DNA from: a virus
DNA length: 36,924 nt
Strand: one strand, 5' to 3'
Virus record (IMG/VR): IMGVR_UViG_3300044837_000017
Location: 1 to 36,924 of that record
The translations under genes were made by a program, and so were the position numbers. The notes under the pieces are model-generated. The model made no database searches and had not been told where the DNA came from. It worked only from the letters and a program-made list of their open reading frames with translations. Below are positions 1-36,924 of this stretch, in pieces. Within the stretch, counting starts at the first letter, position 1; the number at the start of each line of letters is the position of its first letter.

Positions 1-39
1 AGCTTTTTACTTCTGGCTTGTCGATGAGGGGGTGATTTC

Positions 40-324
40 GTGAGTCAACAGAAGATGAATGCACAGGTCGTGCAAGTGAGTGGTGGGAGCTATGTTCTGG
101 CGCAGCCGACAGGGTTCAATCTGGCCTTTCCGAACGTGGTTATCAAGATCGAAGGTGCGTTCAGTGACTCGATTGCCAAGGGTATCCTTCGTATGCTGAA
201 CGAAGATCAGTGTGTCAACTGCGGCAAATTCAATGGACTGCATGGTGAGGTATTCCACGTCACGGATATGTCTGGCGGTGAAGTCAATGGGAAATATCGG
301 ATGTGCCCGTTAGGAGAGAAATGA
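40..324 (+). CDS. Small conserved-looking phage protein with Cys pair, unknown function
   Basis: The 94-residue reading frame starts at GTG 40, preceded by a GAGGGGG ribosome-binding site with about 7 bases of spacing. The C-terminal half carries a CVNC motif (around residues 58-61) and a further Cys near the end, so a small metal-binding knuckle is possible but incomplete. No signal peptide or membrane segment is visible. Its stop codon overlaps the ATG of the next gene (ATGA), so the two are probably translationally coupled and belong to one plus-strand operon that enters the window from the left. I do not recognise the family. Confidence 0.75.
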   Translation: MSQQKMNAQVVQVSGGSYVLAQPTGFNLAFPNVVIKIEGAFSDSIAKGILRMLNEDQCVNCGKFNGLHGEVFHVTDMSGGEVNGKYRMCPLGEK

Positions 325-980
325 TAGTTGGACTGCTGCTTATGGTTGGCGTGATACTTGCGTTCGGCCTAACCTTTTGGCTCTTGGGTGGAATTGAAGT
401 TGTCCTGACGATGCTCTTCCCATATCAAGATATCTTCCGTGATGGGACGAACGATATCTATCTGCGCCGGTTCTACATTTACCCGCGCAACAAGGACTTC
501 AAGCCGAACGAGTTCAAACCGCGTATCTACCTGCACAAGTTCTATCGCGGCGACGAAGACCCTCATCTTCACGATCACCCATGGCCTTACACGAGCCTGA
601 TACTGACTGAGGGATACTTCGAGGAGACGCCGTGGAAGCCGTTTGATGAATCAGGGTTGAGTCAGGATGACTACCTTCGCTCGAAGCTGGTGGACTCACC
701 CTTCAAGGATGCGCGTAGTTGGAGGCGACGAGTATTCTACAAGCCGTGGACTATCCTCAAACGCCCGGCGACTTGGAAGCATCGTGTCATCTTGAAAGAT
801 CGTCATGATGAAGATGGTAATCTCGTACCGGGAGGACAGCCCGCGTGGACTTTGATTCGTACTGGATCGAAGGAGCGTAGCTGGGGGTTCTGGTTGGACG
901 ACAAGTCCGAGCTTGACTTTTGTCCTTGGAGGCAGTATGATCTAGGTGTGTGCTATTGCACCCCTGAGGAGAAGAAATGA
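321..980 (+). CDS. Cupin-like protein with N-terminal membrane segment
   Basis: The start is ATG 321, not the in-frame GTG at 303, because AGGAGAG sits just before 321 and the ATG overlaps the previous stop. The 219-residue product begins with a hydrophobic stretch (about residues 2-33) that could be one membrane anchor. A cupin-type core follows: the HLHDHPW motif (residues 82-88, with His82, His84 and His86), Glu101, and a second-strand His154 in a TWKHRV context, as expected for a metal-binding double-stranded beta-helix. Cupin proteins with an HDHPW motif occur in phages, but their substrate is not known to me. It ends in an ATGA overlap with the next gene. The membrane anchor is an inference from hydrophobicity. 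Confidence 0.7.
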   Translation: MIVGLLLMVGVILAFGLTFWLLGGIEVVLTMLFPYQDIFRDGTNDIYLRRFYIYPRNKDFKPNEFKPRIYLHKFYRGDEDPHLHDHPWPYTSLILTEGYFEETPWKPFDESGLSQDDYLRSKLVDSPFKDARSWRRRVFYKPWTILKRPATWKHRVILKDRHDEDGNLVPGGQPAWTLIRTGSKERSWGFWLDDKSELDFCPWRQYDLGVCYCTPEEKK

Positions 981-1711
981 GAGTCGTCTCGAAGCCAGCA
1001 TCGTACAGCATCAGTAACTCACACATTGAAGGTGCTTACTACACCGACGCAAACAAGAACGGTTCGATCTACATGCTGGCGAAGTGGAAGCCCGGCGAGA
1101 AGCCAGTTGAGACTTTCGATAAGGAAGACTGGGCAGGTTGTCTCCATGGGTGTGCGCTGGCGTTGACGGTCTTACAAGACCCGACGCGGACACAGGCGGC
1201 GATTGAAGATGATGGGATACTTCATGAACTCATTCACATCATCCACTTCCCTCATGCGAGATACGAACTAGGGAATTATCCCAGCATCCGGGGTCTACGG
1301 GATGAGATTTACAAACTGCAAGAAGATGCAATAGGAGCTTATGAGCGAATCGTTGAACAATCCGAGCAAATCCACCAACAACAAGCCGCAGAACGCAAGG
1401 AGCGCGAAGAGCAGTACCTCCGGCGTCAAAAGCACAACCCGTTTGAACCGCAATTCCTCCTCCCCCAATTCTACGGCAGGGGTATCCGACCGTCAGAGCG
1501 GGCAGAGAAGTTCTTCCGCATCCCCGAGCAAAGCGAAGCGCAAATTCAACAAGAAGCAAGTAGGAAGTTCAAAGTCGAATTTGCCCCCGGCCTCAAAAGA
1601 GTTTACCCCGGTGAACCTGTACATCAGTCAGTGTTGCAGCGCTCTGGGGAAGAAGAAACGCGTCCTTCGTCCATCGACGGTGAAGCCGGGCGATCCGACG
1701 ACGTACGGTAG
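977..1711 (+). CDS. Unknown protein with helical C-terminal half; overlaps next gene
   Basis: The frame starts at ATG 977 inside the stop of the cupin gene. The 244-residue product has an alpha/beta-looking N-terminal region to about residue 100, then a Gln/Glu/Arg-rich helix (about residues 105-155) that may form a coiled coil. An HELIH sequence at residues 83-87 looks like a zincin motif, but no third ligand or family context supports that. The last 371 bases overlap the next gene in the +1 frame. Both frames give plausible protein there, so the C-terminal third is either truly dual-coding or this protein ends earlier in some relatives. I do not recognise the family. Confidence 0.6.
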   Translation: MRVVSKPASYSISNSHIEGAYYTDANKNGSIYMLAKWKPGEKPVETFDKEDWAGCLHGCALALTVLQDPTRTQAAIEDDGILHELIHIIHFPHARYELGNYPSIRGLRDEIYKLQEDAIGAYERIVEQSEQIHQQQAAERKEREEQYLRRQKHNPFEPQFLLPQFYGRGIRPSERAEKFFRIPEQSEAQIQQEASRKFKVEFAPGLKRVYPGEPVHQSVLQRSGEEETRPSSIDGEAGRSDDVR

Positions 1712-1805
1712 TGAGACGTTGGGCAAGTTCCGCTGCTCAGCGTGCGGTAAACCGGCGAAGTTTAGCCGGACCAAGAATACGGATGGCGTAAAGCTGCCTT
1801 CGTAA
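1341..1805 (+). CDS. Zinc-ribbon protein with low-complexity N-terminus
   Basis: ATG 1341 has a good ribosome-binding site (AGGAG, about 5 bases upstream). The 154-residue product has two parts. Residues 1-90 are Ser/Asn/Lys-rich low complexity and lie entirely over the preceding gene in another frame. Residues about 95-145 are compact, with Cys98-Cys99 and a CSAC motif (Cys132, Cys135), a zinc-ribbon arrangement seen in small nucleic-acid-binding or RNA-polymerase-associated proteins. The zinc-ribbon half lies mostly in the overlap too (to 1711), and its last 31 codons are free of it. Function is unknown. A DNA-binding or transcription-related role is only an inference from the zinc ribbon and basic N-terminus. 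Confidence 0.65.
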   Translation: MSESLNNPSKSTNNKPQNARSAKSSTSGVKSTTRLNRNSSSPNSTAGVSDRQSGQRSSSASPSKAKRKFNKKQVGSSKSNLPPASKEFTPVNLYISQCCSALGKKKRVLRPSTVKPGDPTTYGSETLGKFRCSACGKPAKFSRTKNTDGVKLPS

Positions 1806-1816
1806 GAAAGAGAGAA

Positions 1817-2332
1817 ATGGGACTTAGCAACGAAACATTTATTCACAATGCCGTCTCACAGGCTGCATCTTCAGGACATATCTTTCCGGAGATGGCAGCG
1901 TGTGAGGCGGCTCTAGAGTCGGCGAAGCAAGGCATATTTGGTGGGTCTTCGCTGGCACTCAGGTACAACAATCTGTTCGGGACCAAGCAGCACGCGGTAC
2001 CGGTCTTCAGTACTGTGTATCTTCCGACTCAGGAAGAAGTCACGCCGGAGGAATCAAAGAAGCTGAAGAATGCTGTCTTTGTTGCGGCATCCAGAAACGG
2101 CAAGAACATCTACACGTACGATGCACCGTGGATTGTCTACCCTGATTGGGCGGCAGCGTTCGGAGATCGCATGGCGACTCTTCGCAGGTTGCAGAACACG
2201 TATCCGCATTACAAGGCGGCGCTGAACGCTACTGATCCGATCACCTTCGTCAATCAAGTATCACTGACGTGGAGTACAGGGCAGAACCGGGCGGATTCGG
2301 TCATCAAGATTTATCACCAGTACATCAAGTAA
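1817..2332 (+). CDS. Endolysin, glucosaminidase (GH73-like)
   Basis: The 171-residue protein matches the glucosaminidase fold of GH73/FlgJ-type enzymes, which cut the glycan backbone of peptidoglycan. Visible hallmarks are the AALES motif (residues 31-35) with Glu34 as the likely catalytic acid, and YNNLFGTK (residues 50-57), the family's NNLFG[IT]K signature. Aromatic-rich segments with WIVYPDW (residues 105-111) and a final YHQYI complete the usual domain. There is no separate cell-wall-binding domain and no signal peptide, so it would need a holin to reach the wall. It starts at ATG 1817 behind GAGAGA. A role in lysis is more likely than in entry, since it sits away from the virion genes. 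Confidence 0.85.
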   Translation: MGLSNETFIHNAVSQAASSGHIFPEMAACEAALESAKQGIFGGSSLALRYNNLFGTKQHAVPVFSTVYLPTQEEVTPEESKKLKNAVFVAASRNGKNIYTYDAPWIVYPDWAAAFGDRMATLRRLQNTYPHYKAALNATDPITFVNQVSLTWSTGQNRADSVIKIYHQYIK

Positions 2333-2340
2333 GGAGAAGA

Positions 2341-2502
2341 ATGGTTTACGACGCAGTAATAACTTTGCGGTACGACGAGGCGGATGATACGTTCGTTCTC
2401 GCTACCCAGATACCGGGGCTTCCTGCTATGGAGGCTACGAGCAAGGTGATTTCCGATGTCTTCAATGACATCGCGCAGCAACTAGAAAACGAGGGTTCGT
2501 GA
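2341..2502 (+). CDS. Small HicB-like protein (orphan)
   Basis: ATG 2341 follows AAGGAGAAGA directly, so I chose it over an upstream in-frame start at 2269 that would overlap the endolysin. The 53-residue product reads like the small alpha/beta HicB antitoxin fold: an N-terminal beta hairpin (YDAVITLRYD), a TFVLATQIPGLPAME strand-turn, then an amphipathic helix to the end. No HicA-like toxin is next to it, and no DNA-binding tail is present. HicB-like folds are also found alone in phages. It ends in a GTGA overlap with the MazG-like gene, so the two are probably co-translated. The HicB link is a weak fold-level impression. Confidence 0.65.
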   Translation: MVYDAVITLRYDEADDTFVLATQIPGLPAMEATSKVISDVFNDIAQQLENEGS

Positions 2503-2888
2503 GCAAGCCAGTCATGCCTTTGTCGATATCATATTCGACCCTAGGCTTTACGTTGAACCAGTACCATCAGAAAGCTCTTGGTACTGCAAGTTATCCTTCT
2601 ATCGGTAGCAACATCATCTACCCGGCCTTGGGGCTGGCTGGTGAGGCTGGTGAAGTAGCTGACAAGATCAAGAAGCTGTGGCGCAATAAAGGGCTGTTCA
2701 ATCCGAAGGACTATCCTGAGGAGGATCGTCTGGCGCTCAAGAAGGAACTGGGTGATGTGCTCTGGTACGTCGCAGCTTGTGCCAATGAACTTGGGTACTC
2801 TCTTGAGGAGGTTGCGGTCGGCAACAACGAGAAGTTGGCAGATCGAGCCGCTCGTGGTACAATCAAGTCTGAAGGGGACGACCGATAA
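2499..2888 (+). CDS. MazG-like nucleotide pyrophosphohydrolase
   Basis: The 129-residue protein is a single-domain MazG-type all-alpha NTP pyrophosphohydrolase, which converts (d)NTP to (d)NMP plus pyrophosphate. The metal-binding signature is present: GEAGE (Glu49, Glu52) followed by KKELGDVLWY (Glu83, Asp86), the ExxE...ExxD pattern of the family. Length fits the single-domain phage forms rather than the two-domain bacterial MazG. It starts at GTG 2499 overlapping the previous stop and ends in TAATG with the next gene. In phages such enzymes adjust nucleotide pools or alarmone levels; which applies here cannot be told. Together with the reductase and the dATP/dGTP enzyme on the minus strand it suggests active control of dNTP supply. 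Confidence 0.85.
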   Translation: MSKPVMPLSISYSTLGFTLNQYHQKALGTASYPSIGSNIIYPALGLAGEAGEVADKIKKLWRNKGLFNPKDYPEEDRLALKKELGDVLWYVAACANELGYSLEEVAVGNNEKLADRAARGTIKSEGDDR

Positions 2889-2977
2889 TGTGGTACGGTG
2901 ACACGCTGACGAATCAAGTACTGGCTGTCATCGCTGCTGTATGCCTGATCGGAATCGTACTGAGAGGAAGAAAGTAA
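2888..2977 (+). CDS. Membrane micropeptide, 29 residues, copy 1 of tandem pair
   Basis: ATG 2888 overlaps the MazG-like stop (TAATG). The 29-residue peptide has an N-terminal MWYGDTLTNQ, a hydrophobic core of about 15 residues (VLAVIAAVCLIGIVL) and a basic tail RGRK. This is the layout of a single-pass membrane peptide with its basic end in the cytoplasm. The next reading frame encodes a clear paralogue with the same head, core and RGRK tail. GAGAGGAAG before the second copy would act as its ribosome-binding site. Function is unknown. A lysis-related or membrane-signalling role is a guess based on size, topology and an endolysin gene about 550 bases upstream. Confidence 0.7.
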   Translation: MWYGDTLTNQVLAVIAAVCLIGIVLRGRK

Positions 2978-3064
2978 ATGTGGCATGGTGACTCGATAAC
3001 GAATCAATTTTTGTTTGTCATTGCTATCTGCCAGATCGTTATTGTCCTGAGGGGGAGAAAGTAA
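2978..3064 (+). CDS. Membrane micropeptide, 28 residues, copy 2 of tandem pair
   Basis: This frame starts at ATG 2978 immediately after the stop of copy 1 and ends in TAATG with the next gene. The 28-residue product begins MWHGDSITNQ and ends VLRGRK, so its two ends match copy 1 (MW[YH]GD[TS][LI]TNQ and VLRGRK) while the membrane core differs (FLFVIAICQIVI) but stays hydrophobic. Divergence with kept ends and kept hydrophobicity argues that both copies are translated and selected. As with copy 1, it is predicted to be a single-pass inner-membrane peptide. Function is unknown. Confidence 0.7.
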   Translation: MWHGDSITNQFLFVIAICQIVIVLRGRK

Positions 3065-3225
3065 TGTTTGATGGATCGTACGCAGTGTGGAGAGATGGCG
3101 ACCACAAGAGCAAGTTCTGGGCGCGTGTCTACATGAATGGTCGTGTGGACTGGGTTCAAGGTGGATTCAGATCGAGCAGGAAGGCGCAGACCGCCGCGAA
3201 GGATCGTCTTGCCACTTACTACTAA
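3064..3225 (+). CDS. Small basic protein, possible AP2/Arm-like DNA-binding fold
   Basis: ATG 3064 overlaps the stop of micropeptide copy 2 and is preceded by GAGGGGGAG. The 53-residue product is basic. It has a pattern of three short strands and one helix: KFWARVYMNG, then VDWVQGGF, then a helix around SRKAQTAAKDRLA. That order resembles AP2 or integrase Arm-type DNA-binding domains, in which an F-x-[ST] turn precedes the helix. The likeness is by eye only. It is tightly coupled in the operon. The following reading frame overlaps its end. Confidence 0.6.
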   Translation: MFDGSYAVWRDGDHKSKFWARVYMNGRVDWVQGGFRSSRKAQTAAKDRLATYY

Positions 3226-3409
3226 CCACATCAAGACTGTATACTTCTACAAGCACGGTAAGTGGATCAAGCTTATCCGTGGTAGACTTAGCTCATACTC
3301 ATTGGCTTACGCGGTTCAACACTTTCGCCGTCGCAGGATTCCCGTGGCGGTTGAACTAACCCAGTTTGGGAGGATTCAAAGATGGCTGTTATCATTGCCT
3401 TCCCGGTAG
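3209..3409 (+). CDS. Possible small basic protein from TTG start, unknown
   Basis: The stretch 3226-3381 would otherwise be empty in a packed operon, and this frame is open across it. The likeliest start is TTG 3209, five bases after AAGGA, giving about 66 residues. The middle reads like real protein (a TVYFYKHGKW strand pair, then a helix with HFRRRR), while the last ten residues overlap the next gene. Absence of ATG or GTG makes the call uncertain. Alternatives are a frameshift product of the preceding gene or non-coding sequence. Confidence 0.35.
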   Translation: MPLTTNHIKTVYFYKHGKWIKLIRGRLSSYSLAYAVQHFRRRRIPVAVELTQFGRIQRWLLSLPSR

Positions 3410-3642
3410 GTCCAGACTTACTGGCGGCGAAGTCTAAGGCGGGCAAGCACACGGATGCAGAATATGCGCTGTGGAGGCTTGCCCGTTTCTACGTGGATAT
3501 GAACCACATCACCGGGTCAAAGGATGTCTTCAAAGAAGGTGGGCGCGTGGCTCATACGGCACTTGAATTTGTCGGGCAAGTGTGCGATACTATTGGATAT
3601 CACAAGCCGGGCCAGATGGCGGACCCGCAGGGAGTAGCATGA
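3382..3642 (+). CDS. Small unknown protein
   Basis: ATG 3382 lies behind GGGAGG with 8 bases of spacing. The 86-residue product looks soluble and largely helical, with a Lys/Ala-rich N-terminal part, an aromatic-containing helix (YALWRLARFYVDM, residues about 28-40) and a central helix ending in a HTALEFVGQVCDTIGY-type segment. No metal site, membrane segment or signal peptide is visible. Its stop overlaps the next ATG (ATGA), so it is co-translated with the next gene. I do not recognise the family. Confidence 0.7.
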   Translation: MAVIIAFPVGPDLLAAKSKAGKHTDAEYALWRLARFYVDMNHITGSKDVFKEGGRVAHTALEFVGQVCDTIGYHKPGQMADPQGVA

Positions 3643-3809
3643 ACGCACACCTTCGTGAAAAGCTATGGTCTTTGGTAGAGGATTTGGTTGCGTCTGGCGC
3701 TAGTCCTACTGAAGTGGTACAAGAGATACGCGAAGGCTGGGCTGAGTCTCTTAGAGATAAGATCAGTCGAGATGATCGTTCGTTTGATAAATTGTTGAAA
3801 GCCAAATAA
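3639..3809 (+). CDS. Small helical protein, unknown
   Basis: The start is ATG 3639, which overlaps the previous stop and follows AGGGAGTAGC. An upstream in-frame ATG at 3582 is deep inside the previous gene and has no comparable site. The 56-residue product is acidic-basic mixed and predicted mostly helical, with a hinge at GASPTE. No conserved motif is recognised. The next gene has its own strong GGAGG site, so translational coupling ends here. Confidence 0.65.
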   Translation: MNAHLREKLWSLVEDLVASGASPTEVVQEIREGWAESLRDKISRDDRSFDKLLKAK

Positions 3810-3832
3810 GGGAGCAGCAAATTGGAGGTCAA

Positions 3833-4039
3833 ATGAGTAAATGGGTATCAGCTATGACTCCCAACGGAGAGAAGATTGGGTTTCGTATTATCACAAAGCA
3901 GTCAGATGTGGATGAGGCTCCGGCCTTCTACACTGGTGTGCGCCCTGCGACGGAAGAAGAGATCGAACGTGAATTGAGTGACCGTGCGGGTAAGACGAAG
4001 CGTGAGAGTGCTCCGAATCCATGGGAAGGGCGGTACTAA
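3833..4039 (+). CDS. Small unknown protein
   Basis: ATG 3833 follows GGAGGTCAA, a strong ribosome-binding site. The 68-residue product starts with a beta-rich segment (WVSAMTPNGEKIGFRI) and ends with a charged, probably flexible tail (DRAGKTKRESAPNP). The next gene starts at the base after its stop. Size and position fit the many small host-takeover genes of phage early regions, but nothing in the sequence shows a specific role. Confidence 0.7.
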   Translation: MSKWVSAMTPNGEKIGFRIITKQSDVDEAPAFYTGVRPATEEEIERELSDRAGKTKRESAPNPWEGRY

Positions 4040-4297
4040 ATGAATCTTGAAGACGCAAAGATGCAAGCCTCGATCTGGTGGGGCAACCATGGCTCTGCTG
4101 AGAGCATTGAAGGCAAGGGGTGGATTAGATATCGCGTAGGGCTTACACACCTTCCTGCGGCTCTTGGTGGGCGCGTGGAGGAGCGGTACGGGGCTTCGTG
4201 GAAGAGCTTTGAAGCTGCCTTCGCAGACGCGGTGAATAAAGGGCACTTCCCGATAACAGGTTTCGAGGGTGATGACGCCTTAGTAGATGAGGCTTGA
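4040..4297 (+). CDS. Small unknown protein
   Basis: ATG 4040 directly follows the previous stop; AAGGGCGG upstream could serve as ribosome-binding site. The 85-residue product contains several Trp and Gly residues (IWWGNHG near residue 15, GKGWIRYRVG near residue 30) and an acidic C-terminus. It is probably a small soluble alpha/beta protein. Its last codons contain the -35 box of the promoter for the following gene, so it is the last member of the overlapping operon. I do not recognise the family. Confidence 0.7.
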   Translation: MNLEDAKMQASIWWGNHGSAESIEGKGWIRYRVGLTHLPAALGGRVEERYGASWKSFEAAFADAVNKGHFPITGFEGDDALVDEA

Positions 4298-4321
4298 CAT
4301 GAACCTCGTGTATGCTATAAT
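4294..4321 (+). promoter_or_regulatory. Consensus sigma70 promoter for winged-helix gene
   Basis: A perfect TTGACA (4294-4299) is followed after 16 bases by a perfect TATAAT (4316-4321). Transcription would begin near 4328, about 20 bases before the ATG at 4350. Both boxes are exact consensus, which is rare inside a gene-packed phage region. Confidence 0.85.
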
Positions 4322-4349
4322 TGGATTCATCTTTGCAAGGAGAAACAAT

Positions 4350-4685
4350 ATGAGTGAAGTTTCAGCAGTTCAGGCGGTTACCCCGAAGACACAGATCGGG
4401 CGTATCCTTGTGGTGATGGCCGACAACAAGTGGCGCACCGAGCAAGTCATTCGCGAGACGTTGGAAAAGAACTACCCCGGCATTCCGATCACGGGTTCGC
4501 TTCCGGCACAGCTTCGGGACATCCGCAAGAAGGCTGGCTACACTGTGGCCAGTGAGAAGATCAAAGAAGGTGTGCGTGGCTTCTGGCAGTATCGGGTCGG
4601 CAAGTCCGAGCAACTCGATGCTCCTTTCGTTCCCACTACGTTCGGCGCTGCGCTCAGCGATACCGGCTGCGGCGACATCATCTAA
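4350..4685 (+). CDS. Winged-helix DNA-binding protein, likely regulator
   Basis: ATG 4350 follows AAGGAGAAACAAT, so I reject the longer frame from 4287. The 111-residue product matches the winged helix-turn-helix pattern seen in many small phage proteins. A helix around GRILVVMADNKW (residues 17-28) is followed by RTEQVIRETL as the second helix. A recognition-like helix at SLPAQLRDIRKKAGY (residues 50-64) comes next, then a beta wing closing with FWQYRVG (residues 78-84). The C-terminal 25 residues are probably flexible. It has its own consensus promoter and is followed at once by a terminator, so it is made as a single-gene transcript from host RNA polymerase. That points to an early regulator. 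Its target is unknown; the palindromes at 9870-9903 and 11095-11150 are candidates. Confidence 0.75.
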   Translation: MSEVSAVQAVTPKTQIGRILVVMADNKWRTEQVIRETLEKNYPGIPITGSLPAQLRDIRKKAGYTVASEKIKEGVRGFWQYRVGKSEQLDAPFVPTTFGAALSDTGCGDII

Positions 4686-4707
4686 CACCTCACCAAACAA
4701 AAAAAAG

Positions 4708-4731
4708 AACCCTCCCGGCTAAGGGAGGGTT
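4708..4731. terminator. Bidirectional rho-independent terminator between convergent operons
   Basis: A 9-bp perfect stem (AACCCTCCC at 4708-4716, GGGAGGGTT at 4723-4731) surrounds a 6-base loop. On the plus strand it is followed by TTTCTTG. On the minus strand it is followed by a run of eight T, so it should stop transcripts from both the winged-helix gene and the reductase operon. Confidence 0.92.
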
Positions 4732-4797
4732 TCTTGTTGGTCCTGATAGCTTCTCAGGCGCTTAGTTAGACTTTCGTCCTGATTTCTAAATCTTGCT

Positions 4798-6480
4798 CTA
4801 CGATCCGCATGTTCCCCCTTTCGTAAGGTCACATACATCCATTGCTTCGACAAACGTCTCACCTTCGTAGTCCATCGCTGTCTGGTAGCTGACTCGGGTG
4901 AGTGGTTGCCCGCCGCGTGCGCCGTCAGGATAGCATGTCATCCCCCGGAGCTTTGGCAAGTACTTGATGAGCATGTCGCCGAATGGCTTGACTGTCTCTT
5001 CGTTGTTGAGCACTGATCCCCACGGTGGAAGATTCAGCGTCGAACTGATTGCGTGATCCACGTACTGCTGGAGCCAAGCTTGGAACGCGATACGCCGTTC
5101 AGGATTCTGAGCCAACGTGTAGGCGTCTTCGATACTGTCTGGATCAATGCCGGATTCGATTAGCCGCTTCGCTGTAGGATCGAGCACGTAATTGAATTGC
5201 CAGACTAGTCCATTGAGCCAACGACGCATGTAAGCCACGCAGAAAATGGGTTCTATTCCTGTCGTTGTTTCCGCCATGATTCCGATGGTACCGGTTGGCG
5301 CAATAGCTCTTGTCTTGACAGGTCGAGAAATTCCCCAAGCATCAGCAATCCTCGCCGCCACTTCTGTTGAAGTTGCGTAGATTTCGAGATACCCTTTGAG
5401 TTCGTCGTTTGGTTCATAGGAAAGACCCCTCTGGAGTAGCCATTCGTGAAGCCCCATTAGCCCTAGGCCGAGTCGCCGGTTCTTTGTACGTACTTCCCCT
5501 ACCTTTTCGTACGGCAGATCGCTGTAGACCGTCCCAGCAAGTAAGAAGCGCGTGCCAACCTCGACTACAACCTGCATCTCAGCGAGGGATTCGATACGGC
5601 TCATGTTGATGGACCCTAGGTTGCAGATGTCCGAGTCCGTGGCTGAGGTGACCTCTGTACAGGCGTTGCGAAGCGTCTCGTTATCCCAGTCGAATGAGAA
5701 GCCGGGTTCGCCGGTCTTGAGCATTCGCTTGACGGTATCCCAGTAGACCTTCTGTGCCCATTCGTGCGTGACGTGCGCGTAGCGGTCTGGATCACTTGCT
5801 GGTCCGCAGATCGGATAGACGTAGTTCGGATCGTAGAAAGCCTTGATGAATTCTGGATCGAGTTGAACAGAGATGTTCGTCCCATCCATCATCGCAGGGA
5901 AGTTGAAATCCTTTTCTTTGAGAGCGCGTACCTCAGGTGACCAATCCTTCAGAGCGATGAACTCGAAGATGTCTCTGTGCCACCATTTGAGTCCAGCCCA
6001 AATCGCTGAGCGCCGTGAGCCGCCTTGCATGATACCCCGGCCAGCTTCGTTGGTCATCTGCATCAAGGCTATCGGCCCTGTAGCAAACCCGCCTGTGCGC
6101 CTGATGATCGAGCCGTATGGACGTATGGGACTGTAGTCGATCCCGATGCCCGCGCCTGTCATGAGCGACATGGCGCATTTGTGAAGGTGATCGGCCCAAC
6201 CTTCGCGAGAGTCTTCTGCTCTCATGAGAAGGCAATTCTGTACTTGATGAAAGTCTCTGCCCGAAGCGTATAAGTATCGGCCTCCGGGGATAAATTTGCG
6301 TTGTGCGATAAGTCTGGCGGTAGCGTCTACGTATTGCTCGTTACCGGGGACTGCGCCGAGGACGTTCTTCGCGACTCGGTATGCTATCTCCGGCCACGTC
6401 TCTTTCGAGCCATCAATCTTCAGGTGTGCGTACTTCTGGTTCATGATGGCTAGGGCGAAAGCGGACATCTCGTTATTCAA
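4798..6480 (-). CDS. nrdJ: Class II (adenosylcobalamin-dependent) ribonucleotide reductase
   Basis: The 560-residue protein is a ribonucleotide reductase large subunit that makes deoxyribonucleotides. Catalytic features are visible: NACTE (Asn272, radical Cys274, Glu276), the redox cysteine pair Cys83 (QNC) and Cys286 (CNLGS), APTGT (residues 394-398), and a C-terminal cysteine pair Cys550/Cys558 for re-reduction by thioredoxin-like donors. Length, lack of an ATP-cone domain and lack of a neighbouring small radical subunit fit class II, which uses vitamin B12 coenzyme; the exact class is inferred. The start is TTG 6480 behind AAGGAG, with the next ATG (codon 5) too far from the site. It is the last gene of the minus-strand accessory operon. 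The host must supply or import cobalamin if the class call is right. Confidence 0.9.
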   Translation of the reverse strand: MNNEMSAFALAIMNQKYAHLKIDGSKETWPEIAYRVAKNVLGAVPGNEQYVDATARLIAQRKFIPGGRYLYASGRDFHQVQNCLLMRAEDSREGWADHLHKCAMSLMTGAGIGIDYSPIRPYGSIIRRTGGFATGPIALMQMTNEAGRGIMQGGSRRSAIWAGLKWWHRDIFEFIALKDWSPEVRALKEKDFNFPAMMDGTNISVQLDPEFIKAFYDPNYVYPICGPASDPDRYAHVTHEWAQKVYWDTVKRMLKTGEPGFSFDWDNETLRNACTEVTSATDSDICNLGSINMSRIESLAEMQVVVEVGTRFLLAGTVYSDLPYEKVGEVRTKNRRLGLGLMGLHEWLLQRGLSYEPNDELKGYLEIYATSTEVAARIADAWGISRPVKTRAIAPTGTIGIMAETTTGIEPIFCVAYMRRWLNGLVWQFNYVLDPTAKRLIESGIDPDSIEDAYTLAQNPERRIAFQAWLQQYVDHAISSTLNLPPWGSVLNNEETVKPFGDMLIKYLPKLRGMTCYPDGARGGQPLTRVSYQTAMDYEGETFVEAMDVCDLTKGGTCGS

Positions 6481-6493
6481 AACGTGTTACTCC

Positions 6494-7255
6494 TTACAGT
6501 ACTGCGTGTAGAACTAATCCCAGAGTCACACCAACCCCTACGCCCGCTCCGTATAGAAAGGACTTCAGCTTACCCTTACGGGCATCTGCCTTGACTGATG
6601 CGATGTCTGCTTTGCAGGACTTGTCTTTATCGATTGCTTCTGTTTTCAATCCGTCTACCTGCGTGACGAGTTTACTGTTGAGGTCTGTGGTGCTACCAAG
6701 TTCGGTGTTGAGGTTGTCCCGCTGCTTCGTCACGTCTTCGAGGTTCGACTGCGCGACGGGAAGCTGTTCGAGTTTGGTCACGGTATCCAGTGCGCCTTGT
6801 GGCGTGACTGTGATCCCGGCTGTGGTTGCTGCGAGATCGCCTTGCTTCAGGCTGGCAAGATACGTCCACCGATTGCCTAGGTCCGGCATAGGGAGTGCCT
6901 TGTCAACGGCTACTTGCTGCTGCAACACAACTGTGCGCTGCGTCTGCTGCGTCTGAAGGATTGCGTTCTGCTGTGTAAGCTGAAGAACAAGGTCTTGATT
7001 ATTCTTGGTCGCGATTGCGATCTGTGTTGCAAGCTGCTGATTGACTGCTTGCTGTTGAGTCAGAACTTGCGCTGCCTGCGTTGCCGCTGCACGGTCGCGT
7101 GTCGCAGCGTTGTCCAAGACCTTTGTACCGATATAGAGACCGGCAAGGATTGCGAGTGTAACGATAATAAGCCGTTCGTGCGTCTTCAACCATGATTCAG
7201 CCTTCGCTATCTCCGTGGTAAGTGTTGTTGTGGTAGGTGTGGTTGGTGCGCTCAT
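6494..7255 (-). CDS. Coiled-coil protein with two membrane segments
   Basis: The start is ATG 7255; GGAGG lies 12 bases upstream, a rather long spacing, but an earlier in-frame start would run through the terminator hairpin at 7286-7307. The 253-residue product has a Thr-rich N-terminus and a membrane helix at about residues 30-48 (LIIVTLAILAGLYIG). A long Gln/Ala/Thr-rich coiled-coil middle follows, then a C-terminal membrane helix with GAGVGVGVTLGLVL. Such a membrane-coil-membrane layout could suit a spanin-like or envelope-spanning role, but there is no lipobox. Its stop codon lies inside the ribosome-binding region of the reductase gene. Function unknown. Confidence 0.7.
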   Translation of the reverse strand: MSAPTTPTTTTLTTEIAKAESWLKTHERLIIVTLAILAGLYIGTKVLDNAATRDRAAATQAAQVLTQQQAVNQQLATQIAIATKNNQDLVLQLTQQNAILQTQQTQRTVVLQQQVAVDKALPMPDLGNRWTYLASLKQGDLAATTAGITVTPQGALDTVTKLEQLPVAQSNLEDVTKQRDNLNTELGSTTDLNSKLVTQVDGLKTEAIDKDKSCKADIASVKADARKGKLKSFLYGAGVGVGVTLGLVLHAVL

Positions 7256-7285
7256 ATTAGCATTCGTCCTCCAGACGAAAATAGC

Positions 7286-7307
7286 GGCCCTCCGGTTAGG
7301 GAGGGCC
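7286..7307 (-). terminator. Probable terminator hairpin inside accessory operon
   Basis: GGCCCTCC (7286-7293) pairs with GGAGGGCC (7300-7307) around a 6-base loop. On the minus strand the hairpin follows the stop at 7314 and is followed by GCTATTTTC, a short T run that suggests partial termination before the coiled-coil and reductase genes. Confidence 0.65.
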
Positions 7308-7313
7308 ATTGCC

Positions 7314-7499
7314 TTACGCTTGTTCTGTATTAGGTACATAGATGAAGACGGCGGTGTATCTTTCCGCTCTGTCTGTAATGAACTTCAAATCGAATCGATT
7401 AGCGGGATCGAGTGCGAGTTCATTCAGACGGTCTTCCAATTCCTTCGCTGTTCTGAAGGTCTCCACGCGCACGGGGCGCGAGTGAGGAGGTTGTGGCAT
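7314..7499 (-). CDS. Small unknown protein
   Basis: ATG 7499 follows AAGGAGTAAAC, a strong ribosome-binding site that overlaps the end of the upstream gene. The 61-residue product has a Pro-rich start (PQPPHSRP), a short helix (TAKELEDRLNELAL, residues about 17-30) and a beta-rich C-terminal half with AVFIYVP. It is probably a small soluble alpha/beta protein. A terminator-like hairpin directly follows its stop. I do not recognise the family. Confidence 0.7.
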   Translation of the reverse strand: MPQPPHSRPVRVETFRTAKELEDRLNELALDPANRFDLKFITDRAERYTAVFIYVPNTEQA

Positions 7500-7501
7500 G
7501 T

Positions 7502-7681
7502 TTACTCCTTACATGCAGGGTTGAAGCGACTGGGAACAGTCACAGGATTGAATCGGCTCTGTACTGTCTTGCCGTCGATTGTGACTGAGGCGGGACTTGT
7601 ATTCCCGAAGAACTCTTCCAGTACTTGTTTGTCCGCGCCCGGCTTTGTGCCGTTCAGGAAGCCTGCTTTTTCAATTACCAT
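7502..7681 (-). CDS. Short unknown protein with repeated SRFNP motif
   Basis: This 59-residue frame runs from ATG 7681 to the TAA at 7502, filling exactly the space between its neighbours, with only two bases before the next ATG. A GGAGC lies about 14 bases upstream, so initiation may be weak; a second ATG nearer that site is out of frame and stops after five codons. The product has Gly/Pro-rich turns, and its C-terminal third holds SRFNP twice, eleven residues apart, followed by a single Cys. No function is suggested. Confidence 0.6.
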   Translation of the reverse strand: MVIEKAGFLNGTKPGADKQVLEEFFGNTSPASVTIDGKTVQSRFNPVTVPSRFNPACKE

Positions 7682-7700
7682 TTGACTACCATTGTTGCTC

Positions 7701-8213
7701 CTATCTGTCGTTGAACTGCTTTGTGCCGCAGTATACGACTTTGGCCCTGATCGGTTCTTTATCGAGCGGCGCTAAGCAAATTGTGCAGAATCGATCACCG
7801 TTCAGTACGTACGCACTGTTGTGCTGGCACGATAGCTGCTTCGCGAATAAGGCTTTGTTATTCTCGTCGTTCTGCTTCACATCAGCAACGTTGTCGCTAG
7901 GTACGAGCGGCTTTACTTCTCGCTCAGCTTCAAGTTCAAGCTGAAGTATTGCCAGTGCCCGCCACGCAAGCTTACCGCTGTGACGAAGGCCGTCTGAATC
8001 AACGGTACCAGACTCCAGAAGGTGACGTGCGGCGCAGTCTTCGTGATCGCCAGACTTGCCACGGGACCAATGCAACGGCTTGCCGGGGTTGTGCTGGTCA
8101 TTGCCAGCTTTTGAAACCTTTGCGACGTACGCGAGTGCGTCTGGGAAATATTTCAATACGCCTGAAAAAAGTGGTGTGTCTTTACGTTCTTTTGCATCTG
8201 TAGGTAACGCCAA
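7701..8213 (-). CDS. dATP/dGTP diphosphohydrolase-like protein with C-terminal Cys motif
   Basis: The first 100 residues resemble the domain annotated in phages as dATP/dGTP diphosphohydrolase N-terminal (DUF5664-type). Shared features are the charged start ending in a KYFPDALAYVAKV helix (residues 21-33), HNPGKPLHWSRG (residues 41-52), DHEDCAARHLLE (residues 56-67) and a final AWRALAILQLELE helix (residues 83-95). These would hydrolyse purine dNTPs to monophosphates. The C-terminal 40 residues carry Cys129, His131, Cys143 and Cys146 (FCTIC), which may bind zinc. The start is TTG 8213 with GGAGAG four bases upstream. With the reductase and the MazG-like protein it forms a nucleotide-pool set. 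The family assignment is from pattern memory, not a search. Confidence 0.7.
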   Translation of the reverse strand: MALPTDAKERKDTPLFSGVLKYFPDALAYVAKVSKAGNDQHNPGKPLHWSRGKSGDHEDCAARHLLESGTVDSDGLRHSGKLAWRALAILQLELEAEREVKPLVPSDNVADVKQNDENNKALFAKQLSCQHNSAYVLNGDRFCTICLAPLDKEPIRAKVVYCGTKQFNDR

Positions 8214-8432
8214 AGTTCTCTCCTAACTTTAGTGAAAGCCACGGCTCTTGACATCCTCTTTTATCTGACCCTGCGGTAGCTGCATGTAGGCCCGAACCAA
8301 ATGGCATGAGTGTCCTTCGTGGCTATCCCTTGGCGGCTGGTCTCTCACCGCCCGAAATCATTATCGACCCCGGCAAGCTGTCTCTCAAAGTCTAGGCTTT
8401 GCCGTTCGCCCCTAGATTGGGCAGTACAACGT
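8214..8432. other. Intergenic region with one doubtful short reading frame
   Basis: This 219-base gap separates the metallophosphoesterase from the dATP/dGTP-type gene. I see no tRNA, strong terminator or promoter. The only candidate gene is a 39-codon minus-strand frame listed separately. A hairpin-capable GGCGG/CCGCC pair lies around 8329-8352. Confidence 0.5.
8229..8348 (-). CDS. Doubtful 39-residue reading frame
   Basis: GTG 8348 opens a 39-residue frame that ends 15 bases before the next gene's TTG start. The product is hydrophilic, with a His/Arg/Asp-rich first half and a Lys/Glu-containing second half. No good ribosome-binding site precedes the GTG. It is listed because it fills about half of an otherwise empty gap in the operon and reads like a soluble peptide. 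It could equally be non-coding leader RNA. Confidence 0.2.
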   Translation of the reverse strand: MRDQPPRDSHEGHSCHLVRAYMQLPQGQIKEDVKSRGFH

Positions 8433-9791
8433 CTAGTCTGCGTTATAGAAGGCTTGGTTTATCAAACCTGTCTTGTTGTTCCATGCATAAGCTTCCGCCG
8501 TCCGCAGGTTTCCAACAAAGTTATTCGCAGCGTGCCATGCATCCGGTTCGCACAATGCAGGAAGTGTTCTGACGCGAACGCCGTGGAACTCCTGAACCAT
8601 TGTCTGATGAATGTGACCTGTGTGCGCCTCACGATACGTTGTGTTGCCCCACACTTCCTTGAAACGAGTCGCCATCGTCAACGGATAGTCTGGCTTCTTG
8701 CCGGTGTTGCCGTGTGCGAACATCAGCATCACTTCGCCCCACTGATAGACCTTGAACTCCGTAGGATCATTCAGAACCTCAACATCTGGATTATCAAAGA
8801 AGCGTTGCTCCAGTGAATCAACCATGTGCCATGAAGTCGTCTTATCGTGGTTGCCGGGGCATCCAACAATCGTGACCGGTGCAATCGGAAGCAAGTACTG
8901 TCTGATGATCTTGACGAGACGTTCGCGAATCTTGACGAAGACCTTGTGATAACGGCTGTCGTTGTCGAGTTGCGTTCCGCTGGTAGTCGTTCCACCAATC
9001 GTGTCCGAGTGTTGTAGATCGTTACCTACGACGAATAGGATACGGTCGAACGTGATATGCTTCGAGCGCCCCAACAGAGCGAGTATCGCAGTCTCGAAAA
9101 GATCGAGCGCGATGTTCGTGTCGTAGTTGCCGTACCCAGTCTCCTTATTCCATGCCAGCTTACCGGCGTGGAGGTCGGGTACGTTCAATTCAAGAAGGTT
9201 GCCGGTCGCAAGACGTGTTTCACGATAGGTTGAGCGCGGTGATGCAGAGACTACGAGCTTCCGAAGTTCCGCGAGAGCGCGGCGCTTGATGTCTTCGACT
9301 TCGTTCTTAGCGAAGATCGATTCAGGCTTTTTCTTGAATGTGGCCGATATTTGATAGATCGGAGTGACAATCGGCTCCGTGGTGTCACGAGACCAATTCT
9401 TACTACTGCCGACTGTCTTTGGAAAGCCAGCCATGGCCCACGTGTTGCATTTCCATCGCTCAACATCCCATACGTCCGTGTCTACTTCAAAGAACTCAAT
9501 AAGCTCTTCAAGAGACGTAAGTTGCTTTGTGGACTTGCGCGTTGCGTTCCATCTGTTCCCGGTGAACTCGTTGGTCTCTTCTCCCTTAGGATCGGCCTTC
9601 AAGACTTGGGTGATGGTGTTGCCTAGAACTCCAGCAGCTTCTTGGAACTTGGCGAAGGTGCCGAATGACTTGCGAATCTGACGCTCACTGAAAGCCCCTG
9701 TCCTCAGATACTTACGACGACTGGCCTCGCCTGTGCTTGCATAAACTCGCTTGATGTCCGCAATCATATCTGCGGCGGTAATTGCTACCAT
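8433..9791 (-). CDS. Calcineurin-like metallophosphoesterase with N-terminal HTH/HNH-repeat-like region
   Basis: The 452-residue protein has the dimetal phosphoesterase motifs in order: DLH (Asp206, His208), GND (Gly256-Asp258), GNHD (residues 313-316), a MFAHG His (His360) and GHIH (residues 392-395). This is the SbcD/Mre11-like superfamily, so a DNA nuclease or nucleotide phosphatase role is likely, though no SbcC partner is present. The first 56 residues resemble the small helical repeat found beside homing endonucleases, ending in an IRKSFGTFAKFQEAAGV-type helix; it probably binds DNA. The ATG at 9791 has GGGGG directly upstream. It is the first gene after the promoter at 9834-9862. The specific substrate is not shown. 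Confidence 0.85.
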   Translation of the reverse strand: MVAITAADMIADIKRVYASTGEASRRKYLRTGAFSERQIRKSFGTFAKFQEAAGVLGNTITQVLKADPKGEETNEFTGNRWNATRKSTKQLTSLEELIEFFEVDTDVWDVERWKCNTWAMAGFPKTVGSSKNWSRDTTEPIVTPIYQISATFKKKPESIFAKNEVEDIKRRALAELRKLVVSASPRSTYRETRLATGNLLELNVPDLHAGKLAWNKETGYGNYDTNIALDLFETAILALLGRSKHITFDRILFVVGNDLQHSDTIGGTTTSGTQLDNDSRYHKVFVKIRERLVKIIRQYLLPIAPVTIVGCPGNHDKTTSWHMVDSLEQRFFDNPDVEVLNDPTEFKVYQWGEVMLMFAHGNTGKKPDYPLTMATRFKEVWGNTTYREAHTGHIHQTMVQEFHGVRVRTLPALCEPDAWHAANNFVGNLRTAEAYAWNNKTGLINQAFYNAD

Positions 9792-9833
9792 TGTCCCCCT
9801 GTATTTGGTATCTACTTCTTTGAGTCTGTTCTA

Positions 9834-9862
9834 ATAATACACTAAAAGCGACCGTTTGTCAA
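9834..9862 (-). promoter_or_regulatory. Consensus sigma70 promoter of accessory operon
   Basis: Read on the minus strand, TTGACA (9862-9857) and TATTAT (9839-9834) are separated by 17 bases. Transcription would start near 9827, about 35 bases before the metallophosphoesterase ATG, and would run through the nucleotide-metabolism genes. Confidence 0.85.
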
Positions 9863-9869
9863 GTACTTT

Positions 9870-9903
9870 GTTCACGTTACGTGAACGGAGAGAATACGTG
9901 AAC
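9870..9903. promoter_or_regulatory. Palindromic operator-like site plus extra half-site
   Basis: GTTCACG (9870-9876), TTA, CGTGAAC (9880-9886) form a perfect 7-base inverted repeat. A third half-site CGTGAAC follows at 9897-9903, 17 bases on, about one and a half helical turns. The palindrome begins 7 bases upstream of the -35 box of the accessory promoter, a position typical of activator or repressor binding. No T run follows on either strand, so it is not a terminator. Confidence 0.65.
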
Positions 9904-9907
9904 AAGA

Positions 9908-10327
9908 TTACTTCTTGCGGGCGGGCGCGAGAACGGCTCTCGGTGCAGCTTTCTTCTTCTTGGTGGTCTTTGGTGCTTTCTTGTACACACGCTTCTGTGC
10001 AGGCTTGGAGCGTACCGGTACCATCTTGACAGATGCGGGCGGGTTGAAGTAGGCGCGGAAATCGTCACGAAGCTCTTGAAGCTCTCGGACTACGGATGAT
10101 GTTTGAAACTCGGTCGAGCGGAGTTGGGCGGCGCTTGTGTCCTCGATCTTTTGAGAGACGGTCTGTAAGCTGGTCTTGACTTCAGGAAAGTCTTCTTCCC
10201 GAATGCCTTTGACCCACTGAAAAGTCTTATATCCGCCGATGGCTAATCCGGCGAACATCGAGAGGAAAGTTATCCAAAACTTGCCGCTCTCCAAGGAGTG
10301 AGTTACTACCTCAAGATTGAGTTGCAT
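9908..10327 (-). CDS. Small membrane protein with lysine-rich tail
   Basis: The start is ATG 10327, six bases after GGGGA, rather than the upstream in-frame start at 10393 that lies inside the previous gene. The 139-residue product has one membrane segment near residues 18-38 (WITFLSMFAGLAIGGY). A soluble helical region with heptad-like spacing follows (residues about 45-85), then a very basic C-terminal tail rich in Lys, Arg and Ala (about residues 95-139). A cytoplasmic basic tail could touch nucleic acid or the membrane surface. It overlaps the previous membrane gene by 17 bases, so the two probably act together, perhaps in lysis. Function is not established. Confidence 0.65.
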   Translation of the reverse strand: MQLNLEVVTHSLESGKFWITFLSMFAGLAIGGYKTFQWVKGIREEDFPEVKTSLQTVSQKIEDTSAAQLRSTEFQTSSVVRELQELRDDFRAYFNPPASVKMVPVRSKPAQKRVYKKAPKTTKKKKAAPRAVLAPARKK

Positions 10328-10649
10328 CGTTGTTCCCCGTAGGTAGATCAGATGGTGCAATAGGTGCGGTTCCCTTTGAAGCGGCCACGACATTCTTGAC
10401 CTGATTGGCGAGATACTGTGCTTGGCCTCCGGCGACGAATGCGGTAGGGCCGGTCATATCAGGGAACGCCTTATTGTGGATTACAAGGTACGTGACCCAA
10501 CAGAGCGTTGCGATGATAATCAGGAATCCAGAATAGCGGCTGTACGAGCCTACACCATTTTCCGATAATACTTCTCGAAGGGGAGGCGGTAACAGCGCCG
10601 ACAGGCTCTTGACTTTCGAGAAGGCAGATTTGATATAAGCTAATTTCAT
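10311..10649 (-). CDS. Small membrane protein, holin candidate
   Basis: ATG 10649 follows AAGGA with six bases of spacing. The 112-residue product has a basic N-terminus, a clear membrane helix at about residues 42-58 (FLIIIATLCWVTYLVI) and a weaker hydrophobic segment near residues 66-84 (GPTAFVAGGQAQYLA). The C-terminus is flexible and polar. A helix, a short loop with a Pro-Asp, and a second weak helix is a layout seen in many phage holin-like proteins. Location between a hydrolase candidate and another membrane protein supports a lysis role, but no specific family was recognised. Confidence 0.65.
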   Translation of the reverse strand: MKLAYIKSAFSKVKSLSALLPPPLREVLSENGVGSYSRYSGFLIIIATLCWVTYLVIHNKAFPDMTGPTAFVAGGQAQYLANQVKNVVAASKGTAPIAPSDLPTGNNDATQS

Positions 10650-10658
10650 AACTTGTCC

Positions 10659-11066
10659 TTATGTGTAACAAGCAAGAGTATTCATCTCCAGTACACGTTT
10701 GTGATCTGGGTCCGCAAGAATCTTGTTTTTGAAGAACGCTGTATCGATGCGACGTGTGTCACACCAGTACGTCGCGCCTTTCGCGTGGTCACGGGTTCCT
10801 TCATAGATAGCGCCAACTTCAGTGAGAAGCCGTAGGAACGCGGGATCGAACATCGCGGGAATTTCAAACTCTGGTATTTCAGTGGATGCTGCGAACTTAG
10901 ACAGTGAGGAGATCGCTGTAATTACGTTAGGACTCCAACCGCGTCGTACACGGTTCATGAGACAGGAGCCGATAATGCAAGAGGCCAGATGACCGCCGTA
11001 CTCCTTCCCGTATTGCCACATGACATCTACGAGTTTTGATTTTTGGTAATCGTCTTGGCGAAGCAT
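10659..11066 (-). CDS. Divergent SleB-like cell wall hydrolase candidate
   Basis: I prefer ATG 11066, three bases after AAGGAGG, over the in-frame GTG at 11096, which has no good site and lies inside a palindrome. The 135-residue product follows the SleB/Hydrolase_2 layout: an N-terminal helix, a CLMNRVRRG segment that matches the family's VILNRV[KR] helix, and a KGATYW motif near the C-terminus like the family's GGATxF/Y. The usual GEARGE loop with the catalytic Glu is replaced by YGKEYGG, so Glu is shifted or absent and activity is uncertain. Two membrane-protein genes follow directly. If it is active, the phage has two wall enzymes; the other is at 1817-2332. Confidence 0.6.
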   Translation of the reverse strand: MLRQDDYQKSKLVDVMWQYGKEYGGHLASCIIGSCLMNRVRRGWSPNVITAISSLSKFAASTEIPEFEIPAMFDPAFLRLLTEVGAIYEGTRDHAKGATYWCDTRRIDTAFFKNKILADPDHKRVLEMNTLACYT

Positions 11067-11094
11067 CGCCCTCCTTGATCTATACGTCAATATC

Positions 11095-11150
11095 ACCTCA
11101 TATACTGGGTAAAAGTGACGTATACATCAACTTTGCCTAGTATATGAGGT
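11095..11150. promoter_or_regulatory. Long AT-rich inverted repeat, operator-like
   Basis: ACCTCATATACT (11095-11106) is repeated perfectly inverted as AGTATATGAGGT (11139-11150), and the match continues inward as [GA]GG/CC to 15 bases with one mismatch. The 26-base spacer and the right flank also hold two copies of a TTGA[TC]GTATA element on the minus strand (starting near 11131 and 11090). It lies between the end of the gp16-position gene and the hydrolase cluster. AT-rich arms and lack of a T run argue for a protein-binding site rather than a terminator. Confidence 0.6.
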
Positions 11151-11155
11151 AATGG

Positions 11156-14100
11156 TTATTTCTTGCCTTCCTGCTGGTCGATGTGAAGCTTGTGCGCGTA
11201 GGCAGTAGCCGCTGCGGGAGTCTTGAATGTTCCAAGGTTGTTCTTTGTCTTCGTGTACTGATCGAGAGCTTCCTTAGTGGTTAGCTGCCGTAACGGATAT
11301 GTCTTACCGTCTCCGACGCCCGGCACTAATACTTCTCCCTTGTCTGTTCCGAAGCTCATCGAGAACACGCTGCTGTGTGAGCCATCCTTGTTCTTGATGT
11401 TCGGCCTTGTACTCAAGTCTACGTTGCCCTGCTGAGTCATGCCCGGTACTTTGTCCTTATACGCTGGAGTCACATACGTAGGAGTCTTACCGTTCGCCCC
11501 GGCAACACTACTGTCAGGTAGCTGCGGCGGGCGCGGCTGCATGTTCAGCTTCTTCGCATCAGGTGCGGTAGGCATTGTTGAGGAGAGTGCAGTCTTGCCC
11601 ATATCATCTACCCACGGTTGCAACTTCGTTCGAGTTGCTGAGCCGGGTTTTGCTTCGATGAACTTCTGGACAATCGTTGCAGCTTTCTCTCGCGGAATGT
11701 CGGCTAGTGTCTTGCCCTGCTTTCGCAGAGAGTCAACGTCGCTGATGTCGAACGCGGTCTTGTCTTGCGGATCGTCAGGAATCTTCGCCTGTACTGACGG
11801 TGGCAAGTTGTTCTGCCATACGTGCGTCAGTTCGTGCCCTTGATGGGCGGCGTCAAAGTCCTGCGGTCTGTTTACTTCGATGGTGTTGTTGCCTGCTCCC
11901 TGATCGACGTTAGCAATGGGAACGCCCGCGCCACGGTTGTTAGGGTCGGCTATTGCTGCGCCTTGTTTGACCTGAACCGGAATGGTGCTGACGGCATTGC
12001 TGACTTCGGATGGAAGACCTTCACTGGGGGAAGCAGTTGAGCTATCCGATGGTGTTCCATCTGTGAGAGCGGTTAGCGGCTTCCCCTTATTAGGGTTTGT
12101 GCCCAGTGCCTTCTGTACAGCGTCCATTGTCTGACTGTTGTCAGGCTGCGGCTTAGCTGCTTGTGTTGCGGATGCGCCTACTGGTGCGCCTGCAACCGCG
12201 CCGCGTGATGCGCTGCGTGCTGCTTGCGCTGCGATTGCTCTACCCGTATGGAGTTTGTCGAAGGCTCGTATGGCCGTCTGAGCAAAGTCGTGATTGAAGA
12301 GTAGGTTGTCAACAATAGCATTCGCTGGAAGCGATGTGGTTACTTCGCCGATATGCAGCGGAAGTTTATTGATCCAGTCAAGCAAACGTCCGCCAGTCTC
12401 AGGCACTTGTAGTGCCTTGACTACTGCGTTGTAATTTGCTCGTCCTGCGGGACCGATAAGTTTATCGAAAGCTCCGGAGCCATATTTGTTATCGAACTGT
12501 GCTGGCATGTTGTCCAGCGTGGTCTCCGAAATCTTTACGTCTTTGCCTGTCTCGCCTGCATCAATACCTGCGCCCATACCTTTGGTTGCGGTACGTACTT
12601 TATTCGCCAACCACCCGTAGCGTGTAGCTTTGGCACGTACGCGATCTGCCGCATCTAGTTCGCCGGGGTTCACACTCTCTTCGTGCTTCGCGATGAACTC
12701 ATCCATTTGCTGCTTGAGCTTAGGATAGTTCTTTATCGCAGCTTCACGATCTACCTGTGCGATGCTTGGGTTCTTGCTTCTGATAATTGAATCTGCACGA
12801 CGCAACTGATCCTGAAGCTCTGTGAACTTCAAGGGCTGCGGAGGCAAAGAGTCCTGCGCCGCCGTAATCGGCTTAGGCTTTACTGCTGCGCCTGAGCTTG
12901 GATTATTGGCGAACTGAAAGTCTTGCTTGGCAGTTGCGGCTGCGTCTAGCTCTTTGGCTTTCTTTGCTAGATCGTTCCACTCGGCAATATCACTAGCTGC
13001 CGCTGCGTCGAGTTTCTTGTACGTGACCTGTGCTTCGTCCTTCATGAACTTGCCGACTTTATCCAAGTCAAGCAGAGGTTGCTTTGGCGGTACAATGCCG
13101 GTGTGGTCTGCGCCTTGTGCTGCGCGTAGTGTGTCCACATCCGATAGTGCCGACCGCTGGAAGTTCGATTGGAGCGCTGTGCGTGCCGCAGGTTGAACCT
13201 TAGTCGCTACGAAATCTTGCGCTGCCTTCTGTGAGGCTAGTGCTGATGCGCGTTGTGCGGACACGGTGTCTGACATCTGCGGAACTTTGATACCTGCAAT
13301 CTTTGTACTCGTTGGGGCTAGGTCAGACATAAGTCCGCCCGGAGGTGTAGCGGCGGCGCTCGTATCACCAATAGCGCCGAGAACCTTTCCAAGCCCAAAT
13401 GTCATCAGTGGGCCAAGTACGTCGCCCACCGCTGCACGATAGTTGTGTGCGTGAAGGTCTTCGTCTAGGTTTCCGCCAACTTGATTTACCATCGGCCCGA
13501 ATACTGGAATAGACTTTGCACCATTGCTGGTACCCAATCCGCCTGCAACGTCACCAAGGACACCAGCAATATCGCCCTTACCTACATCGCCACTGATGCG
13601 GTCACCCATCTTGGATAGCTCGTCATCATTGGGAATTGCATTCACGGTGCTGGCTGCGGCTGAGATACCGGCTTCTACTTTACCTTGTCCGTTCTTGCGT
13701 GCTTCTTTGTAGGAATCGGCAATAGCGTTCACAGGCTGCATGACAAGATTCGCCAGCGCCTTGTAGATCGGGCTGTCAGAATCAATGCCATAGCTCGTCG
13801 GTGCATTGAGAACCTTCGATGCTGCCTTTGTCGCTGTTTTCCAATCGCCCGCGTTGGCTGCTTCAACTGCTTCGTGGTACGCGTCGATAGGAGCTTGGAC
13901 AGTATGGCTAACCTGATCGGTCACCATTTTCATTGCGGCTGGAATGCCGCTAGTCTCTCCTATACGGCTGATAAGGCCGGGCTGATCCTCTTCGCTAGGC
14001 GTATGAGTTTCGGGAGCGGGTTGCGAATCGAATGAAACTCCGGCCAACGAACTCGGCGCTCCAGCTTGAGGTGTAGCGGCTGGAGTCGAAGGAGATGACC

Positions 14101-14215
14101 CCTGTGTGGGAGGGGTCTGACTCGGTTGGCTTGGCACATTCGACATAGAGGCGGAAGCTTGCGCCCCGCCATCTGGTCCGAACGTTACGCCGGAAAGCGA
14201 TTTAGGTTGTGACAT
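11156..14215 (-). CDS. Large virion ejection protein (T7 gp16 position) with zincin-like motif
   Basis: The 1019-residue protein is last in the virion operon, matching T7 gp16 in position and rough size. Residues 1-75 are Ser/Pro/Gln-rich and disordered. A long Ala-rich helical region follows (to about 700). At residues 794-798 sits HELTH in the context AHQGHELTHVWQN, strongly like the HExxH zinc-metalloprotease site of DUF4157-type domains. The last 70 residues resemble a module common at the C-terminus of phage structural proteins, with GDGKTYPLRQLT, an ALDQYTKTKNNLG helix and AAATAYAHKLH. No lytic transglycosylase motif was seen, unlike T7 gp16. Role: probably ejected with DNA to form a channel or clear the envelope. 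The peptidase activity is inferred from the motif only. ATG 14215 follows AAGGTAAAATC. Confidence 0.8.
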   Translation of the reverse strand: MSQPKSLSGVTFGPDGGAQASASMSNVPSQPSQTPPTQGSSPSTPAATPQAGAPSSLAGVSFDSQPAPETHTPSEEDQPGLISRIGETSGIPAAMKMVTDQVSHTVQAPIDAYHEAVEAANAGDWKTATKAASKVLNAPTSYGIDSDSPIYKALANLVMQPVNAIADSYKEARKNGQGKVEAGISAAASTVNAIPNDDELSKMGDRISGDVGKGDIAGVLGDVAGGLGTSNGAKSIPVFGPMVNQVGGNLDEDLHAHNYRAAVGDVLGPLMTFGLGKVLGAIGDTSAAATPPGGLMSDLAPTSTKIAGIKVPQMSDTVSAQRASALASQKAAQDFVATKVQPAARTALQSNFQRSALSDVDTLRAAQGADHTGIVPPKQPLLDLDKVGKFMKDEAQVTYKKLDAAAASDIAEWNDLAKKAKELDAAATAKQDFQFANNPSSGAAVKPKPITAAQDSLPPQPLKFTELQDQLRRADSIIRSKNPSIAQVDREAAIKNYPKLKQQMDEFIAKHEESVNPGELDAADRVRAKATRYGWLANKVRTATKGMGAGIDAGETGKDVKISETTLDNMPAQFDNKYGSGAFDKLIGPAGRANYNAVVKALQVPETGGRLLDWINKLPLHIGEVTTSLPANAIVDNLLFNHDFAQTAIRAFDKLHTGRAIAAQAARSASRGAVAGAPVGASATQAAKPQPDNSQTMDAVQKALGTNPNKGKPLTALTDGTPSDSSTASPSEGLPSEVSNAVSTIPVQVKQGAAIADPNNRGAGVPIANVDQGAGNNTIEVNRPQDFDAAHQGHELTHVWQNNLPPSVQAKIPDDPQDKTAFDISDVDSLRKQGKTLADIPREKAATIVQKFIEAKPGSATRTKLQPWVDDMGKTALSSTMPTAPDAKKLNMQPRPPQLPDSSVAGANGKTPTYVTPAYKDKVPGMTQQGNVDLSTRPNIKNKDGSHSSVFSMSFGTDKGEVLVPGVGDGKTYPLRQLTTKEALDQYTKTKNNLGTFKTPAAATAYAHKLHIDQQEGKK

Positions 14216-14224
14216 GATTTTACC

Positions 14225-16627
14225 TTACTGGGTAATCTCGTTACCCTTTGGATCGGTGTACGTACCGTCGCGTAGTTTGTATGCAACAACGTTGCCCTTT
14301 GCATCCTTACCGGGGAGTGCTCCGATAGGCGGCTTGAAGTTATTGCCAAGGCCGACAACGGTTCCGTAACGATTGATTCTCTTCTCGCCTTGGAATAGAT
14401 CGTTGAATGCGTACTGACCTTCAGGAGACGTGATAGGTGCATCAGGTGCCGCTGGAGTGACTTTGCCATTGCGCCACTGGTTCTGGAATTCATTCGCAAA
14501 GTCTGACAGCAATGACTGACTTTCCTTGACAGCCTTCTGACGAACAGATGGTATCGCGCTATTCAAACCGTTCTGAAGTTCCTTACGACGTTCATCGTGC
14601 AGAACACCCTTGGTATAAGCGTGATTCAACTCTTCCGTCAACTGCGACTTATCGACTTCATAGTCTGCATGTGCGGATGTGCCGGGGACCGATGCTGTAA
14701 GACTGCCAGCATTGTCGTAGGAACGTTTGGCGTGCTCGAATGTAGTATTCAGAGAACGAAGCTGATCGCTGATATCTCCGGCAGTAAACCGTTTCTGAAG
14801 CAGTTCGTATGATTCGGCTTTAGGTTGATTGTAGTCAGGATAAGCCAACTGGACTAGCGCCGCGAGACGTTGACCGTCTCCTTTAGCCAGACCGTATTTG
14901 CTCTGAAGCTGACGACCTTCTCCAATTGCCCTGACTTCTCCTGCTAGACCCGGATCAACTGCTGCCATATTGTCTAGAACCTTCTGGCGTACTCCATTTA
15001 CAACTGGAGTATTAGGATCGATGCCTTGGGCAACTGTTGACAACTTAGGATTATTGACCATCTCATGATTGACTAAGCCGCCACCCTCACCATACTTATT
15101 CTTAGCTGATACACGTCCTGCTTCGGCTTGAAACGCATTGGCGAATGAAAATTTACCACGAACCTGCTCTTCCATGCCTAGCTTCTTGAGATCGTCAGGA
15201 AGCGCGGATGTTGCCTTGGTGTGCGCTGCGTCTGCATCACGTTGTGCTTTATCGGCGGACTCTCGATCTAAACGGCTCTTTGCGAGTGCGTCTTGTGCGG
15301 ACGCCGGTACTAAGCTATTGATCTGCCCAATGGTATCAGGATCGACCTTATCTTTTCGCATCTGATCGATGGCTTTGTCGAAGGGTAAGGAAGCATACTT
15401 GGCAAACGTCTGCAAAGCTTTTGGTGTAACACTTCCGTCTTGAAGACCCTGTGTGAGGTTTGCCTCAAAGACTTTGCCGTCCACTTTGCCTTCATCGCCG
15501 GATAGCTTTGAAAGCTGGTCATTGATTTGTGCTTCAGTCGTGCGGATGGCCGACGCTTGCGCGAGACCATTGATAACGAGTCCGGCCTTTATTTGCGCGG
15601 AGCCGTTGAATTCCTTGGGAACTGTCTTGCCGTCTACGGTATTGAAGTATCCGGGGACATGATGATCTGCAAGGAACTGCGCGGTCTTGTCATCGAGCGC
15701 GATCTTCTTTTGGGGATCGACAACCGTGTAGGTGTTATCCCACAATGGCTGACCGTACTGATCTGTCGCCTGCTCACCTTCATGGCCGGGACGATCATCC
15801 ATGCGCTTCTCTATGCCGTCAGGTATAGCGTTGTTTTCTGTGACGTTGTACTTAGGCAACAAGTCGCGACTATGAACGCCACTCGCCAAATCCGCGCCGA
15901 CAGTCTTGACGTTCGATAGGGTGCCCGCTGCATCTCCCACAAACTGCTTGTGAGCATCGTAGGCAAGCTGGCCCATACGTTGTGCCGTCTGATGCATGGT
16001 GAAGTTGGTCTGAGCGATAGCGGCCTGTCGTGCGTACGTCTTGGCTGCTTCTTGTTCCTCTGCACTCTTCTGTTGCTGCTTCTGCTGGAGTGCCTGCTCG
16101 AAGCCGCCTGCCGCTGCACGTCCTTCTGCGCCCGGTCCTTTTTCTGCGAGGCCGGTAAATGCGCCGGTCAGCGCCGCGAGAGCGATGCTCATACCAAGGC
16201 GTTGGTTCGAGAGCGGTACTTCCTGACGAGTCACCTTGCCGGTGTTCGGATCGATGGTAGTCTGGCTCTGAGGCCCGCCCGCGAGGGCTTGGAGAACTTG
16301 GTGCGTCCATCCGCCAGTCTGAATCGCCTTCTGGACTGCTGGAGGCGGTGGAGCGCTATCAGGGGTGCTACCGGGCTTGGAAGGCTGTTGCTGCCTCGCC
16401 TGAGGCGATTGTGAGCCATCCTGAGGGGTCTGAGCGCCGCTCTGAGCAGCCTGATCGCCCGGAAATGCAAGCTTTGGGTCTGTTGAGGTAACGTGATAAC
16501 CTTCAGGACTATCCGAGGCTCCTTTAGAGTCAAGCGAGGAATTGTCTGGCGCTGCTGCTTGCGGGTTGGTTCCGCCTGTATCGGTTGACGCTGTTGCGCC
16601 GGTACCGTCGTTTAGTTCGTCTGCCAT
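14225..16627 (-). CDS. Large virion ejection protein (T7 gp15 position)
   Basis: The 800-residue protein directly precedes the gp16-position gene and is close to T7 gp15 in length (747). Residues 1-100 are Ser/Pro/Gln/Asp-rich and look disordered. A hydrophobic Gly/Ala segment lies near residues 145-160 (GMSIALAALTGAFTGLAE), then a Gln-rich helix (residues 175-205). The rest is mostly helical with no catalytic motif that I recognise. A role as internal core or ejection protein is inferred from size, composition and gene order. ATG 16627 follows AAGGAAGGAATAA. Confidence 0.75.
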   Translation of the reverse strand: MADELNDGTGATASTDTGGTNPQAAAPDNSSLDSKGASDSPEGYHVTSTDPKLAFPGDQAAQSGAQTPQDGSQSPQARQQQPSKPGSTPDSAPPPPAVQKAIQTGGWTHQVLQALAGGPQSQTTIDPNTGKVTRQEVPLSNQRLGMSIALAALTGAFTGLAEKGPGAEGRAAAGGFEQALQQKQQQKSAEEQEAAKTYARQAAIAQTNFTMHQTAQRMGQLAYDAHKQFVGDAAGTLSNVKTVGADLASGVHSRDLLPKYNVTENNAIPDGIEKRMDDRPGHEGEQATDQYGQPLWDNTYTVVDPQKKIALDDKTAQFLADHHVPGYFNTVDGKTVPKEFNGSAQIKAGLVINGLAQASAIRTTEAQINDQLSKLSGDEGKVDGKVFEANLTQGLQDGSVTPKALQTFAKYASLPFDKAIDQMRKDKVDPDTIGQINSLVPASAQDALAKSRLDRESADKAQRDADAAHTKATSALPDDLKKLGMEEQVRGKFSFANAFQAEAGRVSAKNKYGEGGGLVNHEMVNNPKLSTVAQGIDPNTPVVNGVRQKVLDNMAAVDPGLAGEVRAIGEGRQLQSKYGLAKGDGQRLAALVQLAYPDYNQPKAESYELLQKRFTAGDISDQLRSLNTTFEHAKRSYDNAGSLTASVPGTSAHADYEVDKSQLTEELNHAYTKGVLHDERRKELQNGLNSAIPSVRQKAVKESQSLLSDFANEFQNQWRNGKVTPAAPDAPITSPEGQYAFNDLFQGEKRINRYGTVVGLGNNFKPPIGALPGKDAKGNVVAYKLRDGTYTDPKGNEITQ

Positions 16628-16638
16628 TTATTCCTTCC

Positions 16639-17415
16639 TTATGCGAGGTTGCTTTCACCTTCGCCGGGAGCGCTGCCTGTACTCTTGCCGCCGCTACCGC
16701 TACCGATGAGGTTGCTCAATCCGCCTGATGCGAAGCTGCCTGCTACGCCGCCAAGTGCACCTGTGACCGCCTGTACCCATGATTGATTCTGACTGGCGAT
16801 TTGATTTGCGGTGTTGGCTGATGCTACGCCTGCGCCTGTTGCAGCGGTGGTTGCGCCAGTAGACGTGCCGTATACGCTTGGTGCTTGTTCAAGACCCGCA
16901 ACTGCGGTGTCATAGTTCTGCCGACCGGTTGCATAGTTCGAGGCTGTGATCTGCGACAAGTTGTTCGCCGTATTCTCGGCTGCTGAGATGTCGATGTTTG
17001 CCTTGACACCAGCGTTTGTACCGCTCGTGAGTCCAGCGATATTCCCGCCACCTTGTGCTGCGATGGACTCGCCAGCCGCTTGTTCTGCGTTGCGTGCGGC
17101 GACACCGCCCTGCGTAACCGCCTGAGAGTTGAGATTGGAAAGCTCTGTCGCGCTGAAGCCTTGCTGGTCCGGTCCTGCCGCCACTGTGGGAGCGAATGTG
17201 CTCTGAAGCTGCTGATAGACTTGTGATCCAGCGCCAAACACTTGGCTAGCCTGTTGTGTCGCTTGAGTGTAAAACGAAGCCTGTGCAGCTTGAGCATCAT
17301 TCTGCGCTGAAGACGCCCCACACGCAAGTGCCACTAAACCATCATACTCGAAAAACTCGCAATTGTCAATAGCGCCGGTTTTGATGTCCCATGTAATGCT
17401 TGTGTAAATTTTCAA
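16639..17415 (-). CDS. Ala/Gly-rich virion protein (T7 gp14 position)
   Basis: The 258-residue product starts at TTG 17415, which overlaps the previous stop (TTGA) and has GAGG seven bases upstream. The first 35 residues form a beta-type start (ending with a FEYDG-LVALACG pattern) that I recall from other phage virion proteins. The rest is Ala/Gln/Gly/Ser-rich with predicted helices from residue 40 to 200 and a Gly-rich, possibly membrane-active stretch near residues 215-240. Composition and position match T7 gp14, an internal protein ejected to form the outer-membrane channel. The assignment is by context. A sigma70-like promoter lies within its first codons. Confidence 0.7.
   Translation of the reverse strand: MKIYTSITWDIKTGAIDNCEFFEYDGLVALACGASSAQNDAQAAQASFYTQATQQASQVFGAGSQVYQQLQSTFAPTVAAGPDQQGFSATELSNLNSQAVTQGGVAARNAEQAAGESIAAQGGGNIAGLTSGTNAGVKANIDISAAENTANNLSQITASNYATGRQNYDTAVAGLEQAPSVYGTSTGATTAATGAGVASANTANQIASQNQSWVQAVTGALGGVAGSFASGGLSNLIGSGSGGKSTGSAPGEGESNLA
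17341..17369 (-). promoter_or_regulatory. Possible intragenic sigma70 promoter before ejection genes
   Basis: On the minus strand TTGACA (17369-17364) is followed after 17 bases by TATGAT (17346-17341). It lies in codons about 16-25 of the gp14-position gene and would add transcription of the gp15- and gp16-position genes. It may be chance, since the bases also encode protein. Confidence 0.4.
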
Positions 17416-17795
17416 AGTATCAACCTCATCTCGCCAGCACTCTCTTCAAACTTGAAGTACCGTCTTACGAAAAGTCTGAGTGCTCGACTCTGAGAGTTGA
17501 AGATGATCTCAGAGTAGCCGTTCTCTTTGGCCTTAGCGACTAGCTTTGGAAAGCCGTCTAGCATGACTGCCTTGTTACGTTCTACGTCTTCATTCGAGAC
17601 GTACTGAATGTCAAGTCGCAAAGCTACGGAAGCGCGGGCGAATAGTACAGGGCCGTGGCTATCTTCGTAGACCTTTGTGATCGTGCCCGGAGTCTGAAAG
17701 AACTCAGGGGTAGTAGTCTTGTGGTGCTCATCTTGCGACAAGCTTAGTTCTAGCAACGGAAGATCAGCATCCTCCATCAGTCTGTCCGTTATCAT
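17412..17795 (-). CDS. GNAT-fold-like virion-associated protein (T7 gp13 position)
   Basis: The 127-residue protein starts at ATG 17795 in a TAATG overlap with the previous gene and ends overlapping the next. It reads like a degenerate acyl-CoA N-acyltransferase fold: strands around GPVLFARASVALRLDIQYV, a helix near residues 85-100 (FPKLVAKAKENGYSEIIF), and a final RRYFKFEESAGEMRLIL-type pair. The glycine-rich acetyl-CoA loop of real GNAT enzymes is absent, so it is probably not catalytic. T7 gp13 is a comparable small protein in the same gene order, needed for virion assembly. The functional link is by position. Confidence 0.65.
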   Translation of the reverse strand: MITDRLMEDADLPLLELSLSQDEHHKTTTPEFFQTPGTITKVYEDSHGPVLFARASVALRLDIQYVSNEDVERNKAVMLDGFPKLVAKAKENGYSEIIFNSQSRALRLFVRRYFKFEESAGEMRLIL

Positions 17796-18460
17796 TAGTT
17801 ACCTATCGCTCTCCAGTGAATCACTGTGACTTGATTGAACGTCGTACCGCCGCCGCCTGTAGGTACGCTGCACTGTGCGTCAACAATTGCGCCGCTACCG
17901 TTGTAGCTCAGTATCTGGGCGGCTGTGCTGTCTGTGGTACCTGAGTTCGGTAGCCCTACGAGTGTGACTTGAATGTTTGGCAACCCGGATGGGAACACAG
18001 TAGGAAATGAAATCGTACCGCCTGTTTTATTTGTGCCTGTGGCTACAAGAGAGATGGTGCCCCAAGCTTCGATTATTCCATCCGTCCATGTCCAGAAGCT
18101 TCCGTTGGCGTTGGTGGTAGTCGCACTGCGCTGAGTGCCGAGTGTGCCTGCATCGATTAGAACTGTACCAGCAGTTTCCGTCAGTGTGATGTTTGCACCG
18201 GCTACTAGATTGAGAAGCGTCTGGGTGCTGTTCGGCGTACCGTTCGTCTCGAACTCTACTTGTGGAGCAGGGGTCTGAAGCGACATTGTGTTTGAAGAGC
18301 CGTCGTAAGTAAGGACTTCCTTGTCTGTCGGGAAGGAAGCGATCACTGGGATGTTTTGGATACCGGTGACGGTGACTGATGGATTGCCAGCCGTCGATGT
18401 AACGTCTCCTGTGAGCGGGTACACGACTGCACCGCCGCCCCCTACGATTTCACGATTCAT
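17795..18460 (-). CDS. Tail fibre-like protein with gp53-type C-terminal domain
   Basis: The 221-residue product carries, after a glycine-rich start, an NGTPNSTQTLLNLVAG-type module (about residues 70-105) that recurs in two other fibre genes of this window. The C-terminal half (about 115-221) resembles the trimeric receptor-binding domain seen in phage gp53-like fibres: GSFWTWTDGIIEAWG, then GTISFPTVFPSGLPNIQVTL, ending in IHWRAIGN. It is likely a small tail-fibre or tip protein exposed on the virion. ATG 18460 overlaps the region of the previous stop (TAACATG) with TAGAGAG as ribosome-binding site. Confidence 0.7.
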   Translation of the reverse strand: MNREIVGGGGAVVYPLTGDVTSTAGNPSVTVTGIQNIPVIASFPTDKEVLTYDGSSNTMSLQTPAPQVEFETNGTPNSTQTLLNLVAGANITLTETAGTVLIDAGTLGTQRSATTTNANGSFWTWTDGIIEAWGTISLVATGTNKTGGTISFPTVFPSGLPNIQVTLVGLPNSGTTDSTAAQILSYNGSGAIVDAQCSVPTGGGGTTFNQVTVIHWRAIGN

Positions 18461-18461
18461 G

Positions 18462-19160
18462 TTAGCTCTCTAATGGTGTGTACTGAAGCGTCACTGTAAT
18501 CACCGTGGCTGCGCCGCTGAGATTAGTGATCGTCATATACGCTATTGGATTCTGCGGCACATCGCCGTTTGCTCCTACCCGGTTCTGGAAGTTCCAGTTC
18601 ATCGGGATTGTGTCGAGCGCGATATCGGTAATGATGCCTTGTGTAGTTCCGGCTGGAGGCGGCTGGTCGAGAGCGCGGGACAAGTCTGCTGTCTGTGCGA
18701 ACGCTGTACCGTATATCTGAACTCTGGCCGCGATGTTCGATGATAGCGTCAAGAGTTGAAAGGTGCGTCCGATGTCCGGCAGTGTGCCGATGAATTGAGC
18801 GCCGGGACCAAGCACCGTAGTCTTTATGACTGCTTGCTTCTCCACGATTGGTGCGGGGCCGGGAACACTGCCTCCGCTGGTCACAACCGCTGTGGTCACA
18901 GAGCCGCCGTTATTACTGCCACCGCCGCTTATCGACTGCGTAACAGCAGATAACAGGCGGGTCTGTGGAACCTTGCCGCCTTGGTAGAACTGACGGAGAG
19001 AGTCTGGTGATGCTTGAAAGATTGGTGGCAATGGGCAACGAATCATCGTGTTGAGCGTTGGCTCTAATCCGGTGACAGGTGGCAATGATGCCTGAGGGCT
19101 GGCCGTCGCAGGGATATACCCGGACATGTCCGTTTGGATCGAGTCCCTAAGCGATGGCAT
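18462..19160 (-). CDS. Unknown virion protein
   Basis: The 232-residue product begins with a Pro/Ser-rich 55 residues, then a Gly/Ser-rich linker (SGGGSNNGGS near residue 74) and a beta-rich C-terminal domain of about 140 residues ending TVTLQYTPLES. No catalytic motif, membrane segment or signal peptide is visible. It lies just after a terminator and before fibre and ejection genes, so it is probably part of the tail. ATG 19160 follows AGGAGAGTAATCA. The family is not recognised. Confidence 0.65.
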   Translation of the reverse strand: MPSLRDSIQTDMSGYIPATASPQASLPPVTGLEPTLNTMIRCPLPPIFQASPDSLRQFYQGGKVPQTRLLSAVTQSISGGGSNNGGSVTTAVVTSGGSVPGPAPIVEKQAVIKTTVLGPGAQFIGTLPDIGRTFQLLTLSSNIAARVQIYGTAFAQTADLSRALDQPPPAGTTQGIITDIALDTIPMNWNFQNRVGANGDVPQNPIAYMTITNLSGAATVITVTLQYTPLES

Positions 19161-19214
19161 TGATTACTCTCCTATATTTGCTGCACAGTAAATATTGCTG
19201 AAACACGAATATAA

Positions 19215-19239
19215 CCCGCCCGAGATAGTCTCGGACGGG
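19215..19239 (-). terminator. Rho-independent terminator after nozzle gene
   Basis: An 11-bp stem with one G-T pair (CCCGCCCGAGA at 19215-19225, TCTCGGACGGG at 19229-19239) encloses a 3-base loop. On the minus strand it follows the nozzle stop at 19246 and is followed by TTATATTCGTGTTTC, only moderately T-rich, so partial read-through is likely. Confidence 0.8.
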
Positions 19240-19245
19240 AACCTA

Positions 19246-22200
19246 TTATGCTTCTTGCATGAACGCTCCGAACACGGTTAGTGTCAGGAGTTCGTTCTGG
19301 ACTGCTTGTGTGCCGAAGTCTACTTTGACTTGCATGTGACGACATGCGGCCTCCTCTTTCGAGTCGGACATGTAGAAACGTTGCGCGTTTAGTGACTTGC
19401 TCTGCTTGAGCGTTGGCGGATCGTTTACCGAATACTTCAGGATGTCAAACGCGCCTTTGTAATATGGCAAAGCTTCATCCATAATTACACCGAGTACGAT
19501 TGGAGTACCGATGCGTACTGCCTCAGTCGTAATGAAGCTGACGACTGCGACTTGGCCCGGTTGAGCTAGTACCATCGATCCCAGAACAGCACTCGCATCG
19601 AACATCGTTCCATCATCCGTAGATGAGGAAAGATCGCGATTCAGAATGTGCCCTGTGCCTGTAGGCCCGAGAAGCAACTTGTGCACTCCCGGTGCGGTCT
19701 CGATACCTTGAAGGGCTTTTACACCGCCTACGATCTGTGCAAACGGAGACCATGTGTATCCGGTCTCAGGAGCGGGTGTGGGCATTAGCCTGTACCATCC
19801 TACTGCACCGTCGCTAACGTACCACGCTTGATCCTCACCTTCAACGTGCCATGTCACGTAGACATTAGCCGGATTCCAGTTCGTGCCGGTTTCGCCGTTG
19901 TTGAGTCTGAACTGATCGCCAACCGGGAAGCCAGCATACGACACACCCGAAGATGGATCGATGATGACAAATTGGCTGTCGGTCGTAAAGAATCCGATGA
20001 TGGAGCCGTTGACATCGACAGCGTTGTAGCTGCTGATACCAACACCTTCAAGCAATGGAATGCCAGAGGTGATCGGACTGTTCGTAGTTCCCGATCCCTG
20101 AATGATGAACGTATCAGAGACGGTGAACACAATCAGACCGCTGGTAGTCGGTATGAGACGCTTGACCAATGAAGGGAACGTGTCCGTATTCAGTGGTGAC
20201 GTTCCGTTGACTCCGTTGCCGCTAGGAGCATCTGGACCGCTCGTCCAATAAACCACATTACCTATGCTATACCACAGACGACTTAGGTGGTACGTCAAGT
20301 TGATTGCGCCCGCTGCTGGAGGTGTGTTCTCCCCTGCGGTAGGAGCTTGTATCAAGTTGTTCAAGCTGGTATCTGGTGTGCTGTCAAAGTATCCCGTGGT
20401 GAGATATTCGTTCAGACTTATTGTGGTGTTGAACGGAAGTCCGTTGGCGTTAGGAATCAAGAACGGTACGGTCAGTCCATCGGTAGATCGGTATATCGCA
20501 ACGTAGTCTGCTTGCGGGTCAATCGTCGAAGGATCAAGTCCACTGCCCGCTGGAATCGTAACGCCCGCTGCACCGATGAAGTTGCCTGTAGGAATTGAAA
20601 GCGGCGCTGCATTCGATATAGTCTGGTCGAGCGTGTTGACAAGAGCGATGGTATAAATCCAGCCACCATTGAAGGTGCTCACACTGCCCGGAGGCGGTGC
20701 GGATGCCGGACCTTGATTGATCCAAATCAGATTAGGATTGTCCAGCGTTAGCTGATTCAAGCCCGTTGCAAATGTTGGGGCGCTTGCTCCACTAACACCA
20801 GTACGGAACGGCCCCTCTGTATTACCTGCTGGATCGATGATCGTGGTGTCAGGTAAGGTTACGTTGACGCTTGCGTTCCAAGTGAAGTCAACAGCAGGTC
20901 CGATGTTCTGCCAAATGAACTGTCCAGCAGACTCACTTATCGTTGCATACGCCGGAGCGTTAGCAGTAGTGTATGTAGGCCACACTGGTTCAGTTGCTCC
21001 GCTGATCGGAGTGCCAAATGGAATTACGTTGCCGTTGCAAGTTACGTTTAGTTGCTGCCCTGAGTGGAACCAATAAGCTGCGTCGATCTCATAGCCGTAA
21101 GTACCGGCGTTCGGGAAATTGACAACGAAACTATTTGTCGAGAATCCGCCCGCTTCAAATCTGTTATTGTTACCTCCGAAAACAGGATAGCCCTGATTGG
21201 GTGTGATCGTCTGTGGATAGCCCGCGCCGGTCAGTGGGTTGATGTTAGTACCCGAGACAAGCTGAGCACCATTGCCGATGCCCCATAGAACTCCGTCATG
21301 ACTTGTGATCTGGAAGGCGTACTGCCCTGCCACCGGCACATGAAAGCTGCCGAGAACGATCATCTGGTAGTCGTGGTCGTCAGTGCCGAACGGCTGAGTT
21401 GTGCCCGTTACAGTTCCTGCGCCGTTGACGTTGTTCCATATCTGAGTAGCGCCATGGGCGGTCGGTGAGCCAGTCATCTGCAAGCTTGAGAGCGTAGTGA
21501 AGCTGGCTGTCGCGCTGCCTAGACTTGTTGGATTAGTGAGTTGCACCACGCCGCTGATACCGCCGACTGCGTAACGATACGCCGCTACGTTGCTATTCAG
21601 ATTTACCGTCTGTCCAGAGGTTAGTTGGAATAGACAATTCGTACCTGACGCATTGCCGACTACAAACTGGCCATTCGTGTATGCGGTACCCGCTGTCCAT
21701 ACGAGAGATGCTGAGGTCTGGATCATTGTCCAAACAGCAGTGCCATCCGTTGTTGTGAGACCGACCGAAGTCGCCCACGTAGGATTCGCTGTGCCAGCCT
21801 TCCCTGCGGTTGTTACTTGCTGAAGATTACCGTTGCTATCAATGACAACGCTAACCAAAGAATAAAAAGTGTTAGCGGTCCATGCAACGCGTGAGGAGCC
21901 GACGACAGGCGTAACTGCCGTTGTCGGTCCATCAATTCCCCAGTCCTCGACAGGATTGCCGCGATTAGTCCACACAGCACTACCATCAGTTGTCAACCCT
22001 CCTTGAAAGTCGTTACCAGAGTTCGGTACCGTTGTGCTCCACGTAGGAGTTGTGCTGCCTGATACGCCGAGTGTTGTAAGCTGCTGGATGTTGCCGTGCG
22101 GGTCAATCAAGAATGTAGTGAACTGTGGATATGAGTTCGCGGCCCAATCAAAGTTAGCTGCCCATACAACGAGCGACTGAAGCCACTTCTTCTGATCTAC

Positions 22201-22650
22201 TCCGTTGCCGAAGTATAGCGAGTTGCCCACAGACTGCATGTATGACTGACCGGCGTTTGTGCTCTTTGTGAACACTGTTGTCTTTACGCTGTTGAACAGA
22301 GAGTACAAAGCGTCAGCTTGGTCCACCATAACTTCGATCTGCTCAACCGTTTGATTGAACAGTCTGAAGTTGTAGAATCTGTCTACATTGTTCCAACTGT
22401 TACTACTATCGAAACTGGAGTTGCCGGGACGACGCGCCAACGTGAGCTTGTTCGTGATTTCCACGTTTTGGCCCGCGATCAGTGCGTCCCCGGCTGCGCC
22501 GTAATACTTCTCGACGGTGCGAGTTGTAGTCGCATCGCGAAGAGGGCTGCGGTTGGTCCAAATACCACTGGACCAGCGCCCTGTATAGACTGGAGCGAAG
22601 CGTACTTGTTTTTGTGGCTGTGCGCCTGCTAGTCCGAGAAGATTAGGCAT
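19246..22650 (-). CDS. Large tail nozzle-like protein with PA14-like and repeated modules
   Basis: The 1134-residue protein lies where T7 places gp12, the tail tube/nozzle protein, after the adaptor and fibre genes. The N-terminus (to about residue 150) has features common to nozzle proteins, including NKLTLARRPGNSSF and aromatic strands. The C-terminal 400 residues read like a beta-propeller (SRLWYSIGNVVYWTSGPDAP, then TFIIQGSG and QAWYVSDGAVGWYRL). Inserted between them are three or four copies of an about 60-residue beta module with the pattern D-x-x-GN...P-[TS]W...TTDG-x-VWT, and a PA14-like domain at about 425-555 (HDYQMIVLGSF, ITSHDGVLWGIGN). The last may bind carbohydrate. It would form the tail tip and close the DNA channel. 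ATG 22650 follows AAGGAG. Confidence 0.75.
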   Translation of the reverse strand: MPNLLGLAGAQPQKQVRFAPVYTGRWSSGIWTNRSPLRDATTTRTVEKYYGAAGDALIAGQNVEITNKLTLARRPGNSSFDSSNSWNNVDRFYNFRLFNQTVEQIEVMVDQADALYSLFNSVKTTVFTKSTNAGQSYMQSVGNSLYFGNGVDQKKWLQSLVVWAANFDWAANSYPQFTTFLIDPHGNIQQLTTLGVSGSTTPTWSTTVPNSGNDFQGGLTTDGSAVWTNRGNPVEDWGIDGPTTAVTPVVGSSRVAWTANTFYSLVSVVIDSNGNLQQVTTAGKAGTANPTWATSVGLTTTDGTAVWTMIQTSASLVWTAGTAYTNGQFVVGNASGTNCLFQLTSGQTVNLNSNVAAYRYAVGGISGVVQLTNPTSLGSATASFTTLSSLQMTGSPTAHGATQIWNNVNGAGTVTGTTQPFGTDDHDYQMIVLGSFHVPVAGQYAFQITSHDGVLWGIGNGAQLVSGTNINPLTGAGYPQTITPNQGYPVFGGNNNRFEAGGFSTNSFVVNFPNAGTYGYEIDAAYWFHSGQQLNVTCNGNVIPFGTPISGATEPVWPTYTTANAPAYATISESAGQFIWQNIGPAVDFTWNASVNVTLPDTTIIDPAGNTEGPFRTGVSGASAPTFATGLNQLTLDNPNLIWINQGPASAPPPGSVSTFNGGWIYTIALVNTLDQTISNAAPLSIPTGNFIGAAGVTIPAGSGLDPSTIDPQADYVAIYRSTDGLTVPFLIPNANGLPFNTTISLNEYLTTGYFDSTPDTSLNNLIQAPTAGENTPPAAGAINLTYHLSRLWYSIGNVVYWTSGPDAPSGNGVNGTSPLNTDTFPSLVKRLIPTTSGLIVFTVSDTFIIQGSGTTNSPITSGIPLLEGVGISSYNAVDVNGSIIGFFTTDSQFVIIDPSSGVSYAGFPVGDQFRLNNGETGTNWNPANVYVTWHVEGEDQAWYVSDGAVGWYRLMPTPAPETGYTWSPFAQIVGGVKALQGIETAPGVHKLLLGPTGTGHILNRDLSSSTDDGTMFDASAVLGSMVLAQPGQVAVVSFITTEAVRIGTPIVLGVIMDEALPYYKGAFDILKYSVNDPPTLKQSKSLNAQRFYMSDSKEEAACRHMQVKVDFGTQAVQNELLTLTVFGAFMQEA

Positions 22651-22664
22651 TGATGCTCCTTTTA

Positions 22665-25139
22665 TTACGTGACGCTGGTGATGAGTCCACCGACTATTGT
22701 TACGGTGTGAGTACCGAACACAAATGTTCCGGCAGTGCCCGTAGAGCCGTTCACAGATAAGGCACCTGTTACGTGAGCACCGGCAGAATCTAATACAAGC
22801 GGCGTGAATACAGTGCCGCTTAGATCAGTCACATCGAAGTTTAGTGCTGATACCGTGCCGCCTACAGCGTTGAACCTGACAGCAGATGATAGGTTACCTG
22901 CCCCTGCTGCCGTGGACCCTGTGAGAATGCACTCGGTTGTGTCATTAGTTCCCGTGATATTCACACGGCCACCGATGAACGCAGCCCCGCCTCCAGAGGT
23001 TATATTTGCATTTGCCTGCAATGTGCTGGCGCTGAAATTGCCACCTACTGCCCATGTGCCTGTAGATAACTGATGAGTAAAGTTTCCACCGGCAGCGAAG
23101 TTTAGATCGATAATGGTTGTTACATCACTAGCGCCAGCGTTGTTCTGAGACACAAGGATGATTGGTCCACTATCAGGCGCTTGTTGCAAAAGGAAACTAG
23201 TACTGTAAGCACCGCCCAAAGCGATGCCTATGGGCGCTTGTAAAGGACCACCGGCTGATAGGTAATTGCTGCCACCTATATAATTGTTATCGATGCGTAC
23301 TGCGTGACTTGCACATACACCCGGCCCTAGCATTTGAAGAAAAATACCTGCTCCACCGAAGCTTGGATTCGTAGGAGTTGTCTGGTCCCTAACTACAAAT
23401 AGAGCCGACCCTCCGTACGTAGGATAATGTGGATTCTCTACTGCATCATTGACTGCCCAATGCACGCCGTTCTGTTCCAGAATGCAAGCAAAATGGAAGT
23501 CGGTGTTGGCTACAACCTCCGCTCCGGGATACAGATGGTACCCAGATCGAGAGCCTGTGGTCTGTGCTGCTTCTGCTCCCAACTGTGGAAGAACGTTGCC
23601 CTGTATTCCCCCTGCTACATTGTGACCGTAGATAAGGTCTGTACCTGTAAGAGAGCCAAACACAAAGTAGCTGGAACGCATACCAGACAGTGCTAGGTTA
23701 GCGTCGAAGCTGAGATACTGCCCTTGTAGTCCACCTTGGAATATGATCGCCTGATTGTTGGGGTTGCGAAGTTTCATCACCAACGTCTGCTGATGGTTCG
23801 CACCTACCACAGTCACACCCGATGCGCTTATCAGCACCGACTGCTCGGGTTGCTCATTACCTGCTACAGTGACTACGCTTCCTGCCGTAAACAGTTGGAA
23901 TGTGCCGCCGATCATTGCTAGGTTCACGACTACAGTTGTAGACACAGGATTAGCTGCATTCACTTGAGGGTTTGCAATGCTGGCCGTTGCTATACCAATC
24001 GCGGTACTGATAGGTAAGCTGCTGCCTCCTGCTGTAACCGTTACCGGCAATGCGTTGAGATATGTTACCGCAGCGCCGGAGCCTATGTCTAGAGATACTT
24101 GTCCACTACTGCCGGTCATGTTGCCAGCAATCGTACCCTTCGTGATGTTGAGCATGAACGCCCCATCAGTGGTCCAATTAGGATTTACCGATGTTGTGAA
24201 TACTGGGGCGATGTCGCCTATACCAGTTGTCGATACCACAGTACCGTGAAAATAACCGTCGTTCTCAAGAGACTGTAACGTGGCCGCTGTAACGCCTTCA
24301 TCAGACGCCGCGCTTACGCCGCCATCGGCTCGTGTGTACGAGTAGATGCCAGCCGTGTCACCAACAGCATGTTTCCAAAATACACCAGAGCGATTCTGAG
24401 TGATACCGCGTTGTGCGGAGTTCAGGACCACACTCTCATTCAAGGTTGTGGACCATCCACCGGAGTTGCCCAACGACCATCCTGCTCCCCACACATCGTT
24501 CTGGATGAGTGTAGGAGTAAGAGCGCCTGCACCACTCAGAGGATTTAGGTTTGCAGAATATACGTTACCGGCAGAGAACTGTCCCGGCACATACAAACTA
24601 CTGCCGTCACTCTGAAGTGACATAGGCGAGACTATCGATCCGGTTGTCTGGTAGAAGGTTAGGAAGCCAGCGTTGCCAAAGTTTACTCCTCCTCCACCGC
24701 CGCTGCCAGATGCGTTTACTGTTACACCGCCAGAACCATTGTCTATGAGAGTGACATTAGTACCGGATATCAAATTCAATAAACTCTGTGATCCGTTAGT
24801 AACTCCGTCAGTCTTTAGGGCAATAGAAGTACCGCCTGACGATGATACAGTTACATTACCAGAACCGTTATCGGAAAGAGCTACGTTACCGCCTGCCACA
24901 AGATTCAAAATGCTCTGAGAACCGTTGGTACTTCCGTCGGTCTTTAGTGTAATTCCTGACCCACCACCAGTGGGTACATATGCGGAGATGTTACCCGTGG
25001 AATCTGTCTGCCAAGTGATATTGATTTTCCCATCAGGAGGAGCGGGCGTTGTGCTATTCAAGCACGTTTGCCCGTATTCGCGCAGCAGACGGTTCAAGTC
25101 TTTAGTTGGCTGATATTCAAAGAAGTTCTGGTGCGCCAT
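22665..25139 (-). CDS. Tail fibre/spike protein
   Basis: The 824-residue protein is beta-rich throughout, with many Gly, Ser, Thr and Asn residues. Residues 1-65 form a virion-attachment-like head shared with the next fibre gene: a helix before a C/SSTTPA[PA]P motif, then W/FQ-D-x-x-GNISAY. Two copies of the TDG-x-TNGSQS[IL]LNL[VI]-G module follow (about residues 65-140). The long middle and C-terminus look like a beta-helix shaft with short repeats such as FNVTDLSG. It probably binds the host surface. No catalytic residue or chaperone domain was recognised. ATG 25139 follows AGGAGAAATAA. Confidence 0.75.
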   Translation of the reverse strand: MAHQNFFEYQPTKDLNRLLREYGQTCLNSTTPAPPDGKINITWQTDSTGNISAYVPTGGGSGITLKTDGSTNGSQSILNLVAGGNVALSDNGSGNVTVSSSGGTSIALKTDGVTNGSQSLLNLISGTNVTLIDNGSGGVTVNASGSGGGGGVNFGNAGFLTFYQTTGSIVSPMSLQSDGSSLYVPGQFSAGNVYSANLNPLSGAGALTPTLIQNDVWGAGWSLGNSGGWSTTLNESVVLNSAQRGITQNRSGVFWKHAVGDTAGIYSYTRADGGVSAASDEGVTAATLQSLENDGYFHGTVVSTTGIGDIAPVFTTSVNPNWTTDGAFMLNITKGTIAGNMTGSSGQVSLDIGSGAAVTYLNALPVTVTAGGSSLPISTAIGIATASIANPQVNAANPVSTTVVVNLAMIGGTFQLFTAGSVVTVAGNEQPEQSVLISASGVTVVGANHQQTLVMKLRNPNNQAIIFQGGLQGQYLSFDANLALSGMRSSYFVFGSLTGTDLIYGHNVAGGIQGNVLPQLGAEAAQTTGSRSGYHLYPGAEVVANTDFHFACILEQNGVHWAVNDAVENPHYPTYGGSALFVVRDQTTPTNPSFGGAGIFLQMLGPGVCASHAVRIDNNYIGGSNYLSAGGPLQAPIGIALGGAYSTSFLLQQAPDSGPIILVSQNNAGASDVTTIIDLNFAAGGNFTHQLSTGTWAVGGNFSASTLQANANITSGGGAAFIGGRVNITGTNDTTECILTGSTAAGAGNLSSAVRFNAVGGTVSALNFDVTDLSGTVFTPLVLDSAGAHVTGALSVNGSTGTAGTFVFGTHTVTIVGGLITSVT

Positions 25140-25153
25140 TTATTTCTCCTGAT

Positions 25154-25888
25154 TTATACTGAGTAGTAAGGAAGCTTCACAACGGTTGGTGTGCCTGCCA
25201 ATGTGAGAGTAACTTCAACGTAGCCTAGTGGTGTAGCGGGCAACGCTGTGGCTGCTCCGGCTGTAGCTGAAGTAGCTGTGGTTGTGGCGGTCAGGGCCAA
25301 ACTTCCTGCGGTTACTAATCCGCTTCCGCCGTCGATGGTGAATATGGTGGTGTTGTTGCCACTGAATATAAACGAACCCATTGCTCCGCTTAGGTTGGTG
25401 ACATTGAAGTGCAAACTCTCAATACCGCCCGTCTGTAAGTGGCCTCCTCCCTGCATTCCAAGGAAGAAATTTCCATCTGGGCTACCGTTTAGACTTACTA
25501 CGTTGTTAGAGCCGCCGCCGTACGCCAAAACTCCTGTATTCTGATATCCGAAAAGTAGGCTACCAAGGTTTGCCACAACCACACCATTAGCAGTCACGCT
25601 ATTAGGAGTGATGTCTCCAAGTGCCAGTGCGATAGAAGGTGTAGTAGTCGGATTCGTGACTGTAGCTGAGATGCCGTTGGCTACGGTTGTGGATACACTG
25701 GTCACAGTACCTGCGCTGGCCCCGCCTGAAGAGTAGGCCGATATGTTACCGAACCCATCCATCTGGAATGTGACGTTTGAACTGCCGCCCGGCGCTGCTG
25801 GCGTTGTGCTGCTGAGTGTGACCTTGTTGTACTTCAACAGGTAATCGTTCAGATTACTTGGGATTGGTTCCAAAATGTTGTTTGACAT
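25154..25888 (-). CDS. Short tail fibre protein, paralogous head domain
   Basis: The 244-residue product shares its first 60 residues with the 824-residue fibre (NLNDYLLKYNKVTLSSTTPA, then FGNISAYSSGG), suggesting that both attach to the same virion site. A VSVSTTVANGISATVTNPTTTP-like segment and Gly/Asn-rich beta region follow, including a FNVTNLSG motif also present in the long fibre. The final 35 residues (LPATPLGYVEVTL, then VVKLPYYSV) form a compact end domain. ATG 25888 follows AAGGAAGAACA. It is probably an accessory fibre or adaptor. Confidence 0.7.
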   Translation of the reverse strand: MSNNILEPIPSNLNDYLLKYNKVTLSSTTPAAPGGSSNVTFQMDGFGNISAYSSGGASAGTVTSVSTTVANGISATVTNPTTTPSIALALGDITPNSVTANGVVVANLGSLLFGYQNTGVLAYGGGSNNVVSLNGSPDGNFFLGMQGGGHLQTGGIESLHFNVTNLSGAMGSFIFSGNNTTIFTIDGGSGLVTAGSLALTATTTATSATAGAATALPATPLGYVEVTLTLAGTPTVVKLPYYSV

Positions 25889-25897
25889 TGTTCTTCC

Positions 25898-27007
25898 TTA
25901 TGGGGTGGAGCTTAGACGCACATAGTACGTTGTCCCACCGATGACTACCGGTGTGGATAGATTGCTGGCTGTAGCTGATGATGTTGGGGCCGCTTGTGCA
26001 ATCAACACATCTTTTGCATTCCATGTGATGCCTACGCTGGAAAAGCTTGTTAGCGGCGCGTTGTCATCGACAAGAAGCATACCACCAGAGTTATTGAACA
26101 ATCCTGTACTGGTAGGATCGGCTCCTCCGCCTTGATATGGCCTGCCGAAAGAGACTACATTCGCTCCGCTAGGAGGCAATGCCCAATACAGAATGTTGGC
26201 GGGTGATCCGGGGCTATGATTGAACGTATTACTCATGTTCATATCAGTTGCGGATATACCGCCTATAAATGTAGCTGCACCGCTTGTGGTTGATATGGTG
26301 AACGTTGTGGCTAAGCCCGGAGCAATGCCGGTAATACCGTTGTTGCTGATCTGTACTTCGCCTGATCCACTGAGACCGAATGTCTGTATCGTGTTGCCAA
26401 ACTGGTTATTCGTGCTTCTTAGAACTACGTCCAATATGTCAATGCCGCTATCTTGCAGAGTACCGGTAGTATTGCTGAATGACGGTACATTGTTCGCCAC
26501 AGAGGTTGCAGGCGTGGTGCGTATCGTGACGCTACCTGTGCCGTTGTCTGTAAGCTGTATGTTCGCACCGGATACGAGATTTAGCTTGATCTGCGATCCG
26601 TTAGCTGCGCCGTTGGTCTGGAGAAGTATGGATGCTCCACCACCACCACCTAGCCCAAGATTCACGCTTGACGGTACCCACACGCCAATGTTGTACGGAG
26701 ATGGGCTGCTTAGTACCTGCTGTGCGTTCGGACCCCACACAAGCTGTCCTATGGCGCTGTACGCCGACACAAGGTAGAAGGTTCCATTTGGAGACAGCAC
26801 ATCGTTGGGCCATATAGACTGCGCCGGAGATGTGGCGACGTTTCCGCTTGAATCAAGATTGATGCGTACCGTATATCCTGCGGCAATTTGAGTAGTGCCG
26901 TTGACTTGAGCATCTTGGCTCAGTTCAAACACTAGGTACCCGCCTGCAAGAACATTTCCGAGAGCGTCTTGAAAGCCGCCCCCGGTGATTTGGTTCTTAG
27001 TTGCCAT
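25898..27007 (-). CDS. Tail fibre protein with adaptor head domain
   Basis: The 369-residue protein has an N-terminal domain of about 100 residues (FQDALGNVLAGGYLVFEL, IWPNDVLSPNGTFYLVSAY) that is nearly the whole of the next small protein. It continues with a Gly-rich linker, an LQTNGAANGSQIKLNLVSG-type module shared with two other fibres, a beta-rich shaft and a C-terminal domain ending TYYVRLSSTP. It is therefore built as head domain, shared module, and tip. The ATG at 27007 follows AAGGAAAAAAAAAC. Likely a receptor-binding or connecting tail protein. Confidence 0.7.
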   Translation of the reverse strand: MATKNQITGGGFQDALGNVLAGGYLVFELSQDAQVNGTTQIAAGYTVRINLDSSGNVATSPAQSIWPNDVLSPNGTFYLVSAYSAIGQLVWGPNAQQVLSSPSPYNIGVWVPSSVNLGLGGGGGASILLQTNGAANGSQIKLNLVSGANIQLTDNGTGSVTIRTTPATSVANNVPSFSNTTGTLQDSGIDILDVVLRSTNNQFGNTIQTFGLSGSGEVQISNNGITGIAPGLATTFTISTTSGAATFIGGISATDMNMSNTFNHSPGSPANILYWALPPSGANVVSFGRPYQGGGADPTSTGLFNNSGGMLLVDDNAPLTSFSSVGITWNAKDVLIAQAAPTSSATASNLSTPVVIGGTTYYVRLSSTP

Positions 27008-27020
27008 GTTTTTTTTTTCC

Positions 27021-27308
27021 TTACACGGTTAGCGGAATGTTATACGCTACCTCTTGTCCGTTCTGACGATACGTGCTGTACAGGTACACCGCGTTCGATG
27101 GACTCAAACTTGCATTGGGCCATACAGTAGGACTGCCTACCACAACGCCATTAGTGTCCAGTGTGATCTTAGATGTCATTCCTTCACAAAGCTGTGCAGG
27201 GTCCGGTGTATTCACATCGGTACTTATGCTGAGTAGGACATAACCAAAGCTGAGCGGGTTACCCTCTGCGTCCTGAAACGTCGTGATGGGAAACGCTACT
27301 CTTGCCAT
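27021..27308 (-). CDS. Stand-alone copy of tail fibre head domain
   Basis: The 95-residue product matches the N-terminal domain of the neighbouring 369-residue fibre along its length: FQDAEGNPLSFGYVLLSIS, then I-x-LDTNGVVVGSP-x-VWPN-x-SLSPSNAVYLYSTY and GQEV. It has no further domain. It starts at ATG 27308 in a TAATG overlap with the adaptor-like gene before it. It may be a minor tail protein in its own right, a capping subunit, or a remnant of a former fibre. Confidence 0.7.
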   Translation of the reverse strand: MARVAFPITTFQDAEGNPLSFGYVLLSISTDVNTPDPAQLCEGMTSKITLDTNGVVVGSPTVWPNASLSPSNAVYLYSTYRQNGQEVAYNIPLTV

Positions 27309-28222
27309 TACTGACCTCTAGCTTGATTGCCCTGCTGCTGCGTGATGGCCATCTGTGACGGCTGTCCTGAAAGCATCTGCCAATTCTGCAAGAAGATGTT
27401 CAACTGCGTCTCTGTCAATCCCTGATGCGATGACAAAAGTGCAGTGACGAACTTTGAGTTAGCTGTCTGCCAACGGGGATCATCTGAGAACAGCCACATC
27501 ATCGACAAGAACCCCCAGTTATAAATGTGGGAATACTCATCAGGGATAGGTGCCCACGTCTGATTCACACTTGTGAACAGAGGCGGCTTTTGCTGAATGG
27601 TAATTGCAACCGGATACGCTTGGTCTGGAGTTGCCAGTAGACGGAAGGTGATGTTACCAAGTCCGTCGTCGATCTGCGCCGCTATGAAGCTCGGTCTCGA
27701 CTGGCCACTCTCTAGTCCTAGCACAATCTGATTGGTCATCTCTTTCCATGCTAGCGCACCTTGAATGGTGTCTTGCACCGATGACTTCTCAATCCATGCA
27801 AAGGTGTATGATCCTTTGGCCTCCGCGCTTACCGTACCTAGGTTGGTCCATGTCACAGAGTTATCAGCAGTGGTGCCAGCCACAGAGTGATTCCACGATG
27901 GTGCTGAAGCGCCAGTAGTGCCAGCCGTTGTGCACTTCTGACAGTTGCCCGCGTCATCGATGGTGAACCATCCTAGTTTGACGGCTGTGCTGGGGAGGTA
28001 ATTGAATACTGTGTAGTCCTGCTGACCGGCTGCTGTAATGAACCCTATGATGGTCCGATTCCATCGCCACGCGAATGGTGCGCCGACGATGGTCTGTAGG
28101 ATGGTGTTCGCGCTGGTGAGAGCCGGTTCCGCGAAGTTGCCGACAGCAGAGGCACGATTGAAGTTGAACTTCTTTGCCCACTCCATCGTATTGAGTAATG
28201 CGATTGAACTCGATGCTGCCAT
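27308..28222 (-). CDS. Tail tube adaptor-like protein, copy 2
   Basis: The 304-residue protein has an N-terminal helical region with WRWNRTIIGFITAAGQQDYTV (about residues 50-70), which is clearly related to WKWNRT...ISFQQDYFV in the preceding gene. A 60-residue beta module follows (DDAGNCQKCTTAGTTGASAPSW to VTWTNLG), of the type repeated in the nozzle protein. The C-terminal part has PIPDEYSHIYNWGF and a helical end. This resembles T7 gp11-like adaptors that join portal and nozzle. ATG 28222 follows AAGGAGATTCA. Two such copies are unusual, so one may have a specialised job. Confidence 0.7.
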   Translation of the reverse strand: MAASSSIALLNTMEWAKKFNFNRASAVGNFAEPALTSANTILQTIVGAPFAWRWNRTIIGFITAAGQQDYTVFNYLPSTAVKLGWFTIDDAGNCQKCTTAGTTGASAPSWNHSVAGTTADNSVTWTNLGTVSAEAKGSYTFAWIEKSSVQDTIQGALAWKEMTNQIVLGLESGQSRPSFIAAQIDDGLGNITFRLLATPDQAYPVAITIQQKPPLFTSVNQTWAPIPDEYSHIYNWGFLSMMWLFSDDPRWQTANSKFVTALLSSHQGLTETQLNIFLQNWQMLSGQPSQMAITQQQGNQARGQ

Positions 28223-28231
28223 TGAATCTCC

Positions 28232-29347
28232 TTAGGAACCGTTCCAAACTCCGAACGGATATGCTGGGTTGGTTGGGTTGGTTCCTGAACTAGCATCCAT
28301 GATGGAACTGGAAGGATAGAAGCCGTAGTCGTCTGCTTCGCGGTCGGCTTGACGTACTGCCTTGTCGAGCGCCTGTAACCATAGCTCATTCTCTTGAACG
28401 AACTTGGCGCGAATCTTTGGATCAGGGTTGCGGCGGAAGCACTGTGTGAAGAAGCCTTGCTTGAATGCCCATTCCCAGTCATCCGGCAGTGGCTCAAGCG
28501 TCTGTGAGAGTGATTTGAATCTAGGTGCTCTCTTCTGCGCTACTACTTGAATCTGCCAGACCACTCCAGTTTGCGGAGGGATAGGATTCAATCGGAATCC
28601 CTGACCCGAAGGATTGATAGCGGTCCATACAGATGTCCCATCCGTTACTGTCGTTGCAGTCGCAGTGGGATTGATTACTGTAGGATATACCGGTGTAGTT
28701 GGCCATGTTGGTTGTGTGTTCCCACAAGTGCCGTACGTGGTCAAGCACCAGAGATTGCCGTTTGGATCGGTGATCGCGGTGGACGCATTGATAGGCGTCA
28801 GAAGCGTGCCGACAGGATTGGTGTAAATAACGCCGGGGCCGGGATTCTGTTGGCCGGTTTGGTTAGACCCGGAAACATCTGTTTGTCCGGATGGATTGTT
28901 TACCGTAGGTCCGAGAGGTGCAGCGCCCCATGTGCCAGACTGAAGCACGGAATTAGGTAGCCAGCAAATCTTTCCGGGATAGCCGCTCTGGTCGTACGTT
29001 ACTTCCAAATCCTTCTTTACTTCGATCTGCTGCTTCTGCTTGGGGATTGCCGTTTGATTTAGGTAGGAAGCCCAGCAACTCTCAAGCCAGCCGATATTTA
29101 TTACACCGGGGACAAAGTAGTCTTGCTGAAAGCTGATAGTTGTGAACGGCTTCACATTGGTACGGTTCCATTTCCAATTGTACGGCTGGGCGGCTGGGCC
29201 TCCGTTGATGATGGCTTGCATCACGTCGTTGGCAATAGAAATGGCTGGAGAGAATGCAAATCCACCGGTAGCAAGAGCCGGAGCAACGTCTCCTAGTGTG
29301 GACGCATCATCGACGACTTCTTTTAGGGTAATGGTGGAATTAGGCAT
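28232..29347 (-). CDS. Tail tube adaptor-like protein, copy 1
   Basis: The 371-residue protein shares the architecture of the downstream copy: a helical N-terminus (ISIANDVMQAIINGG, then WKWNRT and QQDYF), a central beta module containing DPNGNLWCLTTYGTCGN and VTDGTSVWTAINP, and a C-terminal helical part beginning PLPDDWEWAFKQGFF. Its C-terminus ends in a flexible stretch with NPTNPAYPFG. Position between head-proximal genes and the nozzle, plus the helical bundle, suits the adaptor ring between portal and tail. ATG 29347 follows GGAGATCATAA. Confidence 0.7.
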   Translation of the reverse strand: MPNSTITLKEVVDDASTLGDVAPALATGGFAFSPAISIANDVMQAIINGGPAAQPYNWKWNRTNVKPFTTISFQQDYFVPGVINIGWLESCWASYLNQTAIPKQKQQIEVKKDLEVTYDQSGYPGKICWLPNSVLQSGTWGAAPLGPTVNNPSGQTDVSGSNQTGQQNPGPGVIYTNPVGTLLTPINASTAITDPNGNLWCLTTYGTCGNTQPTWPTTPVYPTVINPTATATTVTDGTSVWTAINPSGQGFRLNPIPPQTGVVWQIQVVAQKRAPRFKSLSQTLEPLPDDWEWAFKQGFFTQCFRRNPDPKIRAKFVQENELWLQALDKAVRQADREADDYGFYPSSSIMDASSGTNPTNPAYPFGVWNGS

Positions 29348-29406
29348 TTATGATCTCCGAAAATTCTGTCCGGCTATAACGGAACGCGCGTTGAATTTCA
29401 CAAGCG

Positions 29407-29422
29407 CCGATCTATGGATCGG
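29407..29422 (-). other. Hairpin after zinc-ribbon virion gene
   Basis: CCGATC (29407-29412) and GATCGG (29417-29422) form a perfect 6-bp stem with a 4-base loop five bases beyond the stop of the gene at 29427. No T run follows on the minus strand, so it is more likely an RNA-stabilising or processing element than a terminator. Confidence 0.5.
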
Positions 29423-29426
29423 GGTC

Positions 29427-30044
29427 TTAGCGCAACGTTACGTCGCGGGTCTGTTCACGGTAAAACTCACCGTTGTCCGAGAACCGGAAAGCCACGCCCG
29501 AAGACGTAACATTCTTGGTCTGGAACTCAAGCGCAGTCTCGTACGTACGAAGTGCAATTTCGTACAGGTCTGCGTTCGTGTAGTCCTTCTTGATAGGCGG
29601 CTTCCACGTTTTGCCGCAACGCTGGCAACGAACCCATGTGTCACCATGTGCCATCGTGTGCTTTATTACGCAATAGTCAGGAGAGTCACCCTTACCGCCG
29701 ATGACGCCTGCCGCTCCGTTGCCGCCCTTCTTATGATTGCAACGCTTCTGGTGGGTCTTCTCGTTCTTCTCGATCTGAGAGATCGTCTGGCCATTTGTGA
29801 GCGCCTTCTGGCGGTTGTTCTCGCGCTTCAACTCGCGCTCTGCCAGACGCTCTTCGATGTCCTGAAGCTCGGCCTTCTTGGTGCGCAGTGTAAGCTGCTG
29901 AGTCTCTAACTCAAATTTCTTTGCTTCGAGTTCAAGTTTCTTGGACTCAAGTGTAATTGCTGCCAACTCCGCTTCCATCTCTGGGACGGTCTGCTTAGGG
30001 GCGTTTCCGGCATTTGGTGCTTGTAGTTTATTCTGATCTGACAT
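29427..30044 (-). CDS. Coiled-coil protein with zinc-binding domain
   Basis: The 205-residue product has a long coiled coil (residues 22-78, rich in Glu, Leu and Lys). A zinc-type cluster follows: Cys102 and His104 (RCNHKK), Cys125, His129 and His133, then RCQRCGKTW with Cys140 and Cys143. The arrangement suggests one or two zinc sites. The remaining 60 residues look helical then beta. ATG 30044 follows AGGAGG at ten bases. It lies between head and adaptor genes and may be a minor virion or assembly protein. The family is not recognised. Confidence 0.7.
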   Translation of the reverse strand: MSDQNKLQAPNAGNAPKQTVPEMEAELAAITLESKKLELEAKKFELETQQLTLRTKKAELQDIEERLAERELKRENNRQKALTNGQTISQIEKNEKTHQKRCNHKKGGNGAAGVIGGKGDSPDYCVIKHTMAHGDTWVRCQRCGKTWKPPIKKDYTNADLYEIALRTYETALEFQTKNVTSSGVAFRFSDNGEFYREQTRDVTLR

Positions 30045-30066
30045 TTATTCCTATCCTCCTTAGGGA

Positions 30067-30720
30067 TTAGTCCTTCACGTCAAGGCTGCTGCCGTTGTTG
30101 CGGAATGATTGCAGCGTTGCGTTGTATCTGTGGTACTGGGGAGTTACATCTGGTTTACCAAATACCTTGTTCGCCTTCTCCTCACTGATGACTCCCTTGA
30201 GAATCAACTGTAGAAGGCATGTGCGCCATCCGCGACGACGCTCGTTTGTCGGCGCTCCATGCGAATCAAAATTCATCATGGATAGTTCAGGCATGTACCC
30301 GTACGTTGCCCAGCACCCAACCTCAAGAGCTTCTGCTCCGGGATTCTTGGTGTACAGCAACGTGACTTTATCGGGCTGTGGGTGAGCGCGGTAATAGCAG
30401 ATCACACCGGCTTTGCGTAGAAGACCGATGAACTCAGCGTGGTTCATGATTACGCCGATACGAGCTTGTGTATCTGCGTACTCTTCAGGCTTGAGCCACT
30501 GGTAGTCTTTTGCAATCTCTTGGTTGATCTCTTGCTGTCTGTGAAGCTCTTCTTTATTCTCGCTGCTAGTCTGGTCTTCTTCGTACATGTGCTCGGCGTA
30601 CGCTGCGACCGCTGCTTCGAGATTAGGATCAAGCTTCTCAATCATCTCGGCTGCGTATGCATCCCAAGGATTGATATCTTGATTCTGAAATGTTCCTGAT
30701 ACTGCTTGTGGTGCTGCCAT
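30067..30720 (-). CDS. Unknown protein in virion operon
   Basis: The 217-residue product is probably soluble. Its first 80 residues are helical and acidic (MYEEDQTSSENKEELHRQQ), and the remainder mixes strands and helices with several Trp and Cys (ICYYRAHP, LEVGCWATYGYMP, NERRRGWRTCLLQ). No membrane or catalytic motif is recognised. It starts at ATG 30720 behind GGAGG. Gene order suggests a role in head completion or assembly, but nothing shows it directly. Confidence 0.65.
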   Translation of the reverse strand: MAAPQAVSGTFQNQDINPWDAYAAEMIEKLDPNLEAAVAAYAEHMYEEDQTSSENKEELHRQQEINQEIAKDYQWLKPEEYADTQARIGVIMNHAEFIGLLRKAGVICYYRAHPQPDKVTLLYTKNPGAEALEVGCWATYGYMPELSMMNFDSHGAPTNERRRGWRTCLLQLILKGVISEEKANKVFGKPDVTPQYHRYNATLQSFRNNGSSLDVKD

Positions 30721-30740
30721 CGGCCTCCTCTGACCTCAGA

Positions 30741-30836
30741 CTAAAAAATGTGTCTACTCAGCACCGACACCTTGCAAGTGATCGTTATACGGTGTGAGTA
30801 GTGCAACCACACTGACTGGCCGGTCGAGTGGGTCAC
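30741..30836 (-). CDS. Doubtful 31-residue reading frame
   Basis: In the 200-base gap 30721-30920, GTG 30836 opens a 31-residue frame behind AGGAAG at nine bases. The product is short, with a HYSHRITITCKVSVL strand-like core. It may be a genuine tiny gene or chance. The gap also holds several short inverted repeats, such as a GGGT/ACCC hairpin near 30870, and no clear promoter. Confidence 0.25.
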   Translation of the reverse strand: MTHSTGQSVWLHYSHRITITCKVSVLSRHIF

Positions 30837-30920
30837 AAAAATACGCTTCCTGTTGGCCCGCACGTTTCGGGTAATCCACCCTACTTATGCGAACAGGTCG
30901 CGCTTATAAAACTTGTTGGG

Positions 30921-31208
30921 TTACTCGCTCTTGTGAGCTTCTACAAAGGCGAATGCTTTCCTGATCTCCGCGACCATGTAGTCATAGTCCTGTGGGCCAC
31001 AGTCAAACAAAGCGCTCCCCCACAGTTCCCCAAATGCTTCCTCTGCTTCGCTCGGAGACTCTAATAGAGCTTCGACCGACGCGTCACGTTGGGCAATGAT
31101 AGCCTCTTCACGCCGACGCAAATTTCTGTTTACGATACGTAGTGCCCGGTTCTGCTGTCGGGTAACACTGCGTACGTCCTCCTGATACTTACAAATATCA
31201 CATGCCAT
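30921..31208 (-). CDS. Small Cys-containing helical protein, unknown
   Basis: I chose ATG 31208, nine bases after GAGGAG, over ATG 31232, which has no ribosome-binding site. The shorter product has 95 residues. It starts with MACDICKYQ (a C-x-x-C knuckle) and then a strongly basic helix (RQQNRALRIVNRNLRRREEAI), followed by an acidic helical C-terminal half. No second Cys pair is present, so zinc binding would need dimerisation. It lies between the decoration-type gene and the unknown 217-residue gene. Function unknown. Confidence 0.6.
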   Translation of the reverse strand: MACDICKYQEDVRSVTRQQNRALRIVNRNLRRREEAIIAQRDASVEALLESPSEAEEAFGELWGSALFDCGPQDYDYMVAEIRKAFAFVEAHKSE

Positions 31209-31247
31209 ATTTGGCGGCTCCTCTTCCGCCATTCTGGTTGGTATTGC

Positions 31248-32177
31248 TTACACTACTACGCGAATTTCCACGTCTGCGTAAATCTTCTCCGCAGGAAGTG
31301 CGCTACCAGCCACAGTCGTTGTGCCTACTGTGTTGTTGAAGACTGGATAGGAAACTTCTACAACGCTTCGCCCAAGCACGCCGTTAGACGTTACAAGGCC
31401 GGTGCTGGAAACCGAAACCACCTTCGCTGCTGAACCTGCCGGAAGTTTACCGTAGGTACCGCTGGTCAAAGATGCTGCCCCGTCCGCGAAGTATGTAAGG
31501 ACGTTAGTTGCTTCCTCTGACACTGCGGTTGCGGCGTGGGTCTCTGCTGTTGCTGCGTTGTTCTCAAGCGTCAACGTGGTAGTCGAACTCGCAGTGGCGA
31601 TGTAGCTGCCATTGTTGTTCGCGCCAGCGAAGCCTGCTACGTTGAAAGTCTTACCCGCGAAGGCACTGCTGCCGCCGCCCGTAATCGTTCCCGTATACAC
31701 TGCTGTGCCCTGTGCCGCAGTTGCAGTTGCGGCGTGAGTATCAGCCGTAGCTGCCGCATTGGTGAGCGTCAGAGTGGTAGTGCTCGATGCAGTGGCTACG
31801 AACGTGCCGTTGTTCTGGCCAAGATCAAACCCTACGACCGTGAATTCAAGACCTGCGAAAGCATTGCTCCCGCCGCCTGTGATGGTGCCCGTATAGACTG
31901 CTGCGGTGCCCGAAGCGTTAGCGACGGAGGCAAGAGTCAGAGTTCCGGGTACGGATGCTGCCACTGCGGTCAGCGTCAAACTAGCGCCGAGTGGAACCGG
32001 AGTACCGGCCACATCTACGACCTGAGGATTCAACTGGAAGCTCGTGGGAGCGCCAGTGCCACTCAGAGAGATGGTGACCTTATTTTTCCCCGGTACAGTG
32101 GAGAGCGGAGTCTGGGTGCCCTGCACAAGAATCTTTGCAGGAGTGCCTAGTCCGGATGTTGCTGCTGGATAACTCAT
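31248..32177 (-). CDS. Probable head decoration protein with Ig-like domains and internal repeat
   Basis: The 309-residue protein is first after the capsid gene, the usual place for a decoration protein. It has an N-terminal beta region (residues 1-85). Two tandem repeats of about 61 residues follow (91-152 and 158-218), each with VYTGTITGGGS-[NS]-AFAG, then ATASSTTTLTL and THAATA. The C-terminal 85 residues look like a bacterial Ig-like (BIG2-type) domain with KVVSVSSTGLVTSNGVLGRS. Ig-like domains on capsids bind weakly to surfaces. ATG 32177 has no strong ribosome-binding site next to it; AAGGGACATAAAAAAGA is the nearest. A strong terminator lies just upstream, so expression is probably much lower than that of the capsid protein. 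Confidence 0.75.
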   Translation of the reverse strand: MSYPAATSGLGTPAKILVQGTQTPLSTVPGKNKVTISLSGTGAPTSFQLNPQVVDVAGTPVPLGASLTLTAVAASVPGTLTLASVANASGTAAVYTGTITGGGSNAFAGLEFTVVGFDLGQNNGTFVATASSTTTLTLTNAAATADTHAATATAAQGTAVYTGTITGGGSSAFAGKTFNVAGFAGANNNGSYIATASSTTTLTLENNAATAETHAATAVSEEATNVLTYFADGAASLTSGTYGKLPAGSAAKVVSVSSTGLVTSNGVLGRSVVEVSYPVFNNTVGTTTVAGSALPAEKIYADVEIRVVV

Positions 32178-32223
32178 TCTTTTTTATGTCCCTTTCTGAA
32201 CATTTACTACAATGCAAGAAAAA

Positions 32224-32257
32224 TGCCGCCTCTGTGTTTTAGGCACGAGAGGCGGCA
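32224..32257 (-). terminator. Strong rho-independent terminator after major capsid gene
   Basis: A perfect 10-bp GC-rich stem (TGCCGCCTCT at 32224-32233, AGAGGCGGCA at 32248-32257) with a 14-base loop is followed on the minus strand by TTTTTCTTG. It lies seven bases beyond the capsid stop codon and would isolate a capsid-rich transcript. Confidence 0.93.
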
Positions 32258-32263
32258 AATGTC

Positions 32264-33295
32264 TTAGCTGATTGCAGAAGCCGCGTCGATCTGCCGAATG
32301 CGGACAGTGGTATCAGGACCAAGGGAGGTCGTGAAGTGGACGCGGTACGAGGTCCATCCTGGGATCAGCCCTTCAGGATCGGCAACGCTCGGTTCGGCAT
32401 TCTGAACGACGTTGCACTTGATGTTCGACCACTCACCGTCACCGTACTCGGTGTCGCCCTGTGCTCCAAGCTTGATGCTGTAGATGCCATCACGCCCGAA
32501 GATATAGGTACGAAGCGCCGTCAGACCAGTAACACCCTTGTAGTTAGCGGTGGTCGTGACCTGATTGCTCTGGAAGAAGTGCACGCCCGAAGACGGCAGT
32601 TCAATCATCTCGGTAAGGTCCACAGAGATGAGGTCTTCCATCTTCGCCAAGCCCACCGGGGTGTGCTTCAGGATGTCAATCGGGCTGTTATTGCTAACAT
32701 CCGAAAGAACGTCGCCGAGAGCAAACGGGTGGATCACGCCGCAGAATGCCTTGGATGCTTCATCGTAGGGACGAACCGAACGACCGGCAAGACTCTGGAC
32801 AGCGTTACGAATCTGGTTCAGCGAAAGCGAAGTGAAGCTCGTGGTGCTGGTTGCACCAAGCTGCACAAGGACGCTGGAGTCGATGCTGGATGCGCCGTCA
32901 GCAGTTGCACGGACAAGGCCAGACAGGGACTCGCCAAGACGGTACGCAAGCTCACGAGCGACGTTCTCAACAGTGCTGTCGATTGCGGTTGCAAGCGAGA
33001 GACTGGAGAAGTTCGCATAGTCAGCGTACTCACCGATAGTGGCTGTGGTGTTGAGCACTTGAACCGTGATCGAGCCGCCAACCGTGCCTTCGTTGGTCTG
33101 CGCAGTGTTAGCTGCCAGAGGCACGTACATGAACATCTCGTACTGGTTACCGCTCTTGGTAGGCAGATCAAGACGCTCGGAGCAAGCTACGAACGGGGTC
33201 TGCGCTTTGAGGTTTTCGCGAAATTTCTTGTCATAGAATTTCACGGTGGACTGAGGAAGATTTCCCTGAAGATTTCCAGCGGGATTGTAACTCAT
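32264..33295 (-). CDS. Major capsid protein, N4 gp56 family (HK97 fold)
   Basis: The 343-residue protein matches the N4 gp56-type major capsid pattern. It has an N-terminal YDKKFRENLKAQTPF helix (residues about 21-35), then SERLDLP-KSGNQYEMFMYVPL and the long E-loop-to-spine stretch with IGEYADYANFSSLSL. A conserved middle follows (ELAYRLGESL, QIRNAVQSLAGRSVRPYD), then the CGVIHPFALGDVL motif and the C-terminal RTYIFGRDGIYSIKLGAQG. No protease site is seen. It forms the icosahedral shell. ATG 33295 has AAGGA nine bases upstream, displayed in a hairpin loop. A structured leader precedes it and a strong terminator follows, consistent with high expression. Confidence 0.9.
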   Translation of the reverse strand: MSYNPAGNLQGNLPQSTVKFYDKKFRENLKAQTPFVACSERLDLPTKSGNQYEMFMYVPLAANTAQTNEGTVGGSITVQVLNTTATIGEYADYANFSSLSLATAIDSTVENVARELAYRLGESLSGLVRATADGASSIDSSVLVQLGATSTTSFTSLSLNQIRNAVQSLAGRSVRPYDEASKAFCGVIHPFALGDVLSDVSNNSPIDILKHTPVGLAKMEDLISVDLTEMIELPSSGVHFFQSNQVTTTANYKGVTGLTALRTYIFGRDGIYSIKLGAQGDTEYGDGEWSNIKCNVVQNAEPSVADPEGLIPGWTSYRVHFTTSLGPDTTVRIRQIDAASAIS

Positions 33296-33324
33296 TATGG
33301 ATTTTCCTTTTTAGGATATCCATA
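33296..33324 (-). promoter_or_regulatory. Hairpin presenting the capsid ribosome-binding site
   Basis: On the minus strand TATGGAT (33324-33318) pairs perfectly with ATCCATA (33302-33296), which abuts the capsid ATG at 33295. The ribosome-binding site AAGGA lies in the 15-base loop. This could time or boost translation of the capsid gene. Confidence 0.6.
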
Positions 33325-33396
33325 CCCTATCTAACAACCTCCTCCCAGAAGTAGTAAGACATGGAATAAAGCCTTCAATGTGATGACAATCTCTGG

Positions 33397-33414
33397 ACCA
33401 GTAATCCGACTGGT
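33397..33414 (-). other. Leader hairpin A with conserved CGGATT loop
   Basis: On the minus strand ACCAGT-CGGATT-ACTGGT forms a perfect 6-bp stem with a 6-base loop in the leader of the capsid gene. Hairpin B at 33483-33498 has the same loop and a compensated stem. On the plus strand a TTT follows, so a weak antisense terminator is also possible. Confidence 0.6.
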
Positions 33415-33427
33415 TTTGATATTGCGC

Positions 33428-33444
33428 CGTCAAGGTCTTTGACG
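33428..33444. other. Leader hairpin between A and B
   Basis: CGTCAA (33428-33433) and TTGACG (33439-33444) form a perfect 6-bp stem around a 5-base loop. No T run follows on either strand. It adds to a run of four hairpins in the 218-base capsid leader. Confidence 0.5.
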
Positions 33445-33482
33445 ATCTTAGTATCCTCAGCACATAACTCAGGGAACGGTTC

Positions 33483-33498
33483 GTAGTAATCCGACTAC
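33483..33498 (-). other. Leader hairpin B with conserved CGGATT loop
   Basis: On the minus strand GTAGT-CGGATT-ACTAC forms a 5-bp stem with the same 6-base loop as hairpin A. Two stem pairs differ from A, and pairing is kept (AC/GT versus GT/AC at the base). It begins 16 bases after the stop of the acetyltransferase gene. Confidence 0.6.
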
Positions 33499-33513
33499 TT
33501 GTCGTTCAATGTT

Positions 33514-33942
33514 TCAAACGAGCCGCTTACGCATGATGAGACCATGTATATGTGGCGCGTAAAGATTTGGTTCAAGAGAAGCAACGCGATAACCTAGATC
33601 GAAGTACAACTTCTGAGCCGGGTTATCTACACGCGTATGCAACCACGCTCTTCCGTAGTCTTGCGCGATGTAGTACTTCTCAAATTCTTTGATGAGAGCA
33701 GTCGCCAAGCCCTTGCCTCTATAGGCCGGGTCTGTAGCGACACTCCAAATGTAAGGTGTGCCTTTGCTCACTTCTGAGACTAAAGAGGCTGTAACCTTGC
33801 CACTATCTTCAGTAATCCATGTCGGAAACTTAGATACGGCTTTCCAATACTGTGCATCATCCCAAATCTCTCCGGGGTAAAGGTCTCGTATTGTAGAAAG
33901 CAGTGTGGTAAGGTCTGCGGTGGTTGCAAGCCGGATACTCAA
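33514..33942 (-). CDS. GNAT family N-acetyltransferase
   Basis: The 142-residue protein shows a complete GNAT fold. An N-terminal IRLATTADLTTL helix is followed by strands, and the acetyl-CoA pyrophosphate loop RGKGLA (residues 75-80) sits after VATDPAYR. A helix (TALIKEFEKY) follows, then the NPAQKLYFDLGYR segment (residues 107-119) typical of motif B. Such enzymes move an acetyl group from acetyl-CoA to an amine or protein N-terminus. The substrate is unknown. Its place between the scaffold candidate and the capsid gene makes a capsid or host target possible. ATG 33942 follows GGGAGGTAAGCTTTG in the intergenic space. It is a bona fide catalytic family, unlike the gp13-position protein. Confidence 0.85.
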   Translation of the reverse strand: MSIRLATTADLTTLLSTIRDLYPGEIWDDAQYWKAVSKFPTWITEDSGKVTASLVSEVSKGTPYIWSVATDPAYRGKGLATALIKEFEKYYIAQDYGRAWLHTRVDNPAQKLYFDLGYRVASLEPNLYAPHIHGLIMRKRLV

Positions 33943-33945
33943 AGC

Positions 33946-34974
33946 TTACCTCCCGCCGCTCTTTCTCTTTGCGGTCTCTGCTTCGATCTTGTTGACTAAA
34001 GCGATGAAGCCCGGCTGTCTCATGCGGCGCTTGTACTCGTCGGACGGAAGCGCATCTAGTGCCTTCTGACCGGTCAGAGTTCTCAAGACCTTTTGTGTAA
34101 CTGGGTCTTTGATCTCATATACAAGCTGATCGCCTACAGGAGTAGGGATGTTCGCAATGTCTCCAGATGAGCTATTACGGTTCAAGCTCAGTGGTACGCG
34201 AGAGCGCGGCTCGGCGAGAGCGGGATGCTCTTCTACGGGCGGAATCTCTTCGCGAACGCCGTCTGGCGGAAGCTCATCCACTAAAGTGGTGAGGTCTTCT
34301 ACCTGTGCAGGCGGCGCGGGCGGCGTATACACTGGGTTTGTCACGCGCTCTAAGGACGTGACTAATACGCCAGCGTCTTTGAGCTTGTTGTACGCAGTCT
34401 GGAAGTTCTGTGCGGTCGGCGCTAGATCGTAGCGCAGAAGCCAGCCTACCAGCGTCTGAGCGTTCTCATCACAGATGATGTACTCAGGGTTGTTCGACTG
34501 AAAGATCGCAACCTGCTGAAGCGCGTTCAGCGTGTTCACTTGCTGCGTTAGGTCAGTAAGCTCATCGCGAACTTCGGTGATACCGCTCGTGGACTCTACG
34601 ATCTTTGCAATCGCGCTATCAAACGTATCTTCGTCGAGAATGTCGCGGGACAACTGTGCCCGCTCTTCCTTGGTCAGCGGCTTTGGTGTGAATCCGAAAG
34701 GCTTAGGAAACTTCTGTGCACCTTCGTCGATAGTGTCTTTGTCAACGATGCCTAGGCGGTTTTTCTTTGTCTGTTCACGAAGCTTGCGTACCAGAAGCGT
34801 ATTCTGCTCAGCCAGTAGGTAAGGAAGCTCGGCGGGATCGGTGTACTTCAGAACTTGCTTGCCGCCAATCGGACGGCCCTCTTCGTCGGTGGGCTGGTAC
34901 TCGAAGACTTTCGTCTCAGGTACGTTCAGGACTACCGTCTCTAAAATCTCGTTATTTTCAGTACTCAAGTTCAT
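33946..34974 (-). CDS. Putative scaffold protein
   Basis: I chose ATG 34974 because GAGGAGGGGA lies directly upstream; an in-frame TTG at 34986 would place that site inside the gene. The 342-residue product is charged and rich in Glu, Asp, Lys, Pro and Thr. It has a structured N-terminal 90 residues and a helical middle (VRDELTDLTQQVNTLNALQQ, a coiled coil). A Pro-rich linker (YTPPAPPAQV) follows, then a basic C-terminal end (ETAKRKSGGR). A charged helical protein with a basic tail one gene before the capsid protein fits a scaffold. No protease motif is present. The identification is by context. Confidence 0.65.
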   Translation of the reverse strand: MNLSTENNEILETVVLNVPETKVFEYQPTDEEGRPIGGKQVLKYTDPAELPYLLAEQNTLLVRKLREQTKKNRLGIVDKDTIDEGAQKFPKPFGFTPKPLTKEERAQLSRDILDEDTFDSAIAKIVESTSGITEVRDELTDLTQQVNTLNALQQVAIFQSNNPEYIICDENAQTLVGWLLRYDLAPTAQNFQTAYNKLKDAGVLVTSLERVTNPVYTPPAPPAQVEDLTTLVDELPPDGVREEIPPVEEHPALAEPRSRVPLSLNRNSSSGDIANIPTPVGDQLVYEIKDPVTQKVLRTLTGQKALDALPSDEYKRRMRQPGFIALVNKIEAETAKRKSGGR

Positions 34975-35332
34975 TCCCCTCCTCAAGAGAATTTTGTGTT
35001 GATGCCCGTGGTCCTAGGTCAATCATTCCTTCTATGGGATCGACCGGTTCCTCAGTTTTTAGTGATGCGATCTCAGCCGTGTACTGTCTGACTTCTGCGT
35101 TGATACGACGAGATGCGCCTTCCCACAACTGCGCGGCTATCTTAGCCACACGCTGCCCTTCGATAACTTCTTCGCCGCCCGTCTGGATGTTGATGAGTGC
35201 GATGAAGAACTTATTTACCTCTGCTTCAAAAATCTTCTGCACAGTCTTGAATCCCGGCGTACCGCACGTGTCGGCAAGCGCTGCTCGTTCGTGGTGTCCT
35301 AGATCAAGCTCTGCTGTAAATTCGATTGCCAT
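34958..35332 (-). CDS. Small head-operon protein, unknown
   Basis: The 124-residue product starts at ATG 35332, after GGGGAGGGTGA, and overlaps the scaffold candidate by 17 bases. It is mostly helical and acidic at its C-terminus (NSLEEGNELEY), with a HHERAALADTCG stretch near residue 13 and a central helix around FEAEVNKFFIALINIQ. It could be a head-assembly chaperone or scaffold partner. The gene upstream is the portal. No family is recognised. Confidence 0.6.
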   Translation of the reverse strand: MAIEFTAELDLGHHERAALADTCGTPGFKTVQKIFEAEVNKFFIALINIQTGGEEVIEGQRVAKIAAQLWEGASRRINAEVRQYTAEIASLKTEEPVDPIEGMIDLGPRASTQNSLEEGNELEY

Positions 35333-35362
35333 TCACCCTCCCCGGCGAATAAGAAACAGGTG

Positions 35363-35378
35363 CCCGGTGGAAACCGGG
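35363..35378 (-). other. Hairpin in portal-downstream leader
   Basis: CCCGGT (35363-35368) and ACCGGG (35373-35378) make a perfect 6-bp stem with a 4-base loop in the 88-base gap after the portal gene. A second short stem (CGGG/CCCG) lies just upstream on the minus strand. The following bases include TTTCTTATT, so weak termination or RNA processing is possible. Confidence 0.5.
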
Positions 35379-35420
35379 TCTTTATACGGGACTGCACCCG
35401 AACCTAACCTCAAATTTTTA

Positions 35421-36924
35421 CTACACGTTTGGTTGTTGTCCAGCTATACCATTAGGACTAGGCGTACCCTCTGCGGCTTCGCTCGATGCATTCTGACGGA
35501 ACGCATTGACTACGAGATCGCGCTTGATACGATTCTGTGTCTGCTGGTCTTCAAGCTGCTGCTTCTGCTGGAACTTTTGCTGATTGCTCTGAGCGGTGAC
35601 GTTAGCCTTAGATTGAGCCTGAGCCGCTTGCGACTCTTGCTGTCTCTTTTGCTTCATCTTATCCGTCATCGGTTTGATGATGGCGTTCTTGTTCTTCCAC
35701 TCGCTCGACTCCATCCACATACTGAGGATTTCTTTGAAGTCGATGTACTCTTCGTTGATGTCCGCTAGACTCTGTTGAATCGTGGGATTCTCAAAGATTT
35801 GCGTGATGAGCGTCATTGACTGCGCCATCGTACGCTTTGCTGCGAGTGCGGCTCCTGCTAGAACCTCGAACTCTACTGCACCAGAATGGAACGCATCCAA
35901 ATCCACTTCGTATTCTTGACCCATCTCTTCGCCAAGGATGTTTACGATTTCAGCATCCGACAAGTGCATAAGGGCAAGATCATCGAGAATGTACAAGAAC
36001 GGCTCGAATACTTGTTCAATAAAGTTGTCCAACGGTCCATCAAGACGTGTCGCGCTGGCTCCGGCCAATGTACTTGCGCCAGTAGCAGTGCGGCCCATTG
36101 ATGATCGCGGTCCAGAAGAAGAGCCTTGAACAAGCGCTTGATCTGCGCCGGACGTGCTCTCTGTTGCTTTTTCTGATTCTGCCAGTGCGCTCCAGATGTC
36201 TGCGGGAACCTTTGGAGTCTCCATCAGACGGAACGCCTTATCTACTTCTGAATCGACGGTGTAGATTTTACCTAGACCTGTGCGAATCATCTGCGTGGGC
36301 ACGTTTGTATCGCGCTTGCGTAAGTAGATAGGGTTCACACCAAATGACAAAATTTTCAGTATGGCGTTGATTGTGCCTTGATCGACTCTTTGGTTCTGTC
36401 CAACGATCAATCCTAGGCCCATGCCATAAAATGCTTTTTCACGGTTCCACCAGTTCGCACTTAGGAACGGGATAACGCCGTAAGGATTCTTGCCGCTATA
36501 GATCACCTTCTTGCGGTCGATTACCATGATCTTTCGGTTGCGGTCCCAGTACTCCAGAACTTCCATCTTCTTGAAGAGGAGATCAGGTGATACTTGAATG
36601 CTCTGTTTCTCCGAGTGATGGACAGCGCCGTCCATGTACGTCGAGTTGTCACTTGCCAGAACCGGAGCGACGTTCTCGCCCGGCGAAGGTGTCAGCCACC
36701 ATTCCATCAAGGCTTGCTCGGTCTCAGGAATAACCCAGCCCTTGCGGTCTGCGTGATCCTTAGGCAATTCAGACAATGCTTCGCGAATATCGTTCAGCTT
36801 GTAGAAGTCCATGTACCGGACATCGATGGCGAAGTCGGCGCGGCGGATATCCCCTACATCTGTCTTTGGATCGACCCACACCTTGTTGATTGGACGATTC
36901 TCAAAGAATGGACGCGGTACGGTG
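35421..36924 (-). CDS. Portal protein, N-terminus beyond window edge
   Basis: The frame is open to the right edge of the window, so the GTG at 36881 is not the start; residues upstream of it read PFFENRPINKVWVDPK. About 500 residues are visible. They carry typical portal features: the wing region with NPYGVIPFLSANWWNREKAF, GMGLGLIVGQNQRVDQGT (a common portal motif), a long central helix region with FIEQVFEPFLYILDDLALMH, and a Gln/Lys-rich flexible C-terminus (KQQLEDQQTQ). The portal is the 12-fold ring through which DNA enters and leaves the head. It leads the virion operon in this window, followed by small head genes, scaffold candidate and capsid. Confidence 0.9.
   Translation of the reverse strand, partial: TVPRPFFENRPINKVWVDPKTDVGDIRRADFAIDVRYMDFYKLNDIREALSELPKDHADRKGWVIPETEQALMEWWLTPSPGENVAPVLASDNSTYMDGAVHHSEKQSIQVSPDLLFKKMEVLEYWDRNRKIMVIDRKKVIYSGKNPYGVIPFLSANWWNREKAFYGMGLGLIVGQNQRVDQGTINAILKILSFGVNPIYLRKRDTNVPTQMIRTGLGKIYTVDSEVDKAFRLMETPKVPADIWSALAESEKATESTSGADQALVQGSSSGPRSSMGRTATGASTLAGASATRLDGPLDNFIEQVFEPFLYILDDLALMHLSDAEIVNILGEEMGQEYEVDLDAFHSGAVEFEVLAGAALAAKRTMAQSMTLITQIFENPTIQQSLADINEEYIDFKEILSMWMESSEWKNKNAIIKPMTDKMKQKRQQESQAAQAQSKANVTAQSNQQKFQQKQQLEDQQTQNRIKRDLVVNAFRQNASSEAAEGTPSPNGIAGQQPNV

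Follow-up and report, generated by a model that had tools for sequence, protein, structure and literature searches.

Two very small open reading frames (ORFs), here called A and B, lie next to each other near the start of the window, that is, the whole stretch of 36,924 nucleotides analysed from the IMG/VR virus record IMGVR_UViG_3300044837_000017 (Table 1). Both frames, of 29 and 28 residues, are present on the plus strand exactly where a first-pass annotation, made from the letters alone, had placed them. Each copy has one predicted membrane span and a hydrophobic core (14 of 15 core residues are hydrophobic in A and 13 of 14 in B; the best 15-residue hydropathy is 3.28 and 2.74, respectively), which bears out the single-pass membrane character originally attributed to the pair. 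The signals for translational coupling are likewise in place. A begins on the final base of the mazG stop (TAATG), the start of B stands immediately 3' of the stop of A (TAAATG), and the ORF at 3064 begins on the last base of the stop of B (again TAATG). All three starts are preceded at workable spacing by a Shine-Dalgarno match, with duplex energies of -7.9 kcal/mol for A, -6.0 kcal/mol for B and -11.2 kcal/mol for the gene at 3064.

Table 1. Features at and around the micropeptide locus (window coordinates).
Feature	Position	Strand	Remarks
Glucosaminidase-type endolysin	1817..2332	+	about 0.56 kb upstream of A/B, same gene run
MazG-like pyrophosphatase	2499..2888	+	conserved neighbour upstream of A; marks the variable slot
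sigma70-like promoter match TTGGCA-17-TACAAT	2835..2863	+	10 of 12 positions, TG before -10; inside mazG, ends 24 nt before A; consensus match only
Shine-Dalgarno match AAGGGG of A	2872..2877	+	coincides with codons of the conserved MazG tail, SEGD[DN]R
Micropeptide A, 29 aa, MWYGDTLTNQVLAVIAAVCLIGIVLRGRK	2888..2977	+	predicted span residues 11-25; charge N-terminal -1, C-terminal +3
Shine-Dalgarno match AGAGGAAG of B	2963..2970	+	within the RGRK codons of A
Micropeptide B, 28 aa, MWHGDSITNQFLFVIAICQIVIVLRGRK	2978..3064	+	tandem paralogue of A; core one codon shorter
Shine-Dalgarno match GAGGGGGAG of the gene at 3064	3049..3057	+	within the LRGRK codons of B
Orphan ORF after B, 53 aa	3064..3225	+	overlaps the stop of B; no homologue found
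86 aa protein, homologue of Tunturi_3 gp37 (58%)	3382..3642	+	downstream border of the variable interval

The window phage is a soil phage and a relative of Tunturiibacter phage Tunturi_3, the two major head (capsid) proteins being 95.6% identical. Tunturi_3 is a 97.6-kb podovirus whose isolation host is a soil Acidobacteriota bacterium (PMC11924767). Common to both phages is the order cysteine-dioxygenase-like protein, endolysin, 53-aa protein, MazG, variable interval, gp37 homologue and convergent ribonucleotide reductase; the endolysins at this position have no detectable likeness to each other. The variable interval is occupied by gp39 and an ATPase in Tunturi_3, which carries neither A nor B there, and by A, B and the 53-aa ORF in the window. 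Elsewhere in the window, the ORFs at 977-1711 and 1341-1805 share about 370 nt, read in different frames, and the latter, whose C-terminal half is cysteine-rich, has a 53% homologue in Tunturi_3 (L100 6372-6692) that is unannotated there. A sigma70-like promoter agreeing with the consensus at 12 of 12 positions, with TG before the -10 element, precedes the ORF at 4350-4685 (promoter at 4294-4321), and a hairpin that resembles a terminator on either strand (4707-4732) parts the two convergent gene runs.

A and B had been described as tandem paralogues, and this description holds. They are identical at 20 of 28 aligned residues and at 64 of 84 coding bases. Their BLOSUM62 score of 97 compares with a mean of 17.9 (sd 3.9) and a maximum of 43 for shuffled copies, and of the 14,864 pairs of neighbouring small ORFs in 1.9 Mb (the window and related loci) they match best, the runner-up scoring 52. 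Given that the score lies far above the shuffles and above every other adjacent pair, we consider the duplication certain. Because of its M-[FW]-[DH]-G start, the 53-aa ORF at 3064 was examined as a candidate third copy, but it was rejected, since the long repeat families are formed by A and B only. The first-pass picture of nearly the same N-terminal ten residues followed by a differing, hydrophobic core requires some correction. The head differences are indeed conservative (Y/H, T/S and L/I swaps), but its identity is just 7 of 10; the core does stay hydrophobic, but its identity of about 8 of 14 is not clearly below that of the head.

The substitutions separating the two copies are biased against amino acid replacement. 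Of 19.7 synonymous sites 10 differ, against 10 of 64.3 nonsynonymous ones, which gives a dN/dS of about 0.2 (Fisher p = 0.005); the test is based on 20 substitutions in one paralogue pair. The p value is 0.027 when the start is left out together with the final five codons, which bear the Shine-Dalgarno site, and ranges from 0.005 to 0.04 across alternative gap placements. Moreover, the reading frame is preserved across a 3-nt indel between the copies. When 20 random substitutions were simulated, about half of the copies remained open, 3-6% of the stop-free simulations kept at least 20 identical residues, and 0.9% of the simulations jointly had no stop, at least 20 identities and an equally hydrophobic core. 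A recent, still readable tandem duplication is an internal sign of selection that needs no orthologue. The evidence from these comparisons that A and B are selected peptides is moderate and not strong, because it comes from one pair and 20 changes.

How the C-terminal tail should be read deserves particular care. The LRGRK codons of the two copies (CTGAGAGGAAGAAAG and CTGAGGGGGAGAAAG) double as Shine-Dalgarno sites of the following starts, so that the conservation of LRGRK is over-determined: retention for the peptide and retention for the ribosome-binding site are two reasons that are inseparable here. It had been argued that conserved ends imply that both peptides are expressed and selected. 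Selection is moderately backed by the dN/dS value, but the argument as worded was too strong, since the conserved tail is also a Shine-Dalgarno site. The tail of mazG is built similarly, its SEGD[DN]R codons holding the Shine-Dalgarno site for whichever gene comes next, and in 40 of the 67 distinct loci the following gene starts at the mazG stop or no more than a few bases away from it. Phages commonly have stops that overlap starts and Shine-Dalgarno sites located within the preceding gene. The most distinctive feature of the pair is the relay arrangement, in which each copy, through its tail, provides the next with a ribosome-binding site. An in-frame duplication behind the Shine-Dalgarno-bearing tail of mazG would therefore be translated at once. 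Taken further, A and B might form a self-relaying micropeptide cassette, in which the LRGRK codons of each peptide serve as ribosome-binding site for the next copy and allow the phage to expand and diversify, in this variable slot, a set of membrane peptides directed at the host; we put this forward as a speculation that is rather unlikely to be right in full.

The same codons invite a rival explanation, namely that A and B are non-functional peptides, a by-product of duplication that was kept for its translation signals and passes ribosomes on from mazG to the ORF at 3064. The coincidence of tail codons and Shine-Dalgarno sites is what such a relay would leave behind, the collections searched hold no homologues, and the share of simulated copies left open by random substitution is also compatible with it. 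Nonetheless, the synonymous excess extends outside the tail (p = 0.027), the frame has been maintained across the indel, and a core that stays hydrophobic at 14 of 15 and 13 of 14 positions belongs to a joint outcome that chance produced in 0.9% of simulations. We regard non-functional peptides as an unlikely reading, albeit one that deserves real weight. An RNA element as an alternative reading was rejected, given that the A/B locus has no Rfam match and no unusual RNA fold (no better than shuffles, z = +0.67). With regard to transcription, promoter matches as good as the one inside mazG occur at about 0.007 per 60 nt (about 0.7%) of the window, and this promoter-like site could add transcription of the pair.

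The position behind mazG is itself variable. The gene directly 3' of mazG belongs to 34 unrelated families in 67 distinct loci, and to 19 families in the 24 loci whose MazG is at least 54% identical, with the families coming from simple automatic ORF picking and some next genes therefore being uncertain. Their members include one DHH-like protein, one Prs-like enzyme and a secreted protein. Of 63 loci scanned, 5 yielded a hydrophobic ORF of 18-70 codons, so that the slot does not generally hold membrane micropeptides. A relative, L086, has independently acquired a comparable content (1839-2028): its slot is filled by two single-span micropeptide ORFs, 31 and 33 aa long, which overlap each other and are unrelated to A and B. 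Because the content of the slot varies in this manner, A and B are best seen as accessory cargo. If translated, A and B also mark the gap after mazG in Tunturi_3-like phages as a place to seek accessory host-directed genes, and the availability of isolated Tunturi_3 and a cultured Acidobacteriota host could make slot genes testable. Other genes of this region in relatives, named by eye, include ribose-phosphate-pyrophosphokinase-like genes downstream of mazG (L108 10850-13089, reverse complement; L086 2299-3123; L130) and, after the pyrophosphokinase-like gene in one relative, a nicotinamide-phosphoribosyltransferase-like gene; these genes possibly serve NAD salvage. Upstream of the lysis enzyme/mazG region, some relatives carry a conserved membrane protein of 47-50 aa with a GTG start (L090 709-861, L105 7364-7516, L087 1374-1517).

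Searches for relatives of the two peptides gave no homologue in any of the collections used. These comprised a degenerate DNA pattern of the head against IMG/VR (one chance match in a long intein-like ORF), tblastn with A against INPHARED and with B against PLSDB, pattern-based scans of IMG/VR and the GTDB species genomes derived from the A/B alignment, and regular expressions together with lenient tblastn over 1.8 Mb of related loci. An A/B profile matched nothing in 36 related or comparison records, while both window copies were recovered as a positive control. The absence of homologues is partly a matter of sampling, because IMG/VR has few close relatives covering the region. Pfam, NCBIfam, PHROG, PADLOC and PDB contain no significant match to either peptide, and antiphage-defence families are not represented among the A/B matches. 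The only weak family match, NF038351 against A (E = 0.07; 12.9 bits, cut-off 27.5), was rejected as a membership, being below the cut-off and leaving copy B without a match. In general kind, A and B belong to the small phage membrane proteins, which are already known, and they form an orphan family among these. If translated, they would be membrane micropeptides whose length is at or under the cut-off usually applied to genes, and it is only their duplication that reveals them as selected.

In GTDB genomes the degenerate head pattern retrieved seven SecY-like genes and three others, with no membrane micropeptide among them. The exact matches fall in SecY-like genes of seven Rickettsiales-type records, one of them confirmed as PF00344, and one might imagine that the head of A and B mimics the SecY loop MWLG[ED]-IT--GIGNG and interferes with the translocon. 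This is very improbable in our opinion: the observation is post hoc, the pattern having been derived from the head itself, the resemblance stops at residue 10, and neither A nor B matches PF00344. In addition, the SecY loop in question is cytoplasmic, opposite to the predicted topology of A and B, which has the head outside.

Lysis timing had been suggested as one possible role, and the glucosaminidase-type endolysin upstream shares a gene run with A and B. Holin/antiholin pairs are typically paired hydrophobic proteins with small differences, and A and B could accordingly be imagined as a minimal holin/antiholin or pinholin pair serving this endolysin. However, the window holds a separate three-gene set on the minus strand (9908-11096), whose products are homologues of Tunturi_3 gp26-gp28 at 69, 61 and 47% identity: a hydrolase-like gene (gp26 is annotated as endolysin), a one-span protein (homologue of gp27) and the gp28 homologue. 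This set is likely the late lysis cassette. Because Tunturi_3 is without A and B and yet keeps this separate cassette, an essential holin role is unlikely; Tunturi_3 also has the upstream-endolysin arrangement. Furthermore, peptides of 28-29 residues with one short span are under the usual holin size, and no holin family in Pfam, NCBIfam or PHROG matches them. A function in lysis timing is therefore disfavoured, and we judge it improbable.

Taken together, the explanation we favour, with a probability of roughly 0.4, is that A and B form an accessory pair of peptides that are translated together, reside in the inner membrane and act on the envelope of the host. The pair would have arisen by duplication of one ORF in the slot after mazG; since the tail codons of either copy already contain a ribosome-binding site for the following start, the new copy would, we propose, have been translated immediately. 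The rightward gene run of a Tunturi_3-like phage would give rise to both peptides together, and either peptide would span the membrane as one helix, its short MW-GD--TNQ head outside and its RGRK tail in the cytoplasm, an N-out/C-in orientation that the positive-inside rule predicts because the head carries a charge of -1 and the tail of +3. During infection they may bind or disturb a host membrane component, either for host takeover or perhaps shielding the cell against a second phage, a role for which the sequence has no signature. The sequence gives no indication of a target, an interaction or a phenotype.

Food for comparison is provided first by the small hydrophobic toxins of bacteria. 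Tandem ORFs of about 29 codons with one hydrophobic helix and cationic C-terminal residues are known from the Zor-Orz (ZorO), Ldr and Ibs systems of enterobacteria, and A and B are alike in all these respects. ZorO is a 29-residue inner-membrane peptide that was discovered by a search for tandemly duplicated small hydrophobic proteins (PMC8309996). By analogy, A and B might act like tandem type I toxins (ZorO, Ldr, TisB), entering the inner membrane and reducing the membrane potential at a late stage of infection; phage transcription, in place of an RNA antitoxin, would then determine the timing. Their size of 29 and 28 residues (below about 60), the duplication, the single hydrophobic helix and the cationic C-terminus all agree with this. 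Against it, no family match connects A or B to such toxins and there is no sequence homology, and early depolarisation would hurt the phage. No promoter for an antitoxin RNA was found (antisense sigma70-like matches in 2800-3400 reach at most 8 of 12 positions), and Rfam gave no match, although an antitoxin sRNA encoded in trans would be compatible with this result. A long structured leader that sequesters the ribosome-binding site was likewise not found (fold z = 0.67); A and B instead stand in a tight phage gene run, where starts are coupled and directly adjoin or overlap the stops before them. A toxin-like action consequently seems to us fairly improbable.

Phage holins and pinholins are also short hydrophobic phage proteins, and A and B even lie in the same run as an endolysin; they are, however, far shorter, have one span and are accessory, the conserved lysis cassette of this phage group being located elsewhere. 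The cytochrome oxidase small assembly protein (NF038351, 30 aa) resembles A in length and in its single span. Small phage genes have reportedly been predicted by Fremin et al. in 2022. The broadest likeness is to the phage small-protein complement, whose members are under 100 aa, are easily missed by gene finders and mostly have no assigned function, just as A and B (for small proteins of phage genomes, see the review PMC11323111). What sets A and B apart from this complement is their recent and readable tandem duplication.

Follow-up and report, generated by a model that had tools for sequence, protein, structure and literature searches.

Comparison of related sequences indicates that a conserved folded RNA is located directly upstream of the major capsid gene in soil phages related to a phage of the Acidobacteriota. 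In the window, by which we mean the whole 36,924-nucleotide stretch analysed here (a 36.9-kb fragment of a viral record), this element is predicted to be an RNA of about 127 nt composed of a hairpin (H1), a three-way junction (P1, P2 and P3) and a second hairpin (H2), with a probable pseudoknot. The RNA probably acts in cis on the capsid message. Our best explanation, to which we would give a little less than an even chance, is that it represents a new cis-acting capsid leader RNA and that a putative protein reads both of its loops, thereby setting capsid expression.

Genomic context and architecture of the element

The closest named relative of the window is the Tunturiibacter phage Tunturi_3 (97.6 kb), with 75% DNA identity across 78% of the final 7 kb of the window; it has been described as a podovirus with an Acidobacteriota host (PMC11924767). 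Both hairpins are found on the minus strand between an acetyltransferase ORF (end 33514) and the capsid ORF (start 33295). The element has the sense of a late operon of about 28 kb and lies near the start of this operon, ahead of its most expressed gene; no sigma-70 promoter was found ahead of H1 in the window. The features are listed below in the order of the message, with reference to two MAFFT alignments made by sequence only, A3 (15 sequences) and A4 (13 sequences including the window), and to a covariance model, R1, built from A3 only with the window left out.

33514..33942, minus strand: GNAT acetyltransferase gene, upstream of the element (Pfam PF00583, E 4e-14)
33372..33498, minus strand: whole element, comprising H1, linker, P0/P1, junction with P2 and P3, H2 and tail AAGGC (R1 match 33362-33502, E 1.9e-4 over 587 kb)
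33483..33498, minus strand: H1, 5-bp hairpin GUAGU-CGGAUU-ACUAC, loop 33488-33493 (base pairs 1, 3 and 4, counted from the loop, covary more than the phylogenetic null allows; pairing in 98.5% of A4 cells)
33473..33474, minus strand: 5' side of P0, CC, with proposed partner GG 33372-33373 (the weakest helix: 81-87% of cells pair, and the counts show no two-sided change)
33461..33465, minus strand: 5' strand of P1, AUGUG, pairing with CACAU 33378-33382 (invariant in window-type relatives; GCG/CGC with two-sided changes in the other type)
33455..33458 and 33432..33435, minus strand: putative pseudoknot, in which GAGG may pair with CCUU of P2 (pairing in 97% of A3 cells and 83% of A4 cells; few two-sided changes)
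33428..33444, minus strand: P2, hairpin CGUCAA-AGACC-UUGACG (two-sided changes: A3, 6 of 8 pairs; A4, 3 of the 4 counted)
33421..33425, minus strand: 5' strand of P3, GCAAU, pairing with AUUGU 33386-33390 and enclosing H2 (two-sided changes in 4 of 4 pairs in A3, one at E<0.01)
33397..33414, minus strand: H2, 6-bp hairpin ACCAGU-CGGAUU-ACUGGU, loop 33403-33408, capping P3 (base pairs 1-4 covary more than the phylogenetic null allows; pairing in 95.4% of A4 cells)
33386..33390, minus strand: 3' strand of P3, AUUGU (alignments A3 and A4)
33378..33382, minus strand: 3' strand of P1, CACAU (alignments A3 and A4)
33337..33352, minus strand: H3, predicted hairpin ACUUC-UGGGAG-GAGGU, whose loop is Shine-Dalgarno-like and lies 52 nt ahead of the capsid start (of 23 distinct relatives having a loop like this here, 18 have a stem of at least 4 bp; stem sequences differ)
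32264..33295, minus strand: major capsid protein gene, 343 aa (PHROG 1357 'major head protein', E 3e-15; 95% identical to the Tunturi_3 major head protein)

The order within the element is thus H1, linker, P0 (CC/GG), P1, junction with GAGG, P2 and the H2-capped P3, followed by the tail AAGGAC or AAGGC; GAGG and AAGGAC are conserved unpaired stretches. The pairing of GAGG with the P2 loop shows swaps, read by eye, in L063/L065 and in L057. Minimum free energy folding of one relative (L013) shows all of the nested helices and that of another (L009) most of them. H3 is found between the element and the start codon in many relatives whose element is outside an ORF and is a possible output site. 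In a subgroup of relatives (L009 at 2740-2815, L011, L012, L015 and L086) there is an extra hairpin, CUAG-AUAGA-CUAG with paired variants, just upstream of H1; it lies within a longer stem and is flanked by AGUGACC and GUAAAC, and in this subgroup the RNA may extend further 5'.

Several other observations were made on these genomes. The window carries a cysteine dioxygenase-like gene (303-980, plus strand) and a gene for a ribonucleotide reductase large subunit (4798-6480, minus strand). The annotation of Tunturi_3 (PP885686.1) includes two RNA ligases, an RNA 2'-phosphotransferase and an RF-1-domain release factor (50823-52049, 57272-58462, 64650-65207 and 82469-82807), possibly an RNA-repair set against an RNA-cleaving host defence. 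The capsid gene is split by intron-like inserts in many relatives (L017, L041, L057, L070, L085, L095 and others), often after about codon 22 and in three places in some (L085), and the insert ORFs resemble, by eye, homing enzymes of the HNH/endonuclease-VII type (L017, L041, L070), HNH type (L085) and LAGLIDADG type (L057, L095); Rfam recognised no intron in eight loci with an interrupted capsid gene. Near the downstream part of the split gene in L057, L058 and L079 a hairpin is present twice, at about -57 and -33 relative to the capsid match; its loop is GGTGAC or close to it, and its stems differ.

Selection acts on the RNA structure

An earlier note, made from the letters of the window alone, had described two hairpins with identical loops and matched stem changes. 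These are present on the minus strand, and two of the five stem pairs which they share differ, both being compensated (U-A/C-G and G-C/C-G). Taken by themselves the hairpins of the window are weak evidence, because the CGGATT hexamer is not over-represented (18 found, 16 expected) and the folding energy is ordinary (z about -0.1 for the 138-nt core and -1.8 for the whole leader); the thermodynamic excess being weak, it was left out of the supporting evidence. Relatives were collected as 80 viral loci with a related capsid gene, and most of these carry, upstream of that gene, one or two hairpins with the same loop on stems which are different but paired. A census of hexaloops on perfect stems of at least 5 bp in 83 sequences (the window, Tunturi_3 and the viral loci; 524,800 bases) showed CGGATT to be the commonest by far, with 78 hits on 24 different stems, all of them on the capsid-sense strand, the runner-up GGAGGA being found on 9 stems. 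The loop consensus is NGNAUU with G2, A4, U5 and U6 invariant.

In A3, 96.5% of cells pair and 14 pairs show two-sided changes (6.8 in shuffles), with slid registers reaching at most 49%; in A4 the values are 89.4%, 13 pairs (8.0 in shuffles) and at most 44%. In both alignments the observed covariation score was reached by none of 500 shuffles and by no slid register. The structure leans towards these sequences because it was read off them, and P3 is poorly aligned in A4, with only 61.5% of its cells paired. Under a phylogeny-aware null, in which substitutions were evolved along the tree, all significant pairs fell inside the proposed structure (2 of 2 in A3 and 1 of 1 in A4). When H1 and H2 alone were analysed in 55 distinct element pairs, including those embedded in an ORF (see below), 7 of 1596 column pairs were significant and all seven were stem partners in register. 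The covariation in relatives for which the earlier note had called is thus present. In the nested helices G-U pairs far outnumber A-C mismatches (32 to 4 in A3 and 17 to 3 in A4, in sum 49 to 7), and it is therefore the capsid-sense RNA which selection constrains.

In one subgroup of relatives both hairpins fall inside the ORF preceding the capsid gene. Wherever the hairpin pair was scored in this group the H1 loop has a single codon phase; the H2 loop has two, its translation being either S-R-I or, in other phages, P-G-L or P-A-L, and since this loop is kept in two reading frames the RNA and not the peptide is conserved. For the whole junction this group gives weak R1 matches only (E 0.001-0.035; L018, L050, L044 and L045). 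In five of its members (L022, L037, L059, L067 and L072) the stretch from H1 to H2 contains an additional hairpin whose loop is NGTNCA, and this hairpin may pair downstream. An origin of the pattern by chance or as a coding artefact is ruled out by the 24 stems of the hexaloop census, the two frames of the H2 loop and the phylogeny-aware covariation. The view that the hairpins are selected RNA structure is accordingly strongly supported by covariation, wobble asymmetry and conservation across reading frames. Both hairpins are real, but they are not free-standing; they are arms of the larger three-way-junction RNA.

Distribution and link to the capsid gene

R1 gave 60 matches over 82 sources, placed where the capsid leader is expected, and recovered the window (at the E value listed above) together with other sequences outside the training set. 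Over 16 phage records there was one match each in ten and none in six, with never more than one per record; several of the six negative records have an ORF-embedded or divergent form by direct inspection. A context-free DNA pattern, which makes no reference to genes, identified 52 loci in 2.9 million viral contigs. Of the 51 loci examined, 48 have a capsid N-terminus about 75-109 nt downstream (two of these, L103 and L113, assigned by an exon-1 motif) and in the remaining three the sequence ends within 69 nt. A pattern scan of bacterial genomes was uninformative on hosts and prophages, the matches listed being mostly repeats of Marinimicrobium and Marinobacter, taken to be REP-like, which share GTCGGATTAC by chance. 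The best named distant relative of the capsid protein was found in MW202801 (27% identity), and three further scans for more distant relatives mainly returned the same contigs.

Comparison with known RNAs

Rfam 15 gave no match in the window at gathering threshold, and on the leader, at E up to 10, a chance hit only (13.9 bits, outside the element). A literature search, with few subscription papers within reach, found no RNA of this kind described. The guanidine-II (mini-ykkC) riboswitch is similar in having two hairpins with identical loops and free stems, but its loops are ACGR, whereas those of the element are NGNAUU, lie about 70-160 nt apart, with H2 inside a three-way junction, and precede a phage capsid gene; with neither ACGR loops nor an Rfam match the element does not belong to this class. 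The coat-protein operators of MS2 and PP7 and the boxB of lambda share with it a short hairpin with a sequence-specific loop and a free stem; the element differs in its two junction-joined copies, its other loop and its tailed DNA phage context, and its 5-bp stems contain no bulged A, which sets it apart from the MS2/PP7 operators. The put RNA of HK022 and EAR are likewise cis RNAs of phage or bacterial operons which act co-transcriptionally; put has about 70 nt and two long stems (PMC9378689), the element is a three-way junction of about 127 nt with a different fold and sequence, and by its fold it is not a put RNA. CsrA is the obvious reader of GGA loops, and the paired leader hairpins of most members do present GGA in the loop, as do CsrA/RsmA targets. 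In the element, however, GGA occupies loop positions 2-4 and is not invariant: position 3 varies, giving CGCATT or CGAATT on paired stems in 4 of 55 H1 and 4 of 55 H2 hairpins, while AUU is kept. No csrA (PF02599) match was found in the 16 phage records, in a search in which positive controls were detected. CsrA is disfavoured as the reader because of these changes to C or A and the lack of csrA in the phages. Comparative searches for structured RNAs in bacteria and metagenomes (PMC2864571) have likewise found leader RNAs, a few of them in phages (manA, wcaG), and the main text of that report has no mention of capsid, to which the present element is tied. On these comparisons the element would be a conserved structured leader RNA, a known kind, with an unusual target and architecture.

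Possible modes of action

Protein-read hairpins are usually recognised by an invariant loop on a free stem. Since the two hairpins keep the same loop and their stems are free to change, we infer that the loops are read by an RNA-binding protein, and the presence of two copies suggests a dimer. Both NGNAUU loops would then be bound by a putative protein, made by phage or host and probably acting as a dimer or as two copies; the junction and the pseudoknot would fix the geometry of the two sites, and how much capsid is made from the message would depend on binding, which would act either on message stability or on how accessible the ribosome site near H3 is. No candidate partner was identified, and the Tunturi_3 annotation offers none clearly. 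The roles suggested in the earlier note can be placed here: message stabilisation is possible, and so is a site for a putative translational regulator, for instance in capsid feedback. The covariation of P0 and of the pseudoknot is not strong, which counts against the protein-read leader, as does the ORF-embedded group, in which ribosomes should run through the element. In most of its members some 260-300 nt separate H2 from the capsid start; a ribosome site simply blocked by the element is hard to square with this distance, and antitermination or 5'-end processing would be compatible with it. Alternatively, the duplicated identical loops may serve for tertiary docking within a ribozyme or riboswitch.

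Among the alternatives the one with most weight, though still unlikely, is a co-transcriptional antitermination or anti-pausing RNA, like put, EAR or boxB, in which the nascent element would modify the polymerase that transcribes the long late operon. In favour of this are the copy number, never above one per record, and the placing of the element near the start of the operon and in its sense; a co-transcriptional signal might also be tolerated inside an ORF. No dedicated protein is needed by put itself, which works in cis across 10 kb or more (PMC9378689). Terminator-like hairpins are also found just upstream of H1 in three relatives (L084, L024 and L013), but these terminators are upstream of the element and not downstream, and the late region of the window shows no enrichment of terminator-like sites (13 found, 16.6 expected), with one good terminator only (19239-19215) between late genes; an Rfam match is lacking too. 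The same three hairpins hint at a transcript boundary and so speak for a 5'-end determinant, namely a self-cleaving ribozyme or nuclease processing site which releases and protects the capsid mRNA. A compact junction with a probable pseudoknot and conserved unpaired GAGG and AAGGAC, directly ahead of the most needed late gene, would suit this role, but Rfam gives no ribozyme match and two identical hairpin loops are atypical of a ribozyme core, so that we consider it improbable.

A metabolite riboswitch controlling capsid expression is more improbable again: junction and pseudoknot are of the right architecture, and guanidine-II riboswitches likewise use two hairpins with identical loops, but the context-free scan never places the element before metabolic genes, a capsid gene is an unlikely metabolite target and there is no Rfam match. 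Least credible of all is a DNA-level feature, be it a palindromic operator, a hairpin for replication or a single-stranded hairpin promoter of the N4 type. Such a feature would be in keeping with the constant centre of the hairpins and with the podovirus morphology of Tunturi_3 (PMC11924767). A palindromic operator is rejected on the G-U bias and the varying stems, P1-P3 form a multibranch fold, and N4-type promoters are DNA hairpins with three-base loops, while the loops here have six bases and the G-U bias points to RNA.

Implications

Promoters and ribosome sites provide most of the explanation of how tailed DNA phages obtain very large amounts of capsid protein from within a long late operon. 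A complex conserved RNA devoted to the capsid gene, and retained even where it is forced to overlap a protein-coding gene, would add a layer to this control. The pseudoknotted three-way junction displaying two NGNAUU loops may, in a bolder reading which we regard as possible but doubtful, define a new class of phage RNA, a dedicated module by which soil phages of a large group control the synthesis of their capsid; this module would be the receptor of a phage-specific RNA-binding protein, or else a new ribozyme or antiterminator. The cultured relative Tunturi_3, together with its host Tunturiibacter psychrotolerans X5P2, makes the element directly testable, and the duplicated hairpin could serve as bait for a new sequence-specific RNA-binding protein.
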